This document shows positions 1-64,000 of a stretch of DNA of 64,000 nucleotides, one piece after another. The DNA comes from Pseudomonas sp. MPC6 (GTDB taxonomy: Bacteria > Pseudomonadota > Gammaproteobacteria > Pseudomonadales > Pseudomonadaceae), in the NCBI RefSeq assembly GCF_006094435.1, contig NZ_CP034783.1, positions 2,693,001 to 2,757,000 of the forward strand, given 5' to 3'. Numbering within the stretch: position 1 is the stretch's first letter; each line of letters begins with the position of its first letter. The position numbers and the translations under genes are program-made. The notes under the pieces were generated by a model, which ran no database searches, was not told the DNA's origin, and worked only from the letters and a program-made list of their open reading frames with translations.

Positions 1-601
1 TCGCGGCAATCTCTTCGAGCAGTTCGCCACCCTCGGCCTTGCTGCCGTACAGCGGATGCCGCCGCCCGCAATACAGCCCCAGGGCTTCCTGATACAGCGG
101 TGAATGCAACAGCCCGGGAACGTGGATCGGGAAGTGCCCGATGGCCAGGTGCAGGCGGCCGTCGAGGACGCGCTCTTCCAGTTCGGCCGGGGTGCCGACG
201 TACACGTTGAGGTGCACGTCATGCCCTCGGGACACGAAGCGCTGGGTGGTGCGCGGCAGCGGGGAGGCCGGATCGGTAATGGTGGTGTCGATGATGCCCA
301 GGTTGAGCTTGCCGCTGATGTGTTGCTTGAGCACGTCGGCGTCCATGCAGAAATTCTCCACCGCCGAGAGCAGGCGCTGGGTGGCTTCATGGATCGCCAC
401 GCCTTGCTCGGTCAGGCGAAAGCCGCTGCGCCCGCGTTGGCAGAGTTTGACCCCGAGCCGGGTTTCCAGGTGCGTCATCTGTTCGCTGATGGTCGACTGG
501 CCGGCATTCAACGCCGCCTGCGCGGCAGAAAAACCGCCGCACCGGACAATCGTGGCAAACACCCTGAGCAGTTTCAGATCGACATCGTGCAGCTGGATCA
601 C
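1..601 (-). CDS. LysR-type transcriptional regulator, 3' end outside the window
   Basis: The first 200 codons of a LysR-family DNA-binding regulator are present; the rest lies beyond base 1. An N-terminal winged helix-turn-helix (about residues 5-65, with GFSAAQAALNAGQSTIS) is followed by the start of the effector-binding domain. The start is a GTG at 601, chosen because GGAGG sits about 6 bases upstream and the HTH begins at once; the nearest upstream ATG (627) is out of frame. It is divergent from the ureohydrolase gene with about 150 bp between starts. LysR regulators usually control the divergent operon, so control of the four catabolic genes at 754-6728 is inferred. Confidence 0.9.
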   Translation of the reverse strand, partial: MIQLHDVDLKLLRVFATIVRCGGFSAAQAALNAGQSTISEQMTHLETRLGVKLCQRGRSGFRLTEQGVAIHEATQRLLSAVENFCMDADVLKQHISGKLNLGIIDTTITDPASPLPRTTQRFVSRGHDVHLNVYVGTPAELEERVLDGRLHLAIGHFPIHVPGLLHSPLYQEALGLYCGRRHPLYGSKAEGGELLEEIAA

Positions 602-625
602 CTTGGACCTCCGGCGTGTGGATGC

Positions 626-640
626 ATCGGCAATGCCGAT
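626..640. promoter_or_regulatory. Candidate LysR box (T-N11-A palindrome)
   Basis: ATCGGCA-A-TGCCGAT is a perfect 7+1+7 palindrome containing T627-N11-A639. It lies 25 bases upstream of the lysR start and about 115 bases upstream of the divergent ureohydrolase start. Position and symmetry fit an autoregulatory and activating LysR site. No binding evidence is available from sequence alone. Confidence 0.45.
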
Positions 641-753
641 ATGAGTATCTGATGTTTAGCATTTTTTCCACGAAAACCTGCGCCCATAGTCACTCCAACG
701 GCGGTCGCCTTCCACGACCGCACAGCCAAAAACAAGAATTGGAGATGCCCGAC

Positions 754-1758
754 ATGTCGAACAACGGTTATGAATCCGGTCGCCTGAACCTGCCATTCGT
801 GGGGCATTGCACCTTTGGCAAATCCCCGGTGTGCACCGATTGGGATGCTCTCGATGCTGACGTGGCGGTCCTTGGCGTCCCCAACGACATGGGCACCCAG
901 TGGCGCTCCGGCGCCCGTTTCGGACCACGGGGCATTCGCGAGGCATCGACGCTGTTCTCCTTCGGGCATGCCGGTGCCTACGACCACGAAGATGACGTGA
1001 TGTACCTGACCGCCGCCGATGTGCGCATGGTCGATGTCGGTGACGCCGATATCGTGCATACCGACATGGTCACCAGCAACCAGAACACCGAATACGCGGT
1101 ACGCAAGATCCTCGACGCCGGCGTCATGCCAGTGGTGCTCGGCGGCGATCACTCGGTGCACGCTCCGGTGATCAAGGCCTTCGAGGGGCGCGGGCCGATT
1201 CACATCATCCATTTCGATGCTCACCTGGACTTTGTCGACGAACGCCACGGCGTGCGCTACGGCCATGGCAACCCGCTGCGCCGAGCTTCGGAAATGAACC
1301 ACATCGTCGGCATGACCCAGATGGGCATCCGCAACGTGTCTTCCTCCAATCGCGATGACTACGAAGCGGCCCATGCGGCGGGCTCGAAGATCCTTTCGGT
1401 GCGCGATGTGCGGCGCCTGGGCGTCGACGGTGTGCTGGCGTTGATCCCGCAGAACATCAACTACTACATCACCATCGACATCGACGGTTTCGACCCTTCC
1501 ATCGCACCCGGCACGGGCACCCCGAGCCATGGCGGTTTCCTCTATTACGAGGTGCTGGAAATCATCCAGGCCCTGGCCAAACGCAGCCAGGGCAACATCG
1601 TCGGCATGGACCTGGTCGAGGTGGCGCCCGTCTATGACCCGACCGGCATGACCTCGATCCTGGCGGCGCAGCTGCTGCTCAACAGCATCGGTTTCATCTT
1701 CCACGAGCGGGCTCAGGCACGGCACGTCATGAGCGCAACCACCACGGCTTCGGCGTGA
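754..1758 (+). CDS. Ureohydrolase (agmatinase/arginase family)
   Basis: A 334-residue binuclear metal hydrolase that should release urea from a guanidino compound in the cytoplasm. The metal-ligand motifs are all visible: GGDHS (His133), HFDAHLD (Asp155, His157, Asp159) and DIDGFDP (Asp242, Asp244, Asp247). The ATG at 754 is preferred to 745 because GGAG lies 9 bases upstream of it. It begins the run with aldehyde dehydrogenase, permease and GMC oxidoreductase. Family membership is clear; the substrate is not. Agmatine, 4-guanidinobutyrate, 3-guanidinopropionate and guanidinoacetate are all used by members of this family. The flanking oxidoreductases make a guanidino acid or alcohol derivative more attractive than agmatine, but that is inference. 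Confidence 0.88.
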   Translation: MSNNGYESGRLNLPFVGHCTFGKSPVCTDWDALDADVAVLGVPNDMGTQWRSGARFGPRGIREASTLFSFGHAGAYDHEDDVMYLTAADVRMVDVGDADIVHTDMVTSNQNTEYAVRKILDAGVMPVVLGGDHSVHAPVIKAFEGRGPIHIIHFDAHLDFVDERHGVRYGHGNPLRRASEMNHIVGMTQMGIRNVSSSNRDDYEAAHAAGSKILSVRDVRRLGVDGVLALIPQNINYYITIDIDGFDPSIAPGTGTPSHGGFLYYEVLEIIQALAKRSQGNIVGMDLVEVAPVYDPTGMTSILAAQLLLNSIGFIFHERAQARHVMSATTTASA

Positions 1759-1785
1759 CTTGACCGCCGCACAGAGAGACTGAAA

Positions 1786-3294
1786 ATGGACACCATCGTC
1801 AAAAATTACCTGCAGAAATTCGGCGTCTCCGAAGCCACCCAGACCTTCCTCGGCAAGGCGCAGAAGATGTTCATCGGCGGCGCCTTTGTCGACGCCAGCG
1901 ACGGGCAGACGTCCGACGTCATCGAACCCTCCACCGCAGGCCTGATCACCCGGATTCCCATGGGCACCACCCAGGACCTGGATCGCGCCGTGCAAGCGGC
2001 CCGCGCGCAATTCGACGGTGGCGCCTGGCGTCAGGCCAAACCGGCCGAACGCGAACGCCTGATGCAGCGCCTGGCCGACCTGATTGAAAGCAACGCCGCC
2101 GAACTGGCCGAAATCGAATCGATCGACATGGGCAAGTCAGCGGCTTTCGCCCGGGATGTCGACATCCAGGGCACGGTCGATACCCTGCGCTATTTCGCCG
2201 GCTGGGCCACCAAGCTGCATGGCCGCACTGTCGAGCCATCGCTGCCGGGCAACTACCTGGCGTATACGCGCAAGGAAGCGGTGGGGGTGGTCGGCGCCAT
2301 CGTGCCGTGGAATTTCCCGTTGCAGACCATGGCCTGGAAGCTGGGCGCCGCGTTGGCAACCGGCTGCACCGTGGTGGTCAAACCCGCCGAACTGACCTCG
2401 CTGTCGGCCTTGCGATTCGCTGAACTGGTGCAGGAAGCCGGGATTCCGGACGGCGTGATCAATATCGTCACCGGGCGTGGCAGTGTGGTCGGTGCGGCCA
2501 TGGCTACCCACCCGGGCATCGACAAGCTGACCTTCACCGGTTCGACCCCGGTCGGTCGCACCGTCGGCCGTGCGGCGCTGGACGAAATGAAGCGACTAAC
2601 CCTGGAACTCGGAGGAAAATCACCGGTAATCGTCCTGGCCGACGCCGACGTGAAAGCTGCCGCCCAGGCCATCGCCAACGGCGTGTTCTTCAACTCGGGC
2701 CAGGTGTGCGATGCCGGTACGCGGGCTTATATTCATCGCAGCGTCTACGACGAATTCCTGCGCGAACTGATCGCCTACACCCGGACCTTGAAGATGGCGC
2801 CAGGCCTGGATCCGGATTGCTTCATCAGTCCGCTGGTCTCGGCATTGCAGCAGCAACGAGTGACCGACTACATCGAAACCGGCAAGCAGGAAGGCGCCGA
2901 ACTGGTCTACGGCGGGCAGCCTGTGGAGGGCCCCGGTTTCTTCGTCGAACCGACCATTTTTGCCCATTGCCGCAACGACATGCGCATCGTCCAGGAAGAG
3001 ATCTTTGGCCCGGTGCTGGTGACTGCACCGTTCGACGATGAGGAAGAGGCGCTGGCCCTGGCCAACGACTCGCCTTACGGCCTGGCGGCCGCACTGTATT
3101 CCAATGACCTTGGCAAGGTGCACAGCTTGATCCCGCGGTTGCAAGCGGGATCGGTCTACGTCAACGCCCACGGCACCCTCGATCCGTCGATGCCGTTCGG
3201 TGGCTACAAACAGTCCGGATTCGGCAAGGACCTGGGCGCGGAGCAGCTGGATTATCTGCTCGAAACGAAGGCGGTCTGGATCACGTTACCTTGA
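1786..3294 (+). CDS. NAD(P)-dependent aldehyde dehydrogenase
   Basis: A full-length 502-residue ALDH-superfamily enzyme that oxidises an aldehyde to the acid. Visible hallmarks are the cofactor-binding PWNFPL segment, the general base in LTLELGGKSP (Glu274), the catalytic cysteine in NSGQVC (Cys308) and the late EEIFGPV motif. It starts 27 bases after the ureohydrolase stop, so the two are probably co-transcribed. In this cluster it could oxidise the aldehyde made by the GMC enzyme at 5040, or an aldehyde left after guanidino-group removal. It ends just before a REP doublet, which may separate expression of the two halves of the cluster. Confidence 0.93.
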   Translation: MDTIVKNYLQKFGVSEATQTFLGKAQKMFIGGAFVDASDGQTSDVIEPSTAGLITRIPMGTTQDLDRAVQAARAQFDGGAWRQAKPAERERLMQRLADLIESNAAELAEIESIDMGKSAAFARDVDIQGTVDTLRYFAGWATKLHGRTVEPSLPGNYLAYTRKEAVGVVGAIVPWNFPLQTMAWKLGAALATGCTVVVKPAELTSLSALRFAELVQEAGIPDGVINIVTGRGSVVGAAMATHPGIDKLTFTGSTPVGRTVGRAALDEMKRLTLELGGKSPVIVLADADVKAAAQAIANGVFFNSGQVCDAGTRAYIHRSVYDEFLRELIAYTRTLKMAPGLDPDCFISPLVSALQQQRVTDYIETGKQEGAELVYGGQPVEGPGFFVEPTIFAHCRNDMRIVQEEIFGPVLVTAPFDDEEEALALANDSPYGLAAALYSNDLGKVHSLIPRLQAGSVYVNAHGTLDPSMPFGGYKQSGFGKDLGAEQLDYLLETKAVWITLP

Positions 3295-3311
3295 GTCATG
3301 GCTGACTCAAT

Positions 3312-3408
3312 CCCTGTAGGAGCGAGCTTGCTCGCGAAGGGGCCATCTGATTCAACATCAATGTTGACTGACACGCCGCTTTCGCGAGCAAGCTCGCTCC
3401 TACAGGGG
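3312..3408. repeat. REP doublet (inverted pair)
   Basis: CCTGTAGGAGCGAGCTTGCT with its inverted partner AGCAAGCTCGCTCCTACAGG encloses about 45 bp. This is the AGCGAGCTTGCTCGC flavour of Pseudomonas REP, arranged as a doublet between the aldehyde dehydrogenase and permease genes. Such pairs fold into a long hairpin and are often found between genes. Confidence 0.9.
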
Positions 3409-3468
3409 CGTCGTTCACCTGAAACAATGCAGTTATCCGTCATGATCTTCCAAAAATAAGAGCCCATC

Positions 3469-5037
3469 ATGAACATTGACGCCAAAGCCACCCCCAGCCT
3501 GTCCATCCTCGACGACAAACCCATCGTCGAAGGTCATTCGATCGATTTCATCCCGGAGGCCGAGCGCACCGACAAACTGTCGAGCCAGGGCCCGTTCTGG
3601 TTTCTCGGCAACTTCACCTTCTTCACCATGACCATCGGCTTCGTGGGCCCGAGCGTCGGTCTGACCGCGCTCTGGACCACGCTCGCCGGGACGCTGGGCA
3701 TCATGTTCGGCACACTGTTCATGGCCTTTCACGGATCGCAGGGCCCGCACCTGGGGCTGCCGCAGATGATCCAGTCCCGTGCGCAGTTCGGCTATCGCGG
3801 GGTGATTCTGGTGCTGCTGGCGACGCTGTTCGTGTTCGCCGGATTCAACATCGTCAACCTGGTGTTGATGATGCAGGGCCTGCACACGCTGTTCGGCTTC
3901 AACCCCATTGTGGTGGCGGTGGCCGTGACGCTGCCGGCGGCCGTCCTGGCGATCCTCGGTCACGACTGGATGCATCGCAGCTTCAAGTGGGCGTTGTTCC
4001 TGTCGCTGCCGTTGTACGGCCTGGTGACCCTGGCGGTGCTGATGGGGTGGGTGCCCGACGCACCGATGCCGGTACTGGCCGCCGGTGAAGTGGCCCCGGC
4101 GCCCTTGGGTTTCAACTGGACCGGTTTCATCGCCCAGTTCGCTGCGGCGGCGAGTTACAACATCGCCTATGCGCCCTATGTGTCCGACTATTCACGCTAC
4201 CTGCCGAAAAACACTTCCAGCGGCAAATTGATCGCGGTGGTGTTTCTCGGAGCCTCGTTGTCCGGTGCCTGGATGATTTCCGTGGGTGGCTGGCTGGCCG
4301 ATCACCTGCATTCCACCGACGTGCTGGTCGCCCTTGGCCAAGTGGGTAACACCGTGTCGCCGTTCATGGGCACCGCCGTGGTGGTGGTCACGATCCTGGC
4401 GTTCCTGCCGGTGATCGCGATGAACATCTACAGCGCCAAGCTGACCACCCTGACCTGCGTCGATTCCATCAAGCACATCGAGCCGACCCGCAAGGCGCGG
4501 ATCCTGGCCATCGCTTTCGTGATCATGCTGCAACTGGGCGTGGCCCTGAGCATTCAGAGTTCGGGCAAAGGCCTGTCGGTGCTGGGGATTTACCTGGTGG
4601 TGATGCTGTACTTCCTGGTGCCCTGGACCTCGGTCAACCTCACCGACTATTTCTTTGTGCGTAAAGGCCGCTACGCCATCCCGCACTTCTTCATGCCCCA
4701 CGGCAACATTTACGGCAGCTGGGGCCTGCGGGGCATCGCCGCCTATGCCATCGGTTTCATCTCGATGATCCCGTTCTTCTACATCTACGACGGCGTCGAG
4801 CAGCGCGAGGTCTATGTCGGCCCGCTGGCGAAGGCGCTCGGCAGCATCGACATCGCCTGGCTGGTCGGGCTGATCGTCTCGGGGCTGGCGTACTACTGGC
4901 TGAGTCGCTCGATCGACCTCAAGCGTGAAGAAGCCGTCATCCGGCACATCGAACAAACATCCCCGCAATACACCACCGGCGACCGGCTGACCAAGCCTTC
5001 GTTGCCGGTATTCAACGAATCGACGGCCGGGAGATAA
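3469..5037 (+). CDS. NCS1-family permease (purine/cytosine/allantoin type)
   Basis: A 522-residue polytopic inner-membrane transporter with about 12 hydrophobic segments starting near residue 40. The N-terminal region ([18 protein letters not shown]) and the central [20 protein letters not shown] stretch match the NCS1 family, whose members import nucleobases, allantoin, hydantoins and related small nitrogen compounds with protons or sodium. Its location between the ureohydrolase/aldehyde dehydrogenase pair and the GMC oxidoreductase suggests it imports the substrate they degrade. The start has only a weak upstream AAGAG. The exact ligand cannot be read from sequence. Confidence 0.87.
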
Positions 5038-5039
5038 CC

Positions 5040-6728
5040 ATGGCTACGCAAAGATACGACTACATCATCATCGGTGCAGGCTCGGCCGGTTGTGTGTTGG
5101 CCAACCGCCTGAGCGAAGACCCGGCCACTTCCGTGCTGGTCCTGGAGTTCGGTGGCAGCGACCGCAGCGTGGTGATCCAGATGCCAAGCGCGTTTTCGAT
5201 CCCGATGAACACCAAGAAGTACAACTGGCGCTACGAAACCGAGCCGGAACCCTACCTCAACGGCCGGCGTATTCACTGCCCGCGCGGCAAGGTGCTGGGC
5301 GGCTCGTCGTCGATCAATGGCCTGGTGTACATCCGCGGCCATGCGTGTGACTTCGACGAATGGGAATCCCTCGGCGCACAGGGCTGGGGCTACCGCAATT
5401 GCCTGCCGTATTTCAAGCGGGCCGAGCATTACGAGGAGGGCGGTGACGGCTATCGCGGCAGCACCGGGCCGTTGCACACCACCAACGGCAATCACATGAA
5501 AAACCCGCTGTATGGCGCCTGGGTCGAAGCCGGTGCCGAAGCGGGCTATATCAAGACCGACGACTGCAACGGTTTCATGCAGGAAGGGTTCGGCGCCATG
5601 CACATGACGGTGAAGAATGGCGTACGCTGCTCTACCGCCAACGCCTATCTGCGCCCGGCCATGGGCCGTCCGAACCTGACCGTGATCACCCACGCGATGA
5701 CTCGCCAGATCATGCTCGAAGGTAAACGCGCGGTGGGGGTCATCTATGACCACGATGGCCAGAGCCACCAGGTCTATTGCAACCGGGAAGTGCTGGTATC
5801 GTCCGGCCCCATCGGCTCACCGCACCTGCTGCAACGCTCCGGCATCGGCCCCGCCGAGGTCCTGCGCAAAGCCGGGATCGGCGTACGCCATGACCTGCCG
5901 GGGGTAGGGGAGAATCTGCAGGATCACGCCGAGGTCTACATCCAGTTCGGCTGCAAGGAGCCGGTGACGCTCAACAGCAAGATGGACCCGCTGAGCAAGC
6001 TGATGATCGGTCTGCGCTGGCTGTTGTTCAAGGACGGGCTCGGCGCCACCAACCATTTCGAGGCCGGTGGTTTCATCCGCTCCGACAAGGGCCTGCGCTG
6101 GCCGGACATTCAGTTCCACTTCCTGCCGGCGGCCATGCGATACGACGGCAACAAACCGATCAAGGGCCACGGTTTCATGGTGCTTACCGGGCCGAACAAA
6201 CCCAAGAGCCGCGGTTATGTACGGGTGCGGTCGGCGGATCCTTACGAGCATCCCGAGATTCAGTTCAACTACCTGCAACGGGAAGAAGATCGTGAAGGTT
6301 TCCGCCGCTGCATTCGCCTGACCCGGGAAATCATCGGCCAGCCTGCGATGGACCGCTTCCGCGACGGCGAGATCGCACCCGGGCCGCAGGTGAACACCGA
6401 TGAAGAGATCGACGCCTTCGTCCGCGAGAACCTGGAGAGCACCTACCACCCTTGCGGCTCGTGCCGGATGGGCGAGGATGACATGGCGGTGGTGGATTCC
6501 GAGCTGCGGGTGCGGGGCATCGCGGGTCTGCGGGTGATTGACTCGTCAGTGTTCCCGACCGAACCGAACGGCAACCTCAATGCACCGACCATCATGCTCG
6601 CCGAACGTGCCTCGGATCTGGTTCGCGGGCACAGCATGCTGCCGGCGTCCGATGCACCGGTGGGCTTGGTGGAGGATTGGGAAAACAGTCAGCGATCGAC
6701 ATTGCCGGGACGCAATGTGAGGGTTTGA
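5040..6728 (+). CDS. GMC-family FAD oxidoreductase (choline dehydrogenase-like)
   Basis: A 562-residue flavoprotein of the glucose-methanol-choline family that oxidises a primary alcohol to the aldehyde. The N-terminus carries the dinucleotide fold GAGSAG (residues 12-17), followed by the family signature around [19 protein letters not shown] catalytic His (His470) lies in [12 protein letters not shown], and the C-terminal [16 protein letters not shown] signature is intact. GGAG lies just upstream of the ATG and only two bases separate it from the permease stop, so the two are co-translated neighbours. The substrate is unknown; an amino or guanidino alcohol would fit the cluster. Choline itself is less likely because no betA/betB/betI context is present. 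Confidence 0.9.
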
Positions 6729-6768
6729 TTCAGGCCTTCGGGATGCGATTGCCATGGCTGAAGGAGGT

Positions 6769-6863
6769 CCCCTGTAGGCGCTGGCTTGCCAGCGAAAGCG
6801 TCCGTTCAGGCGACAACTACGTCGGCTGACCCACCGCTTTCGCTGGCAAGCCAGCTCCTACAT
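6769..6863. repeat. REP doublet
   Basis: CCTGTAGGCGCTGGCTTGCC and the inverted GGCAAGCCAGCTCCTACA lie about 50 bp apart. This is the GCTGGCTTGCCAGC flavour seen in the long arrays at 17.4 kb and 61 kb. It sits between the convergent GMC and decarboxylase genes. Confidence 0.88.
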
Positions 6864-6902
6864 TTTTGATCGCCGTCGAGCACGCATTTTGTGTTTGCCA
6901 CA

Positions 6903-6924
6903 GATCCCCTGTACGCCGGGGATC
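6903..6924 (-). terminator. Candidate terminator hairpin after the decarboxylase gene
   Basis: GATCCCC (6903-6909) pairs with GGGGATC (6918-6924), 7 bp with an 8-base loop, ten bases beyond the decarboxylase stop. There is no clear T-run on the minus strand, so termination is only suggested. Confidence 0.35.
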
Positions 6925-6933
6925 CTGCTTACT

Positions 6934-9219
6934 TCACTTCAACACCAACAACCGATAAACCCCGCCCTCACTTTCGATCCCATGGGTGTCATGGGTAAAT
7001 CCGGGGAAGGATTTGTCGAAGCTTTCCAGCGCCCTGAGGTAGGCCAGCAATGGCCCGTCCGCCGGCCCTGCGTTCTCACCTGGCATCAACAATGGAATGC
7101 CCGGTGGATAGGGCACGATCCCGGTCGCGACGATCCGCCCGGCGGCTTCTTCCAGGGTGACCAGTTCGACTTCGTTCTTGACCAGTTTTTCGTAGGCCTC
7201 CACCGGACTGAATTCGGCCTGCGGCAGCATGCCGAACGCCTGGGCCATGGTCGCCGTGGTCTTGTGTCGCTTCATGGCGGCAAAGATGTCCGCGGCGAGG
7301 TCCTTGAGGCCCATGCCGGCGTAGCGTTGCTGGTTGGCGGTCAACAGGTCCGGCAGGCACAGCTCGAGCTCGAGGTTATTGTCGAAGTCGCGCTTGAAGT
7401 CGAGCAGGGCGTTGACCAGGGTGCCCCATTTGCCTTTGGTGATGCCGATGGAAAACAGGAACAGGATGGTGAAATCGGTGGTTTTCTCGACGACGATACC
7501 CTGGCGTCCGAGGTAGGCGGTAAGAATGCAGGCGGGGATGCCGAAGTCCAGCAGGTTGCCGTCGTCGCCCATGCCCGGGCTCAGCACCGAGACCTTGATC
7601 GGGTCGAGCATGCAGTAGCCTTCCTCGATATCGCCGAAACCGTGCCACACCTCGTTCGGGTGCAGTACCCAGCAGTCCGGCTCGGTTTTCAGCAGCACCG
7701 GATCGACTTCATGGAAAGGTACCGCTGCGCCACCCACCTGCACTGACGGCGGCTGCCAGCAGGTGAAAAACCACTCGTCCTTGCCCTGCATCTCTTTGTT
7801 CATGCGCGAGATGACCTGGCGGAAAGCGATGGCTTCTTCGATGGATTCGGTGGTCAGGATCTGCCCGCTGGGCGCTTCCATCATCGCCGAGCTGACGTCG
7901 CAGGAGGCCATGATCGCGTAGTTGGGCGAGGTCGAGGCGTGCATCATGAACGACTCGTTGAAGCGCCCGTGCGGAATCGGGTTGCGGCCGTTGCGCACGT
8001 GAATCATCGAGGCCTGGGACAGCGCGGCCAGCAACTTGTGCGTCGATTGTGTGGCGAACACGGTCGGGCGCGACTCATCGTGATCGTCCGGGCTGCCGTG
8101 CATGGCGAAGCGGTCGCGATACAGCGGGTTGAACCGCGCATAACCGTACCAGGCTTCATCGAAATGCAGCCGGTCGACACTCTGGCCCAGCAGCTCTTCG
8201 ACTCGGGTAACGTTGTAGGTCAGGCCGTCGTAGGTCGAATTGGTAATGATCGCGTGGATCGGCGTCGGATCAATACCGCCCTTGACCAGCGGGTTATTGG
8301 CAATGGCAGCTTTGACGCTTTCTGCGCTCAGGGTCTGCGGCAGGATCGGGCCGATGATGCCGTAGCGATTGCGGGTCGGCACCAGGTAGGTCGGAATGGC
8401 CCCGGACAAGGTCATCGCGTGCTCGGCGGACTTGTGGCAATTGCGGTCGCACAGCGCGATCTGGTTGCGCGTGACGCTGGCCATGAGAATGACGCGGTTG
8501 GACGTCGATGAGCCGTTGGTCACGTAATAGGTGCGGTGCGCGCCGAACACCTTGGCGGCATAACGCTCGCCCTGGCCGATGGGGCCGCTGTGATCGAGCA
8601 GCGAACCGAGTTCGCCGACCGAAATCGACAGGTCGGAACGCAACAGGTTTTCGCCAAAGAACTCGTAGAAAGCGCGGCCTGCCGTGCTCTTGAGAAATGC
8701 CGTGCCACCGGCATGCCCGGGGGTGTGCCACGAGTATTCATAGGTGCGGGAAAACTTCAGCAGCGCGCCGAACATCGGTGGCAGCACCGCCTGCCGGTAA
8801 CGTTCGATGGCGGCCAGGATGCGCCCGCTGAGGAAACGGCTGGTGTCCTCGGGCAGCCAGATGAAGTCGTCGGCGTGCTGCATGACCACCAGCGGAATGT
8901 TCGACGCCGTGCTGCGGTCGCTGATCAGGAACACCGGGACCCGGGTGTTGCGTTCGCGCAGGCTGGTCAGCAGTTTGATGCATTCCTCATGGCCTTCGCT
9001 GTCGTCCATTTCCCAGCTGAGCAGCACGCATTGAATCGCCGAGTCCGAATGCAGGATCGAGGTGGCGTCGCTCAGGCTTTCCGAGACCAGCACACTGATC
9101 GTGCGTTCCTCCACATCGCTGATCAACTGATTCAGGGCGCGACCGAATACGGTTCTCTTGTCCGGCGGACTGCTCACCAGCAGCGTGAGCATTCCGAGCA
9201 AATTTCTATGTTCCGTCAT
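6934..9219 (-). CDS. adiA: AdiA-like arginine/lysine/ornithine decarboxylase
   Basis: A 761-residue PLP-dependent decarboxylase of the large inducible type. A receiver-like wing domain occupies about residues 10-140, followed by the PLP core with the Schiff-base lysine in STHKLL (Lys395) and the C-terminal GIVPYPPGIPLLMPGE segment. Segments such as HFDEAWYGYARFNP and LDPIKVSVLSPGMGDDG recall E. coli AdiA from memory more than SpeF or CadA, and the length fits AdiA (about 755). The expected reaction is arginine to agmatine plus CO2, consuming a proton. It overlaps the upstream antiporter gene by ATGA at 9216-9219. Substrate choice between arginine, lysine and ornithine is not proved; the transporter resembles an ornithine/putrescine one. 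Confidence 0.85.
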   Translation of the reverse strand: MTEHRNLLGMLTLLVSSPPDKRTVFGRALNQLISDVEERTISVLVSESLSDATSILHSDSAIQCVLLSWEMDDSEGHEECIKLLTSLRERNTRVPVFLISDRSTASNIPLVVMQHADDFIWLPEDTSRFLSGRILAAIERYRQAVLPPMFGALLKFSRTYEYSWHTPGHAGGTAFLKSTAGRAFYEFFGENLLRSDLSISVGELGSLLDHSGPIGQGERYAAKVFGAHRTYYVTNGSSTSNRVILMASVTRNQIALCDRNCHKSAEHAMTLSGAIPTYLVPTRNRYGIIGPILPQTLSAESVKAAIANNPLVKGGIDPTPIHAIITNSTYDGLTYNVTRVEELLGQSVDRLHFDEAWYGYARFNPLYRDRFAMHGSPDDHDESRPTVFATQSTHKLLAALSQASMIHVRNGRNPIPHGRFNESFMMHASTSPNYAIMASCDVSSAMMEAPSGQILTTESIEEAIAFRQVISRMNKEMQGKDEWFFTCWQPPSVQVGGAAVPFHEVDPVLLKTEPDCWVLHPNEVWHGFGDIEEGYCMLDPIKVSVLSPGMGDDGNLLDFGIPACILTAYLGRQGIVVEKTTDFTILFLFSIGITKGKWGTLVNALLDFKRDFDNNLELELCLPDLLTANQQRYAGMGLKDLAADIFAAMKRHKTTATMAQAFGMLPQAEFSPVEAYEKLVKNEVELVTLEEAAGRIVATGIVPYPPGIPLLMPGENAGPADGPLLAYLRALESFDKSFPGFTHDTHGIESEGGVYRLLVLK

Positions 9220-10625
9220 GATTGAGTCTCCAGAGTGGCCGTTTTCAGATTGTTCACCGGCACCGGCTCGCCACTGATGTGCTGAGCACTGACAGTCTGC
9301 GTCGGTACGCTGTTATTGAGTGCTTCCAGGCGAATCAGGCGGTTGTTGACGAAGCCGAACAGCGTGTAGCCGAAGATGGTCGCCACGCCGCCAAGCATCA
9401 GCGCCTGCTCGCCCGAGCTGTAGAGCGCCAGGTAGCTGTAGGCGGCCGCGATCAAGGCGATGATGTTGGTGGCCAGTGCTTTGCTCGGCGGCACGTTGGA
9501 AACCTTTTGCATGGTGATCAAGGCCGCCATGGACAGGATGTACGGCACCAGGTTGGTGACCACTGCGAGGTTGACCAGAATGTCGAACTGCTTGCTCAGG
9601 TCCGGGCTGATGGTCAGAAAACCCAGCGCCGTCTGGCCCGCCAACAGAATCAACATGCCGACAATCGGCGTACCAGCCTTGTTGGCCTTGGCGAAGATCG
9701 GCAGGAAGTAACCGGTGTCCGCCGAGCTTTTGAACACCTGGGCGATGGTGAACTGCCAGCCCAGCAACGAACCGACGCAGGCCAGCACCATCGCCGCCAT
9801 CACGATGTCGCCCACCAATGGGGTGAACATCTTGGCAAACACCAGGCCGAACGGCGCAGTGGAGGAGGCCAGTTCCGGGTTGTCGACGATACCGGCGATG
9901 ACGTTGGTGGAAACGATGTAGATCACGGCCGCGCCGAGGGTGCCACCGAGTACGGCGATCGGCACGTTCTTCTCCGGATTTTCCACCGCGTCGGTGTTGG
10001 CGCACGCCGACTCCAGGCCCAGGAATGCCCACAACGTGATCGCCACCGAGGCGCCCGCGGCTTCCAGCCAGCCCATGTTGTGCGGGTTCCAGCCGGCGGC
10101 GTAGACACTGCTGTCGAACCAGAACCAGCCGATGGTGGAGACCAGCACCACCGGCGCAATCACCCCCCAGACCGTGATCGCGCCGATACGGCCGGTAATT
10201 CGCGCGCCGCCGAAGTTGGCAAAGGTGGTGATCCATAACAGCGCGATGGTCGCCAGGCCCACTTGCAGCGAACCCAGCTGCACATCGAACAGCACCTGGA
10301 TATAGCCGACCGCGGTAATACTGATCGCCACGTTGGCGATCAATAACGAGAGGCCGTAGGTGTAGTTGGTCAAGTAGTTACCGGCCTTGCCGAACGTGTA
10401 TTCGGCATAGCCGCCCATGCCCCCGGTCTTGCGGCTGAGCATGCCGCAGCGGGCAAAGGCGTAGGCCAGCGCCAGGGAGCCGGTGGCCGTGATCAGCCAG
10501 GACAGAATGGAGATGCCGCCGACTTCGGCGAGTTTGGTCGGCAACAACACAATGCCTGAGCCCAACATGTTGACGGCCGTCAGCATCGTCAGCTGTCCCA
10601 CGGTCATTTTCTTTGCGACTGACAT
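9216..10625 (-). CDS. potE: PotE-like basic amino acid/polyamine antiporter
   Basis: A 469-residue APC-superfamily inner-membrane protein with about 12 membrane segments. The N-terminal half (NMLGSGIVLLPTKLAEVG, then SRKTGGMGGYAEYTFGK) and the middle (FLGLESACANTDAVENPEKN) resemble E. coli PotE, which exchanges ornithine for putrescine. The C-terminus is longer, with about 30 extra polar residues. AGAGG precedes the ATG. It is the first gene of a two-gene operon, with its stop overlapping the decarboxylase start. The pair should import a basic amino acid, decarboxylate it and export the amine, a known acid-resistance and polyamine-export arrangement. Confidence 0.87.
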   Translation of the reverse strand: MSVAKKMTVGQLTMLTAVNMLGSGIVLLPTKLAEVGGISILSWLITATGSLALAYAFARCGMLSRKTGGMGGYAEYTFGKAGNYLTNYTYGLSLLIANVAISITAVGYIQVLFDVQLGSLQVGLATIALLWITTFANFGGARITGRIGAITVWGVIAPVVLVSTIGWFWFDSSVYAAGWNPHNMGWLEAAGASVAITLWAFLGLESACANTDAVENPEKNVPIAVLGGTLGAAVIYIVSTNVIAGIVDNPELASSTAPFGLVFAKMFTPLVGDIVMAAMVLACVGSLLGWQFTIAQVFKSSADTGYFLPIFAKANKAGTPIVGMLILLAGQTALGFLTISPDLSKQFDILVNLAVVTNLVPYILSMAALITMQKVSNVPPSKALATNIIALIAAAYSYLALYSSGEQALMLGGVATIFGYTLFGFVNNRLIRLEALNNSVPTQTVSAQHISGEPVPVNNLKTATLETQS

Positions 10626-10803
10626 TCCGTTGCCTCTGTGGATTGCGGTTGGAAGCGTTAGCTATAGCCAAGGTTTGAGATCTCGCAAAAAACGTCCGCA
10701 GGACATCGAGAAAACAAGCTATCGCGCACTCAAGGCATTTTGCTGGCCCCGATGTCTCGATGTTTTGACCAAAATCAATTTATTTTCAGGTAGTTAGGAT
10801 CGA

Positions 10804-11139
10804 ATGCAAATGCGGAATGTGTTGATCGCACTCATGTCGTGCGGGCTGGCGAGTGCTGCTGCCTCCGTCCAGGCCAGGGAGCTGGTAGAGAATGATCGGT
10901 ATATGTGCAGTTGGGGCGCGGGAACGGCGGCCAAAGCCCAGGAACTCAAACTGTCGGGCGTGTCGCTGTATGCCGCACGGCAGAAGTTACAGACCTACAG
11001 GTTCAGCAAGCCATGGATGCGCATGATGGCCATGGGCATTACCGAGCAGACCTACGACAGTCAATCGCGGCTTAAGCCGGCGGCGATCAGGCAGGGTTTT
11101 TACGATGACTGCGTCCGTTACAAGGTGGCGCGTAAATAG
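10804..11139 (+). CDS. Small secreted protein of unknown function
   Basis: A 111-residue protein with an apparent Sec signal peptide (hydrophobic stretch, then ASAAASVQA before the predicted cut near residue 24). The mature part of about 87 residues contains two cysteines (YMCSWG near the start and DDCVRY near the end) that could form a disulfide. AGGA at 10796-10799 serves either the ATG at 10804 or, with better spacing, the ATG at 10810. It is divergent from potE and followed by a REP pair. I do not recognise the family. Confidence 0.7.
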   Translation: MQMRNVLIALMSCGLASAAASVQARELVENDRYMCSWGAGTAAKAQELKLSGVSLYAARQKLQTYRFSKPWMRMMAMGITEQTYDSQSRLKPAAIRQGFYDDCVRYKVARK

Positions 11140-11161
11140 CTGACACACGGTGCCTTCAATA

Positions 11162-11230
11162 TCGCCTTCGTCGGCAAGCCTGCTCCTACAGGTCTGCGTC
11201 AGCCTGTAAGAGCGAGCGGAGCGGCGATCC
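11162..11230. repeat. Two degenerate REP halves
   Basis: TCGGCAAGCCTGCTCCTACA is followed ten bases later by CCTGTAAGAGCGAGCGGAGC. The two halves face outward rather than inward, the reverse of the other doublets in the window, and the second has lost part of the consensus. Confidence 0.6.
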
Positions 11231-11246
11231 GGGAAGACGCCTGGGA

Positions 11247-11765
11247 TCAGGCGTCAATGGCCGGGAAATCCACCTCGGTCAGGGCGACGTTGTTGAGATA
11301 ATTGGTCAGGGTTTGCGACGCCACGTGAGCGATCACTTCAACTATTTTGGCATCGTCGATACCGGCTGCGCGTGCGGCCTGGATCTGCTCGCTGCTCAGG
11401 TGACCACGACGTTCGGTGACTTGTCGGGCAAGCGCAGCAAAGGCATTGAGCTGGCCATGGCGAGCGCTGAGGATGTCTTCCCCGGAAAGCCCGGCCTTGC
11501 CGGCAAACAGCGTGTGAGCCGCCAGGCAATAGTCGCAGCCGTTGACCTGTGACGTGGCGAGAAAAATCGCTTCTTTTTGGATAGCGCTCAAGGACGTCTT
11601 GCCCAAGGCGACGGAGTGTTGCAGGTAGGCAGCCAGGACGGCCGGGGCATGGGCCAGTGTCGGGAAGACATTCGGCAGGAAGCCGATCTTTTTCTGCACG
11701 CCTTCGAGCAACGCACGGGTGCTGTCGGTGACCTGTTCAAGGCTCAGTGGGGTAATGCGACTCAT
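11247..11765 (-). CDS. Carboxymuconolactone decarboxylase / AhpD-like protein
   Basis: A 172-residue all-helical protein with the AhpD-type redox motif GCDYCLAAHT (Cys77, Cys80, His84). Proteins with this motif act as peroxidase or thiol-disulfide partners; the family name comes from an unrelated decarboxylase with the same fold. It is divergent from the AraC-type regulator at 11899, a pairing that suggests local control by that regulator. The ATG at 11765 is preceded by AGTATC but no strong ribosome site. The physiological substrate is unknown. Confidence 0.85.
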   Translation of the reverse strand: MSRITPLSLEQVTDSTRALLEGVQKKIGFLPNVFPTLAHAPAVLAAYLQHSVALGKTSLSAIQKEAIFLATSQVNGCDYCLAAHTLFAGKAGLSGEDILSARHGQLNAFAALARQVTERRGHLSSEQIQAARAAGIDDAKIVEVIAHVASQTLTNYLNNVALTEVDFPAIDA

Positions 11766-11898
11766 GGTGATACTCCGTAGATCGAAGCGCGGTGTGCGCT
11801 GGGTACGGGAGCCATGCTACTGATGGTGGTTGGACTTATGGGTGCAAATCGTCGAGGATATGCGACTCATCGTCCAGAAATGCCCCTGGAGTCGCGCC

Positions 11899-12726
11899 AT
11901 GGATCGCTTATCCACCTTGCTCGCGCATTTCGGCGTCAGTGCCGGTACTTTCCACAGCGGGAGCTTCTGCGGCACCACGGGCTTCGATGGCAATCAGGCC
12001 TGTGGTCATTTGCATCTGCTTCAGGCGGGCGAACTGAGCCTCAGGCTGGCCGATGGACGCGACCTCCAGCTCGACAAGCCAACGCTGATTTTTTGCCCTC
12101 GGCCTTATCGCCATCGATTATTGGCAACGGACACCTCAGACACCCAGCTGGTGTGCGCCTCGCTGACCTTCGATGGTGGTGCCGGTAATGCGCTGGCTGC
12201 AGCCTTGCCCGATTACCTGGTGCTCGATCTCGATGCAGTGCCGAGCCTGGCTGGCACCCTGGAGTGGTTGTTCAACGAAGCCTTCGGCGGCATCTGTGGC
12301 CGCGAAGCGATGATGGACCGACTGGTCGAAGTGCTGGTGATCCAGTTACTGCGGCATATTCTGACTGACCGCGAGCAAAGCCCGGGAATGATGGCCGGCC
12401 TCGCCGATCCGCGTCTGGCGCGACCTATGAGCCTCATGCACGACACGCCCGCGAGGGCCTGGACCGTGGCCGAACTGTCGGCGGCGGCCAACATGTCCAG
12501 AGCCGGCTTTGCCGAACACTTTCGCCGGGTGGTGGGGCAGACGCCGGTCGATTATCTGGTGAACTGGCGCATCAGCCTGGCCCAGAAACGCTTGCGCGAA
12601 GGCAAGTCGATTGCCGTGATCGCCGATGAAGTCGGCTACGAGAGTCCCTCGGCCCTGGCCCGGGCGTTTCGGCGCAAGACAGGCGTCAGTCCGCGGGAAT
12701 GGGTGCAGGGTGGGAAACAACGCTAG
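11899..12726 (+). CDS. AraC-family transcriptional regulator with cupin-type sensor
   Basis: A 275-residue regulator. The N-terminal half (about residues 1-160) has the beta-rich pattern of an AraC cupin (GFDGNQACGHLHLLQAGE, FCPRPYRHRL). The C-terminal 100 residues carry two helix-turn-helices (ELSAAANMSRAGFAEHFRRV and IAVIADEVGYESPSALARAF) ending in the usual KTGVSPREW. The ATG at 11899 was chosen because GGAG lies 7 bases upstream; an in-frame ATG at 11830 would add 23 unlikely residues. It is divergent from the AhpD-like gene, its probable target. In related pairs the effector is often an oxidised or electrophilic compound, but nothing here identifies it. Confidence 0.88.
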   Translation: MDRLSTLLAHFGVSAGTFHSGSFCGTTGFDGNQACGHLHLLQAGELSLRLADGRDLQLDKPTLIFCPRPYRHRLLATDTSDTQLVCASLTFDGGAGNALAAALPDYLVLDLDAVPSLAGTLEWLFNEAFGGICGREAMMDRLVEVLVIQLLRHILTDREQSPGMMAGLADPRLARPMSLMHDTPARAWTVAELSAAANMSRAGFAEHFRRVVGQTPVDYLVNWRISLAQKRLREGKSIAVIADEVGYESPSALARAFRRKTGVSPREWVQGGKQR

Positions 12727-12876
12727 TCGCGCAGCTGTTGACGTCGAAAGTCTCTCGCCTGCGGGTTTGCTTGTGCCTGTTTTCAGCGCTTCGCCAGGGC
12801 AAGAAGCGAAGTGTCGAAGGTCTCCTATACTGGAACGCCTGAGAGTTTCCCTACCCCCACCACGAGGAGAACGAAC

Positions 12877-13530
12877 ATGGCAATCCGCATTGGCGATGAG
12901 GCACCGGACTTTACCGTCGAGAGCACCGAAGGCACGCTCAACTTCCACGAATGGATTGGCGACAAGTGGGCCATCCTGTTCTCGCATCCGAAGGACTTCA
13001 CCCCGGTCTGCACCACGGAACTGGGCTACATGGCCGGGCTCAAGCCCGAATTCGACAAGCGCAACACCAAAATCGTCGGGCTCAGCGTCGACCCGGTCAG
13101 TAACCATCAGAGCTGGGCCAAGGACATCGAAGAAACCCAGGGCCATGCGGTCAATTACCCGATGATCGGCGACGAGAACCTGGTGGTGGCCAAGCTCTAC
13201 GACATGATTCACCCCAACGCCAGTGGCGGCGCACGGACCGCCGTGGACAACGCCACGGTGCGTTCGGTGTTCATCATCGGCCCGGACAAGAAGGTCAAGG
13301 CGATGCTGATCTACCCGATGAGCGCCGGGCGCAACTTCGATGAAGTGCTGCGACTGCTCGACTCCCTGCAGCTGAACGCCAAGCACACCGTCGCCACCCC
13401 AGTGAACTGGCGGCCGGGGGAGGACGTGATCATTCCTACGTCGGTGTCCGACGAGGATGCGCGCAAGAAGTATCCGGAAGGCTTCAAGACCGTGAAACCT
13501 TACTTGCGCACGGTGGCGCAACCCAAGTAA
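12877..13530 (+). CDS. 1-Cys peroxiredoxin (Prx6/LsfA type)
   Basis: A 217-residue thiol peroxidase. The peroxidatic cysteine is Cys45 in DFTPVCTTE, and the C-terminal arm (VATPVNWRPGE, KTVKPYLR) is that of the Prx6 subgroup, which lacks a second resolving cysteine. It reduces hydrogen peroxide and organic peroxides in the cytoplasm. The ATG at 12877 follows GAGGAGA. Compared with LsfA as I recall it, there are a few extra residues (NASGGARTAVDN) before the TVRSVF strand, so this may be a paralogue. It sits beside the AhpD-like/AraC pair, making a small redox neighbourhood. Confidence 0.92.
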   Translation: MAIRIGDEAPDFTVESTEGTLNFHEWIGDKWAILFSHPKDFTPVCTTELGYMAGLKPEFDKRNTKIVGLSVDPVSNHQSWAKDIEETQGHAVNYPMIGDENLVVAKLYDMIHPNASGGARTAVDNATVRSVFIIGPDKKVKAMLIYPMSAGRNFDEVLRLLDSLQLNAKHTVATPVNWRPGEDVIIPTSVSDEDARKKYPEGFKTVKPYLRTVAQPK

Positions 13531-13541
13531 CCGGCGCTGAT

Positions 13542-13573
13542 GCCGGGCACCCGCTCATGCCGCGGGTGCCGGC
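13542..13573. terminator. Bidirectional hairpin between convergent genes
   Basis: GGCACCCGC (13546-13554) pairs with GCGGGTGCC (13562-13570), extended by GCC/GGC across a bulge. It lies between the peroxiredoxin stop and the last codons of the MscS gene and could stop both transcripts, though there is no T-run. Confidence 0.5.
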
Positions 13574-15942
13574 TTGGCCAATTCAATCCCGGCGGCACCC
13601 AGGCGCTTGAGGATCTCGAACAGCAGGTCGCTTTTGGTGGTGCTGACAATTCTCGGGCTGCCGACATAACCGGTGATGGTCAGCGTGATGCCTTCGGGGG
13701 TCAGTTTGCTGAACCGGACCACCGGCGCCGGTTTGTCAAGAATGGTCTCGTGCTCGCAATACGTGTCGTACAGCAGGTTTTTCACCTGCTCGGGGTCGAT
13801 GTCCAGGGGGAAGGTCAGTTCGAGTGTCGCCACCCCTTGGGCACTGCCGCCCAGGGTCACGTTGCGCAGGTTCTGCGAGATCAGCTGCGAATTCGGGACG
13901 ATGACGATCGAGCGGTCACTGAGCTGGATTTCGGTGGCCCTCACGTTGATTCGACGGATGTCACCTTCGACCCCGCTGATACTGATCAGGTCGCCCACCT
14001 TTACCGGCCGCTCGGTCAGCAGGATCAGGCCGGAGACGAAGTTCTTGACGATCTCCTGCAAGCCAAAGCCGATCCCCACCGACAAGGCGCTGACGATCCA
14101 GGCCAGATTGGTCCACTGCACGCCCAGGGATGACAGCGTCAGCAGAATGACCAGGGCGTAGCCGATGTTGGCGAACAGCGTGCTGAGCGAGGCCCGCATG
14201 CCCGGGTCCATGTCGGTTTTTGGCAGAAATTCGTTATCCAGCCAGCGGCGCAACGATCGAATCAGGTAAACGCCAATCAACAGGGCCAGCACCGCATTGA
14301 ACAGGTGGCCCGGGATAATGTTGAGTTTGCGCAGCCCGCCGCCGCCGAGCATGGAAAAGACATTGGTGATCAGTTGTGCAAGCGTCGATCCGATACCCCC
14401 GACAACCAGCGTGACAGCCGCTAACAGCAATAGCCCGGCCCGGGCGGCCCCCGATAGAATGACCTCGATCTGGTCCAGTCGGCGATCATCGATGCCCAGC
14501 AATTGTTTTAGCGCCTTGCCGCTTGGACTCCTGGGCGAAAACAGGTACTCGCAGGCATCCTTCGCCAGCTGTATCAGCAGATAAAAGCCGGAAATGATCA
14601 GGAAACCCCAGACCAGTTCGTAAGTGATGAACCTTGCCAGAGAGATGTAGCCACTGAGCAGCGCCAACAGCGCAATCAATAACGCCAGACCGGTGATGGC
14701 ATAGAGCACGCCGGCGAAGGTCGTGCCTGCTTCGGAGGCCTCGCCGCTCGCCACGACTTGTCTTCGGACTTTGCCGGTACGCAACAGTAAAATAATGATA
14801 ATGATCGTGACCGTCAGCGCGATGACGCCTCGACCCGCGATCACGACGTCACTGCTCATGCCGGCTGCATTGCTCACCTGGACTGTCGTCATCAGAACCA
14901 GCAGGGTTGTGGCCAACAGCCGAGGAAAGGGTTTGAGCGCCAGCGCCACCGGATCGGAAAGCGCGGGCAGCCGCCAGGAGGGGTGTTGCGTGGACAACAA
15001 GGCGCGGCTCAACGCGGTAATGAGCACGCAGGCATAAACGATCTTTTCGAATTCCTGGGAAAAGGTCATCAGCATCGGCGTCAGTGGACTTTCGCGCGTG
15101 CAGGCAAAAAACAGCAATTGCAGGGAAATGCCAACGGTCAATACCGTGGCCAGCACCGAGGCGAGTGCAAGTGAGCTTCGGCGCAGGCGCCCCTCGGGCA
15201 TGCGGTGGATGCACAACCACGTCAGCCCTCGTTCGGCGAGCCTGCGGCCCAGGGTCCAGAGGACCAGGGCCAGCAACAGCAATGCCACGGTGAAGAGGCG
15301 CTGACCGGGTTGCCAGACGGTCTTGATCACGTCTCGCGCTTGATCGATGAACGAGCCCAAGCGCTGCCGATCATCCGGCGACGGGCTCAATAGCGGCGAC
15401 CAGAAACCCGGATTGAGGATGCTGCGGGTGCTCAGGGTCAGTTCGCTTTCCAACAGGTTGCGCCGAATGCCGGCAATCTGGGTGATGAGGTCAGCGGCAC
15501 TTTCCTTGAGTGCTACCAGGGTTTTCAAGGTGGCGTCGACTTTGTTTTTTTGCTCGGTGAGTAATGCCCTTTGCGCAGCGATATCGGACTGCTCCGTTGC
15601 CACATCGTCGAGCGGAACGGGGCCCAACACGCCGAGTTGTGCGCGCAATTGAGTCTGCAAGGGAAGCAATGAGGCCGACTGGCGATCGACATCGAGGATG
15701 AACGCCTGAACCAGATCCTGCGGCCCTTCGAGCTGGTTGTAGTTGTCTACCAGCGAAATTTGCTGTTTGAGAATGTCCAGTCGAAGTTGCAACGCCTGGA
15801 GGTCGCTCTGGGACACCGCAAGGGCTGCGATCCCCGGCCTGGGCGCTGAAACGTCCGGCAGGTCGGCTGCCGACAGCGTTCCGGGGCTCGACCCGAAAAG
15901 CGTGAAAGCGACAAAGATCATGGCTTTCAATGCAGGGCGCAT
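13555..15942 (-). CDS. Large MscS-family mechanosensitive channel (DUF3772 type)
   Basis: A 795-residue inner-membrane channel. A signal-like segment (residues 1-25) leads into a periplasmic helical region rich in leucine and glutamine (about 30-190, DUF3772-like). Around ten membrane helices follow, and then the conserved MscS core: the pore helix region GIGFGLQEIVKNFVSGL and the beta domain with VGDLISISGVEGDIRRI and VIVPNSQLISQNLRN (roughly residues 600-700). Such channels release solutes on hypo-osmotic shock. Its size is typical of the MscM/YjeP-like long forms rather than the 286-residue MscS. It lies alone between the peroxiredoxin and thiolase genes. Confidence 0.9.
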   Translation of the reverse strand: MRPALKAMIFVAFTLFGSSPGTLSAADLPDVSAPRPGIAALAVSQSDLQALQLRLDILKQQISLVDNYNQLEGPQDLVQAFILDVDRQSASLLPLQTQLRAQLGVLGPVPLDDVATEQSDIAAQRALLTEQKNKVDATLKTLVALKESAADLITQIAGIRRNLLESELTLSTRSILNPGFWSPLLSPSPDDRQRLGSFIDQARDVIKTVWQPGQRLFTVALLLLALVLWTLGRRLAERGLTWLCIHRMPEGRLRRSSLALASVLATVLTVGISLQLLFFACTRESPLTPMLMTFSQEFEKIVYACVLITALSRALLSTQHPSWRLPALSDPVALALKPFPRLLATTLLVLMTTVQVSNAAGMSSDVVIAGRGVIALTVTIIIIILLLRTGKVRRQVVASGEASEAGTTFAGVLYAITGLALLIALLALLSGYISLARFITYELVWGFLIISGFYLLIQLAKDACEYLFSPRSPSGKALKQLLGIDDRRLDQIEVILSGAARAGLLLLAAVTLVVGGIGSTLAQLITNVFSMLGGGGLRKLNIIPGHLFNAVLALLIGVYLIRSLRRWLDNEFLPKTDMDPGMRASLSTLFANIGYALVILLTLSSLGVQWTNLAWIVSALSVGIGFGLQEIVKNFVSGLILLTERPVKVGDLISISGVEGDIRRINVRATEIQLSDRSIVIVPNSQLISQNLRNVTLGGSAQGVATLELTFPLDIDPEQVKNLLYDTYCEHETILDKPAPVVRFSKLTPEGITLTITGYVGSPRIVSTTKSDLLFEILKRLGAAGIELAKPAPAA

Positions 15943-16031
15943 AGGCGTGATCGACTCTGTTATTAGTCATTCAGCCTATGAGGTTAGGTCATCGCGCCCA
16001 TGTTCGAAGGATAGTTTGTCGGGTGCATCAA

Positions 16032-16058
16032 CCCTGCCCCCGTCGGACGGGGGCAGGG
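16032..16058 (-). terminator. Strong GC hairpin downstream of the thiolase gene
   Basis: CCCTGCCCCCG pairs perfectly with CGGGGGCAGGG (11 bp, 5-base loop), about 20 bases past the thiolase stop. No long T-run follows on the minus strand, so it may act as a pause, a 3'-end stabiliser or a weak terminator. Confidence 0.55.
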
Positions 16059-16079
16059 GAGTCGATCAACGTCGGCCTG

Positions 16080-17264
16080 TCAGACGCGCTCGAACAACAC
16101 GGCAATGCCCTGGCCGCCGCCAATGCACATGGTTGCCAGGGCGTACCGGCCCTGAACTCGGTGCAGTTCGTGAATGGCCTTGGTGGCGATAATCGCGCCA
16201 GTGGCGCCCACCGGATGCCCCAGGGAGATCCCCGAACCGTTGGGGTTGACCTTCTCCGGGTCGAAGCCCAGTTCTTGCGCCACGGCACACGCCTGGGCGG
16301 CGAAGGCTTCGTTGGATTCGATGACATCCAGGTCGGCAACGGTCAGACCGGCGCGTTTGAGCACCAGCCGGGTGGCGGGAATCGGGCCCAGTCCCATCAG
16401 TTCCGGCTCGACACCGGCATGGGCATACCCGACCAGTCGGGCCATCGGCTTGAGGCCTTGCGCACGGACCATTTCACCGGTGGCCATGATCAGCGCGCCG
16501 GCACCGTCATTGAGGCCGGAGGCGTTGCCGGCGGTAACGCTACCGTCTTTTTTGAAGGCCGGTTTCATCTTGGCCAATTGCTCGGCGTTGACCTCGGCGC
16601 GTACGTGTTCGTCGGTGGCAAAGGTCACCGTACCTTTACGGCTCGCCACTTCGATCGGCACGATCTGCGGGGCAAACCGCCCTTCGGCAATGGCCCGGGC
16701 CGCACGCTGCTGACTCAGCAGTGCCAGTTCATCCTGGGCCTGACGGCTGATGCCATAACGCTCGGCGATGTTTTCCGCGGTGATGCCCATGTGGAAACCG
16801 GCAAAGGGGTCTTGCAGCACGCCGAGCATGTAGTCGATGGCCTGCATGTCACCCATGCGTGCGCCCCAGCGTGCCTGCGGCAGCAGATAGGCGCCACGGC
16901 TCATGGACTCGACGCCACCGGCCAGTGCCGCCCCGGCATCCCCCAGCATCAGGCTTTGTGCAGCACTGACAATCGCCTGTAAACCGGAGCCGCAGAGACG
17001 GTTGACGTTGAAGGCCGGCGTTTCCTTGGGCAGGCCGGCATTCATCGCCACGGCCCGGGAAATGTAGGCATCACGGGCTTCGGTCGGGATCACATGCCCC
17101 ATTACGGCGTGACCGATATGCTCCGGCGCCAGGCCCGAACGCTCAATGGCGGCACGGCAAACGTCGGTGGCCAGCTGGATGGGTGACACATCCTTGAGTG
17201 AGCCGCCAAAGCTGCCGATGGCCGAGCGCACGGCGCTGATAACAAAAATATCGGAAGGGTTCAT
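16080..17264 (-). CDS. Acetyl-CoA C-acetyltransferase (thiolase)
   Basis: A 394-residue thiolase with all catalytic features: the nucleophile in NRLCGSG (Cys91), His350 in GHPVGATG and Cys380 in CIGGGQG. It interconverts two acetyl-CoA with acetoacetyl-CoA, or cleaves short 3-ketoacyl-CoA. CAGGAG lies upstream of the ATG. No second beta-oxidation gene, phaB or CoA transferase is adjacent, so the pathway role (ketone body use, polyhydroxyalkanoate precursor or fatty acid degradation) stays open. The long REP array starts about 150 bp upstream of it. Confidence 0.93.
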   Translation of the reverse strand: MNPSDIFVISAVRSAIGSFGGSLKDVSPIQLATDVCRAAIERSGLAPEHIGHAVMGHVIPTEARDAYISRAVAMNAGLPKETPAFNVNRLCGSGLQAIVSAAQSLMLGDAGAALAGGVESMSRGAYLLPQARWGARMGDMQAIDYMLGVLQDPFAGFHMGITAENIAERYGISRQAQDELALLSQQRAARAIAEGRFAPQIVPIEVASRKGTVTFATDEHVRAEVNAEQLAKMKPAFKKDGSVTAGNASGLNDGAGALIMATGEMVRAQGLKPMARLVGYAHAGVEPELMGLGPIPATRLVLKRAGLTVADLDVIESNEAFAAQACAVAQELGFDPEKVNPNGSGISLGHPVGATGAIIATKAIHELHRVQGRYALATMCIGGGQGIAVLFERV

Positions 17265-18774
17265 GGTGTTTCTCCTGGATCAGCACCGGATTTTATTTGG
17301 TTTGGATGCCTTTATAGGAGGGCGAGTCTAGATTCGGCAAAGTGTTGCGCCTATGTCGAAACTGCTCAAAGGCGCTGGTGTTTTTTGCCATTTTACGTGA
17401 GATTCTCGCGGTCCCCTGCAGGCGCTGGCTTGCCAGCGAAGGCGATATGTCAGCCAACCTCTCTATTGAATGTCCCGCCGTCTTCGCCAGCAAGCCGGCT
17501 CCTACACGGGAACGGTGCCGTTCACCGACTTCATGTTCACTGAAGATCCCCTGTAGGAGCTGGCTTGCCAGCGAAAGCAGTCTGTCAGTCACCATCTCTA
17601 TTGAATATGCCGCCGTCTTCGCCAGCAAGCCGGCTCCTACACGGATCGGTGCCATTCACCGACTTCATGTTCACTGAAGATCCCCTGTAGGAGCTGGCTT
17701 GCCAGCGAAAGCGGTCTGTCAGTCACCATCTCTATTGAAGATGCCGCCGTCTTCGCCAGCAAGCCGGCTCCTACACGGGAACGGTGCCGTTCACCGACTT
17801 CATGTTCACTGAGATCCCCTGTAGGAGCTGGCTTGCCAGCGAAAGCGGTCTGTCAGTCACCACCTCTATTGAATATGCCGCCGTCTTCGCCAGCAAGCCG
17901 GCTCCTACACGGGAACGGTGCCGTTCACCGATTTCATGTTCACTGAAGATCCCCTGTAGGAGCTGGCTTGCCAGCGAAAGCGGTCTGTCAGTCACCACCT
18001 TTACCAAATCTGCCGCCGTCTTCGCCAGCAAGCCGGCTCCTACACGGGAACGGTGCCGTTCACCGACTTCATGTTCACTGAGATCCCCTGTAGGAGCTGG
18101 CTTGCCAGCGAAAGCGGTCTGTCAGTCACCATCTCTATTGAAGATGCCGCCGTCTTCGCCAGCAAGCCGGCTCCTACACGGGAACGGTGCCGTTCACCGA
18201 TTTCATGTTCACTGAAGATCCCCTGTAGGAGCTGGCTTGCCAGCGAAAGCGGTCTGTCAGTCACCACCTCTATTGAATATGCCGCCGTCTTCGCCAGCAA
18301 GCCGGCTCCTACACGGGAACGGTGCCGTTCACCGATTTCATGTTCACTGAAGATCCCCTGTAGGAGCTGGCTTGCCAGCGAAAGCGGTCTGTCAGTCACC
18401 ACCTCTATTGAATATGCCGCCGTCTTCGCCAGCAAGCCGGCTCCTACACGGGAACGGTGCCGTTCACCGACTTCATGTTCACTGAAGATCCCCTGTAGGA
18501 GCTGGCTTGCCAGCGAAAGCGGTCTGTCAGTCACCACCTTTACCAAATCTGCCGCCGTCTTCGCCAGCAAGCCGGCTCCTACACGGGAACGGTGCCGTTC
18601 ACCGACTTCATGTTCACTGAAGATCCCCTGTAGGAGCTGGCTTGCCAGCGAAAGCGGTCTGTCAGTCACCATCTCTATTGAAGATGCCGCCGTCTTCGCC
18701 AGCAAGCCGGCTCCTACACGGGAACGGTGCCGTTCACCGACTTCATGTTCACTGAAGATCCCCTGTAGGAGATT

Positions 18775-19737
18775 CTATGTTTGGGGGGAAGCCCCAAAAA
18801 CTGGATTTGGCTGATATTCGCTCTGGTTCTTCATCAGGGCGAATGCCACCCGTGCCAGCTTGCGAGCCAGGATGACCAGCACTTGAGTCGTCTTTAATCC
18901 CCGCTCCAGATAGCGTTCGTAAAACGGCTTCCAGGTCTTTGAGCGACTGGCAGCCATCGCCGCGTTATGCAGCAGGCGCCGTATCTCTGAGTCACCTTTC
19001 TTGGTCAGCTTTCGACGTCCGTTCATCTGCCCCGAATCAGAGACTCTCAAATCCATTCCAAGAAACGCGATATAGGCGTCACCACTGGCGAAGTCGCCGC
19101 GTTGAAATGCCATCGTCAGTGCGGTGGCGGTAAGAAAACCGACCCCCTCTACGGCCTGGCAGCGTTTGACTTGCTCGAGCAGACCCGCCTCTTTTACGAC
19201 GTCCAACAGCTTCTTCTGGATGAGTAAATCCAATCGGCCCATGGCAGCGATCTGTTGTTTGAATGCCGCTTTCAGCAGCGGTTCGTCGTTCCAGCTTTGA
19301 GTCAAACTGACACGCGCCTGGACCAATGTCGCTCGTCTTCGAAGCAGGCTTTGAAGCTTGGTATAGACCTTCGGCGGCGGGCTCCAAGGACGTAGCTCTT
19401 CCTCTTCGTTCTTCAAGTAACGCGCCAGTAAACGGGCGTCGCTGGCATCTGTTTTGGCGCGGCCACCCACTCCTTTGCGGTAATTACTCAAACGGAAGCC
19501 GTCGATGACATAGACGGTATGTCCCATTGCATGAGCCAGCTCAACCGTATCCAGGTGATAGATATTGGTGGCTTCAATAGCGATGGCGCTGTTTGCAGGT
19601 AACGTTTTCAGCCACTTTGTAAGAGACGGTTTATCGTTTGACACGGCCAACAGCAGATCCGTGTCGGCCTGATAGACCACCACTTCGGCCTTGGCGACAT
19701 CCACTCCGACTACAGAACGCGAGACACTCATTGCCAC
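18775..19737 (-). CDS. IS110-family transposase (DEDD recombinase)
   Basis: A 320-residue transposase. The N-terminal RuvC-like domain shows VGVDVAK (Asp13), AIEATNIYH (Glu55) and KTDASDARLL (Asp97, Asp100). The C-terminal Tnp20-type domain includes AVEGVGFLTATAL and the region VSDSGQMNGRRKLTKKG with the likely catalytic serine (Ser235), then GDSEIRRLLHNAAM. A GTG at 19737 is preferred because GGAG lies 8 bases upstream; an ATG follows two codons later. The reading frame is intact, so the element may be active. Its stop codon falls three bases from the end of the element, so the last codons overlap the presumed donor-recognition sequence. Confidence 0.93.
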   Translation of the reverse strand: MAMSVSRSVVGVDVAKAEVVVYQADTDLLLAVSNDKPSLTKWLKTLPANSAIAIEATNIYHLDTVELAHAMGHTVYVIDGFRLSNYRKGVGGRAKTDASDARLLARYLKNEEEELRPWSPPPKVYTKLQSLLRRRATLVQARVSLTQSWNDEPLLKAAFKQQIAAMGRLDLLIQKKLLDVVKEAGLLEQVKRCQAVEGVGFLTATALTMAFQRGDFASGDAYIAFLGMDLRVSDSGQMNGRRKLTKKGDSEIRRLLHNAAMAASRSKTWKPFYERYLERGLKTTQVLVILARKLARVAFALMKNQSEYQPNPVFGASPQT

Positions 19738-19776
19738 AAAGAAAGCTCCGGGTTAGGGTTTAAAGGCTTGTCGGGG

Positions 19777-19920
19777 CTTCACCATTGCGCTGGCTTGCTT
19801 CTATCGTCGGTCATGGCCGATGCATTCCTTATCGGCGCTTTGGTGAAGGGGTGGGGCGAAGTCTCCCACGGTCTGTACTGGCTAGAGTCAGATGCTGGCT
19901 TTTAGTCCCACCACCCCTAC
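19777..19920 (-). ncRNA. Predicted IS110 bridge RNA (target and donor guide loops)
   Basis: Read on the minus strand. Loop 1: stem GGGGTGG/CCACCCC (19911-19917 with 19848-19854) encloses AAGCCAGC (19894-19901), hairpin CTGACT...AGTACAG (19873-19891) and GTGGGAG (19863-19869). AAGCCAGC equals the left target next to and including the first core base; GTGGGAG pairs with the core plus right target CTCCTAC with one G-T wobble. Loop 2: stem CTTCACC/GGTGAAG (19842-19848 with 19777-19783) plus GCGC/GCGC encloses GGAAT (19824-19828), hairpin TCGG...CCGA (19807-19820) and GATAGAAG (19798-19805). These resemble the left donor AGAAT and, with one mismatch, the complement of core plus right donor CTTGTATC-like end (CTTGTATG). 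The order and topology match published IS110 bridge RNAs; ends and folding were judged by eye. Confidence 0.65.
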
Positions 19921-20391
19921 AAGTCTAAACATACAAGCTGGCTTGCCAGCGAAGGCGGTCTGTCAGTCACCATCTCTATTGAAGATGCCGCCGTCTTCGC
20001 CAGCAAGCCGGCTCCTACATGGGAACGGTGCCGTTCACCGACTTCATGTTCACTGAAGATCCCCTGTAGGAGCTGGCTTGCCAGCGAAAGCGGTCTGTCA
20101 GTCACCACCTTTACCAAATCTGCCGCCGTCTTTGTCAGTGATCACTAATGCACCACACACCCTGGGCTTGGTAATCCAGCACATACAGCTGAATGACAAT
20201 TTTCTAATGAATTGCGGCACCGGGTACGGCGGGCGACCGGCGGCTCCCGGGGTGGGACCGGCGCCACCACGATAGGAAACGAGGGTGCTGGCTACGCTGA
20301 CAACTCGCTGACAAGTTTGTAATCTCCATGGCTTCAACCCTCTACGATGGAATCGGATAGAGGCCATTCACACCGCTCAAGGAGGTGCGTC

Positions 20392-21531
20392 ATGTCCCAG
20401 CCGATCAGGTCTGGCCTGGCCAGCTTGACGAACTCGGTTCTGCAATCGCTGGGCGCCGGCGATAACGCGGCAGGCATCGTCTTGCCACGCTGCAAGCAGG
20501 TGGTGTTGTGTCTGGTTGACGGGCTCGGCGCGCAACTTCTGGACCGTTATGCCCACAGGGCTCCGTACCTGAGCTCACGGATAAACAAAGGGGAGGGGCA
20601 GGTGCTGCGTTCGGGCTTTCCGTCGACGACGGCTGCCAGCCTGGCGTCGCTGGCGACTGCAGAAGACAGCGGCAGTCATGGCATAGTCGGTGCGGCTTTC
20701 AATGTCGAGGGGTGGCAGTTCAATCCCCTGTCCTGGCAGCTCTTCGACCCGCGCACCGGTCGACTCGACGCAGCCGCCTGTGCCGAAGAGATCGTGGCCA
20801 GCCAGTCGGCCTGGGTGAAAGCGGCTGCCGATGGCTTGTTGATCAATGCGTTTCTGCCGGCCGCCATTGCCGGTTCGGCCTATACCCGGGCCGTGTTCAA
20901 CGGGGCCAACGTCATTGCGTTCACTGATCCTGACGATCTGATTGCAAACGTTCGGTCGGTGTCAGCGTGCAATGATCGACAACTGTCGTACGTCTATTTC
21001 GGTGAACTCGACCTGTGCGGGCATTTGCACGGACCAGGGTCCGAGAAGTGGCAAGACACGCTCGAAGACATCGATCGACGAATCCGCAGTCTGCGAGATC
21101 AAATTGAGCAGGATGCGCTGCTGATAGTGACCGCTGACCATGGTATGACCACGATCGAAGAGGCCAGGACCTTTGATTTTGACTTGATGCCGGACTTGCA
21201 ACGAGGAGTCGCCAGTATCTGTGGTGATATTCGGGCGCGGCATGTTTACCTTCAAGATCCCACCGATGCCAATGTAGTGAAGCGCTGGCGCGACATTCTC
21301 GCAGGTCACTCTGTGCTCACGCGAGAACAGGCGTTGGTGCTTGGCCTGTTCGGGAAGAACGTGACAGATGCCGCGTGCAGGCGCATTGGCGATCTTCTGC
21401 TGATCGCCGGGGGCAATGCCGGCCTGGTTCGCTCTGTCCGGGAACCCTTTCAGACCTCGTGGACAGGTCATCATGGAGCGCTGTCGGATGAAGAGCAGCT
21501 TGTACCTTTGATTGTCGCAACCGGGGGATGA
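20392..21531 (+). CDS. Alkaline-phosphatase-superfamily phosphodiesterase / nucleotide pyrophosphatase
   Basis: A 379-residue cytoplasmic-looking hydrolase without a signal peptide. Metal and nucleophile motifs of the type I phosphodiesterase family are in order: LVDGLGA (about residue 42), the nucleophile threonine in FPSTTAAS, GELDLCGHLHG, TADHGM and GHHGALSDEE. These bind two metal ions and hydrolyse phosphodiesters or pyrophosphates. The ATG at 20392 was chosen because AAGGAGGTG precedes it; an earlier in-frame ATG at 20347 has none. The substrate is not evident, and no neighbour suggests one. The small gene at 21658 may be co-transcribed. Confidence 0.85.
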   Translation: MSQPIRSGLASLTNSVLQSLGAGDNAAGIVLPRCKQVVLCLVDGLGAQLLDRYAHRAPYLSSRINKGEGQVLRSGFPSTTAASLASLATAEDSGSHGIVGAAFNVEGWQFNPLSWQLFDPRTGRLDAAACAEEIVASQSAWVKAAADGLLINAFLPAAIAGSAYTRAVFNGANVIAFTDPDDLIANVRSVSACNDRQLSYVYFGELDLCGHLHGPGSEKWQDTLEDIDRRIRSLRDQIEQDALLIVTADHGMTTIEEARTFDFDLMPDLQRGVASICGDIRARHVYLQDPTDANVVKRWRDILAGHSVLTREQALVLGLFGKNVTDAACRRIGDLLLIAGGNAGLVRSVREPFQTSWTGHHGALSDEEQLVPLIVATGG

Positions 21532-21657
21532 AGCGCCGCACAAGCCTGCCCATGGTCCGGGATCAATGTCTGATGAGCTGAGCGCCGTACGTCGGAATCG
21601 AGGAACGGCTATCCATGAAATAACTTCCAACGACAGTCACAGCCCGGGAGTTTGACC

Positions 21658-21879
21658 ATGAATGACGATCGCAAGCAGGAAGCCCTGGATGCCTGGTATC
21701 AGCTCTTGAAAGAGCCCGAAATCCGCATGGACCCTGAGGAGCAGTACGACGAGTTGCTCAAGGCCGCCGATGAAATGGAACGCAAAGGGCTGATCAACAG
21801 CGTTGAATGGCGCGGACTGGTTCGGCAGGCCGGCAGTGCTTTCGCCAATGCGATAGAAGGGTTGGGGCGCGGCACTTAG
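21658..21879 (+). CDS. Small acidic hypothetical protein
   Basis: A 73-residue soluble protein, charged and helix-prone (MNDDRKQEALDAWYQLLKEP, then DEQYDELLKAADEMERKG-like heptads). GGGAG lies 7 bases upstream of the ATG at 21658; an in-frame TTG at 21652 is less likely. It follows the phosphodiesterase gene by about 125 bp on the same strand. I do not recognise a named family; small helical proteins of this kind are common in Pseudomonas. Confidence 0.7.
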   Translation: MNDDRKQEALDAWYQLLKEPEIRMDPEEQYDELLKAADEMERKGLINSVEWRGLVRQAGSAFANAIEGLGRGT

Positions 21880-21900
21880 GAATCAGGCTTTGTGCGAAGG

Positions 21901-22764
21901 TCATTCGGCCTGCTGGGCGAACCATTGCATGATCAGCGAACACGCCGGGTGCGAGGCTGCTGAAGGCTGCAGGTTCAGCGCATAGATGCCGCGGGTTTTC
22001 AAGGGAGGGCCGAACGGTATGACCAGCACGCCCCGTTCGATGGATTCGGCCGCCAGGGTCAAGTCGGTCATGGCCACCCCCAATCCTCGCGCTGCGGCAT
22101 CGAGCGCCAGCTCGTCGAGGTTGAAGGGGATGTGCCGGTAATCCTCCAGCGACTTGCCATCGTTGGCTGCCAGCCACTGGCCCCAGTCATGCTTGTCCGC
22201 CGAACGATGCAGCAGCGCAAAACCCACCAGATCTTCGATTGACTGCAGGGGCCGGGTCGGGCTGGCCAGGCCCGGGGCGCACACCGGCACCAGGGCGTCC
22301 TCGAACAGGGTCAGGCAATCCGGATCAGCGGACGGCTCCGGCAGATAGAGGATGTAGGCATCGCTATCGATCGCCGGCTCCACCACTTCAGTCGCCACGG
22401 TTTCGATCGACAGTGAAACGTCCGGGTGACTGCGATAGAACTCGCTCAACTTCGGCAGTAGCCATCGCACCGCCAGCGACACATGCATGCGGATGCGGAA
22501 AGGACGTTTCTGCGGTGCCAGCCGCTCCTCCAGTGTTTTCAATTGCGCCAGGACAGTGCGCGCGGTTGCCAGCACCTGTTCGCCCTCCGGCGTCAGTCGG
22601 ACATGGCGGCTATTCCGCACAAACATCGGCAAGCCGAAATGACCCTCCAGTTGCTGGATTTTCCTGCTCACTGCGCTTTGGGTCAGGCACAGCGTCTGCG
22701 CAGCCTGGGTGAAGCTGCCGGTGTCGGCGACTTCGACCAATGCCTGCAAGGCTTGCAGCGAAGC
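21901..22764 (-). pseudogene. LysR-family regulator lacking its start (deletion remnant)
   Basis: The sequence encodes about 288 residues of a GcvA-like LysR regulator: HTH (VEVADTGSFTQAAQTLCLTQ...), linker and an effector domain ending FAQQAE. The first few codons are missing: reading backward from SLQALQAL the frame enters RLPTRCSRHVA and then the antisense of a potF-like fragment, with no suitable start and ribosome site nearby. An unrelated start further upstream could still give an extended protein. The body has no internal stops, so the truncation may be recent. It converges head-to-head with the truncated potF-like gene at 22789, which points to one deletion that removed both 5' ends. 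Confidence 0.75.
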
Positions 22765-22788
22765 AACGTGGCGACTGCAACGGGTCGG

Positions 22789-23460
22789 GAGTCGAAGTTG
22801 ATGACCGGCAACACCGGCTACGACGTGGTGAGCCCCTCGAACCATTTTCTGTCCCGGTTGAGCAAGGCCGGGGCCATTCAGAAACTCGATAAAAACCAGC
22901 TGCCCAACTGGAAGAACCTTGACCCGGCACTGATGAAAAAACTCGAGGTCAATGATCCGGGCAACCAGTATGGCTATCCCTACATGTGGGGGACCGCGGG
23001 AATCGGCTACAACGTCGAGAAGATCAAGGCGATCTTCGGCAACACCGATGTCACCCGCTCCTGGAATCTGTTTTTCGATGAAAACAACATCAAGAAGTTG
23101 AGCCAGTGCGGCGTGGCGATTATCGACAACCCCACGCAGGTCCTGCCGATCACCCTCAATTACCTGGGCCTGCCACCCCACAGTCACGAACCCGCGGACT
23201 ACAAGAAAGCCGAGCAGGCACTGCTGAAAATCAGACCCTACATGCAGTATTTCCACGCTTCCAAGTACATCAGCAACAGCGTGCACTACGCCAACCCCAA
23301 CCTGGCGGCGGATCAGTATGTGGTTCCAGCCGTGAAACAGGACCTGGCGATCTACCCGCCCAGCAGTGTGCTGGACAAGTTGTTTACCGTGGAGGAACTG
23401 CCAGCGGCCATCGCACGGTTGAGTACGCGGTTGTGGACCAGGCTGAAGACCAATACCTGA
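22789..23460 (+). pseudogene. PotF-like polyamine-binding protein, 5'-truncated and internally deleted
   Basis: About 223 residues match the periplasmic spermidine/putrescine-binding protein family, beginning at ESKLMTGNTGYDVV, which corresponds to about residue 75 of PotF, so signal peptide and first lobe are absent. The middle retains MWGTAGIGYNVEKIKAI and NYLGLPP. At YFHASKYISNSVHYANPN the text jumps in frame from the RYFHSSQY region to the HVFYANANKAA region, losing roughly 75 residues that include the second lobe core. The 3' end (IYPPSSVLDKLFTVE) is normal. It cannot be a working binding protein. No potGHI genes follow. Confidence 0.8.
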
Positions 23461-23472
23461 CTGAGCGACCGG

Positions 23473-23505
23473 AAAAAAAGCCCGCCAGAAAAACCAGTGG
23501 CGGGC
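23473..23505 (-). terminator. Rho-independent terminator for the flavoprotein gene
   Basis: On the minus strand GCCCGCCA (23498-23505) pairs with TGGCGGGC (23480-23487) and is followed directly by seven T residues (23473-23479). It lies about 140 bp past the stop of the gene ending at 23645 and abuts the end of the potF-like remnant. Confidence 0.75.
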
Positions 23506-23644
23506 GTTTGGGAAGTGCCGGCTCAGCAAGCAGAGCACACTGGCCGGGGGAAGGGCGCGCGGGATCGCACAGTGCCGGCTACCTGTGGGATTACCGAGAT
23601 GCGGCTCGGTCAACCCAGGCAGGGGCATGCTGTGCGAGCCGGGT

Positions 23645-24847
23645 TCATGCCACTGGAATCAGCGGGTCGGCTGCCGCCAGGGCCGTCGCACGATCGGCTG
23701 CCGGCGGATAGATCCACCGGGTGTTGATCTGGGTCTTGAGTTCCTTGGCTTCCTGTTTCACCAGTTTCAATTGACGATCCCAGCCTTCAGTGAACACTGC
23801 GCCCCAGGCGCCGAGGTCCAGGCACGTCACGTACTTGGGCTGGCTGTAGATCATCGGTGCCACGCCGAGCAGGTCGGCCGCCACGTTGTTGCCGGCGTAA
23901 CGGCCCAGGCTAATGGCGTGCTGGCAGGACATCGCCGCGAAATTCCCCACCGTGTCGGTCGCGGCATAGGCCACGTCACCCGTGGCGAAAATGTCGGTTT
24001 GTCCCAGCACCTTCAGGTGACCATCGACGTGCAGGCGCCCTTGAGGATCCCGGGTGCCGGCGACTTGCTCGGTCAGAGGACTGGCGCGAAACCCGACCGT
24101 CCAGATCACGGTACTCGACTCGATACGCTGCCCGTCAGCCAGCGTTACCCCGCCGGCATCCACCGAAGCGACTGTCGCATCGAGTACCCACTCGATCCCC
24201 AGGTGCGCGGACGCTTCGATGATGGCGGGACGAATACCGTCGCCCATCGACGCGGCGATTTGCGGCCCGCGGTCCACGACAATGACTCTGATGTCTGCGT
24301 CGTCACCCAGCGCAGCACGCAGGCGGGCCGGCATTTCGGTGGCCGTTTCGATGCCGGTGAAACCACCACCGGCCACCACCACGGTGTTGCGGGCGGCGCT
24401 GGCAGGCCGGTTCTTCAGCGACTTGATGTGGGTTTCCAGCCGCGTGGCCGTTTCGATCTGATCGACGTCGAATGCATGCTCGATCATGCCTTCAAGGTCA
24501 GGACGGATGAGACGACTGCCGGCGGCCAGGACCAGTCGGTCATACTGCAACCGGCCTTGCGTGCCGTGCACGTCGTTGTAGGTCACCTGTTTGGCCTGCA
24601 CATCGATCTCGTCGGCCGAGCCTTGTACGAAATTCACGCCCACCGCGTCGAACAACGCGCCAAGCGGCGCCATCATCGTGTGCACGTCCGGCTCGTAGAA
24701 CCGAGGGCGGATTCGCAGCTCCGCCTGGGGGGCCAGGACGGTGATCCGGACGTCATTGCGATCATGCTGGTCCAATAGACGGGCTGCGCCCAAGGCGCTC
24801 CAGACGCCACCGAATCCTGCGCCAACGATCAAAATGTGCTGTGTCAT
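23645..24847 (-). CDS. NAD(P)/FAD-dependent oxidoreductase, NDH-2-like
   Basis: A 400-residue two-dinucleotide-fold flavoprotein. FAD-binding GAGFGG (residues 9-14), NAD-binding VVAGGGFTGIETATEM (near residue 170) and the FAD-contacting IFATGDVAYA motif (near residue 300) are in the order seen in type II NADH dehydrogenases. It probably passes electrons from NAD(P)H to a quinone or other acceptor on the inner face of the membrane. It is shorter than classic Ndh (about 430) and lacks an obvious C-terminal membrane anchor. The ATG at 24847 follows AGGA; an in-frame upstream ATG at 25027 would add 60 low-quality residues. Confidence 0.87.
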   Translation of the reverse strand: MTQHILIVGAGFGGVWSALGAARLLDQHDRNDVRITVLAPQAELRIRPRFYEPDVHTMMAPLGALFDAVGVNFVQGSADEIDVQAKQVTYNDVHGTQGRLQYDRLVLAAGSRLIRPDLEGMIEHAFDVDQIETATRLETHIKSLKNRPASAARNTVVVAGGGFTGIETATEMPARLRAALGDDADIRVIVVDRGPQIAASMGDGIRPAIIEASAHLGIEWVLDATVASVDAGGVTLADGQRIESSTVIWTVGFRASPLTEQVAGTRDPQGRLHVDGHLKVLGQTDIFATGDVAYAATDTVGNFAAMSCQHAISLGRYAGNNVAADLLGVAPMIYSQPKYVTCLDLGAWGAVFTEGWDRQLKLVKQEAKELKTQINTRWIYPPAADRATALAAADPLIPVA

Positions 24848-25092
24848 GGTTTTTTCCTGAAAGCAAAATCGAGAACGATGAGTCATGACCCGTCGGACGC
24901 GTTCAGTGTGTTTTCGCGCAGGGAGAAGGGGTCGAGCCATCTGCAACAGCGCGGCTGGGTAACGGTGACAAATCCTAAAAGCAATGTTTGTCATCCGACA
25001 GGACAAAAAACCCTGAATTACCGCCACAACTCACGGTGAAGGTAGCGAAGCGCCCACTTGAAAAGAGTGCGCTGCGTCGCAGGCAAGTTGGC

Positions 25093-25605
25093 TCAGGTGT
25101 ACGCCAACAGTCGTCCGCAGAGAATCACGATGACCCATAGTGCAATCGAAAACAGCGCCTGCATCTTTGCGATGCCAGGGGCCGCAACGGCGGTGTTCCA
25201 TCGATTGACGGAGCGGTACACACCGACGTGGAACAGGGCTGCATTGACGCCTGCGGTGGCGATCAGGCACAGCTTGAGGATAAACACGCCGTTGGAGGCG
25301 AAATCATGGGGATGGGCTGAAAACATCATCAGCCCCGCGGGCACGATCAACAGCAGGGCCGCAATCGACCAGGTCAGCAGGTGGCGCGCCAGGGCCGTGA
25401 CCGCAATGTCTTTCGACAGCCCGAGCACCCGCAGATCGAACATCAGGACCGAGCCCACCAGCACCGTGAAACCGAGGATGTGAACCACCTCGACCATCGG
25501 ATACAGCCACAGGTCGCCGCGCATGGCCGCCCCGACGGACGAGTCATTCAGCCAGTCCAGCCAGCTGTCCGGCCTCGTTCCACCGTTGCTATCCACGGCC
25601 TGCAT
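25093..25605 (-). CDS. Small integral membrane protein
   Basis: A 170-residue protein with four or five membrane helices (VEVVHILGFTVLVGSVLMFD, LLTWSIAALLLIVPAGLMMF, FILKLCLIATAGVNAALF, FSIALWVIVILCGRLLAY). The HILGF histidine and spacing recall small heme- or copper-associated DUF membrane proteins, but no cofactor site is certain. The ATG at 25605 shares one base with the stop of the upstream gene (TGATG), so translation is coupled to the DUF6152-like secreted protein. The two probably act together in the envelope. Confidence 0.8.
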   Translation of the reverse strand: MQAVDSNGGTRPDSWLDWLNDSSVGAAMRGDLWLYPMVEVVHILGFTVLVGSVLMFDLRVLGLSKDIAVTALARHLLTWSIAALLLIVPAGLMMFSAHPHDFASNGVFILKLCLIATAGVNAALFHVGVYRSVNRWNTAVAAPGIAKMQALFSIALWVIVILCGRLLAYT

Positions 25606-25955
25606 CACCGCAACTCGGTGGTCTTGCCGCCGACCGTGATGCGTTCGGCGCGCAATTCGTCAGGCTTGTTGCGATTCTGATAGCCGACCACGGTGGCCTC
25701 GTTGCCCACACTCAGCATGTCCCGGGTAAGGCCGCGATTCTCCATGCGCGAGGGCGGTGCAAGGACGACGGTCCAGGTCTTGTCCGCTGTCTTGAGGCGC
25801 ACGAAACCGTGGGGATGGGAGTAGCCGGATTCTTCTATGGTGCCGTTCAGTGTCAAGGATTTGCTGGAGTCGTATTCACTCCAGCCGTGATGGGCGAACG
25901 CCGCCGTTGTGGCAAGTAAGAGCGACAATCCAATACTGCCGAGCATGCCTTTCAT
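25605..25955 (-). CDS. DUF6152-like secreted protein
   Basis: A 116-residue exported protein. The signal peptide (LGSIGLSLLLATTAAFAHHG) should be cut after AFA, leaving a mature N-terminus beginning HHGWSEYD, a histidine pair that could bind copper. The rest is a small beta-rich OB-like domain (SLTLNGTIEESGYSHPHGFVR; TVVGYQNRNKPDELRAERI). Proteins of this type sit beside the multi-spanning membrane protein found immediately downstream, and the two genes overlap. The function is unknown; a role in metal handling is only a guess from the histidines. Confidence 0.8.
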   Translation of the reverse strand: MKGMLGSIGLSLLLATTAAFAHHGWSEYDSSKSLTLNGTIEESGYSHPHGFVRLKTADKTWTVVLAPPSRMENRGLTRDMLSVGNEATVVGYQNRNKPDELRAERITVGGKTTELR

Positions 25956-26147
25956 GACAAGTTTCCTGCTGCAGACTATTGAACAACTTGACTCCCGACG
26001 TACCAGGCCAGGGTTCAGCGCAGATGGTTTTTAGAATAGCTCGGCATTATTCAGCGCTGTAGCGCGCCATCAGGGATAAGTGTTTCTGAAAAAGTAGAAG
26101 TTTGAATATCAATAAGTTGCCAGACGGTCATCATCTCGCGCCGTTAT

Positions 26148-26299
26148 AACAAGCCGGCTCCTACACGGGATCGGTGTCGTTCACCCATTTCATGTTTGGC
26201 GAAGACCCCTGTAGGAGCCGGCTTGCCGGCGAAACCGGTTTGTCAGAAGACACCTCTACCGAATGTACCGCCGTATTCGCCGGCAAGCCGGCTCCTACA
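26148..26299. repeat. REP doublet related to the 17.4 kb array unit
   Basis: AACAAGCCGGCTCCTACACG, a linker (CGGTGTCGTTCACCCATTTC), then CCCTGTAGGAGCCGGCTTGC, a spacer with TTTGTCAGAAGACACCTCTA and the closing GCCGGCAAGCCGGCTCCTAC. Linker and spacer, not just the palindromes, match the array unit at 17411-18770, so this is a diverged single copy of the same composite element. The last bases include the chrA stop codon. Bases 25956-26147 hold nothing else recognisable. Confidence 0.85.
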
Positions 26300-27491
26300 A
26301 CAGCCACCCCGTGACCCCGCAGCCGATAACCACCAGCCACGGTGGCAATTTCCAGAACATCAGCGCCACCAGCGCGACCAGTGCCAGAACGAAGTCTTGC
26401 GCCTGGACAATGGCACTGGTCCAGACCGGCTGATACAGCGCGGCCAACAACAGGCCGACCACCGCCGCATTGACCCCAGCCAGTGCGGCCTGGGTGCGTA
26501 AACTGCGACGCAAGCGCTCCCAAAAGGGCAATACGCCCATGATCAATAGAAAAGCCGGCGCGAAAATCGCCAACAGGCTGATCATGCCGCCAACCCAGCC
26601 GGAAGGGGCAAGGTTCATCGACGCGCCAAGGAACGCGGCGAACGTAAACAAAGGTCCGGGCACCGCCTGGGCGGCACCATACCCGGCGAGAAAAGCATCA
26701 TTGCCGACCCAGCCGCTGGGTACCACCTCGGCTTGCAGCAGGGGCAGCACGACGTGACCACCCCCGAATACCAGTGATCCGGCCCGGTAGAAGGCATCCA
26801 CCGTCGCCACGGTTTGATTGGGCAGCGCCTGGGCCAGGAGGGGCAGGCCCACCAGCAATGCCAGGAACAGCACCAGCCAGATCGCCCCGGTCCGGCGTCT
26901 GATCGTGATCGGCAGCGGGTCGTGGCCGGCACTTTGCCCCGGCTTGAACAGCAGGAGGCCCGCCACGGCCGAGGCGGCAATCACGCTGACCTGGCCCCAG
27001 GCGGACGGTTCGAGCAGGGCGACGCACGCCGCAATCGCCATAAGGGTGACTCGCGGCACGTCCGTGCACAGGTTTCGCGCCATGCCCCATACCGCTTGCG
27101 CGACCACCGCCACGGCCACCACCTTGAGGCCATGCAGCGCGCCGGGGGAAATGGCCGTGCCATATCGGGAAATGCCCAGGGCAAACAGGATCAGGGCTAT
27201 CGCCGAAGGCAGCGTAAAGCCAGCCCAGGCCGCCAGCGCGCCAGGGTATCCAGCCCGGGACAACCCCAGCGCAATGCCGACCTGGCTGCTCGCCGGCCCC
27301 GGCAGGAATTGGCACAGTGCAACCAGATCCGCGTAGCTGCCTTCGCTCAGCCAGCGCCGTCGCGTGACGAACTCATCGCGAAAGTAGCCCAGGTGCGCAA
27401 TCGGGCCGCCGAACGAGGTCAGCCCGAGGCGCAGGAAGATCAGAAACACCGACCACGCACTGCTGCGGTCATCGCCATGAGCGTTGAGCAT
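26295..27491 (-). CDS. chrA: Chromate efflux transporter ChrA
   Basis: A 398-residue CHR-family membrane protein with two homologous halves (domain 1 about residues 10-185, domain 2 about 205-398). Each begins with the conserved segment: FLRLGLTSFGGPIAHLGYF plus LCQFLPGPASSQ in the first, FYRAGSLVFGGGHVVLPLL plus AAQAVPGPLFTF in the second. Family members export chromate. GGAAGG precedes the ATG. The stop codon TAG is the TAG of a REP GTAGGAG motif, so the C-terminus (TGWLL) ends inside the repeat. It is divergent from tctC, and no chrB regulator is present. Confidence 0.92.
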   Translation of the reverse strand: MLNAHGDDRSSAWSVFLIFLRLGLTSFGGPIAHLGYFRDEFVTRRRWLSEGSYADLVALCQFLPGPASSQVGIALGLSRAGYPGALAAWAGFTLPSAIALILFALGISRYGTAISPGALHGLKVVAVAVVAQAVWGMARNLCTDVPRVTLMAIAACVALLEPSAWGQVSVIAASAVAGLLLFKPGQSAGHDPLPITIRRRTGAIWLVLFLALLVGLPLLAQALPNQTVATVDAFYRAGSLVFGGGHVVLPLLQAEVVPSGWVGNDAFLAGYGAAQAVPGPLFTFAAFLGASMNLAPSGWVGGMISLLAIFAPAFLLIMGVLPFWERLRRSLRTQAALAGVNAAVVGLLLAALYQPVWTSAIVQAQDFVLALVALVALMFWKLPPWLVVIGCGVTGWLL

Positions 27492-27714
27492 GTATTCGCC
27501 TTCCTGATAAACGGGTCCGGTTCAATCATCGAACGACAATAGCGAGGTTAGATGACTGTAAACGGCGCTCCCTTTCGACGCGACGCATCGTTGTATGCCG
27601 TCGTCCCGAGCATGGCCTACTCTTATTCGCAGGCCAAGGTGCGTTGAACAGGGATTGCGCCCTGATCGACGTGCACCCGGCAACTATAAAAACAATGCAA
27701 TCGGGAGACGACTC

Positions 27715-28686
27715 ATGTCCGCTTTGTTCCATCGATTCAATCGCTACCTGGTCGCAGGGATTACCGCTGCCGCGCTCGCGACGCCGGCCTTGGCGCTGGA
27801 CACCGTCAAGTTCATGGCCCCGGGCTCCGTGGGTGGCGGTTATGACCAGACCGCACGGGTGCTGGGCAAAGCCCTGGTCGAGGCCAAAGCGGCGAAATCC
27901 ACCACCTTCGAGAACAAAGGCGGCGCAGGAGGCACCCTGGGGCTGGCGCAATTCGCCAACAGCACCAAGGGCGACCCGAATGCACTGCTGGTCGTTGGCG
28001 CGATCATGGTCACCGCCATTGAACAGAACAAGCCGCAAATCAGCTTGAAGGACGTGACGCCGATCGCCCGGCTGTTCACCGAGTACAACGTGCTCGCCGT
28101 ACGCAAGGAGTCTGAATTCAAAACCCTGGAGGACTTGCTCAAAGTCTTTAAAGACAAGCCGACCAGCATCGCCTGGGGCGGTGGCTCCAAGGGCTCGATC
28201 GATCACATCGGGATTGCCGAGCTGGCGGGCAAAATGGGGGTGCCGGTCAACAAGGTCAATTACGTGGCCTTCGCCGGTGGCGGGGAAGTCGTTGCCCAGG
28301 CCTTGGGCGGCCAGATCAAGGTGATCACCGGTGGTTATGCCGAACTTGGCCAGTACATCCGCAACGGCCAGTTCCGGGTGCTGGCCATCGGCGCGCCCGA
28401 GCGTGTGCCCGGCATCGATGCGCCGACGCTCAAGGAGAGTGGTTACGACATGACGATCGGCAACTGGCGGGGCGTTTACGGCGCCGCGGGCCTCACGCCG
28501 GAGCAACGCAAGGAAGTGACCGACGCGGTCGTGGCCGCGACTAAAAGCAACGTCTGGAAAGAAAATATCGACACCAACAAGTGGTCACCCAACGTCCTGA
28601 CCGGCGATGAGTTCGGCAAATTCGTCGACGACGAGCACGTGCGGCTGCGAGCGATGCTGGTCGAGGTCGGGCTGGTTGCGAAATGA
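27715..28686 (+). CDS. tctC: Tripartite tricarboxylate transporter substrate-binding protein TctC
   Basis: A 323-residue periplasmic binding protein. The signal peptide (residues 1-28, cut after PALA) is followed by the TctC/Bug fold with FMAPGSVGGGYDQTARVLG and VENKGGAGGTLG-type loops that contact a dicarboxylate or tricarboxylate. The ATG at 27715 has GGGAGA 6 bases upstream. It starts the tctCBA operon, overlapping tctB by ATGA. The ligand is probably citrate or another carboxylate. No tctDE two-component system is adjacent, so regulation must come from elsewhere. Confidence 0.92.
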   Translation: MSALFHRFNRYLVAGITAAALATPALALDTVKFMAPGSVGGGYDQTARVLGKALVEAKAAKSTTFENKGGAGGTLGLAQFANSTKGDPNALLVVGAIMVTAIEQNKPQISLKDVTPIARLFTEYNVLAVRKESEFKTLEDLLKVFKDKPTSIAWGGGSKGSIDHIGIAELAGKMGVPVNKVNYVAFAGGGEVVAQALGGQIKVITGGYAELGQYIRNGQFRVLAIGAPERVPGIDAPTLKESGYDMTIGNWRGVYGAAGLTPEQRKEVTDAVVAATKSNVWKENIDTNKWSPNVLTGDEFGKFVDDEHVRLRAMLVEVGLVAK

Positions 28687-29177
28687 CTCCGCCTCGCACG
28701 ATTGTGCCCACGCAACTGGCGATTGGCATCGGCGTGATTGCCATCAGCGCCGTGCTGGCGTTCGGCGCGTATCGGTTTCCCCCCGAGATGGGGTTCGTCA
28801 TCCTCGGTGCGCACGTCTACCCCTTCGCTGTGGCGGCATTCCTTGGCGCCGTGGGCTTGTTGCTGAGCTATCAAGCGGTCTCGGGCGGCTTTCGCGAACT
28901 GGCCGACGACACCGACGGGACGGCTGGCGTCGTACCCGACGGAAAAGCCGGTGCGGCCTGGGTCACGGCGGGGCTTCTGGGGGTGGCCTTGCTCATCAAC
29001 TTCATCGGGTTCGTGTTGGCGGCCGCGTTGTTGTTTGCCTGTTCGGCACGGGGTTTCGGCAGCCGCCGTCCGGTGCGCGATCTCGCCATCGGCATGGCCC
29101 TGACGCTGCCGATTTACTGGTTGTTCAACGCCGGCCTGGGGGTTTCCCTGCCGCCCCTGGTCAACGCCTGGATTTGA
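28683..29177 (+). CDS. tctB: Tripartite tricarboxylate transporter small membrane subunit TctB
   Basis: A 164-residue protein with four predicted membrane helices (residues about 11-30, 40-60, 98-120 and 138-158), the normal layout of TctB, with a variable cytoplasmic or periplasmic loop rich in aspartate and glycine in the middle (FRELADDTDGTAGVVPDG). It overlaps the tctC stop by four bases and precedes tctA by 24 bases. It should form the membrane complex with TctA. TctB proteins are poorly conserved, so the assignment rests mainly on position and topology. Confidence 0.87.
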   Translation: MTPPRTIVPTQLAIGIGVIAISAVLAFGAYRFPPEMGFVILGAHVYPFAVAAFLGAVGLLLSYQAVSGGFRELADDTDGTAGVVPDGKAGAAWVTAGLLGVALLINFIGFVLAAALLFACSARGFGSRRPVRDLAIGMALTLPIYWLFNAGLGVSLPPLVNAWI

Positions 29178-29201
29178 ACCGGGCCGAAGGAGATCGAAAC
29201 G

Positions 29202-30710
29202 GTGGACATTCTCGCAAGCCTGGCGGTGGGGTTTTCCTCGGCACTGACGCCGATCAATTTGATGTATGGGTTTATCGGCTGTCTGTTGGGCACTGCGATT
29301 GGTGTCCTGCCAGGGATCGGGCCGGCGCTGACGGTGGCCTTGCTGCTGCCGATCACCGCCAAGGTCGATCCTACCGGGGCCTTGATCATGTTTGCCGGTA
29401 TCTATTACGGCGCTCAATTCGGCGGCTCGACCACGTCCATTTTGCTCAATACCCCGGGTGAGTCGTCGTCCATGGTCACGGCGCTGGAGGGCAATCTCAT
29501 GGCGCGCAACGGTCGTGCGGGGCCGGCCCTGGCCACGGCGGCGATCGGCTCATTCGTGGCGGGTACCATCGCGACGATTCTGCTGACCCTGTTTGCGCCC
29601 ATCGTGGCCAAACTCGCGCTCAACTTTGGTCCCGCAGAGTATTTCGCGATTCTGGTGCTGTCCTTCACGACTGTGTCTGCGGTATTGGGGGCGTCGATGC
29701 TGCGAGGTTTCGCGTCCTTGGGGATCGGTCTGACCGTGGGCTTGATCGGCCTGGACTCGACGTCGGGTATAGCCCGCTACACCTTGGGGGTGCCCGAGCT
29801 GGTGGATGGCATCGAGGTGGTACTCGTGGCGGTCGGTTTGTTTGCCGTGGGCGAGGCCTTGTACAGCCTGCTCTATCAAAAAGAAGCAGCCGCCGGCCGG
29901 CACCGCTTGACCTCTTTGTGGATGACGCGCTCCGACTGGAAGCGCTCGGTGCCCGCCTGGCTGCGGGGCACGCTGATCGGTTTTCCCTTCGGTTCGATCC
30001 CGGCCGGTGGTGCCGAGATTCCGACCTTTCTGTCCTATTCGACCGAGCGCAAACTGAGCAAGTACCCGAAAGAATTTGCCGCCAGCAAAGGCGAGGGCGC
30101 CATTGAAGGCGTCGCCGGCCCCGAAGCCGCCAACAACGCGAGCGCCACCGGTTCTCTGGTGCCGCTGCTGACACTGGGCATTCCCACCTCCGCCACAGCG
30201 GCGATCCTGTTGGCCGCGTTCCAGAACTACAACCTGCAACCGGGACCGATGCTCTTCGAGACCTCGGGGGACCTGGTCTGGACCCTGGTGGCCTCGCTGT
30301 ACATCGGTAACGTCATCCTGCTGGTGTTGAACCTGCCGTTGGTGGGCCTCTGGGTGAAGCTGCTGCAGATCCCGCGGCCGTACCTGAACGCCGGCATTCT
30401 GGTGTTCGCCACCATCGGCGTGTACGGCATGCGCCACTCTTCCTTCGATCTGTTGCTGATGCTGGCGATCGGTTGGGGCGGGGTCCTGATGCGGCGCTTC
30501 GACTTCCCCGTCGCCCCCGTGATCGTCGGCATGCTGCTGGGGCCGATGGCTGAAAAGCAACTGCGTAACGCCTTGTCCATCAGCGAGGGGGACTGGACGG
30601 TGTTTTTGACGCAACCGATCTCGGCGGCATTCCTGGCGCTGACATTACTGGTGCTGTTGGTGCCTCATGTGCTGCATGCGCGGGGTATCAAGTTGCATGA
30701 GGATGATTGA
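29202..30710 (+). CDS. tctA: Tripartite tricarboxylate transporter large membrane subunit TctA
   Basis: A 502-residue permease with about 12 membrane helices and the TctA signatures [18 protein letters not shown] near the N-terminus and [15 protein letters not shown] in the second half. GTG start at 29202 with AAGGAG upstream. It transports the carboxylate delivered by TctC using the ion gradient. The operon ends here; the convergent ABC transporter genes begin 17 bases later, leaving no room for a conventional terminator. Confidence 0.93.
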
Positions 30711-30726
30711 GACGCTTGGGGCCCGG

Positions 30727-31494
30727 TCAGGCCTTGACCCAGCGTTGACGGCTCCAGCTGCTCAAGGAGTCGACGGCGAATACCAGGATCAGCATGGCCA
30801 GAATCACCGTGCTGGCTTGAGCTTCCTGGAACAGGCTGAGGCTGACATAGAGCATTTGTCCCAAGCCCCCGGCGCCGACGAAGCCAAGCACACTGGCCAT
30901 GCGGATATTGTTCTCCCAGCGGTACAGGATGTAGGCCAACAGCTGTGGCAACAGGTTGGGCAGGGTCCCGTAACAGAACGCCCAAACGGCATTGCCACCC
31001 TGCAGGCGGATGGCTTCGGCGGGTTGCGGCGGGGTATTTTCCAGCGCTTCGGCGAACAGTCGGCCGAGCACGCCGGTAGTGTGCAGGGCTAATGCGAGGG
31101 TGCCGGCATTGGGCCCGAGGCCGGCGGCAAGCACCATCAGCGCGGCCCACACCAGTTCCGGCACCGCGCGCAAGGCGTTGAGCACCAGGCGCGACGCGCT
31201 CTGCAAGGGCCAGCCAAAGCGCCCGGCCGCGGGCAACGCCAGCAGCAGGCCGAGTACCGCCGCGAGCAGGGTGCCCAGGGCGGACATGGCAATGGTTTCC
31301 AGGGCGCCGTGACCGATGGCTTGCAGATGGCCCGCGCTCAGGTCGGGGCTGAGAAAACGCTGGGCATAAGCACCCATCCGGTTCAGGTTGCCGCTGCCGC
31401 CGAGCTCGCCGAGGTCGATGCCCAGGTAGATGAACGAAGCGACGACCGCTGCACCGATGCACAGCAGCAGGATCAGGTTCAACAGGCGATTCAT
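30727..31494 (-). CDS. phnE: PhnE-type ABC transporter permease (second)
   Basis: A 255-residue membrane subunit with about six helices and the EAA loop region (LFAEALENTPPQPAEAIRLQ), the cytoplasmic coupling site for the ATPase. It is homologous to the adjacent permease at 31491, and the two overlap by ATGA, so they probably form a heterodimeric channel. The C-terminal [11 protein letters not shown] motif is typical of PhnE. It is last in the four-gene operon phnD-phnC-phnE-phnE. Confidence 0.9.
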   Translation of the reverse strand: MNRLLNLILLLCIGAAVVASFIYLGIDLGELGGSGNLNRMGAYAQRFLSPDLSAGHLQAIGHGALETIAMSALGTLLAAVLGLLLALPAAGRFGWPLQSASRLVLNALRAVPELVWAALMVLAAGLGPNAGTLALALHTTGVLGRLFAEALENTPPQPAEAIRLQGGNAVWAFCYGTLPNLLPQLLAYILYRWENNIRMASVLGFVGAGGLGQMLYVSLSLFQEAQASTVILAMLILVFAVDSLSSWSRQRWVKA

Positions 31495-32318
31495 GCCAGC
31501 CTCCAGCGCAGCAGGCGGCTGAGTTGATCGGCGAGCAGCACCAGCACGAGAAACGTCAGCAACAGGCTGGCCACTTCACCGCCGGCGAACATGCGCAACG
31601 ACAGGTCCATTTGCTGGCCCAGGCCGCCGGCGCCGACAAAGCCCATCACCACCGAAGCGCGGATGGCGCATTCCCAGCGGTACACCGTGTACGACAGCAA
31701 TTCCGCAGCGACATTGGGCAGGATTCCGTAGCTAAAGGCCGTCAGCCGACCGCTGCCGGCCTGCAGCAGCGCGTGGGCCGGGCGCTGGTCGACCGACTCG
31801 AAAATCTCTGCGTAGACCTTGCCCAACATGCCGCTGTAGGTAATGGCAATGGCCAGCACCCCGGCCGTCGGACCGAGGCCGACGGCACGCACGAACAGCA
31901 GGGCCCAGACGATTTCCGGCACGCTGCGCAGGAAGATCAGCAAGCCGCGAACCGGCCAGCGCAGCAGTCGGCCCCAGAAACCCGGATGGCCGGCACGGGA
32001 GGCAGCGGACAGCGACAGGGCGCGACTGGCCAGCAGGCTGGCGGGGATGGCCAACAGCAACGCCAAAGCCATGCCGGCCGTGGCGATGGCCAGGGTCTGC
32101 AGGGTGGCTTGCAACAACAGCTCGATGAACGCCTCGTCATGGGCGGGTGGCCAGAAGGCTGACACGAACTTGCCGATCTCGCTCTGGCTGTCACTGGCGA
32201 CCAGTACGCTCAGGTCCAACTCGCTGAAGTGGATGCCCGGCCACAGCAGGAGCAGGGCCAGCAGCGTGATCAGCAAGCGGGGGCGGGTGGCGGGATCTCG
32301 GGTATCGCGTGTCAGCAT
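31491..32318 (-). CDS. phnE: PhnE-type ABC transporter permease (first)
   Basis: A 275-residue permease with about six membrane helices, the EAA loop ([20 protein letters not shown]) and the [15 protein letters not shown] motif. It overlaps phnC by seven bases and the second permease by four, so the operon is translationally coupled. The long periplasmic stretch after the first helix ([20 protein letters not shown]) resembles other PhnE proteins. Phosphonate, phosphite or selenate uptake cannot be separated from the permease alone. Confidence 0.9.
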
Positions 32319-33109
32319 CGGGGAATCTGCACAACCAAGGGTGCGGTCGGAACTGGTGAGGACTGCAGCTGCTCATTGGCGTAGAGCTTGTCGAGCAACT
32401 CGCGGTCGACGGCGCCGGCGGGCAGGTCGAACAGGATCTGTCCGTCACGCAAGCCGATGATCCGCGAAAAGTGCGCCAGCGCCAGCTCCACCGCATGCAG
32501 GCTGGCGACCAGGGTGACATTGTGTTCCCGGGCATGGCGGCACAGCACCGACAGCGTGTGCTCGGCCAACACCGGGTCCATGGCCGATACCGGCTCATCG
32601 GCCAGCAACACCTCGGGCGCTTGATACAGCACCCGGGCGATGCCCACGCGCTGCAGCTGGCCACCGGACAGTTGCTGGCATTGCGCGAACAGCTTGTCGC
32701 CCAGGTCGAGCCTGGCCAATGCCGCGCGTGCGCCCGGAATGTCCAGTGGATGCAGCAGGTTCAGCAGGCTCTTGCCCAGGCCCCACTGGCCCAGCTTGCC
32801 GGCCAGGACCGCGGTGACCACGCGCTGGCGCGGCGGCAGCGGTGGCGCTTGATGGATCAGTCCGATGCGCGCGCGTAAACGCTGGCGCTGACGGGCAGAC
32901 AACTGCCAGGCGCGCTCGCCGAGTACCTGTAACTCGCCGCTGCCAGGGCGCAGGGCGGTGGCCAGCAGGTTGAGCAGGCTCGACTTGCCCGCCCCGGACG
33001 GGCCGATGATGGCGACCTGTTCCCGTGCTGCGATGTGCAGGTCCACGCCCTGCAGCGCCTGGACGCCGTTGGCGTGGGTAAGACTGACCTGGGTCAGGTG
33101 CAAGGTCAT
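32312..33109 (-). CDS. phnC: PhnC-type ABC transporter ATP-binding protein
   Basis: A 265-residue ABC ATPase. Walker [10 protein letters not shown] (near residue 37), the Q-loop, the signature [13 protein letters not shown] (near 145), Walker B VLLADEP with the catalytic glutamate (near 168) and the H-loop histidine in SLHAVELA are all intact. It drives import through the two PhnE permeases. It overlaps phnD by ATGA. The sequence places it with phosphonate-type ATPases. Confidence 0.93.
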
Positions 33110-33957
33110 TTGAGCAGGTCGGCGGCGCGAGCGGCTTCTTCGATGCCCTTATAGTTTTCCGGGTTGGTTTCGATGAACCGGCTGGCGGCCTGCAGATCGA
33201 GGATCTCCTTGTCTTTGGGCTTCGCCGGATCGAGCGCCAGGAAGGCCGCCTTGATCTTCGCCGCCAGCGCCGGGTCGAGGGTCCCGCGCACCGTCCAGTT
33301 GTAGTCGAAGTAGGCCGGGGTGGTGGCAAACACTTTGACCTTGTTGGTGTCGACCTTGCCGGCGGCGACCAGTTTTTCCCAGACGCTGGCGTTCAGGACC
33401 CCGGCGTCCACCTTGCCGGCCTGGACCCAGGCGACGGTGGCGTCATGGGCACCGGAGTAGCCCACTCGACTGAAATAGGTTTCCGGCTTGATGCCGTCCT
33501 TGAGCATGAAAAAGCGCGGCATGAGGCTGCCTGACGTGGAGGACACCGAGCCGAAGGCAAAGGTCTTGCCCTTGAGGTCGGCCAGCGACTTGACGGCCGG
33601 GTCGGCGGTGATGAATTTGCTGGTGAACTGAGCGTCCTGTTCGCGCTGTACCAGCGGTATCGCATTGCCGGTTTTCAGGCGGGCCTGCACGAACGTGAAG
33701 CCGCCCAGCCAGGCCATGTCGATCCGGTCGGTCGCGAGCGCCTCGACCACGGCCGGATAGTCGCTCACGGGTACGAACTCGACCTTCATGCCCAATTGCT
33801 GTTCCAGATAAGCACCCAGGGGCTTGAACTTGCGCAACAGTTCGGTGGGCGCTTCATCGGGAATGGCGCTGACTTTCAGTGTGTCGGCGGCCTGCGCCAG
33901 CAGGGTGCAAAACGACAGGGTCAAGCCAACGGCCAATGCCAGGGGGCGTTTGAACAT
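33106..33957 (-). CDS. phnD: PhnD-family periplasmic binding protein (phosphonate or selenate type)
   Basis: A 283-residue binding protein with a signal peptide (cut after LLAQA, near residue 22). It has the PhnD fold: [20 protein letters not shown] at the start, [12 protein letters not shown] in the first lobe and [16 protein letters not shown], a ligand loop. From memory this text matches Pseudomonas proteins labelled putative selenate ABC transporter binding protein more than classical PhnD. No C-P lyase or phosphonatase gene lies nearby, which also argues against phosphonate catabolism here. The ATG at 33957 has GGAGA upstream and starts the operon. Confidence 0.87.
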
Positions 33958-34108
33958 GAAAATTCTCCGGTACATTAACGCAAGAAGGTCGATGCGCCGG
34001 GCACCAGCTGATGGCTGCAGGGCGCTTTGTGAGGGTAGACGAAACGGTGCGGTATTGACCGCTTTTGGCCCAATGGCAATCTGTCGCCAAGGGTGCCATC
34101 GAACGATG

Positions 34109-34132
34109 GCGGACTGGGCCTGCCCAGTCCGC
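34109..34132 (-). terminator. Perfect 11-bp hairpin after the VOC gene
   Basis: GCGGACTGGGC (34109-34119) pairs with GCCCAGTCCGC (34122-34132) across a two-base loop, ten bases past the stop at 34142. It lacks a T-run. It could end the VOC transcript or act as an operator upstream of phnD. Confidence 0.5.
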
Positions 34133-34141
34133 ACGGCAGGG

Positions 34142-34672
34142 TCAGCTTTGGCAGAACCGGATCCGGTTACCGAAAGGGTCGTAGACTTCCAGCACTTGTC
34201 CCCAGCCCTGCTGAACGATTTCCGGGCGTCCGTACCCGTAGCGCTTGGCCAGTAATTCATCCCGCAGTCGTTCGATATTGTGCATGGGCACAAATACCGT
34301 GGACCCGGGGCTCGCATCGCCATGATGTTCGGAAAGATGCAGTTGCAGGCCGTCCCGGCTGATCCCCAGGTACAGCGGTAGATCGGCTTCGAAGCGGTGC
34401 TCGAATTCGACGCTGAAACCGAGGAAATCCAGATAGAACTCCCGCGCCTTGGTTTCATCGAACATCCGCAATATCGGGATGGGTTTGTCGAATGTAATCG
34501 TGGGCTGGGTGTTTTCCTGGGGCAGCAGCGCCGACGCGGTGTTCCAGTCCTTGTAGCCCAGTTGCTGCGCAACCAGTTCAAGCGCGGTGGCGTGAGGCAC
34601 CGCTTGATTGCACGTCTGAAGCGAGGCACGCAGCCGCTTGGCCATCTGCTTGGCTTGCTCGATCGAAAACAT
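34142..34672 (-). CDS. VOC-superfamily protein (glyoxalase/bleomycin-resistance fold)
   Basis: A 176-residue protein. The first 50 residues are helical (SIEQAKQMAKRLRASLQTCN, then a GYKDWNTASALL motif). Residues about 58-176 form a VOC domain (PILRMFDETKAREFYLDFLG; QLHLSEHHGD; LEVYDPFGNRIRF). The C-terminal Glu in QVLEVYDP and the His in LHLSEHH are possible metal ligands. This domain pair is a common Pseudomonas family annotated glyoxalase superfamily; related proteins bind bleomycin-type drugs or act as lyases. It lies upstream of phnD on the same strand, with 184 bp between them, so it may have its own promoter. The role is unknown. Confidence 0.8.
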   Translation of the reverse strand: MFSIEQAKQMAKRLRASLQTCNQAVPHATALELVAQQLGYKDWNTASALLPQENTQPTITFDKPIPILRMFDETKAREFYLDFLGFSVEFEHRFEADLPLYLGISRDGLQLHLSEHHGDASPGSTVFVPMHNIERLRDELLAKRYGYGRPEIVQQGWGQVLEVYDPFGNRIRFCQS

Positions 34673-35021
34673 CGTTGCTCCTGTAGTCGAGGCTTTTTGG
34701 AGCTCGCGTTACCAAATCCCGACCGTCAAGAGATACGACATGATTTGGAAAAAAACAGATGCTTTCACCTTTCCCGGCGGGAGCGAGCGGCGGGCAGCAG
34801 CGGCCCGGGCTGATGATACATAGGCGCTGCCGAGTGCGGAAGGTTTTCCTGGCTGATCATCACGGTCACAGGAAACCCCGGTGAAGTCATTCAATGGTCA
34901 GGATGCTTGCGAATCGAGAACACAGCTACCGTTGTCCTTTTGGCGGCATCTGCTGGCTTATTGGCGTTAGTCGGCCATCGGCAGGCAGGTTACAGTCGTT
35001 ACCACGTTCCTGGCGCCCCGG
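34673..35021. other. Intergenic region, no feature recognised
   Basis: About 350 bp between divergent VOC and SBF-like genes. I see no REP, RNA gene or convincing small reading frame. It must hold both promoters, but no clear -35/-10 pair stands out. Confidence 0.5.
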
Positions 35022-36029
35022 ATGATGCTAATGACCCGCCCTCGCTTCTTGCCTGACAACTTCACCCTGACCTTGATCGGTGTGGTGGTTCTCGCCAGCA
35101 TCCTGCCTGCCAGCGGTCAAATAGGCGTCGGCTTTGGCTGGCTGACCAACTTTGCCATCGGCCTGCTGTTTTTCCTGCATGGCGCCAAGCTGTCGCGCGA
35201 GTCGATCATTGCCGGAGCGGGGCATTGGCGCTTGCATCTGCTGGTGTTCGGCCTGACCTTTGTCCTGTTCCCGCTGCTCGGCCTGGCGCTCAAACCCTTG
35301 TTGTCGCCGCTGATCGGCAACGATCTGTACATGGGCATGCTCTACCTCTGCGCGCTGCCCGCCACGGTACAGTCGGCGATTGCATTCACCTCTCTGGCCC
35401 GTGGCAACATTCCGGCGGCGATATGCAGTGCGGCGGCGTCCAGCTTGTTCGGAATCTTCCTCACGCCGTTGCTGGTGACCTTGCTGTTGGATGTGCACGG
35501 CGAGGGCGGTTCGACCCTCGATGCGATTCTGAAAATCAGCGTGCAACTGTTGCTACCGTTCATTGCCGGACAGATCGCCCGGCGCTGGATCGGTGCATGG
35601 GTAGCGCGCAATAAGAACTGGCTGAAGTTCGTCGACCAGGGCTCGATCCTGCTGGTGGTCTACGGTGCGTTCAGCGCGGCGGTGGTCGAAGGCATCTGGC
35701 ATCAGATTCCGCTCTGGGCGCTGGCCGGGCTGGTGGTGGTGTGCTGCATCCTGTTGGCGCTGGTGCTGCTGATCGCTACCGTGTCGGGCAAAGCCTTGGG
35801 CTTCAATCAGGAAGACCGCATCACCATCCTGTTCTGCGGTTCGAAGAAAAGCCTGGCGACCGGTGTGCCGATGGCCCAGGTGCTGTTCGCCGGCAGCACC
35901 CTGGGTGTGTTGATTTTGCCGCTGATGCTGTTCCACCAGATTCAGCTGATGGTGTGTGCGGTGTTGGCGCAACGCTATGCCAATCGCTCGGAAACGGTTG
36001 CCGAACTGATGGGTCAGGTCGATCCCTGA
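35022..36029 (+). CDS. SBF-like transporter (bile acid:sodium symporter / YfeH type)
   Basis: A 335-residue membrane protein with about ten helices and the SBF-like signature (FFLHGAKLSRESIIAG; ALPATVQSAIAFTSLARGN; FCGSKKSLATGVPMAQVLF). The family belongs to the BART superfamily and may move organic anions with sodium; the YfeH subgroup has no proven substrate. Three closely spaced in-frame ATGs (35022, 35025, 35031) occur without a strong ribosome site, so the start may be off by up to three codons. It converges on msrA. Confidence 0.85.
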   Translation: MMLMTRPRFLPDNFTLTLIGVVVLASILPASGQIGVGFGWLTNFAIGLLFFLHGAKLSRESIIAGAGHWRLHLLVFGLTFVLFPLLGLALKPLLSPLIGNDLYMGMLYLCALPATVQSAIAFTSLARGNIPAAICSAAASSLFGIFLTPLLVTLLLDVHGEGGSTLDAILKISVQLLLPFIAGQIARRWIGAWVARNKNWLKFVDQGSILLVVYGAFSAAVVEGIWHQIPLWALAGLVVVCCILLALVLLIATVSGKALGFNQEDRITILFCGSKKSLATGVPMAQVLFAGSTLGVLILPLMLFHQIQLMVCAVLAQRYANRSETVAELMGQVDP

Positions 36030-36056
36030 TGGCCAGGACTTGAGCCTCCCACACCA

Positions 36057-36563
36057 TCACCCGCGTTTGGGCAGCTTCCAGTTCGGTCGGATGAAATGGC
36101 AAGTGTAGCCGTTGGGATAGTGTTCGAGATAGTCCTGGTGTTCCGGCTCGGCTTCCCAGAACGGGCCGGCGGGCACGATCTCGGTGACCACCTTGTCGGG
36201 CCAGAGACCGGAGGCGTCGGCGTCGGCCACCGTGTCTTCGGCTACGCGCTTCTGCTCTTCGTCGAGGTAGAACAGGGCAGAGCGGTAGCTTGTACCGATA
36301 TCGTTACCCTGGCGGTTCCTGGTCGTCGGGTCGTGGATCTGGAAGAAAAACTCGAGGATCTGGCGATAGCTGATCTGGGCTGGATCGAACTCGATTTCGA
36401 TCGCTTCGGCGTGGGTGCCATGGTTGCGATAGTTGGCGTTGTCCACATCGCCGCCGGTGTAGCCCACCCGTGTGGACAATACGCCGGGTTGGCGCCTGAT
36501 CAGATCCTGCATGCCCCAGAAACAACCGCCGGCCAGAACGGCCTTTTCGGTTCGCGTCGTCAT
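36057..36563 (-). CDS. msrA: Peptide-methionine (S)-S-oxide reductase MsrA
   Basis: A 168-residue repair enzyme that reduces methionine-S-sulfoxide using thioredoxin. The catalytic cysteine lies in [11 protein letters not shown] (about residue 14), followed by [20 protein letters not shown] and the [20 protein letters not shown] block; YPNGYTCHF supplies a second cysteine near the C-terminus. The ATG at 36563 with AAGGA upstream is chosen over an in-frame ATG at 36686. This short form differs from the longer (about 215-residue) MsrA also common in pseudomonads, so it may be a second copy. Confidence 0.93.
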
Positions 36564-36742
36564 TTTGCGGTCCTTCCCATCAGTCAATGTGCCCATTGAA
36601 CATAGCCACTGGGCATGTTCTTGCCGGGACCGTCGAGTATTTACCAGGCCTGTGTGAGGGTCAATTTCATCCTTGGGACCAGCCATAGTATTTTTGCTTC
36701 CAGCCGCCGTTTTTCATGAAGGAAATCGGTCTAAAAATCGAG

Positions 36743-36771
36743 TTCAACGCCTAGAGCTTCTTTGCTACTCT
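36743..36771 (+). promoter_or_regulatory. Candidate sigma-70 promoter for a structured RNA
   Basis: TTCAAC and TACTCT are separated by exactly 17 bases, with a TGC extended -10 element. Transcription would begin near 36778-36780, directly before the hairpin-rich region ending at 37010. The match to consensus is moderate. Confidence 0.35.
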
Positions 36772-36778
36772 GAAGTTG

Positions 36779-37010
36779 TAGGTGAAGACGCAGACTGATG
36801 CGCAAAGCGGATAGCGAGGAAACGTGGGGCGCGTTCCGAAGGGTACACGGTTAGAAAGATCTCCGCGCTGAGATCCAGCCCTTATGCCGTGTGAAGCAGA
36901 AGAGCGCAAAACTCTTCTGTCAGAGTCCTGATAAACCTTGTAAGCCAGAGACCAGCGCTGGTCACCTACTCAACTTTCACCAACTAAGCCCGCCTTGTGC
37001 GGGCTTTTTC
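36779..37010 (+). ncRNA. Candidate structured small RNA of unknown family
   Basis: About 230 bases without a credible reading frame contain several perfect hairpins: GATCTC/GAGATC (36858-36863 with 36870-36875), enclosed by ACACGG/CCGTGT (36845-36850 with 36887-36892); CAGAAGAG/CTCTTCTG (36897-36904 with 36912-36919); and the 14-base palindrome GACCAGCGCTGGTC (36950-36963). AAGGG (36839-36843) can also pair with CCCTT (36879-36883), crossing the ACACGG stem as a pseudoknot or alternative fold. A strong terminator closes the region. It is not tmRNA, RNase P, 4.5S or an obvious Rsm/Prr RNA by motif. It could be a new sRNA or a known one I cannot name. Confidence 0.5.
36986..37010 (+). terminator. 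Strong rho-independent terminator
   Basis: AAGCCCGC (36986-36993) pairs with GCGGGCTT (36999-37006) around a 5-base loop and runs into TTTTT. It ends the candidate small RNA and insulates the nucleotidyltransferase gene, whose start lies 92 bases further on. Confidence 0.85.
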
Positions 37011-37101
37011 GTGTTCGTGGATGCACCGGATGGGCGTATTTCAACGGACTTCATGTATCGTCAGCTCTCAAGGATATTAACGCCCATAAGGAGACGGCTT
37101 G

Positions 37102-37674
37102 ATGTTGACCACCGAACACCTGATTGAAATCGCAATGACCAATCCGGCCAACGCCGAGATTGCCCGACGCTTGCCTTCACTCGGCCTGAACCAATGCATG
37201 CTGACCGCAGGCTGTCTGTTTCAGGCGGTATGGAATCGGCAAGCCGGGCATCCCGCGGCCTGGGGCGTCAAGGATTACGACGTGTTTTACTATGATGAAG
37301 ACGTGTCCTGGGAGGCGGAAAACGAGGTCATCACTCTCGCACGCCAGCTCTTTCACGACCTCGAAGTGGACATCGAAATCAAGAATCAGGCACGGGTTCA
37401 CCTTTGGTACCGCCAGCGGTTCGGCAAGGCGTATCCCAGGCTCCAGTCCGCAAAGGACGGCATAGACCGGTATCTGATTGCGGGAACTTGCATCGGGTTG
37501 GATGTGCTGACGGGTGAGGTGTATGCGCCTTACGGTTTGAGCGATATCGAAGAAGGGCTGTTGCGGGTCAATCCGGTCAATCCTGAACCGGATTTGTTCG
37601 AGCAGAAGGCCAAGAGTTATCAGGCGCGCTGGCCCTGGTTGAAGATCGTTGGCGAAGACGGTTGTTTGAAATGA
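37102..37674 (+). CDS. Nucleotidyltransferase-family protein
   Basis: A 190-residue soluble protein with a MNT-like fold: AGCLFQAVWNRQAGHP, then the acidic motif GVKDYDVFYYDEDVSWEAE, where DYD..YYD probably binds metal, and DLEVDIEIKNQARVHLWY with a third acidic strand. The family is annotated nucleotidyltransferase but has no assigned substrate. AAGGAG precedes the ATG at 37102 by 8 bases; an in-frame TTG lies one codon upstream. The gene appears monocistronic and is convergent with the SnoaL-like gene. Confidence 0.82.
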   Translation: MLTTEHLIEIAMTNPANAEIARRLPSLGLNQCMLTAGCLFQAVWNRQAGHPAAWGVKDYDVFYYDEDVSWEAENEVITLARQLFHDLEVDIEIKNQARVHLWYRQRFGKAYPRLQSAKDGIDRYLIAGTCIGLDVLTGEVYAPYGLSDIEEGLLRVNPVNPEPDLFEQKAKSYQARWPWLKIVGEDGCLK

Positions 37675-37719
37675 ACAAGGGGGCGAAATCTTCCTAGACC
37701 CCGGCCCCCTACGCAACCA

Positions 37720-38151
37720 TCAGAACCGAAAGGCTTGTCGGCCAACCAGCAACCATTGGCCTTTCTGTTTCTGCCAGATCTGGAAGTTCTCGATTTCCGT
37801 TGGCACCACCTCGGTCACCTTGAGCGCCTGGGCCGAGAAGTGGTGACGAACCAGCGCCACATCGCCGGACAGGGTGATGGTCTGGTTCTGCATTTCCAAC
37901 GTCTTGAACGCACTTTTGCCGGTTTCGATATCAGCGATGAATGCCTTCTTGTCCTGGACCTTGCCGCTGGAGTGCCCGTAGGTGAGGTTCTCGGCAGTCA
38001 GTGCCTGCAGCTCCGGAATGTTCTTCTTCAGCATGGCTTGAGTCAGGTGGTCGACGGCTTGCGCGACTTCGTTCTCGCCCGGGGAAGGGGCTGCCGCTAC
38101 GTAGCCACTGAAGAGGCACAGAAAACCAATCAGCAGTCTGGTTCGTTTCAT
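37720..38151 (-). CDS. Secreted NTF2-like protein (DUF4440/SnoaL type)
   Basis: A 143-residue exported protein: signal peptide (LLIGFLCLFSGYVAAAPSPG, cut near residue 20), then an NTF2-like cone fold (AVDHLTQAMLKKNIPELQAL; LTYGHSSGKVQDKKAFIADI; VALVRHHFSAQA; FQIWQKQKGQWLLVGRQAF). Proteins of this group bind small ligands or act as isomerase-like enzymes; none can be assigned here. The ATG at 38151 with AAGGA upstream is preferred to an in-frame ATG 59 codons earlier. Confidence 0.82.
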   Translation of the reverse strand: MKRTRLLIGFLCLFSGYVAAAPSPGENEVAQAVDHLTQAMLKKNIPELQALTAENLTYGHSSGKVQDKKAFIADIETGKSAFKTLEMQNQTITLSGDVALVRHHFSAQALKVTEVVPTEIENFQIWQKQKGQWLLVGRQAFRF

Positions 38152-38320
38152 GGGGATGTCCTTGTTGTTGTGGTTGATTGGATCGATGGTCATACAGGGT
38201 GACTCGTCGGTCATCGTACAACCTAGCATGGGTTGCGAAAAAAACGAACTTGCAGGGCGAGCTTTTCTCGAAGTTAAGGAGCCAGTGGTGGGTTTTTGAC
38301 TGGGGAGAAGAACGCCTGAA

Positions 38321-38752
38321 ATGAACAAATCGATCAGTGCCAGCGATCTCGGTATTCATCTGAAAAATGCAGACGAAGGCGGCTTGTTCAAATGGTTTAT
38401 CGCCAGCTTCCTGATGGGCAAGCGTATCCAGGCAGAGATCGCCGCCCAGGCCTACCGCGTCATCGTTGAAAAACACGGTCGCGATACCCCGCGCAAACTG
38501 GGTGGCTGTACCCATCGGCAACTGGTTGCGATGCTGGGTGAAGCCCATTACGTGCGCTACGACGAGACCACCGCGACGCGCCTGTTGAACCTGTGTAAAA
38601 AACTCAGCGATGAATACGCCGGCAAGATCGGCCAGATTCAGGCGGCCAGCGCCGATCGCCAAACCTTCGAAAAGCGCTTGCTCGAGTTCGACGGGGTAGG
38701 GCCCAAAACCCTGGAGATTTTCATGCGCGATGCCGCGGCGGTGCTCTATTGA
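38321..38752 (+). CDS. Helix-hairpin-helix protein (endonuclease III-like fold, unassigned)
   Basis: A 143-residue helical protein ending in a helix-hairpin-helix motif, LLEFDGVGPKTLEIFMRDA, which contacts DNA backbone in the HhH-GPD superfamily. It lacks the downstream catalytic Lys/Asp segment and iron-sulfur cysteines of true glycosylases, so it is a short relative; databases sometimes mislabel these as DNA methylases. Its stop overlaps a TTG start of the DUF72 gene, making a coupled pair. A DNA-related role is inferred from the motif only. Confidence 0.75.
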   Translation: MNKSISASDLGIHLKNADEGGLFKWFIASFLMGKRIQAEIAAQAYRVIVEKHGRDTPRKLGGCTHRQLVAMLGEAHYVRYDETTATRLLNLCKKLSDEYAGKIGQIQAASADRQTFEKRLLEFDGVGPKTLEIFMRDAAAVLY

Positions 38753-39516
38753 ACCAGGCTAATCAAGTCCCGTCGGTGCACGTCGGCTGTGCCGGCTGGA
38801 GCCTGCCCCGGGAACACTGGCCGACGTTTCCTGAGCACGGCACCCATCTGCAGCGGTATGCCTCGCAACTCGCTGCCGTTGAAATCAACAGCTCTTTTTA
38901 TCGCCCGCATCGCTCGCAGACCTATTGGCGCTGGGCGCAGTCGGTGCCGGCGGCGTTTCGGTTTTCGGTCAAAGTGCCCAAACTCATCACCCATGTTCAG
39001 CGCTTGCAGGGCTGCGAGCTGTTGCTGGACGAATTTCTATCCCAATGCACGGCGCTGGGTGATGCCCTGGGCTGCCTGCTGGTGCAGTTGCCGCCGTCGC
39101 TGGCTTACGAGGAACGCGTTGCCGCGGCGTTTTTCCAGGCACTGCGGCAACGTTACACCGGGGCGGTGGTGCTTGAGCCGCGGCATGCAAGCTGGCTGGA
39201 CGCAGACGCTTTATTGATCGCGCGGCGAGTAGGGCGGGTCGCTACCGACCCATCGCCCATTACCGGCGGCGATACCCCGGGCGGGTGGTCGGGGATTCAT
39301 TACTGGCGCTGGCACGGCTCGCCGCGCATTTATCACAGTGACTACGACCTGAGCCGATTGGAGACGCTGGCTCGGCAGGTGCAAAATTCGGCGCAGGCAG
39401 GCATTGCCAGCTGGTGCATCTTCGATAACACCGCCAGCGGGTTTGCGCTGGCCAACGCGCTGACCCTGCAAGCACTTCTTGGTCGCGAGGCTACGCTGTG
39501 GCAAGCCGGGCATTAG
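38749..39516 (+). CDS. DUF72-family protein
   Basis: A 255-residue TIM-barrel-like protein with the DUF72 hallmarks: VHVGCAGWSLPREHWPTFP at the N-terminus, VEINSSFYRPHRSQTYWRWA, FRFSVKVPKLITH, and the C-terminal CIFDNTASGFALANAL. The biochemical function of the family is not established. The start is a TTG at 38749 inside ATTGA, overlapping the stop of the HhH gene; no ATG occurs before the conserved GCAGW block. Translation is therefore probably coupled to the upstream gene. Confidence 0.87.
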   Translation: MNQANQVPSVHVGCAGWSLPREHWPTFPEHGTHLQRYASQLAAVEINSSFYRPHRSQTYWRWAQSVPAAFRFSVKVPKLITHVQRLQGCELLLDEFLSQCTALGDALGCLLVQLPPSLAYEERVAAAFFQALRQRYTGAVVLEPRHASWLDADALLIARRVGRVATDPSPITGGDTPGGWSGIHYWRWHGSPRIYHSDYDLSRLETLARQVQNSAQAGIASWCIFDNTASGFALANALTLQALLGREATLWQAGH

Positions 39517-39538
39517 GCTGGGGCGTGTGGCCTCATCG

Positions 39539-39562
39539 GTGGCAAGCCAGGCTCCTACAGGT
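39539..39562. repeat. Single REP half
   Basis: GGTGGCAAGCCAGGCTCCTA followed by CAGG is one half of a REP doublet with no facing partner within 100 bp. It lies just after the DUF72 gene. Confidence 0.7.
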
Positions 39563-39770
39563 AGCGCACAACATGCAGCCGATGCCACATCCGCGATGCG
39601 TCCTGGCGGTTTCCCTGTGGGGACACGCGCAAAAACAGTCAAGGACGACCGCATGTCGTAAAAGAAACGAGCGTATGCAAATAGCCTTCAATTAGCGCCC
39701 GGCACAGTCGATAACCTGTTCAGAAAAGCCTTCCACGCAGGGCTTTACCCAACTGACAGGGGACCTACAA

Positions 39771-41384
39771 GTGTCGATAAAATTACGTTTGCTGTTGTTG
39801 ATTGGCACCGGCCTGCTCACCGCCTTGATCATGAGCCTGGTCAGTTACCTGGGAAACACGCAGATGGCGCAGGCGGTGAATGACAACGAGGTCAGCATGA
39901 CCGCGCTGCGCAATCACCTCGAAGCCGACATGATGCACGACGCGTTACGCGCCGACGTGCTGGCGGCGATGCTGGTCGGGTTGGGCAAAAGCACCAGCAG
40001 CGCGGCCGAGGTGCGCAGTTCCATCGAGGAACATGCGGCGCGCTTTCGTGAAGTGCTCGGTGAAAACCTCAAGCTGCCGGTCAATGCCACCGTCAAGGCC
40101 GGCCTGGACAAGGTCAAGCCGAGCCTGGATACCTACATCAACGCTGCCGAACGCATCGTCGGCCTGGCGCTAACCAACCCGGAGGCCGCGCAACAGGAGC
40201 TGGGTAGCTTCAATACTGCTTTCAGCCAGTTGGAAGACCAGTTGGCCGCTCTGAGTGAGTTGATCGAAACCGACACCCGACAGACCGGCGCCGGTACCGG
40301 GCAAGCCATCGGCAACGCCAGGTTCGCCATTGGCGGCATGCTCGTCGCCAGCCTGCTATTGCTCCTCCTCCAGGGCCGCTGGGTGATTTTGAGCATCATG
40401 GGGCCGTTGCAGACTGCCAGCCGCATTGCCGACAGCATCGCCCATGGCAACCTGAGCGAACCTATTGTCGAGCCCACCCGCAAGGACGAAGCCAGTGCGC
40501 TGATTCGTAGCCTGGCGACCATGCAGCGCGACCTGCGCGGCATGATCGAGGCGGTTCGCAGCAACGCCCATGGCGTGAGCGGCATGAGCCAGCAGTTGAG
40601 CGACGGCTGTCACGAGGTCGCCGGCAGCAGCCAGCAGCAAAGCGCAGCGGCCAGCACCATGGCAGCGGCCGCCAGCGAGATGACCGCCAGCATCGAGGAA
40701 ATCACCCGGCATGCCGAGCGGGCGCTGAACATGGCCAACCAGGCGGAGACCCTGGCCAAGGATGGCGGGCGGGTGATCCATCAGGTGGTCAACGACATGG
40801 ACGGCATCGCCCGTTCGGCACAGCAATCGGCCCAGGTGATCCGCACGCTGGACAAGGAGTCCGAAGGGATCTTCAGCATCATCCAGGTGATCAAGGGCAT
40901 TGCCGATCAAACCAACCTGCTGGCGCTGAACGCCGCCATCGAGGCCGCTCGCGCCGGGGAGCAGGGCCGTGGTTTTGCCGTGGTGGCCGACGAAGTGCGC
41001 AACCTGGCGGGGCGCACCAGCGCCTCCACCCAGGAAATTGCCGCCATGGTCGCGCGTATCCAGCTCAGCACCCGGGAGGCGGTGACCAGCATGGAAGCGG
41101 GCGTGGCCCAGGTCGACAAAGGCATGGCGGTGACCGCCGACGTCGAACGCGCCATTCGCGAGATTCTCGACGCCACGCTGAACACCACGCAACTGGTCAA
41201 CGACATCACCCGCACCATCGGCGAACAGAGCCTGGCGAGCAATGAAATCGCGCATCAGGTGGAAATGATCGCCGGCATGTCCGAGGGCAACAGCCAAGTC
41301 ATCGGCCGCACCGCCTCGACCACCGATGAACTGTCCACCCTGGCGGGCAGGCTGTCGCAATCGGTGGATCGGTTTCGGCTCTGA
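39771..41384 (+). CDS. Methyl-accepting chemotaxis protein
   Basis: A 537-residue chemoreceptor. TM1 spans about residues 6-28, a four-helix-bundle periplasmic domain about 30-180 and TM2 about 183-203. A HAMP domain follows (to about 258), then a signalling hairpin whose tip is [20 protein letters not shown] followed by [18 protein letters not shown]. Methylation-type glutamine/glutamate pairs flank the tip. GTG start at 39771 with AGGGGA upstream. The ligand is not evident, and the C-terminus (QSVDRFRL) lacks a CheR-binding pentapeptide. It stands alone, so it must signal through the main Che pathway. Confidence 0.92.
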
Positions 41385-41431
41385 GGTAGCGTCGCTGGAA
41401 GATCGCAGGCGCTTACAGCGATCGCGTGGGG

Positions 41432-41953
41432 TCAGATCACACCGCACGCCACACGATCGCCGCCACCGCCCAAGGGTTTTGGCATGTCCGAATGATTATC
41501 GGCGCCGGCGTGGATCATCAGCGCGTGCCCTTTGATTTGCGAGAGCGTCTTGAGGCGCGGCGCCAGTACCGGATAATTGGCGATGCCATCGGCTGTCACG
41601 TAGACCGCCGGCAGATCCCCCAGGTGCCCGTCGGCATATGGGCCCAGGTGCTTGCCGGTTTTCTGCGGATCCAGATGTCCCCCGGCCGCCAGTGCAGCAC
41701 CTTTGACCCCATCCTTCATGCCGGCTTCGCAGCTGCCGTTTTCGTGCACATGAAAACCGTGCATGCCCGCTGGCAGGGATTTGAGATTCGGCGTGAACAA
41801 CAGGCCATAGGGTGTCTCGTTGACCGTTATCGTGCCGATGGCCTGGGGCACCCCCTCGGCGCTAACCAGATTCATGGGCACTTCCTGGGAAGCTGCGTGT
41901 GCCGTGCCAGTTGCCAGCGTAGCGATCAATCCAAACCACATGGAGCGTTTCAT
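41432..41953 (-). CDS. sodC: Periplasmic Cu,Zn superoxide dismutase
   Basis: A 173-residue exported enzyme converting superoxide to peroxide and oxygen. The signal peptide ends at GTAHA (about residue 20). Copper and zinc ligands are visible in [34 protein letters not shown] residues and [20 protein letters not shown], including the two cysteines of the conserved disulfide. The ATG at 41953 has AGGA upstream. It converges on the chemoreceptor gene with 47 bp between the stops. Confidence 0.93.
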
Positions 41954-42334
41954 AGGCGATTCCTGAAAGGGGGGGTGAGGGTTTTTGCGAGGCGAACTCA
42001 TAACCTGAGGGCATTAACTGCCGATGAAGTGCCTCGGCGATGCAGGGAGGTTCGCCAGCGTAAAAGTGAGAGTCGGGGGGAGTTCAGAAGTTTTAGGGGA
42101 TTGCGCGCGCATTTGTTACGAGAAGCTTTTAAAGAGGGATCTGGGGATGGGTAAGGGCTGCGCCGTACAGTGATTTTCTGTGTTGTTCATGGGGGGCTCT
42201 TCGTCGGAACGCCGCCCGGAGCAAGCCCGCTCTCACACTTTGATCTTTGTCGTACACAAAACTGTCCCCAACTGGAGATCCAATGTGGGAGCGGGCTTGC
42301 TCGCGAAGGCGTCAGTTCAGTCAACGTTGCCCTC
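41954..42334. other. Intergenic region with one REP half
   Basis: About 380 bp between sodC and the ilvD stop. A single REP half (TGTGGGAGCGGGCTTGCTCG at 42284-42303, continuing into CGAAGG) lies near ilvD. The rest (42001-42280) holds no gene, RNA or repeat I can recognise. Confidence 0.6.
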
Positions 42335-44017
42335 CTACAGATACTTATCCGTCACAGCACCTTCCGAAGCACTGGACACGGTCTTGGCATACTTGGCCAG
42401 CACCCCGCGTTTGTACTTCGATTCCGGCCGCACCCAGCGCGTCTTGCGCTCGGCCAGTTCGGCGTCGGACACGTCGACGCTGATCTGCCGGGTTTCCGCG
42501 TCGATCGTGATCCTGTCGCCATCTTCGATCAGCGCGATCGGCCCGCCCTCGAAGGCTTCCGGCGTGATGTGCCCCACCACGAAACCGTGGGAACCACCGG
42601 AGAAGCGTCCGTCGGTAATCAGCGCCACATCCTTGCCCAAGCCCTTGCCCATCACCGCCGACGTCGGCGAGAGCATTTCGCGCATGCCGGGGCCGCCCCT
42701 GGGGCCTTCGTAGCGGATCACGATCACATCGCCGGCCTTGACTTCGCCGTTGAGAATGCCCGCCAGCGCGCCTTCCTCACCGTGATACACCCGAGCCGTG
42801 CCTTCAAAGCGCAAACCCTCCTTGCCGGTGATCTTGGCCACCGCGCCCGTGGGCGAGAGGTTGCCGCGCAGCACCACCAGGTGCGAGTCCTTCTTCACCG
42901 GCTGGTCGAAGGGCAGGATCACGTCCTGGCCTTCGGGGTAGTCAGGCACGTTTTCCAGGTTCTCCGCCAGGGTCTTGCCGGTGACCGTCAGCACATCGCC
43001 GTGCAGCATGCCGGCCGCCAGCATGCGCTTCATCAACGGCTGGATGCCGCCGATGGCCACCAGTTCGCTCATCATGTATTTGCCGCTGGGGCGCAGGTCG
43101 GCCACCACCGGCGACACCTTGCCCAGCTCGACGAAATCATCCAGGGTCAGCTCGACATCCACCGCATGGGCCATGGCCAACAGGTGCAGCACCGCATTGG
43201 TCGAGCCGGCGAGGGCGATCACCACCCGAATCGCGTTTTCAAACGCCTTGCGGGTCATGATGTCCCGCGGCTTGAGGTCCAGCTTGAGCAGCTCCATCAC
43301 CTGCTGGCCGGCGCGGAAACTGTCCGAGGCCTTGTCGCTGCCGACCGCGTCCTGGGAGCTGGAACCCGGCAGGCTCATGCCCAACGCCTCGATGGCCGAG
43401 GCCATGGTGTTGGCCGTGTACATGCCGCCGCAGGAACCGGGGCCGGGGATTGCCACTTCCTCGATCTGCTTGACCTGGATCTCGTTGATATCACCCCGGG
43501 CATTCTGGCCCACGGCTTCGAACACGGAAATGATGTCGGTGTGGCCGGCACCGGGGCGGATGGTGCCGCCATAGACGAAGATGGAGGGGCGATTCAGCCG
43601 CGCCATGCCGATCAGGCAGCCCGGCATGTTCTTGTCGCAGCCGCCCACGGTTACCAGCCCGTCAAAGCCCTCGCAACCGGCGACCACTTCAATGGAATCG
43701 GCAATCACCTCCCGCGACACCAGCGAATACTTCATGCCTTCGGTGCCGTTGGCGATGCCGTCGGAAATGGTGATGGTGTTGAAGATCACGCCCTTGGCGC
43801 CGGCGGCGTTCGCGCCTTTTTCCGCTTCGATCGCCAGCTTGTCGATGTGCATGTTGCACGGCGTGACCATCGCCCAGGTCGAAGCGATGCCGATCTGCGG
43901 CTTCTTGAAATCCTCGTCGGTGAAACCCACGGCGCGCAGCATCGAGCGGCCGGGCGCGCGCTCTATGCCGTCGACCACTTGAGAGGAGTATTTGCGCAAA
44001 TCGACTTTATCGCTCAT
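42335..44017 (-). CDS. ilvD: Dihydroxy-acid dehydratase
   Basis: A 560-residue iron-sulfur enzyme of valine and isoleucine synthesis that dehydrates 2,3-dihydroxy-3-methylvalerate and 2,3-dihydroxy-isovalerate. Cluster cysteines lie in VTPCNMH (Cys54), VGGCDKNMPG and GSCGGMYTAN, and the C-terminal GRFSGGSHGFVVGHITPEA motif is intact. GAGGA precedes the ATG. The 560-residue length fits the shorter 2Fe-2S-type subgroup rather than the 616-residue E. coli form, so it may be a paralogue. No other ilv gene is adjacent. Confidence 0.94.
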   Translation of the reverse strand: MSDKVDLRKYSSQVVDGIERAPGRSMLRAVGFTDEDFKKPQIGIASTWAMVTPCNMHIDKLAIEAEKGANAAGAKGVIFNTITISDGIANGTEGMKYSLVSREVIADSIEVVAGCEGFDGLVTVGGCDKNMPGCLIGMARLNRPSIFVYGGTIRPGAGHTDIISVFEAVGQNARGDINEIQVKQIEEVAIPGPGSCGGMYTANTMASAIEALGMSLPGSSSQDAVGSDKASDSFRAGQQVMELLKLDLKPRDIMTRKAFENAIRVVIALAGSTNAVLHLLAMAHAVDVELTLDDFVELGKVSPVVADLRPSGKYMMSELVAIGGIQPLMKRMLAAGMLHGDVLTVTGKTLAENLENVPDYPEGQDVILPFDQPVKKDSHLVVLRGNLSPTGAVAKITGKEGLRFEGTARVYHGEEGALAGILNGEVKAGDVIVIRYEGPRGGPGMREMLSPTSAVMGKGLGKDVALITDGRFSGGSHGFVVGHITPEAFEGGPIALIEDGDRITIDAETRQISVDVSDAELAERKTRWVRPESKYKRGVLAKYAKTVSSASEGAVTDKYL

Positions 44018-44400
44018 GACTGTTCCTCACCGCTCGCAGAAAAATCAGCATCAGTATAGTGGCGCCCGGCGCCCGTGCCCGGATCATCAAGCCGGGAACA
44101 GACGCGCGGGTTTGCCAGGTCGTGATATTCTTGGCAGTAACTTGCTTTGACCTATTCAGTTTGCGTGTCCACGAGACGCGCCAACAGAATCACTGTCGCT
44201 CAAGCAGCTGAGGCCAATAATGATAAGAAGTCAGTTCAGCAGGGACATATAAACTGAGGTCGATGGAACACGTCGGCCTTGTGTGCCCACCCTCCAATCG
44301 TCATGTGCGAGCACCCACGACATCTGCCTGTATGCCGTGAAACAAGGGGCTTGCGAGTGAAGATGGAAGGGCGGATGGCGTTTTATCATAGGTGCTACAG
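44018..44400. other. Intergenic region upstream of mqo
   Basis: About 380 bp between divergent ilvD and mqo. It must carry both promoters. A TTGGCA...TTGCT string near 44130 resembles a sigma-54 site but has wrong spacing. No REP, RNA or small gene was recognised. Confidence 0.5.
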
Positions 44401-46050
44401 ATGTTTAAGAAAATGAACACAGCCCTGCTGGGGCTGGCTTTGTCGATGGGGATCACTTCCGTTCAGGCGGAAGAGGCAAAGAAAGTCGATGTGCTGCTCA
44501 TCGGCGGCGGCATCATGAGCGCGACCCTGGGTGTGTGGCTCAATGAGCTGGAACCCGGCACCTCGATGGAAATGATCGAGCGCCTCGACGGCGTCGCCCA
44601 GGAAAGCTCCAACGGCTGGAACAACGCCGGTACCGGTCACTCCGCCCTGGCCGAGTTGAACTACACCCCGGAAGACGACAAGGGCAACGTGCAGATCCCG
44701 AAAGCCGTTGAAATCAACGAAGCCTTCCAGATCTCCCGTCAATTCTGGGCCTGGCAGGTTCAGCAAGGCGTGCTGAAAAACCCGCGTTCGTTCATCAACT
44801 CCACGCCGCACATGAGCTTTGTGTGGGGCGATGACAACATCAAGTTCCTGAAAAAGCGCTACGAAGCCCTGCAAGCGAGCCCGCTGTTCGCCGGCATGCA
44901 GTACTCCGAAGACCCGGCCGTGATCAGGAAATGGGTGCCGCTGATGATGGAAGGGCGTGACCCGAACCAGAAAATCGCCGCCACCTGGTCCCCGATCGGC
45001 ACCGACGTCAACTTCGGCGAAATCACCCGCCAGTTCGTCGCGCACCTGCAGACCACACCGAAATTCGACTTGAAACTGTCCAGCGAAGTGCAGGACATCA
45101 CCCGCAACGAAGACGGCAGCTGGCGCGTCAGCTACAAAAACCTCAAGGACGGCAAAAAATCCGAAACCGACGCCAAGTTCGTGTTCATCGGCGCCGGCGG
45201 CGGTGCCCTGCACCTGCTGCAGAAGTCCGGCATTCCTGAAGCCAAGGAATACGCAGGCTTCCCGGTAGGCGGCTCGTTCCTCGTCACCGAAAATCCGACC
45301 CTTGCCGAGCAACACCTGGCCAAGGCCTACGGCAAAGCCTCCGTTGGCGCCCCGCCGATGTCGGTGCCGCACCTGGACACCCGTGTTCTCGATGGCAAGC
45401 GCGTCATCCTGTTTGGCCCATTCGCGACCTTCAGCACCAAGTTCCTCAAGGAAGGCTCGTACCTGGACCTGCTGAGCACCACCACCACCCACAACGTGTG
45501 GCCAATGACCAAGGTCGGCATCAAGGAATACCCGCTGGTCGAGTACCTGGCCGGCCAACTGATGCTGTCGGACGAAGACCGCCTCGACGCCCTGAAGGAA
45601 TACTTCCCGAACGCCAAGGCCGAAGACTGGCGCCTGTGGCAAGCCGGCCAGCGCGTGCAGATCATCAAGCGTGACGAAGCCGCCGGTGGCGTGCTGAAGC
45701 TGGGCACCGAGATCGTCGCTTCGCAAGACGGCAGCATTGCCGGTCTGCTGGGCGCATCGCCAGGCGCATCGACTGCCGCGCCGATCATGCTGACCGTGCT
45801 GCAGAAGGTGTTCAAGGACAAGGTGGCTTCCCCGGCCTGGCAGGAGAAGCTGCACCAGATCGTGCCGAGTTATGGCACGCAGTTGAATGGCAGCCCGGAG
45901 AAGGTGGCTGAAGAGTGGGCTTACACCGCGAAGGTGTTGGAGCTGACTCCGCCGCCGGTGATGGGTCAGGCTGCAGTTCCTGCTGTGCCTGCTGCCGCTG
46001 AACAGCCGAAGGCTGTGAAAGAGAATGCTGCTAGTGATATGGCTCTGTAA
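44401..46050 (+). CDS. mqo: Malate:quinone oxidoreductase
   Basis: A 549-residue FAD enzyme that oxidises malate to oxaloacetate and reduces quinone at the inner membrane, replacing malate dehydrogenase in the TCA cycle. The N-terminus has a hydrophobic signal-like segment ([15 protein letters not shown]) followed by the FAD fold [14 protein letters not shown]. The block [19 protein letters not shown] and the C-terminal [14 protein letters not shown] are nearly those of E. coli Mqo. The extra C-terminal tail is alanine and proline rich. Pseudomonads usually carry two mqo genes; this one has the signal-like form. The ATG at 44401 is chosen; weaker upstream starts exist. Confidence 0.94.
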
Positions 46051-46066
46051 CTAGAAGCCTGATCAG

Positions 46067-46105
46067 AAGCCCACTGAACCGGTACCGGTCAGTGGGCTTT
46101 TTTTT
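46067..46105 (+). terminator. Rho-independent terminator of mqo
   Basis: AAGCCCACTGA (46067-46077) pairs with TCAGTGGGCTT (46089-46099), 11 bp, with T-run through 46105. The loop (ACCGGTACCGG) is itself self-complementary and can extend the helix. Confidence 0.92.
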
Positions 46106-46325
46106 GGGTAGGAAAATCTTGGGGTCTACCTCAGTACACCATTCCGTCCCTGGTACACAGCGGAAAACATGCCTATGCATCCTCCTTAGGAAATCCTATT
46201 GCTAAGTTCAACAAATGAGGATTTTATTGGCTGGCGAGAAGTCGATACCGCACAGCATTGCGACACTCGACAAGGTCCACGGTGTAACGCTGGTGAGGGA
46301 TATTGTGGGATGGGAAAACACACAC

Positions 46326-47537
46326 ATGAACAGTAACCCACATCAGCGGTTCGCTCACTCTTTGGCACGCGCCGCGTTATGCGCTGGTGCGCTCTGCTTA
46401 AGCGCGGAAAATGCGCAAGCACGGCCGCACGACCAGGAAGATTTGCGCTCCTATATGCATGGCATCGAAGCGGTCAAAGGGGCCGACGGCCGTTTTTTGA
46501 TTTTCATTAGCAGTTCCGGAATTCCACCCAAAGGCAAGGACGAAAACGGCAACTGGCCGCACGACATCTACCTTTCGAAATGGGGAATCAATGATGCGCG
46601 GATCAGTCCGCCCACATTATTCATCCAAAAGCCGGAAGCGCAAGAACCGGTGTCGGTCGCCCAAACAACTGACGGCAATGTCATGCTTTCGTTTGAAGAC
46701 GGCTGGAATACCTCGAACGAAGTCAATCAACGTTATGGCGTTTACGATGCGAAGCTGCGACCGATCGCGCCGTATCCGCGCGTCGTTGCGACCGGCGGAC
46801 ATTCCGGCCATGTTGCCGCGGCAGGAAAGCATTTCGTCGTGTTGTATTCCGAGGACTGGGTCAACGGTGGCGGTGTCGATGATCTCGGTACCGGCAATGG
46901 TGTATATGCAAAGGTCTTCGATAGTCACGGCCACCTGCTCAGTACGTTCGATGTCGCACCCCAGCGGCGTGAATGGTGGCCGATGATTGCTGGTTCCAGC
47001 AATCGCGCGCTACTGGTCTGGCAACAATTCGTACCTGATCAAACCTCTGCAAATTTGAAGATAACGGTACTCGATCCCGAGACCGGGAAACGCTCCGCCC
47101 ATAAGATCCTGAGATCCGGCTTGAATTACTACACCTACAAAGCCAAATATATTCCATCGATCGATCGTTTTCTCGTGACCGGTACAACGGTGAACGGTAA
47201 AGGTTTTGCGTACTTGATCAACAACGACGGCAAAGTCAGCGCGACGTTGGAATGCATGCCGGCAACTGTGAGGGGAGCCGATGTTGTCGCCAGCGAGAAT
47301 ATCGCCTATACGCCTTCGCAAGACAACCGCCTTCTGCATCTGGAGCTCACACCCTCTTCAATCAAGTTGAAAGCTGTGCAGCGCTCGCCGCTGACTTGGT
47401 CCTATATCGGGAGCCTCGGATTGATGCGAAATCCCTCTTCAATTCATTGGATATCGCTGACAAAGAATGGAGTCGAGGAAACCGATTTTGATTTGCGCAA
47501 TGCGGTGCAACCCGATCGATCCGACCTGTGCCGATGA
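46326..47537 (+). CDS. Secreted protein of unknown family, probable beta-propeller
   Basis: A 403-residue protein with a signal peptide (ARAALCAGALCLSAENAQA, cut near residue 33). The mature part shows repeated short beta-strand and turn patterns (DGNVMLSFEDGWNTS; GKHFVVLYSEDWVNGG; SNRALLVWQQFVPD; SIDRFLVTGTTVNGKG) about 45-60 residues apart, consistent with a propeller, but I recognise no family. Codon use is less GC-rich than in mqo or ilvD, and the gene stands next to a truncated integrase, so horizontal acquisition is possible. The ATG at 46326 is chosen because the signal peptide begins there; an in-frame ATG at 46215 would bury it. Confidence 0.7.
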   Translation: MNSNPHQRFAHSLARAALCAGALCLSAENAQARPHDQEDLRSYMHGIEAVKGADGRFLIFISSSGIPPKGKDENGNWPHDIYLSKWGINDARISPPTLFIQKPEAQEPVSVAQTTDGNVMLSFEDGWNTSNEVNQRYGVYDAKLRPIAPYPRVVATGGHSGHVAAAGKHFVVLYSEDWVNGGGVDDLGTGNGVYAKVFDSHGHLLSTFDVAPQRREWWPMIAGSSNRALLVWQQFVPDQTSANLKITVLDPETGKRSAHKILRSGLNYYTYKAKYIPSIDRFLVTGTTVNGKGFAYLINNDGKVSATLECMPATVRGADVVASENIAYTPSQDNRLLHLELTPSSIKLKAVQRSPLTWSYIGSLGLMRNPSSIHWISLTKNGVEETDFDLRNAVQPDRSDLCR

Positions 47538-47680
47538 TGGTTGCGCCAAGGCGGAAGGGTAAGTTTCTGTCATTAACGAAATTGTTTCTGCCGCACCCCA
47601 ACCTCTATAAGTGGAACATAGCGACCACGACACACTGTGACTGAACCACCCTTGTCCTCCCTCAACCCGGAGGACAAGCC

Positions 47681-48253
47681 ATGAACTCAATTGCTACATA
47701 TCGCCATCAGCCTTGGAACAAGGGAAAGCCCGTCGGGCAAAAGGCGCCGCTCCGAGTCAGAGATATCTGGGCCATCCGCGTAAGACTCCAGCTCGCGGAG
47801 AAGACACGGGATCTGGCGCTCTTCAACTTGGCTATCGACAGCAAACTGCGTGCCTGTGACTTAACCAAGCTGCGAGTCCGAGACATAGCCCATGGGGAAC
47901 ATGTGTCGTCACGGGCCATCGTGATTCAGCAGAAAACCCACCACTCAGTGCAATTTGAAATCACTGAGCAAACCCGAACGGTTCTGGAGGCTTGGATGCA
48001 TCAAGCTCACCTCCACAGCGAGGATTTCTTGTTCCCGGGCCGGTTGCACGACTCAGACCATCTCTCCACCAGGCAGTACGCTCGAATAGTCAAAGGGTGG
48101 GTGACCGCCATTGGGCTTGACCCAACCATGTACGGTACTCACACGCTACGGCGAACCAAGGCATCGTTGATCTATCGCAGGACAAAGAATCTGGGAGCAG
48201 TTCAACTCTTGCTATCCCGGTGTTCACGAATTAACCGTTGCCTGCCTTTTTAG
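47681..48253 (+). pseudogene. Truncated tyrosine recombinase/integrase
   Basis: 190 codons of a small site-specific integrase common in Pseudomonas. Retained: the first catalytic Arg (SKLRACDLTKLRVRD), the beta-hairpin lysine region (QQKTHHSVQFEI) and the HTLRR box. After AVQLLL the normal continuation (GHTK, with the later catalytic Tyr) is replaced by SRCSRINRCLPF and a stop, so the last 25 or so residues with the H/W residue and nucleophile are missing. GGAGG lies upstream of the ATG. It is probably inactive. The breakpoint near 48218 marks the edge of an old rearrangement. Confidence 0.85.
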
Positions 48254-48460
48254 CCGCGAGCTATCTGCTTGCTTGTATAGTTCGCCGGTGAGGCATAGAT
48301 TCGGTTATGAGCCTTTTTACACGTAAAATTTAAATGGATATCGCTGTGGCTCAAGCCCCATCACCCCACCTCCTGACGTCAACGACCTCTGCATTGTTGT
48401 CGAACAATACCGGGCCGCAAGGCCTTGCCAAATGGTGCATTAAGCTAGTGCGGTGACCGA

Positions 48461-49585
48461 ATGCGCGTGATGATTTTGGATGATGATCCCTGGATAGCCG
48501 AGCTGTTGAAACAATTGGTTTTGAGCCTGCGCCCGCTGGCGATAGTTGATAGCTTTGGCGATGTTGCCAGCGCTTTGCATGCCTGGCAACAGAATGCCTA
48601 TCAGATGGTCATGGCTGACTGGAATCTACCGGATGCCAGCGGTGTGAGTCTGCTGCAGACGATTCGTGAGCATGATCAGGAAACACCGCTGATTATGATC
48701 ACCGGGCGTTCCGATCGGGACAGTGTCCTGGAGGTGCGGCCTCTGGGGATTAGCGCTTTTATTACCAAGCCGTTTCAGGTGTCGCGCGTCGTTGAGCTTC
48801 TCAAGATGCTCCTTCCTCCAGATTCCTCTATCCAGAAAATCCCTGTCATTGATGAGAGCTTGATCAGTTATCTCGGTAAATTATCCGCAGATGAGTTAGA
48901 CCTGCCTTTACTCGCGCAGGTCAAGGAAAGACTTCAGCGTGGATACGGGGGAGAACAGCTGGACGTTCGCGAGCTTGTCCAGGAATGGCAGCATGACCCG
49001 GCGCTTTGCGCTCATCTGATCGCGGCAGCCAACAGCGCTGCTTATCATGGGGTCGGCCAACCCTGCACCAGTTTGATCGATGCCATTAAACGATTGGGAC
49101 GGCTTACCAGTGTCAATCTGGCGTTGAGCCAGGCCCTGCGACAAGCCAATACCCAAACCAATGGGCTGCTGATGATCCGAATGCAATCCGAGTTGGATAA
49201 TTCCGAGCGACTGGCTGAACAGGTTGTTTCCCTGGCTCGGCGATGCAAGCTGGATCCGGCGCCACTGCAGAGTGCTGCGTTGCTGCACCGGATAGGCGAG
49301 CTTTGTGTGCTTTACCAAATCCAGAAGTGGGAGGGCCAGGGGAAAAGCCTGGACGAAGAAGCGCTTTCCCAGGCCCTGCTTGATTTCGCAGCCCCTTTTG
49401 CCATCAGCTTGAAAGCCTGCTGGGGACTCCCATTGGCTCTGCGTGAGTTAATAGGCGCGATCTATGTGTTGCCTCCCATGCAGGTACGCCGTGAACAAGT
49501 GGTTATGCGACTTGCTGCGGCCATTAACAATGGCGAGCCTGAGGCAGACCTTGAAAGACTGCAACGATTGTCGGGCCTGCCCTGA
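48461..49585 (+). CDS. Response regulator with HDOD output domain
   Basis: A 374-residue protein. The receiver domain (residues 1-125) has the acidic pocket DDDP, the phosphoacceptor in MADWNLPD (about Asp54), ITGRSD and the TKPF lysine. Residues about 165-350 form an HDOD domain (LVQEWQHDPALCAHLIAAAN; IKRLGRLTSVNLAL; ALLHRIGELCVL), a relative of HD phosphohydrolases usually lacking catalysis and used for signalling. It is first of three same-strand genes with the hybrid kinase and the GGDEF regulator, and its probable phosphodonor is that kinase. Confidence 0.9.
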   Translation: MRVMILDDDPWIAELLKQLVLSLRPLAIVDSFGDVASALHAWQQNAYQMVMADWNLPDASGVSLLQTIREHDQETPLIMITGRSDRDSVLEVRPLGISAFITKPFQVSRVVELLKMLLPPDSSIQKIPVIDESLISYLGKLSADELDLPLLAQVKERLQRGYGGEQLDVRELVQEWQHDPALCAHLIAAANSAAYHGVGQPCTSLIDAIKRLGRLTSVNLALSQALRQANTQTNGLLMIRMQSELDNSERLAEQVVSLARRCKLDPAPLQSAALLHRIGELCVLYQIQKWEGQGKSLDEEALSQALLDFAAPFAISLKACWGLPLALRELIGAIYVLPPMQVRREQVVMRLAAAINNGEPEADLERLQRLSGLP

Positions 49586-49644
49586 GCGCACTCGGGAACG
49601 CAGCCTAGGCTCGCCGTAGAAAAGCAGGTCGAGGATTTTTTGTC

Positions 49645-53852
<4,208 letters not shown>

Positions 53853-53853
<1 letters not shown>

Positions 53854-54788
53854 TGGAACAATCGATGGAAACCTGGTTGCCACATTTCCATAACCGTCCA
53901 AAACTCCTCATAGTCGACGACCAACCGATTAATATCCGGGTACTCCATGAGTTGTTTCGTAAGGACTGTGATGTGTTCATGGCCACCAGGGGTGAGCAGG
54001 CGATCACGATATGCCAGACCCGTCTACCCGATCTGATTCTGCTGGACGTGGTCATGGAGGGCATGGACGGGCATGAAGTGTGCCGTCGACTCAAGGCTGA
54101 CCCTGCGACCCAGGACATCCCCATTATATTCATTACCGCACAGCAGCAGGAGTCGGATGAGGTACTAGGTTTGGAACTTGGTGCGGTTGACTTCATCAGC
54201 AAACCCATCAATCCAATCATTGTCAGAGCGCGTGTGCGAACACACCTGACCCTGAAAGTACAGAACGATCTGCTGCGTTCCATGGCGTTAATTGATGGTC
54301 TTACTGGAGTGGCTAATCGACGCAAATTCGATGAGGACATATTGGCAGATTGGAGTCAGTGCTTTCGAGAGCAAAAGCCGCTGTCGCTCATCATGGTGGA
54401 TGTCGACTTTTTCAAACGCTACAACGACCGATATGGGCACCAAGCTGGAGATGGCTGCTTGAAATCTGTTGCCCAAGCATTATCTGAAATAGTTAGACGC
54501 CCCTACGACCTGGTCGCTCGATATGGCGGCGAAGAGTTTGCCTGCGTGCTACCCAATACAGGTTTTTCTGGGGCAGTCGAAATGGCAGAAAAAATGCTAG
54601 AGCGTGTTCGTGCGCTGAATATTGAACACTCTGCTTCTGATGTAGATCGAGTGGTGACTATTTCTCTAGGTGTCGCAACAGCGACGCCCGTTGGCGATCT
54701 TAAATTCCAAACCTTGATAGAAGCAGCGGATAAGCAACTTTACGAAGCGAAGAGAACTGGGAGGGGGAGGGTATGTTCAGAACGGTGA
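53853..54788 (+). CDS. Response regulator with GGDEF domain (diguanylate cyclase)
   Basis: A 311-residue protein. The receiver (residues about 14-130) has LLDVVMEGMDGHE with the phosphoacceptor Asp and a SKPINP lysine motif. The GGDEF domain (about 145-305) has the active GGEEF motif and an RxxD inhibitory site (RPYD) five residues before it, so product inhibition by cyclic-di-GMP is expected. It makes cyclic-di-GMP from GTP when phosphorylated. The ATG shares a base with the hybrid-kinase stop (TGATG), linking the two in one operon. GC content falls toward the 3' end. Confidence 0.93.
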
Positions 54789-55115
54789 CTTCATAGTTAC
54801 CCGCCACCTGGCCGCGACACGACAGGCGCATAGAAGGTCCGTCTGAGCGCGCATTTTGTTTTTTTGGGCTTGATAACACAATAAAAAAAATCCCTTCAAA
54901 AAGTACCATATTCAGTTCATCAAGGAGAACATGACTTGAACTCCCGGCGCTCGTGTTCTTACTCCAGCGATCTCGGCCGGCTGCAAAGCCAGCTCGACAT
55001 CGGTCGCGCTCCATTACGCTGAAAATTAAATCTCAAACAGCTAGCAAAATCCACCGGGCTTGCGCTTCGGGAGCCACCTCGCTAATCTTCTCCTGTCGCT
55101 GCCAATTCAGCGATC

Positions 55116-55243
55116 GGGTGTGGTAGCCCGGTTACTTCATAGACCCAGAACGCCTCAGGGCGTTTTTTTGTGCTGGCTGCTTTGTGGCGGCTGTGCATGG
55201 GAGGCTTCGGCCTGCCGGGTTCCTATGACCGGTCTACCACCCC
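55116..55243 (+). ncRNA. Structured leader RNA upstream of the DUF6124 gene
   Basis: GGG(T)GTGGTAG (55116-55126) can pair with CTACCACCCC (55234-55243), a 10-bp long-range stem with one bulge, reinforced by CCCGG/CCGGG inside. The enclosed 105 bases contain a terminator-like hairpin at 55149-55169 and further GC-rich inverted repeats. About 70 bases follow before the gene. Together this looks like a cis-regulatory leader or attenuator, or an independent small RNA. The upstream part of the gap (54789-55115) shows nothing else. The family is not one I can name. Confidence 0.5.
55149..55169 (+). terminator. Terminator-like hairpin inside the leader
   Basis: AACGCC (55149-55154) pairs with GGCGTT (55159-55164) and runs into seven T residues (55163-55169). 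It lies between the promoter region and the DUF6124 gene, so it would end transcription early unless overridden. Confidence 0.75.
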
Positions 55244-55312
55244 GTGTACAGCCGTCTCCTTATTTTGCGTGGTAGCGGATAGGGAGGGGCTCACTTTCAT
55301 AGGAGCTTCACA

Positions 55313-55624
55313 ATGTTCAAAGTAACCCCGAATCCGCCGGATGCGGACGGCTACACCGAAACCGATCCCGTGTCTCCATCCCCCAAGCCAGCCATGGCCG
55401 AGCGTCGTCCCAATCCCATCTTCACCATTGTCCCCACCGTAAATAGCGAGACCCTCCTGGTTCACGCCTGCGAAACCCTTGCCTCAGCCAGTGTCATGGC
55501 CAGTGAGTTGGCGTTTATCCTTGAAGGTCCGAAATGTAATTTGGCGTTGGCGATTCAGCAGATGATTTCGTTGGCGGAGTTGTCGGTGAATCGGGTGTTG
55601 GATCAGGTTGATCCGCAGGAGTAG
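55313..55624 (+). CDS. DUF6124-like small protein
   Basis: A 103-residue protein found widely in Pseudomonas. An acidic, proline-rich N-terminus (MFKVTPNPPDADGYTETDPV) is followed by a helical half (LLVHACETLASASVMASELA, LALAIQQMISLAELSVNRVL). Paralogues occur many times per genome and are often adjacent to similar leaders. TAGGAGC precedes the ATG. The function is unknown; the sequence shows no signal peptide or membrane helix. The conserved helical part may mediate self-association. Confidence 0.85.
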   Translation: MFKVTPNPPDADGYTETDPVSPSPKPAMAERRPNPIFTIVPTVNSETLLVHACETLASASVMASELAFILEGPKCNLALAIQQMISLAELSVNRVLDQVDPQE

Positions 55625-55677
55625 GTGAGGTTCAAGACTGTATCTACAGGGGAAGAGTACGGTCGAAATGGATAGGT

Positions 55678-55795
55678 TGGCTGCCAGGACGCCTTCGCTG
55701 GCAAGCCAGCTCCTACAGTTGGGTTGCGTGCGGACTGGAGAGCCAGGCCAGCAATCAGGACGCCATCGCGGGCAAGCCACGCTCCCACAGGGGCC
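55678..55795. repeat. Degenerate REP pair in direct orientation
   Basis: CGCTGGCAAGCCAGCTCCTA and, about 85 bp further, CGCGGGCAAGCCACGCTCCC are both in the same orientation rather than facing each other. They occupy part of the 336-bp gap after the DUF6124 gene; the remainder up to 55950 holds nothing recognisable. Confidence 0.65.
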
Positions 55796-55960
55796 GGGTG
55801 CGACAGCGATGTTTAGGGTGTCATCGAGCTTGGAGGAATCTGATCCGTATTTTCCTGCGCCATCTGCCGCTGTAATGCACAACGTCCACGGCTCACAATG
55901 ACAGCACGGTCCGCAGTTCCATCAGCTACTGCACCGCAAACTCATAACGTAGGAGGCCCC

Positions 55961-56044
55961 ATGGGCAAGATGGCATTTTTCCTCGGTGGATTTCTGGTGT
56001 TGACCATTTTGATCGGCGCCCTTGCCACCATCTCTCCCGTTTAG
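55961..56044 (+). CDS. Predicted 27-residue single-helix membrane peptide
   Basis: ATG at 55961 has a near-perfect AGGAGG (55951-55956) and opens a 27-codon frame: MGKMAFFLGG, then FLVLTILIGALATISPV. Apart from one lysine it is all hydrophobic or small residues, as expected for a single membrane-spanning peptide. It converges on the AbrB-like gene. The strong ribosome site and composition support translation; conservation is untested. The function is unknown. Confidence 0.55.
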   Translation: MGKMAFFLGGFLVLTILIGALATISPV

Positions 56045-56069
56045 TCCTTCCCGCAGTGCCCGCTGCCGA

Positions 56070-56771
56070 TCACACCTCTGCCCGCCAGCGCCGCGCCTGA
56101 ATCAGCAAGGCCGGCGCGAAGTGCAGCATGACCATCTTGATGTAGGCGCCAGTGACGACAATCGCGGTGATCATGAAGGGTGCGGGAACGCCGATACGCA
56201 GCAACAAACGGCCGAGCACGATGCTCAAGGCGATCAGCGACAGCAGGCTCAATGCCGTACCCGTGACCAACGGACTGCTCTCGGCGACCAGCGCGGCGGT
56301 CTGTGCGGGAATGCAAAAACTGACCAGCACGGTGATCGTCAGCAGGCGGACCAGGTGCACGACGATCACTTTGCCGGACGCCCGTTCGGACTCGAGCAAG
56401 TCGAAGACGGCGGCGAGGGCGCCGGGGTAGACGGCCAGCAGGCTGTCCTTGCGGTTCCATCCCGAGACCCTGAGCAGCCAGAAACCGGCCACGGCGCTCT
56501 GGACTGCCAGGGCCAGCAGCATGAACCCCAGGCTGGGCAGCATGGCCGCCGCCGTTTGGCTGTCCCATGACTTGAACATCAGGCCGGTGGCGATCCCCAG
56601 GACGATTTGCACGTAGCCAAGGCTGAGGGGCAGCGTGGGCGAAAAGCGCAGGTTGCTGGCGAACAATGCGGTGGCGAGTATCGAGCCCAGCAACAGGCCA
56701 TGGGGGATGCCGGCGTATTGCAGCGCGATACCGACGCTGATGGCGATCAGCAAGCAGAGTAGGGTTTTCAT
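56070..56771 (-). CDS. AbrB-family membrane protein, possibly shortened
   Basis: A 233-residue integral membrane protein with about seven helices, related to the AbrB/putative ammonia monooxygenase family (GIPHGLLLGSILATALFASN; GYVQIVLGIATGLMF; WNRKDSLLAVYPGALAAVFD). Full AbrB proteins are about 350 residues and built of two homologous halves; here the second half is incomplete and ends ALLIQARRWRAEV, so the gene may be a natural short form or have lost its 3' end. No stop or frameshift shows where further sequence would resume. The old ammonia monooxygenase label has no good support. Confidence 0.72.
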   Translation of the reverse strand: MKTLLCLLIAISVGIALQYAGIPHGLLLGSILATALFASNLRFSPTLPLSLGYVQIVLGIATGLMFKSWDSQTAAAMLPSLGFMLLALAVQSAVAGFWLLRVSGWNRKDSLLAVYPGALAAVFDLLESERASGKVIVVHLVRLLTITVLVSFCIPAQTAALVAESSPLVTGTALSLLSLIALSIVLGRLLLRIGVPAPFMITAIVVTGAYIKMVMLHFAPALLIQARRWRAEV

Positions 56772-56841
56772 GGGGCTGACGAATCTTCCTTAATTCTTGA
56801 AATAACCCAATGCTTGCATCGTAATGTTGTTCAGTTAACGA

Positions 56842-56948
56842 CATTGTAGGAGCGAGCTTGCTCGCGATGGTCGCTAACGATAACGCGTGTTTGCTGGATA
56901 ACACGCGGTGCTCTGGAGTCCATCGCGAGCAAGCTCGCTCCTACAATG
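56842..56948. repeat. REP doublet
   Basis: CATTGTAGGAGCGAGCTTGC and the facing GCAAGCTCGCTCCTACAATG enclose about 65 bp. It is the AGCGAGCTTGCTCGC flavour, as at 3312-3408, and lies between the AbrB-like and katG genes; the rest of the gap is unremarkable. Confidence 0.9.
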
Positions 56949-57060
56949 TCCAACGCTTGCATCGAGTTTTCTATCCGGGCACGCACGTTTCCCACTTAAC
57001 GGCTTGAAGCGTCAAGTGCGCCGGGCTCGATGAGAGCAAGACCTCGCGAGCCAAACAGCA

Positions 57061-57086
57061 CAACGCCTCCACAGTGGGAGGCGTTG
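57061..57086 (-). terminator. katG terminator hairpin
   Basis: CAACGCCTCC (57061-57070) pairs with GGAGGCGTTG (57077-57086), 10 bp with a 6-base loop, about 25 bases past the katG stop. No T-run follows on the minus strand, but position and stability suggest termination. Confidence 0.65.
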
Positions 57087-57110
57087 CGGGTTTTCAGCAG
57101 TACTGTTGGG

Positions 57111-59390
<2,280 letters not shown>

Positions 59391-59715
59391 TCATCCGGCT
59401 ATCCGGCCCGGTATGGGCGCGCAATAGCGACGAGCAAAATCAATGACTTAGGCGGAAGGGCCAGCAGTTTGATCAACTGATTGTCTTGACCACACGGGAA
59501 TTCTGAACAGCGGCAATCGAGTTGCCTGCGCGGTGGCCCACGGGTGCCCTAGTCAAGCTTCGGACTCATTCGGTGTTTCCTGATCAGCGCTAAACCGGCC
59601 AGCTTGTAGTGCCAGCGCTGGAATAAGGTTAGACCCGAGTGCGGGAGTCAGCTAATAGGTGGAGTATTCGGGGGTGATAGGCAGAATCTTTCAGCTTGGG
59701 CTTTGGGTGAAGCTG

Positions 59716-59808
59716 ATGGCCTCTTCGCTGGCAAGCCAGCTCCTACAGGGTTGCGGCGTCGGGTTGAACACTGCAAACCTGTAGGAGCCGGCTTGCCGGC
59801 GAAGGCGT
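59716..59808. repeat. REP halves in outward orientation
   Basis: CTTCGCTGGCAAGCCAGCTC followed by CTACAGG, and then CCTGTAGGAGCCGGCTTGCC at about 59779, with tails facing outward. They share the 460-bp gap between katG and the DMT transporter; bases 59367-59715 contain nothing else I can identify. Confidence 0.8.
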
Positions 59809-59828
59809 CCCCATTATCGATACAACCC

Positions 59829-60788
59829 TCAAGCCGGCGCTTTCTCGACAACCTTGCTGACCGCCTTGCGATACGTCAGCAACACAATACCCGTGACCAC
59901 GATCACCCCACCCATCACCTGGCCCGCACTGAGCATCTGATCCAGCACGATCCAGCCCATCAGCAAGGTCGCCAGCGGCTCGATGTTCATCACCGGTGCA
60001 TTGCGCGGCATGTCCAGGCGGGGGACCGAGATGAACAGCACGATAAACCCCGTGCCATAGAGCACCACCAGCGTGGCGAGGGCCAGCCAGCCGGTGGTGG
60101 TGGCCGGCAGGTTCAGGCCGCCGGGGAGGGCGCCGGTCAGGCCGGCGAGGTTGACGCTGCTGAAGACGATGAAGATGGTCAGCAGGCTGCGCACCGAGCC
60201 GCGCACCTGGGACAGTTTGTGATCGGTGATCCATAGCGCGCAGGCAAATACACTGGCGGCGCAGAAGGCAAGGGCGACGCCGAGCAGCCATTGCGGGCCG
60301 GCGCTGCTGTTGGCCGAGAGGCGTCCCGGCACGTCGAGTACAAACACCAGGCCCAGCAGAATCAGGCCCATCAACGAGGCGGTGCGCGCGGTCGGTCGTG
60401 GCCCGCCCAGTGCCCAGGTCAGCAGTGCCAGCAGGATGGGGAAGACGTTGGCCACCAGCAGCGCCAGCGCCACCGGCACCCGCGCCACGGCGGAGTACAG
60501 GCACAGGCTTTGCGCAGTAATCAGCAAGCCCAACAGCAGCTGCCAGCGCCAGGCGCCCGCAGGCAGGCGCAGACTCTGGCGTTGCCAGAGCACCAGCGCG
60601 ACCAGCACCAGCACGGTGGCGCCCGAACGCATCAGGATCGCCAGCAATACGCCAGCGCCGTCGTCGAACGCTACCCGCGCGGCCACATGGTTGCCGGCGA
60701 AGGCGCAGCCCATGCATAGCAGGATGAGCACGGCGAGGTGGCGGGGGAAGGGCGGCGGGACGGTTTGTGCGGTGGCGAGGCGGGTCAT
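59829..60788 (-). CDS. DMT-superfamily transporter (EamA type)
   Basis: A 319-residue membrane protein with ten predicted helices in two EamA repeats (first about residues 15-145, second about 165-305). Typical segments are LCMGCAFAGNHVAARVAFDD near the start and PVMNIEPLATLLMGWIVLDQ in the second half. Family members usually export amino acids, nucleosides or drugs. The ATG at 60788 is used; one nine codons upstream (60815) is also possible, and neither has a strong ribosome site. The substrate is unknown. Confidence 0.87.
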   Translation of the reverse strand: MTRLATAQTVPPPFPRHLAVLILLCMGCAFAGNHVAARVAFDDGAGVLLAILMRSGATVLVLVALVLWQRQSLRLPAGAWRWQLLLGLLITAQSLCLYSAVARVPVALALLVANVFPILLALLTWALGGPRPTARTASLMGLILLGLVFVLDVPGRLSANSSAGPQWLLGVALAFCAASVFACALWITDHKLSQVRGSVRSLLTIFIVFSSVNLAGLTGALPGGLNLPATTTGWLALATLVVLYGTGFIVLFISVPRLDMPRNAPVMNIEPLATLLMGWIVLDQMLSAGQVMGGVIVVTGIVLLTYRKAVSKVVEKAPA

Positions 60789-61018
60789 GGCAGGGTCTCG
60801 AAGGGTGTTTGCCATCGTCGGGGATGGACGGGTGTTTTTATTATGTTGTCGTACAACTTGGTGGGGTTGTACCGTATTTGGAATGGAGGGGCAAGGGTGG
60901 GGCGTTCGTTGAATTGTTGTGGGCTGGGGGTTGTGTGGGGATGATTGCTTGCTAGGGGGGATCGGATATTGCACAAGAGGTCGTATGACTATGGGGTGTG
61001 TGGTGACTGTATGGGCCC

Positions 61019-61614
61019 CTTCGCTGGCAAGCCAGCTCCTACAGTTGATCGCTGTCATGCGCGGATTCTGTGTTCGCCGCTGGCCCCTGTAGTAGGAGCT
61101 GGCTTGCCAGCGAAGGCGGCAGCACATTCAACATTGATGCAAGCTGACCCACCGCTTTCGCTGGCAAGCCAGCGCCTACAGTTGATCGCTGTCATGCGAG
61201 GATTCTGTGTGCGCCGCAGGCCCCCTGTAGGAGCTGGCTTGCCAGCGAAGGCGGCAGCACATTCAACATTGATGCAAGCTGACCCACCGCTTTCGCTGGC
61301 AAGCCCGCTCCTACAGTTGATCGCTGTCGTGCGCGGATTCTGTGTTCGCCGCAGGCCCCCTGTAGGAGCTGGCTTGCCAGCGAAGGCGGCAGCACATTCA
61401 ACATTGATGCAAGCTGACCCACCGCTTTCGCTGGCAAGCCAGTTCCTACAGTTGATCGCTGTCGTGCGAGGATTCTGTGTTCGCCGCAGGCCCCCTGTAG
61501 GAGCTGGCTTGCCAGCGAAGGCGGCAGCACATTCAACATTGATGCAAGCTGACCCACCGCTTTCGCTGGCAAGCCAGCTCCTACAGTTGATCGCTGTCGT
61601 GCACGGATTTTGTG
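61019..61614. repeat. Second REP-doublet array, four 136 bp units
   Basis: Units begin with CCTGTAGGAGCTGGCTTGCC near 61085, 61221, 61357 and 61493, preceded by a 3' half unit from 61019. Each has the spacer GGCAGCACATTCAACATTGA, the inverted REP, and a linker with CAGTTGATCGCTGTC and GGATTCTGTGT. The palindrome is the same flavour as in the 17.4 kb array but spacer and linker are different, so the two arrays arose independently. Single-base differences among units (for example GTAGTAGGAG in the first) suggest several duplication steps. Confidence 0.93.
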
Positions 61615-61720
61615 TACGGGTTGATAGCGTGACAATAAAAACCGCGTAGCCCGGACCGGCGAATGCTTTACTCCGTGAATCAAACCGAAACCCGGGTATC
61701 GCTCGTCAGGAGTGACAGCT

Positions 61721-61747
61721 ATGGCGCACAACACATGGATTCCTTGA
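61721..61747 (+). CDS. Possible 8-codon leader peptide overlapping the HTH gene start
   Basis: AGGAG at 61708-61712 is spaced correctly for the ATG at 61721, which opens MAHNTWIP then stop. The stop overlaps the ATG at 61735 in the +2 frame that begins the HTH protein. The best ribosome site thus serves this mini-frame, suggesting translational coupling. It may also be chance. Confidence 0.3.
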   Translation: MAHNTWIP

Positions 61748-62955
61748 TCGCCGCGGCGGCGCGTGCGCTGGCGGCGGGTGATCCGCTTGGGGCGCTGGAC
61801 CGCGTGGCGTTGCGTGACGACGCGCCGGCGCTCGCCCTTCGGGGCATCGCGATGGCGCAGCTCGGCGATCTGGTGCGGGCCAGGGCGCTGGTGAAAAGCG
61901 CGGCGCGGGCCTTTGGGCCGAAAGAGGCGGTGGCCCGGGCGCGGTGTGTGGTCGCCGAGGCCGAGATCGCGCTGGCTTCGCGGGATTTGGGCTGGCCGGT
62001 GAAGGCCCTCGATGCGGCGCGGGTGACGCTCGAGGCGCACGGCGATCGGGTCAACGCAGCCCATGCGCGCTACCTGCAGATCCGGCGCTTGCTGTTGATC
62101 GGCCGGCTCGATGAAGCTGAAGTCTTGCTCGCCGCGCTCGATCCGGCACCGCTACCCCCGGTTTTGCGCGCCGCCCATGAACTGGTGGTGGCGGGGATTG
62201 CCATTCGCCGCCTGCAGTCGCAGTCGGCGCACAACGCCCTGGCGCGAGCCAGGCATGCGGCCGAATTGGCCGCTATCCCGGCGCTGACCGCCGAGGTCGA
62301 AAACGCCGCGCTCATGCTCGACACGCCCGCCGCGCGCCTGATCATCCAGGGTGAAGAGCGGCCCCTGTTGCTCGATGAGGTTGAAGCGCTGCTCGGCTCG
62401 ACATCACTGGTGGTGGATGCATGTCGTTACAGCGTACGCGGTGCCGGCATGTCGGTGTCCCTCGCCACCCGTCCCGTGCTGTTCACCCTGGCCAGAATGA
62501 TGGCCGAGACCTGGCCCGGTGACGTCTCGCGCGAAGCGCTGATCGCCGGGGCCTTTCGCCTGAAGCTGACGGACGAATCCCATCGCGCCCGGTTGCGCGT
62601 CGAAATCGGCCGGCTGCGGGCGGCGCTCAAACCCTTGGCCGGTGTGATGGCGACCCCGCGCGGATTTGCCCTGGTGCCTTTGGTATCCGCCGACGTGGAG
62701 GTGCTGGCGCCACCGGTCGACGAGAAGTGTGCCGCAGTGTTCGCCTTTCTCGCCGACGGCGAGTCATGGTCGAGTTCCGCCCTGGCGCTGGCCCTCGGCA
62801 CCAGCCAGCGTTCCGTGCAGCGCACCCTCGAGGCGCTGGCGGCGGCGGGCAGGGTGCAGTCGTTCGGGCGTGGGCGTGCGCGGCGCTGGATGACCCCGCC
62901 GATCCCGGGTTTCGCGACGACCTTGTTACTCCCGGCGCCACTGCCGAGTGACTAG
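61735..62955 (+). CDS. HTH protein with TPR-like N-terminus (probable regulator)
   Basis: A 406-residue alanine- and leucine-rich protein. Residues 1-200 form helical repeats resembling TPR/SARP-like modules (ALALRGIAMAQLGDLVRARA; EIALASRDLGWPVKALDAAR). Residues about 215-320 contain a winged-helix like that of OmpR/SARP regulators (LARMMAETWPGDVSREALIA; HRARLRVEIGRLRAALKPL), and the C-terminus another HTH (ALALGTSQRSVQRTLEALAA). DNA binding is likely, the effector unknown. The ATG at 61735 starts the conserved MDSLIAAAARAL; an in-frame ATG at 61663 would add 24 residues. It precedes the propeller-like gene by 36 bp. Confidence 0.78.
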   Translation: MDSLIAAAARALAAGDPLGALDRVALRDDAPALALRGIAMAQLGDLVRARALVKSAARAFGPKEAVARARCVVAEAEIALASRDLGWPVKALDAARVTLEAHGDRVNAAHARYLQIRRLLLIGRLDEAEVLLAALDPAPLPPVLRAAHELVVAGIAIRRLQSQSAHNALARARHAAELAAIPALTAEVENAALMLDTPAARLIIQGEERPLLLDEVEALLGSTSLVVDACRYSVRGAGMSVSLATRPVLFTLARMMAETWPGDVSREALIAGAFRLKLTDESHRARLRVEIGRLRAALKPLAGVMATPRGFALVPLVSADVEVLAPPVDEKCAAVFAFLADGESWSSSALALALGTSQRSVQRTLEALAAAGRVQSFGRGRARRWMTPPIPGFATTLLLPAPLPSD

Positions 62956-62991
62956 GATGAACGCCATCAACCCGCAAACGAGGAAGCCAGC

Positions 62992-63624
62992 ATGAAAAGC
63001 ACAACCGCTGAAATACTCCGTGAATATGGCCCGTTTCCCGGTGTCGACACCATCCATGGCCTGACCTGGGACGGCCGCCAGGTGTGGTTCGCCAGCGGCG
63101 AAAAACTCAATGCCCTGGACCCGGAAAGCGGCAAGACCCTGCGTTCGATCGATGTCACCGCCGATGCGGGCACGGCCTTCGACGGCCAGTACCTGTTCCA
63201 GATCGCCGCCGATCGCATCCAGAAAATCGACCCGCAGACCGGGCGGGTGCTCAACACCATCCCGGCACCGGGCGGCGGTAACGATTCGGGGCTCACCTGG
63301 GCCGAAGGCACGCTGTGGGTCGGCCGCTATCGCGATCGTAAAATTCACCAGATCGATGCCGAAACCGGGACGATTTTGCGCACGATCGAGTCCAACCGCT
63401 TCGTCACCGGGGTGACCTGGGTCGAGGGGCAGCTGTGGCATGGCACGTGGGAAGGGGACGAGAGTGAATTGCGTCGTGTCGATCCGCAAACCGGCGAGGT
63501 CCTGCAAAGCCTCAAACTGCCGGAGGGCGTCGGGGTGTCGGGACTTGAGTCCGATGGCGGCGAGCGGTTTTTCTGCGGCGGTGGCAACAGTGGCAAGGTG
63601 AGGGCGGTTCGGCGCCCCCAATGA
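62992..63624 (+). CDS. Beta-propeller protein (glutamine cyclotransferase/YncE-like)
   Basis: A 210-residue protein with five short repeats of about 40 residues of the pattern W-x-G-x-x-W/L-x-x-x-x-I-D-P-x-T-G (for example LTWDGRQVWFASGEKLNALD, LTWAEGTLWVGRYRDRKIHQ and TWVEGQLWHGTWEGDESELR). There is no signal peptide, so it is presumably cytoplasmic. The repeats resemble propeller proteins in the glutaminyl cyclotransferase and Vgb-like group, but catalytic residues cannot be assigned. It follows the HTH regulator on the same strand and converges on the RidA gene. Confidence 0.77.
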   Translation: MKSTTAEILREYGPFPGVDTIHGLTWDGRQVWFASGEKLNALDPESGKTLRSIDVTADAGTAFDGQYLFQIAADRIQKIDPQTGRVLNTIPAPGGGNDSGLTWAEGTLWVGRYRDRKIHQIDAETGTILRTIESNRFVTGVTWVEGQLWHGTWEGDESELRRVDPQTGEVLQSLKLPEGVGVSGLESDGGERFFCGGGNSGKVRAVRRPQ

Positions 63625-63642
63625 GGCGCCGCCCGCACGGGC

Positions 63643-64000
63643 TCAATCCATGCACGCGTACACCACCAGTTCCACCAGCATCTCCTCCCTGGCCAGCCCG
63701 GCGACCACCACGGCCGCGCGGTTGGGGTAGGGCGCCTGGAAGTACTCGCTGTATAGCCCGTTCACCGTGGCCAAGTAGCTGCGGTCGGTAACGTAGATCA
63801 GCACCTGGGTCACGGCATCGAGCGAGCTGCCGGCGGCCTCCAGGGTATGGCGCAAGTTGTCCAGGGTCTGCCGGGTCTGCGCTTCGATGCCACCGGTGAC
63901 CACCTGGCCCTGGCGGTCGATGGGGATCTGCGCGGTGTACAGCGTGCCGTTGCCGACCACCGCCCATTCCATGGGGGCGCGCGAGGCGAAGAGGTCAGTC
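63643..64000 (-). CDS. RidA-family protein, 5' end outside the window
   Basis: The last 119 codons of a RidA (YjgF/YER057c) protein, whose members hydrolyse reactive enamine/imine intermediates from PLP enzymes. The frame is open to the window edge with TDLFASRAPMEWAVVGNG, so the ATG at 63972 (MEWAVV) is internal and the true start lies outside. Conserved parts are IEAQTRQTLDNLRHTLEAAG, YVTDRSYLATVNGLYSEYF and the C-terminal VELVVYACMD. The usual active-site Arg lies in PYPNRAAVVV. It is convergent with the propeller gene. Confidence 0.9.
   Translation of the reverse strand, partial: TDLFASRAPMEWAVVGNGTLYTAQIPIDRQGQVVTGGIEAQTRQTLDNLRHTLEAAGSSLDAVTQVLIYVTDRSYLATVNGLYSEYFQAPYPNRAAVVVAGLAREEMLVELVVYACMD

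Follow-up and report, generated by a model that had tools for sequence, protein, structure and literature searches.

A Pseudomonas IS110-group element with a predicted bridge RNA that matches both halves of its REP insertion site

Introduction

Does the non-coding region upstream of an IS110-group transposase gene that splits a Pseudomonas REP encode the RNA that guides the element to that repeat? Bridge RNAs were established with IS621, for which 144 of 173 insertion sites mapped to E. coli REPs, and were predicted in 85.7% of catalogued IS110s (PMC11208160). An extended-data legend of the same report places ISPpu10 among six elements with predicted guides, and ISPpu9 and ISPpu10 are each described as lying in REPs (7/7 copies; PMC1525189). 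A bridge RNA programmed for Pseudomonas REPs was therefore to be expected from the IS621 and ISPpu10 reports.

Several known systems offer themselves for comparison. ISPpu10 of Pseudomonas putida, by its published description alone, is likewise an IS110 element in Pseudomonas REPs. ISPpu9, also of P. putida and also REP-inserted, is described as producing a small RNA from the transposase leader region; this RNA, Asr9, is antisense to the transposase gene, a second RNA (Ssr9) comes from downstream, the direct repeat is given as AG, and the RNAs are interpreted as expression control (PMC8450116). The seekRNA elements of the IS1111 group share a related recombinase and RNA-guided target choice, and differ in having their longer non-coding region downstream of the transposase gene, subterminal inverted repeats and a reversed guide order (PMC11187229).

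Results

The 64,000-nucleotide stretch of Pseudomonas sp. MPC6 DNA analysed here (the window) contains, by direct reading, a Pseudomonas REP split at a CT core by an IS110-group element on the minus strand (18772-19937; features below are on this strand unless stated otherwise). The element measures 1166 bp with one CT core counted, its ends being set by 11 full-length copies in the window's genome that encode an identical protein between different flanks and carry CT at both ends. In the window copy the junctions read AAGCCAG-CT-TGTATG on the left and ATAGAAT-CT-CCTACAGG on the right, and CT is thus common to target and donor. The left target AAGCCAG with the left core CT occupies 19936-19944 and the right core CT with the right target CCTAC 18765-18771; the right donor TGTATG lies at 19930-19935 and the left donor ATAGAAT at 18772-18778. 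All 11 copies sit at AAGCC[A/C]G-CT-CC[C/T]AC, with AAGCCAG as the left half in 7 and AAGCCCG in 4, and with CTCCTAC as the right half in 6 and CTCCCAC in 5. The window element itself stands at the end of a tandem array (17412-18771) of 10.1 copies of a 135-bp unit that carries REPs in both orientations.

The element encodes a transposase of 320 aa (18775-19737) that matched Pfam PF01548 and PF02371 and scored above the cut-off for NCBIfam NF033542 (IS110 family RNA-guided transposase). It has relatives of solved structure in the transposases of ISCro4 and IS621, and is 27% identical to the latter. Residues D13, E55, D97, D100 and S235 aligned with the catalytic D11, E60, D102, D105 and S241 of IS621 (numbered as in PMC11208158). 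The protein has the RuvC-like DEDD and Transposase_20 domains of the IS110 group with their catalytic D, E, D, D and S. The non-coding end is also on the side typical of this group, with ~200 bases upstream of the gene and ~3 downstream; the longer downstream region of the IS1111 group is absent from the window element.

An Rfam scan at gathering scores gave zero matches inside the element. Elsewhere in the window (55082-55262, plus strand) the same database matched C4 antisense RNA, its a1/b1 targets and isrK, presumably a phage immunity region of P1/P4 type.

The region upstream of the transposase gene carries AAGCCAGC, the left target, and GTGGGAG on the two sides of a hairpin. With RNA position p corresponding to window base 19938-p, the putative left target guide is AAGCCAGCA (19893-19901), the hairpin lies at 19873-19891 and the putative right target guide GTGGGAG at 19863-19869. 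A first-pass annotation of this DNA had described a left guide identical to the left target up to the first core base, and a right guide across a hairpin complementary to core plus right target CTCCTAC with one G-T wobble. Both descriptions held: the left guide agrees with left target plus core in 8 of its 9 bases, only the last differing, and GTGGGAG pairs with CTCCTAC at 7/7 positions including the one G-T. GTGGGAG is also the perfect complement of CTCCCAC, the right half at 5 of the 11 same-genome copies. A strict test required a 7-base left guide without mismatch and, 15-60 bases further on, a right guide containing no more than one wobble. Of 20,000 dinucleotide-shuffled versions of the region 6 passed this test, as did 2 of the 1232 half-overlapping segments of the same length taken from the rest of the window. 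When one mismatch per side was allowed, 652 of 20,000 shuffles passed.

Relatives were collected from named contigs and from a set of 398 genomes of the genus, at least 55 of which, the window's own included, held a match at E <= 1e-40. A first set of 57 loci, from the named contigs, gave nine located elements (L001-L005 and L007-L010), most of the others being partial; the matches listed gave 99 further copies from relatives and one from the window's genome, for 151 located copy rows with the window counted twice. L062 (the window copy), L010 (short flank) and L006 (without left end) were dropped, and L194, L195 and L196, which stood outside the first covariation test, were later included with hand-set anchors. 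Some copies entered twice from two collections, judged for example by matching flanks (L002/L071, L003/L068, L004/L078, L008/L170), so that the 149 rows used below represent fewer independent copies. The contig of L009 bears the label of a Natronospira metagenome assembly; the remaining named copies came from Pseudomonas. At the DNA level the element had no match in the E. coli genomes searched, and a protein search of plasmids returned 1816 records whose best place was always below 60% identity, serving only as the source of the IS621 copy.

All located rows had CT at the left junction, after the left ends of L003 and L068 were corrected, a constancy that is partly by construction because part of the core was in the search anchors (T in the left one, CT in the right one). 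The right half among 148 copies was CTCCCAC in 135, CTCCTAC in 11, CTCTCAC in 1 and missing in 1. Of 148 copies, 147 had CCATAGAAT or ACATAGAAT as left donor and one lacked the end, with AGAATCT as search anchor and only the preceding bases free to vary; TTGTATG was the anchor at the other end, which makes the right donor constant by construction in the located copies.

The collection also held some unusual copies and remnants. L194 and L195 are elements of 1371 bp, ~200 longer than most, in which the upstream region is normal and the excess falls in or after the transposase gene. In L002 and L071, from a genome labelled Pseudomonas triticifolii, two copies oriented alike are separated by ~1.35 kb, and both occupy REP-like sites. 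L206 226-250 (near G000:C4:4654125) is a left-end relic at an AAGCTCG target in which ~25 element bases remain, and L207 and L208 are right-end relics that retain the last residues of a related transposase, at 74% and 78% DNA identity to the window element.

We set the RNA structure by hand from the fold of the window copy and alignment A1 (24 representative sequences). It has 27 pairs in five helices: a closing helix, a target-loop stem, the hairpin between the target guides, a donor-loop stem and a donor hairpin. Across the alignment 96% of cells were paired, and 8 pairs had changed on both sides in 28 cells, compared to 2.8 pairs and 6.3 cells after shuffling (0/500 shuffles). Compensatory change in the stems had been proposed as a test in the first-pass annotation; it was found, in 3 of 6 pairs of the inter-guide hairpin and 2 of 4 pairs of the donor hairpin among others. 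Sliding the structure lowered the paired share to 38-47%. The number of further pair types was the less extreme of the five structure measures (13 vs 10.6 in shuffles, 21/500 reaching it). The structure proposed by RNAalifold had 29 pairs, of which 7 had changed on both sides. From our reading of the alignment, pairs of the GGAGGAGG group are undercounted because MAFFT misaligns its target-loop stem. A two-loop non-coding RNA structure under selection, as in the IS110 group, is thus indicated by the 8 both-side pairs that none of 500 shuffles matched.

The RNA body probably extends, slightly beyond its first placement, to the closing helix (CTTG..GGG / CCC..CAAG) at about 19923-19767, where RNAalifold and the compensatory changes in A1 put its ends. 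A covariance model built from A1, which includes the window copy, gave a single match in the window scan, the bridge RNA region itself, at 216 bits, and an equal 216.3 bits at all 11 same-genome copies. One extra match of 93 nt in the window's genome proved to be the left-end relic L206. At the IS621 locus the best match of this model anywhere was 5.5 bits (E 0.13), with none higher over the RNA region; the window RNA is not recognisable as a homologue of the IS621 RNA, a property that would mark an IS621-like subgroup. The stem-loop that precedes the target loop in the IS621 consensus (PMC11208160) was likewise absent from the consensus fold of the window family, which has the closing helix instead.

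The second loop was examined against the element's own ends. The candidate left donor guide AAGGAATG (19823-19830) contains GGAAT where the donor has AGAAT, a match with one G-T as first annotated, and the exact AGAAT was present in this guide in 11 of the 24 sequences of A1 (window included). The hairpin of the donor loop lies at 19807-19820. The right donor guide had been placed at GATAGAAG (19805-19798), which has one mismatch in 7 bases and two in 8 to the complement of core plus right donor. This placement was rejected: CAAG, directly 3' of it (19797-19794), pairs exactly with core plus TG, and the corrected register AT-AGAA-G-CAAG occupies 19794-19804. CAAG was present in 147 of 148 copies, all 147 with a purine before it and the pattern RAYA-NNN-R-CAAG, in which the three bases ahead of the purine are variable; only L073, whose region is shortened, departs from it. 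In the right donor guide of IS621, A157-U158 is followed by flipped-out U159 and U160, by G161 opposite T12, and by C162-G165 (PMC11208158). The pattern found here corresponds to this AU-UU-G-CAAG, and we read the present layout as AT, four looped-out bases, a purine and CAAG. Candidate donor guides that match the element's own ends are present; these ends barely vary and were partly search anchors.

Two further positions are possible handshake bases. In the target loop, the base at 19862 is A in 148/148 copies, and donor position 7, opposite it, was T in the 147 copies with both ends, this T lying within the right-end search anchor. In the donor loop, the base following CAAG (C at 19793 in the window) combined with target position 7 as C/G7 in 139 copies, G/C7 in 2, T/C7 in 5 and T/G7 in 1 (n = 147). 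We take a donor-loop handshake that follows the target as a hint only, because L194/195 show the sole paired change.

The first-pass annotation had also asked for co-variation of the guides with the target halves among relatives, and this was observed: different REP halves mostly go with corresponding left guides. The 149 rows hold 20 distinct left guides. With one row per guide, each paired with its commonest target, 113 of 140 positions were identical to the guides' own targets, compared to 80.1 ± 4.6 when targets were shuffled among guides; the shuffled maximum was 105 and 0 of 50,000 shuffles reached the observed value, counts that are not exact probabilities because the sequences are related by descent. 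Without L194-L196 the result was 101/126 vs 78.3 ± 3.8 (maximum 99, 0/20,000). Left-guide identity was 0.75 in register and fell to 0.12-0.43 when the window of comparison was slid by 1-4 bases. Row by row, the left guide matched at 7/7 positions in 64 rows, at 6 in 50, at 5 in 14 and at 4 or fewer in 21. Some guides, AGCTCGT and AGCCTAG, fitted the fixed register poorly; for AGCTCGT, part of the poor rows, the stretch that matches appears displaced by two bases.

Unusual targets were matched as well, namely GAAGCCG in L009, AAGTTCG in L179-181 (6/7) and AGCCGCC in L194/195. By position, identity in 44 unique pairs was clearly above shuffles at positions 4-6 (1-8 of 2000 reaching it), with a weaker excess at 1-3 (32-74 of 2000) and none at the nearly constant position 7. 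L150 and L163, whose transposase genes are ~85% identical in DNA, carry different guides, each of which fits its own target. Three copies in G290 (L184, L186 and L185) have transposase genes that are 98.5-99.6% identical and the left guides AGGCTCG and AAGCTCG, all at AAGCTCG targets; one guide base may have changed there recently. The right guide was nearly constant, apart from GTAGGAG paired with the target CTCCTAC in L179-181 and L196, and from the imperfect pairs described below. Left and right target guides that match the site and vary with it are as expected of the IS110 group.

On which strand the RNA is made is a separate question, since guide complementarity is symmetric between the strands and the guide match alone cannot fix it. 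Thermodynamic folding failed as support for a sense RNA: the antisense was more stable in 22 of 23 sequences, by 0.7-25.4 kcal/mol, and in the window copy the sense fold was slightly better than shuffles (z -1.5) with the antisense at z -4.1. Because folding alone lent the sense RNA no support, covariation was used instead, and because the antisense folds better in 22/23, we infer the strand rather than read it from the fold. A promoter scan of the linear region gave no match, with 0.6 expected by chance.

These data give some weight to a reading in which the guide RNA is read from the antisense strand, which overlaps with our preferred explanation, or in which the region mainly yields an antisense regulator over the transposase leader like Asr9 in ISPpu9. 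Inside the region, at 19805-19822, the antisense strand has a terminator-like hairpin, one of 4 such sites in the scanned stretch where 1.3 were expected, and the ~180 nt antisense RNA over the ISPpu9 transposase leader raised transposition when overproduced (PMC8450116). Against this reading, loop order and register on the sense strand agree with IS621. The imperfections of the right guide point the same way: on the sense strand they are G-T in 9 copies from 4 genomes (GTGGGAG at CTCCTAC in 8 and at CTCTCAC in 1) compared to A-C in 2 copies from 1 genome (GTGAGAG at CTCCCAC in L194/195). In the donor guides, G replaces A opposite T, again the wobble direction of the sense strand. Mismatches of the left guide showed little bias (22 sense and 19 antisense wobbles in 44 unique pairs). 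The AG direct repeat of ISPpu9 is given as its authors write it (PMC8450116); if this is in the direction of the transposase gene, the RNA strand there would differ geometrically from the one here. We consider an antisense origin or function rather unlikely; given that a guide RNA is made from the region at all, its sense-strand origin appears probable, with good confidence.

We then compared insertions with the sites available in each of 18 host genomes, where sites of five REP variants, each defined by its left half and CTCCYAC, were counted. The window's genome has 922 AAGCCAG, 371 AAGCCCG, 304 AAGCTCG, 28 AGGCTCG and 466 AAGCCGG sites, with 7, 4, 0, 0 and 0 insertions, respectively. For 65 copies in 16 genomes, guides and targets were identical at 395 of 455 positions, compared to 368.7 ± 5.8 when targets were drawn by availability (maximum 391, 0/20,000), a test that treats co-inherited copies as independent; with sense-strand wobble allowed, the values were 416 vs 400.8 ± 4.4 (3/20,000). 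Seven copies whose target is outside the five variants (L161, L084, L154, L156 and L179-181) were left out, and G018 has none of the five. By identity, G382, with its shifted guide, and G111 came out a little under expectation. Which REP variant an element uses within a genome is predicted by its guide.

A less expected pattern was seen between hosts. In 10 of 14 genomes the variant nearest to the guide was also, among the five counted, the one with most sites in that host, with G296, G205, G039 and G214 as misfits; of the 18 genomes, G018, G094, G301 and G382 were set aside since their guide or target did not agree with the five variants or with the fixed register. Guide-host matches summed to 86.35, more than in any of 20,000 trials in which guides were reassigned among hosts (77.2 ± 2.3). 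Because REPs and elements are both shared among related hosts, this tendency of guides to fit the counted REP variant most frequent in the host is no more than suggestive.

The match to the site could in principle have arisen with a protein, or the structure of the REP hairpin, choosing the insertion site and the guide-like stretches being REP fragments acquired by chance. REPs are palindromic, and a REP-targeting IS is known from another family, the IS3-family ISPsy8 (PMC1525189). The left-guide covariation, the choice among variants within genomes, the sharp dependence on register, the position of the guides on opposite sides of a conserved hairpin and the IS621-like layout (as described in PMC11208160 and PMC11208158) all speak against this explanation, which we regard as very improbable. 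That the region is merely a structured leader or attenuator of the transposase gene, directly upstream of which it lies with its closing helix ending ~30 bases ahead of the start codon, is hardly credible, as it leaves the covariation with flanking host DNA outside the element unexplained.

Discussion

Guide match, covariation, compensatory stems and variant choice together support the proposal that the upstream region encodes a bridge RNA, with the corrections to register and extent given above. On this sequence evidence, the region very likely gives rise to a guide RNA, from either strand, that matches both target and donor. Its programming for a REP, as originally suggested, is in line with the 11 copies with identical transposase at such sites, and the order, side and topology proposed for the loops stand, with the layout of IS621. 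By homology to IS621, the transposase of this mobile element would bind the bridge RNA encoded in its upstream non-coding region. One loop would pair with both halves of the REP target around CT, the left guide with the bottom strand and the right guide with the top strand, and the other loop with the joined ends of the excised circle. Strand exchange at CT would then insert the element with no target bases lost.

REP targeting through a bridge RNA has been proven for IS621 and predicted for ISPpu10; the window element adds a further example. As far as the two reports describe IS621 (PMC11208160, PMC11208158), the elements share a DEDD/S recombinase, a CT core, an RNA region upstream of the transposase gene and insertion in REPs, as well as a target loop followed by a donor loop, a 9-base left guide plus one U, a hairpin and a right guide, and a right donor guide that ends in CAAG. 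They differ in the REP and the guides, and in the right donor guide, where we read four looped-out bases in the window RNA compared to two in IS621.

What is added, then, is a well-supported REP-targeting bridge RNA in Pseudomonas, with relatives in which ~20 naturally occurring left guides can be set against the targets found with them. Most of the examined hosts hold hundreds of REP sites in several competing variants. With this many natural guides and competing sites, specificity, wobble tolerance and natural reprogramming can therefore be measured from genomes alone. We tentatively suggest, at somewhat less than even confidence, that the bridge RNA of this lineage has undergone repeated natural reprogramming, a small number of point changes to its left guide sufficing to follow each host's commonest REP variant, so that element and host repeats co-evolve; the donor-loop handshake base may follow the target too (G with C7 in L194/195). 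No report of guides following host REPs was found in literature searches that were not worded for this question, which is weak evidence of absence. At the level of the family, the reprogramming pattern merits a proper phylogenetic test.
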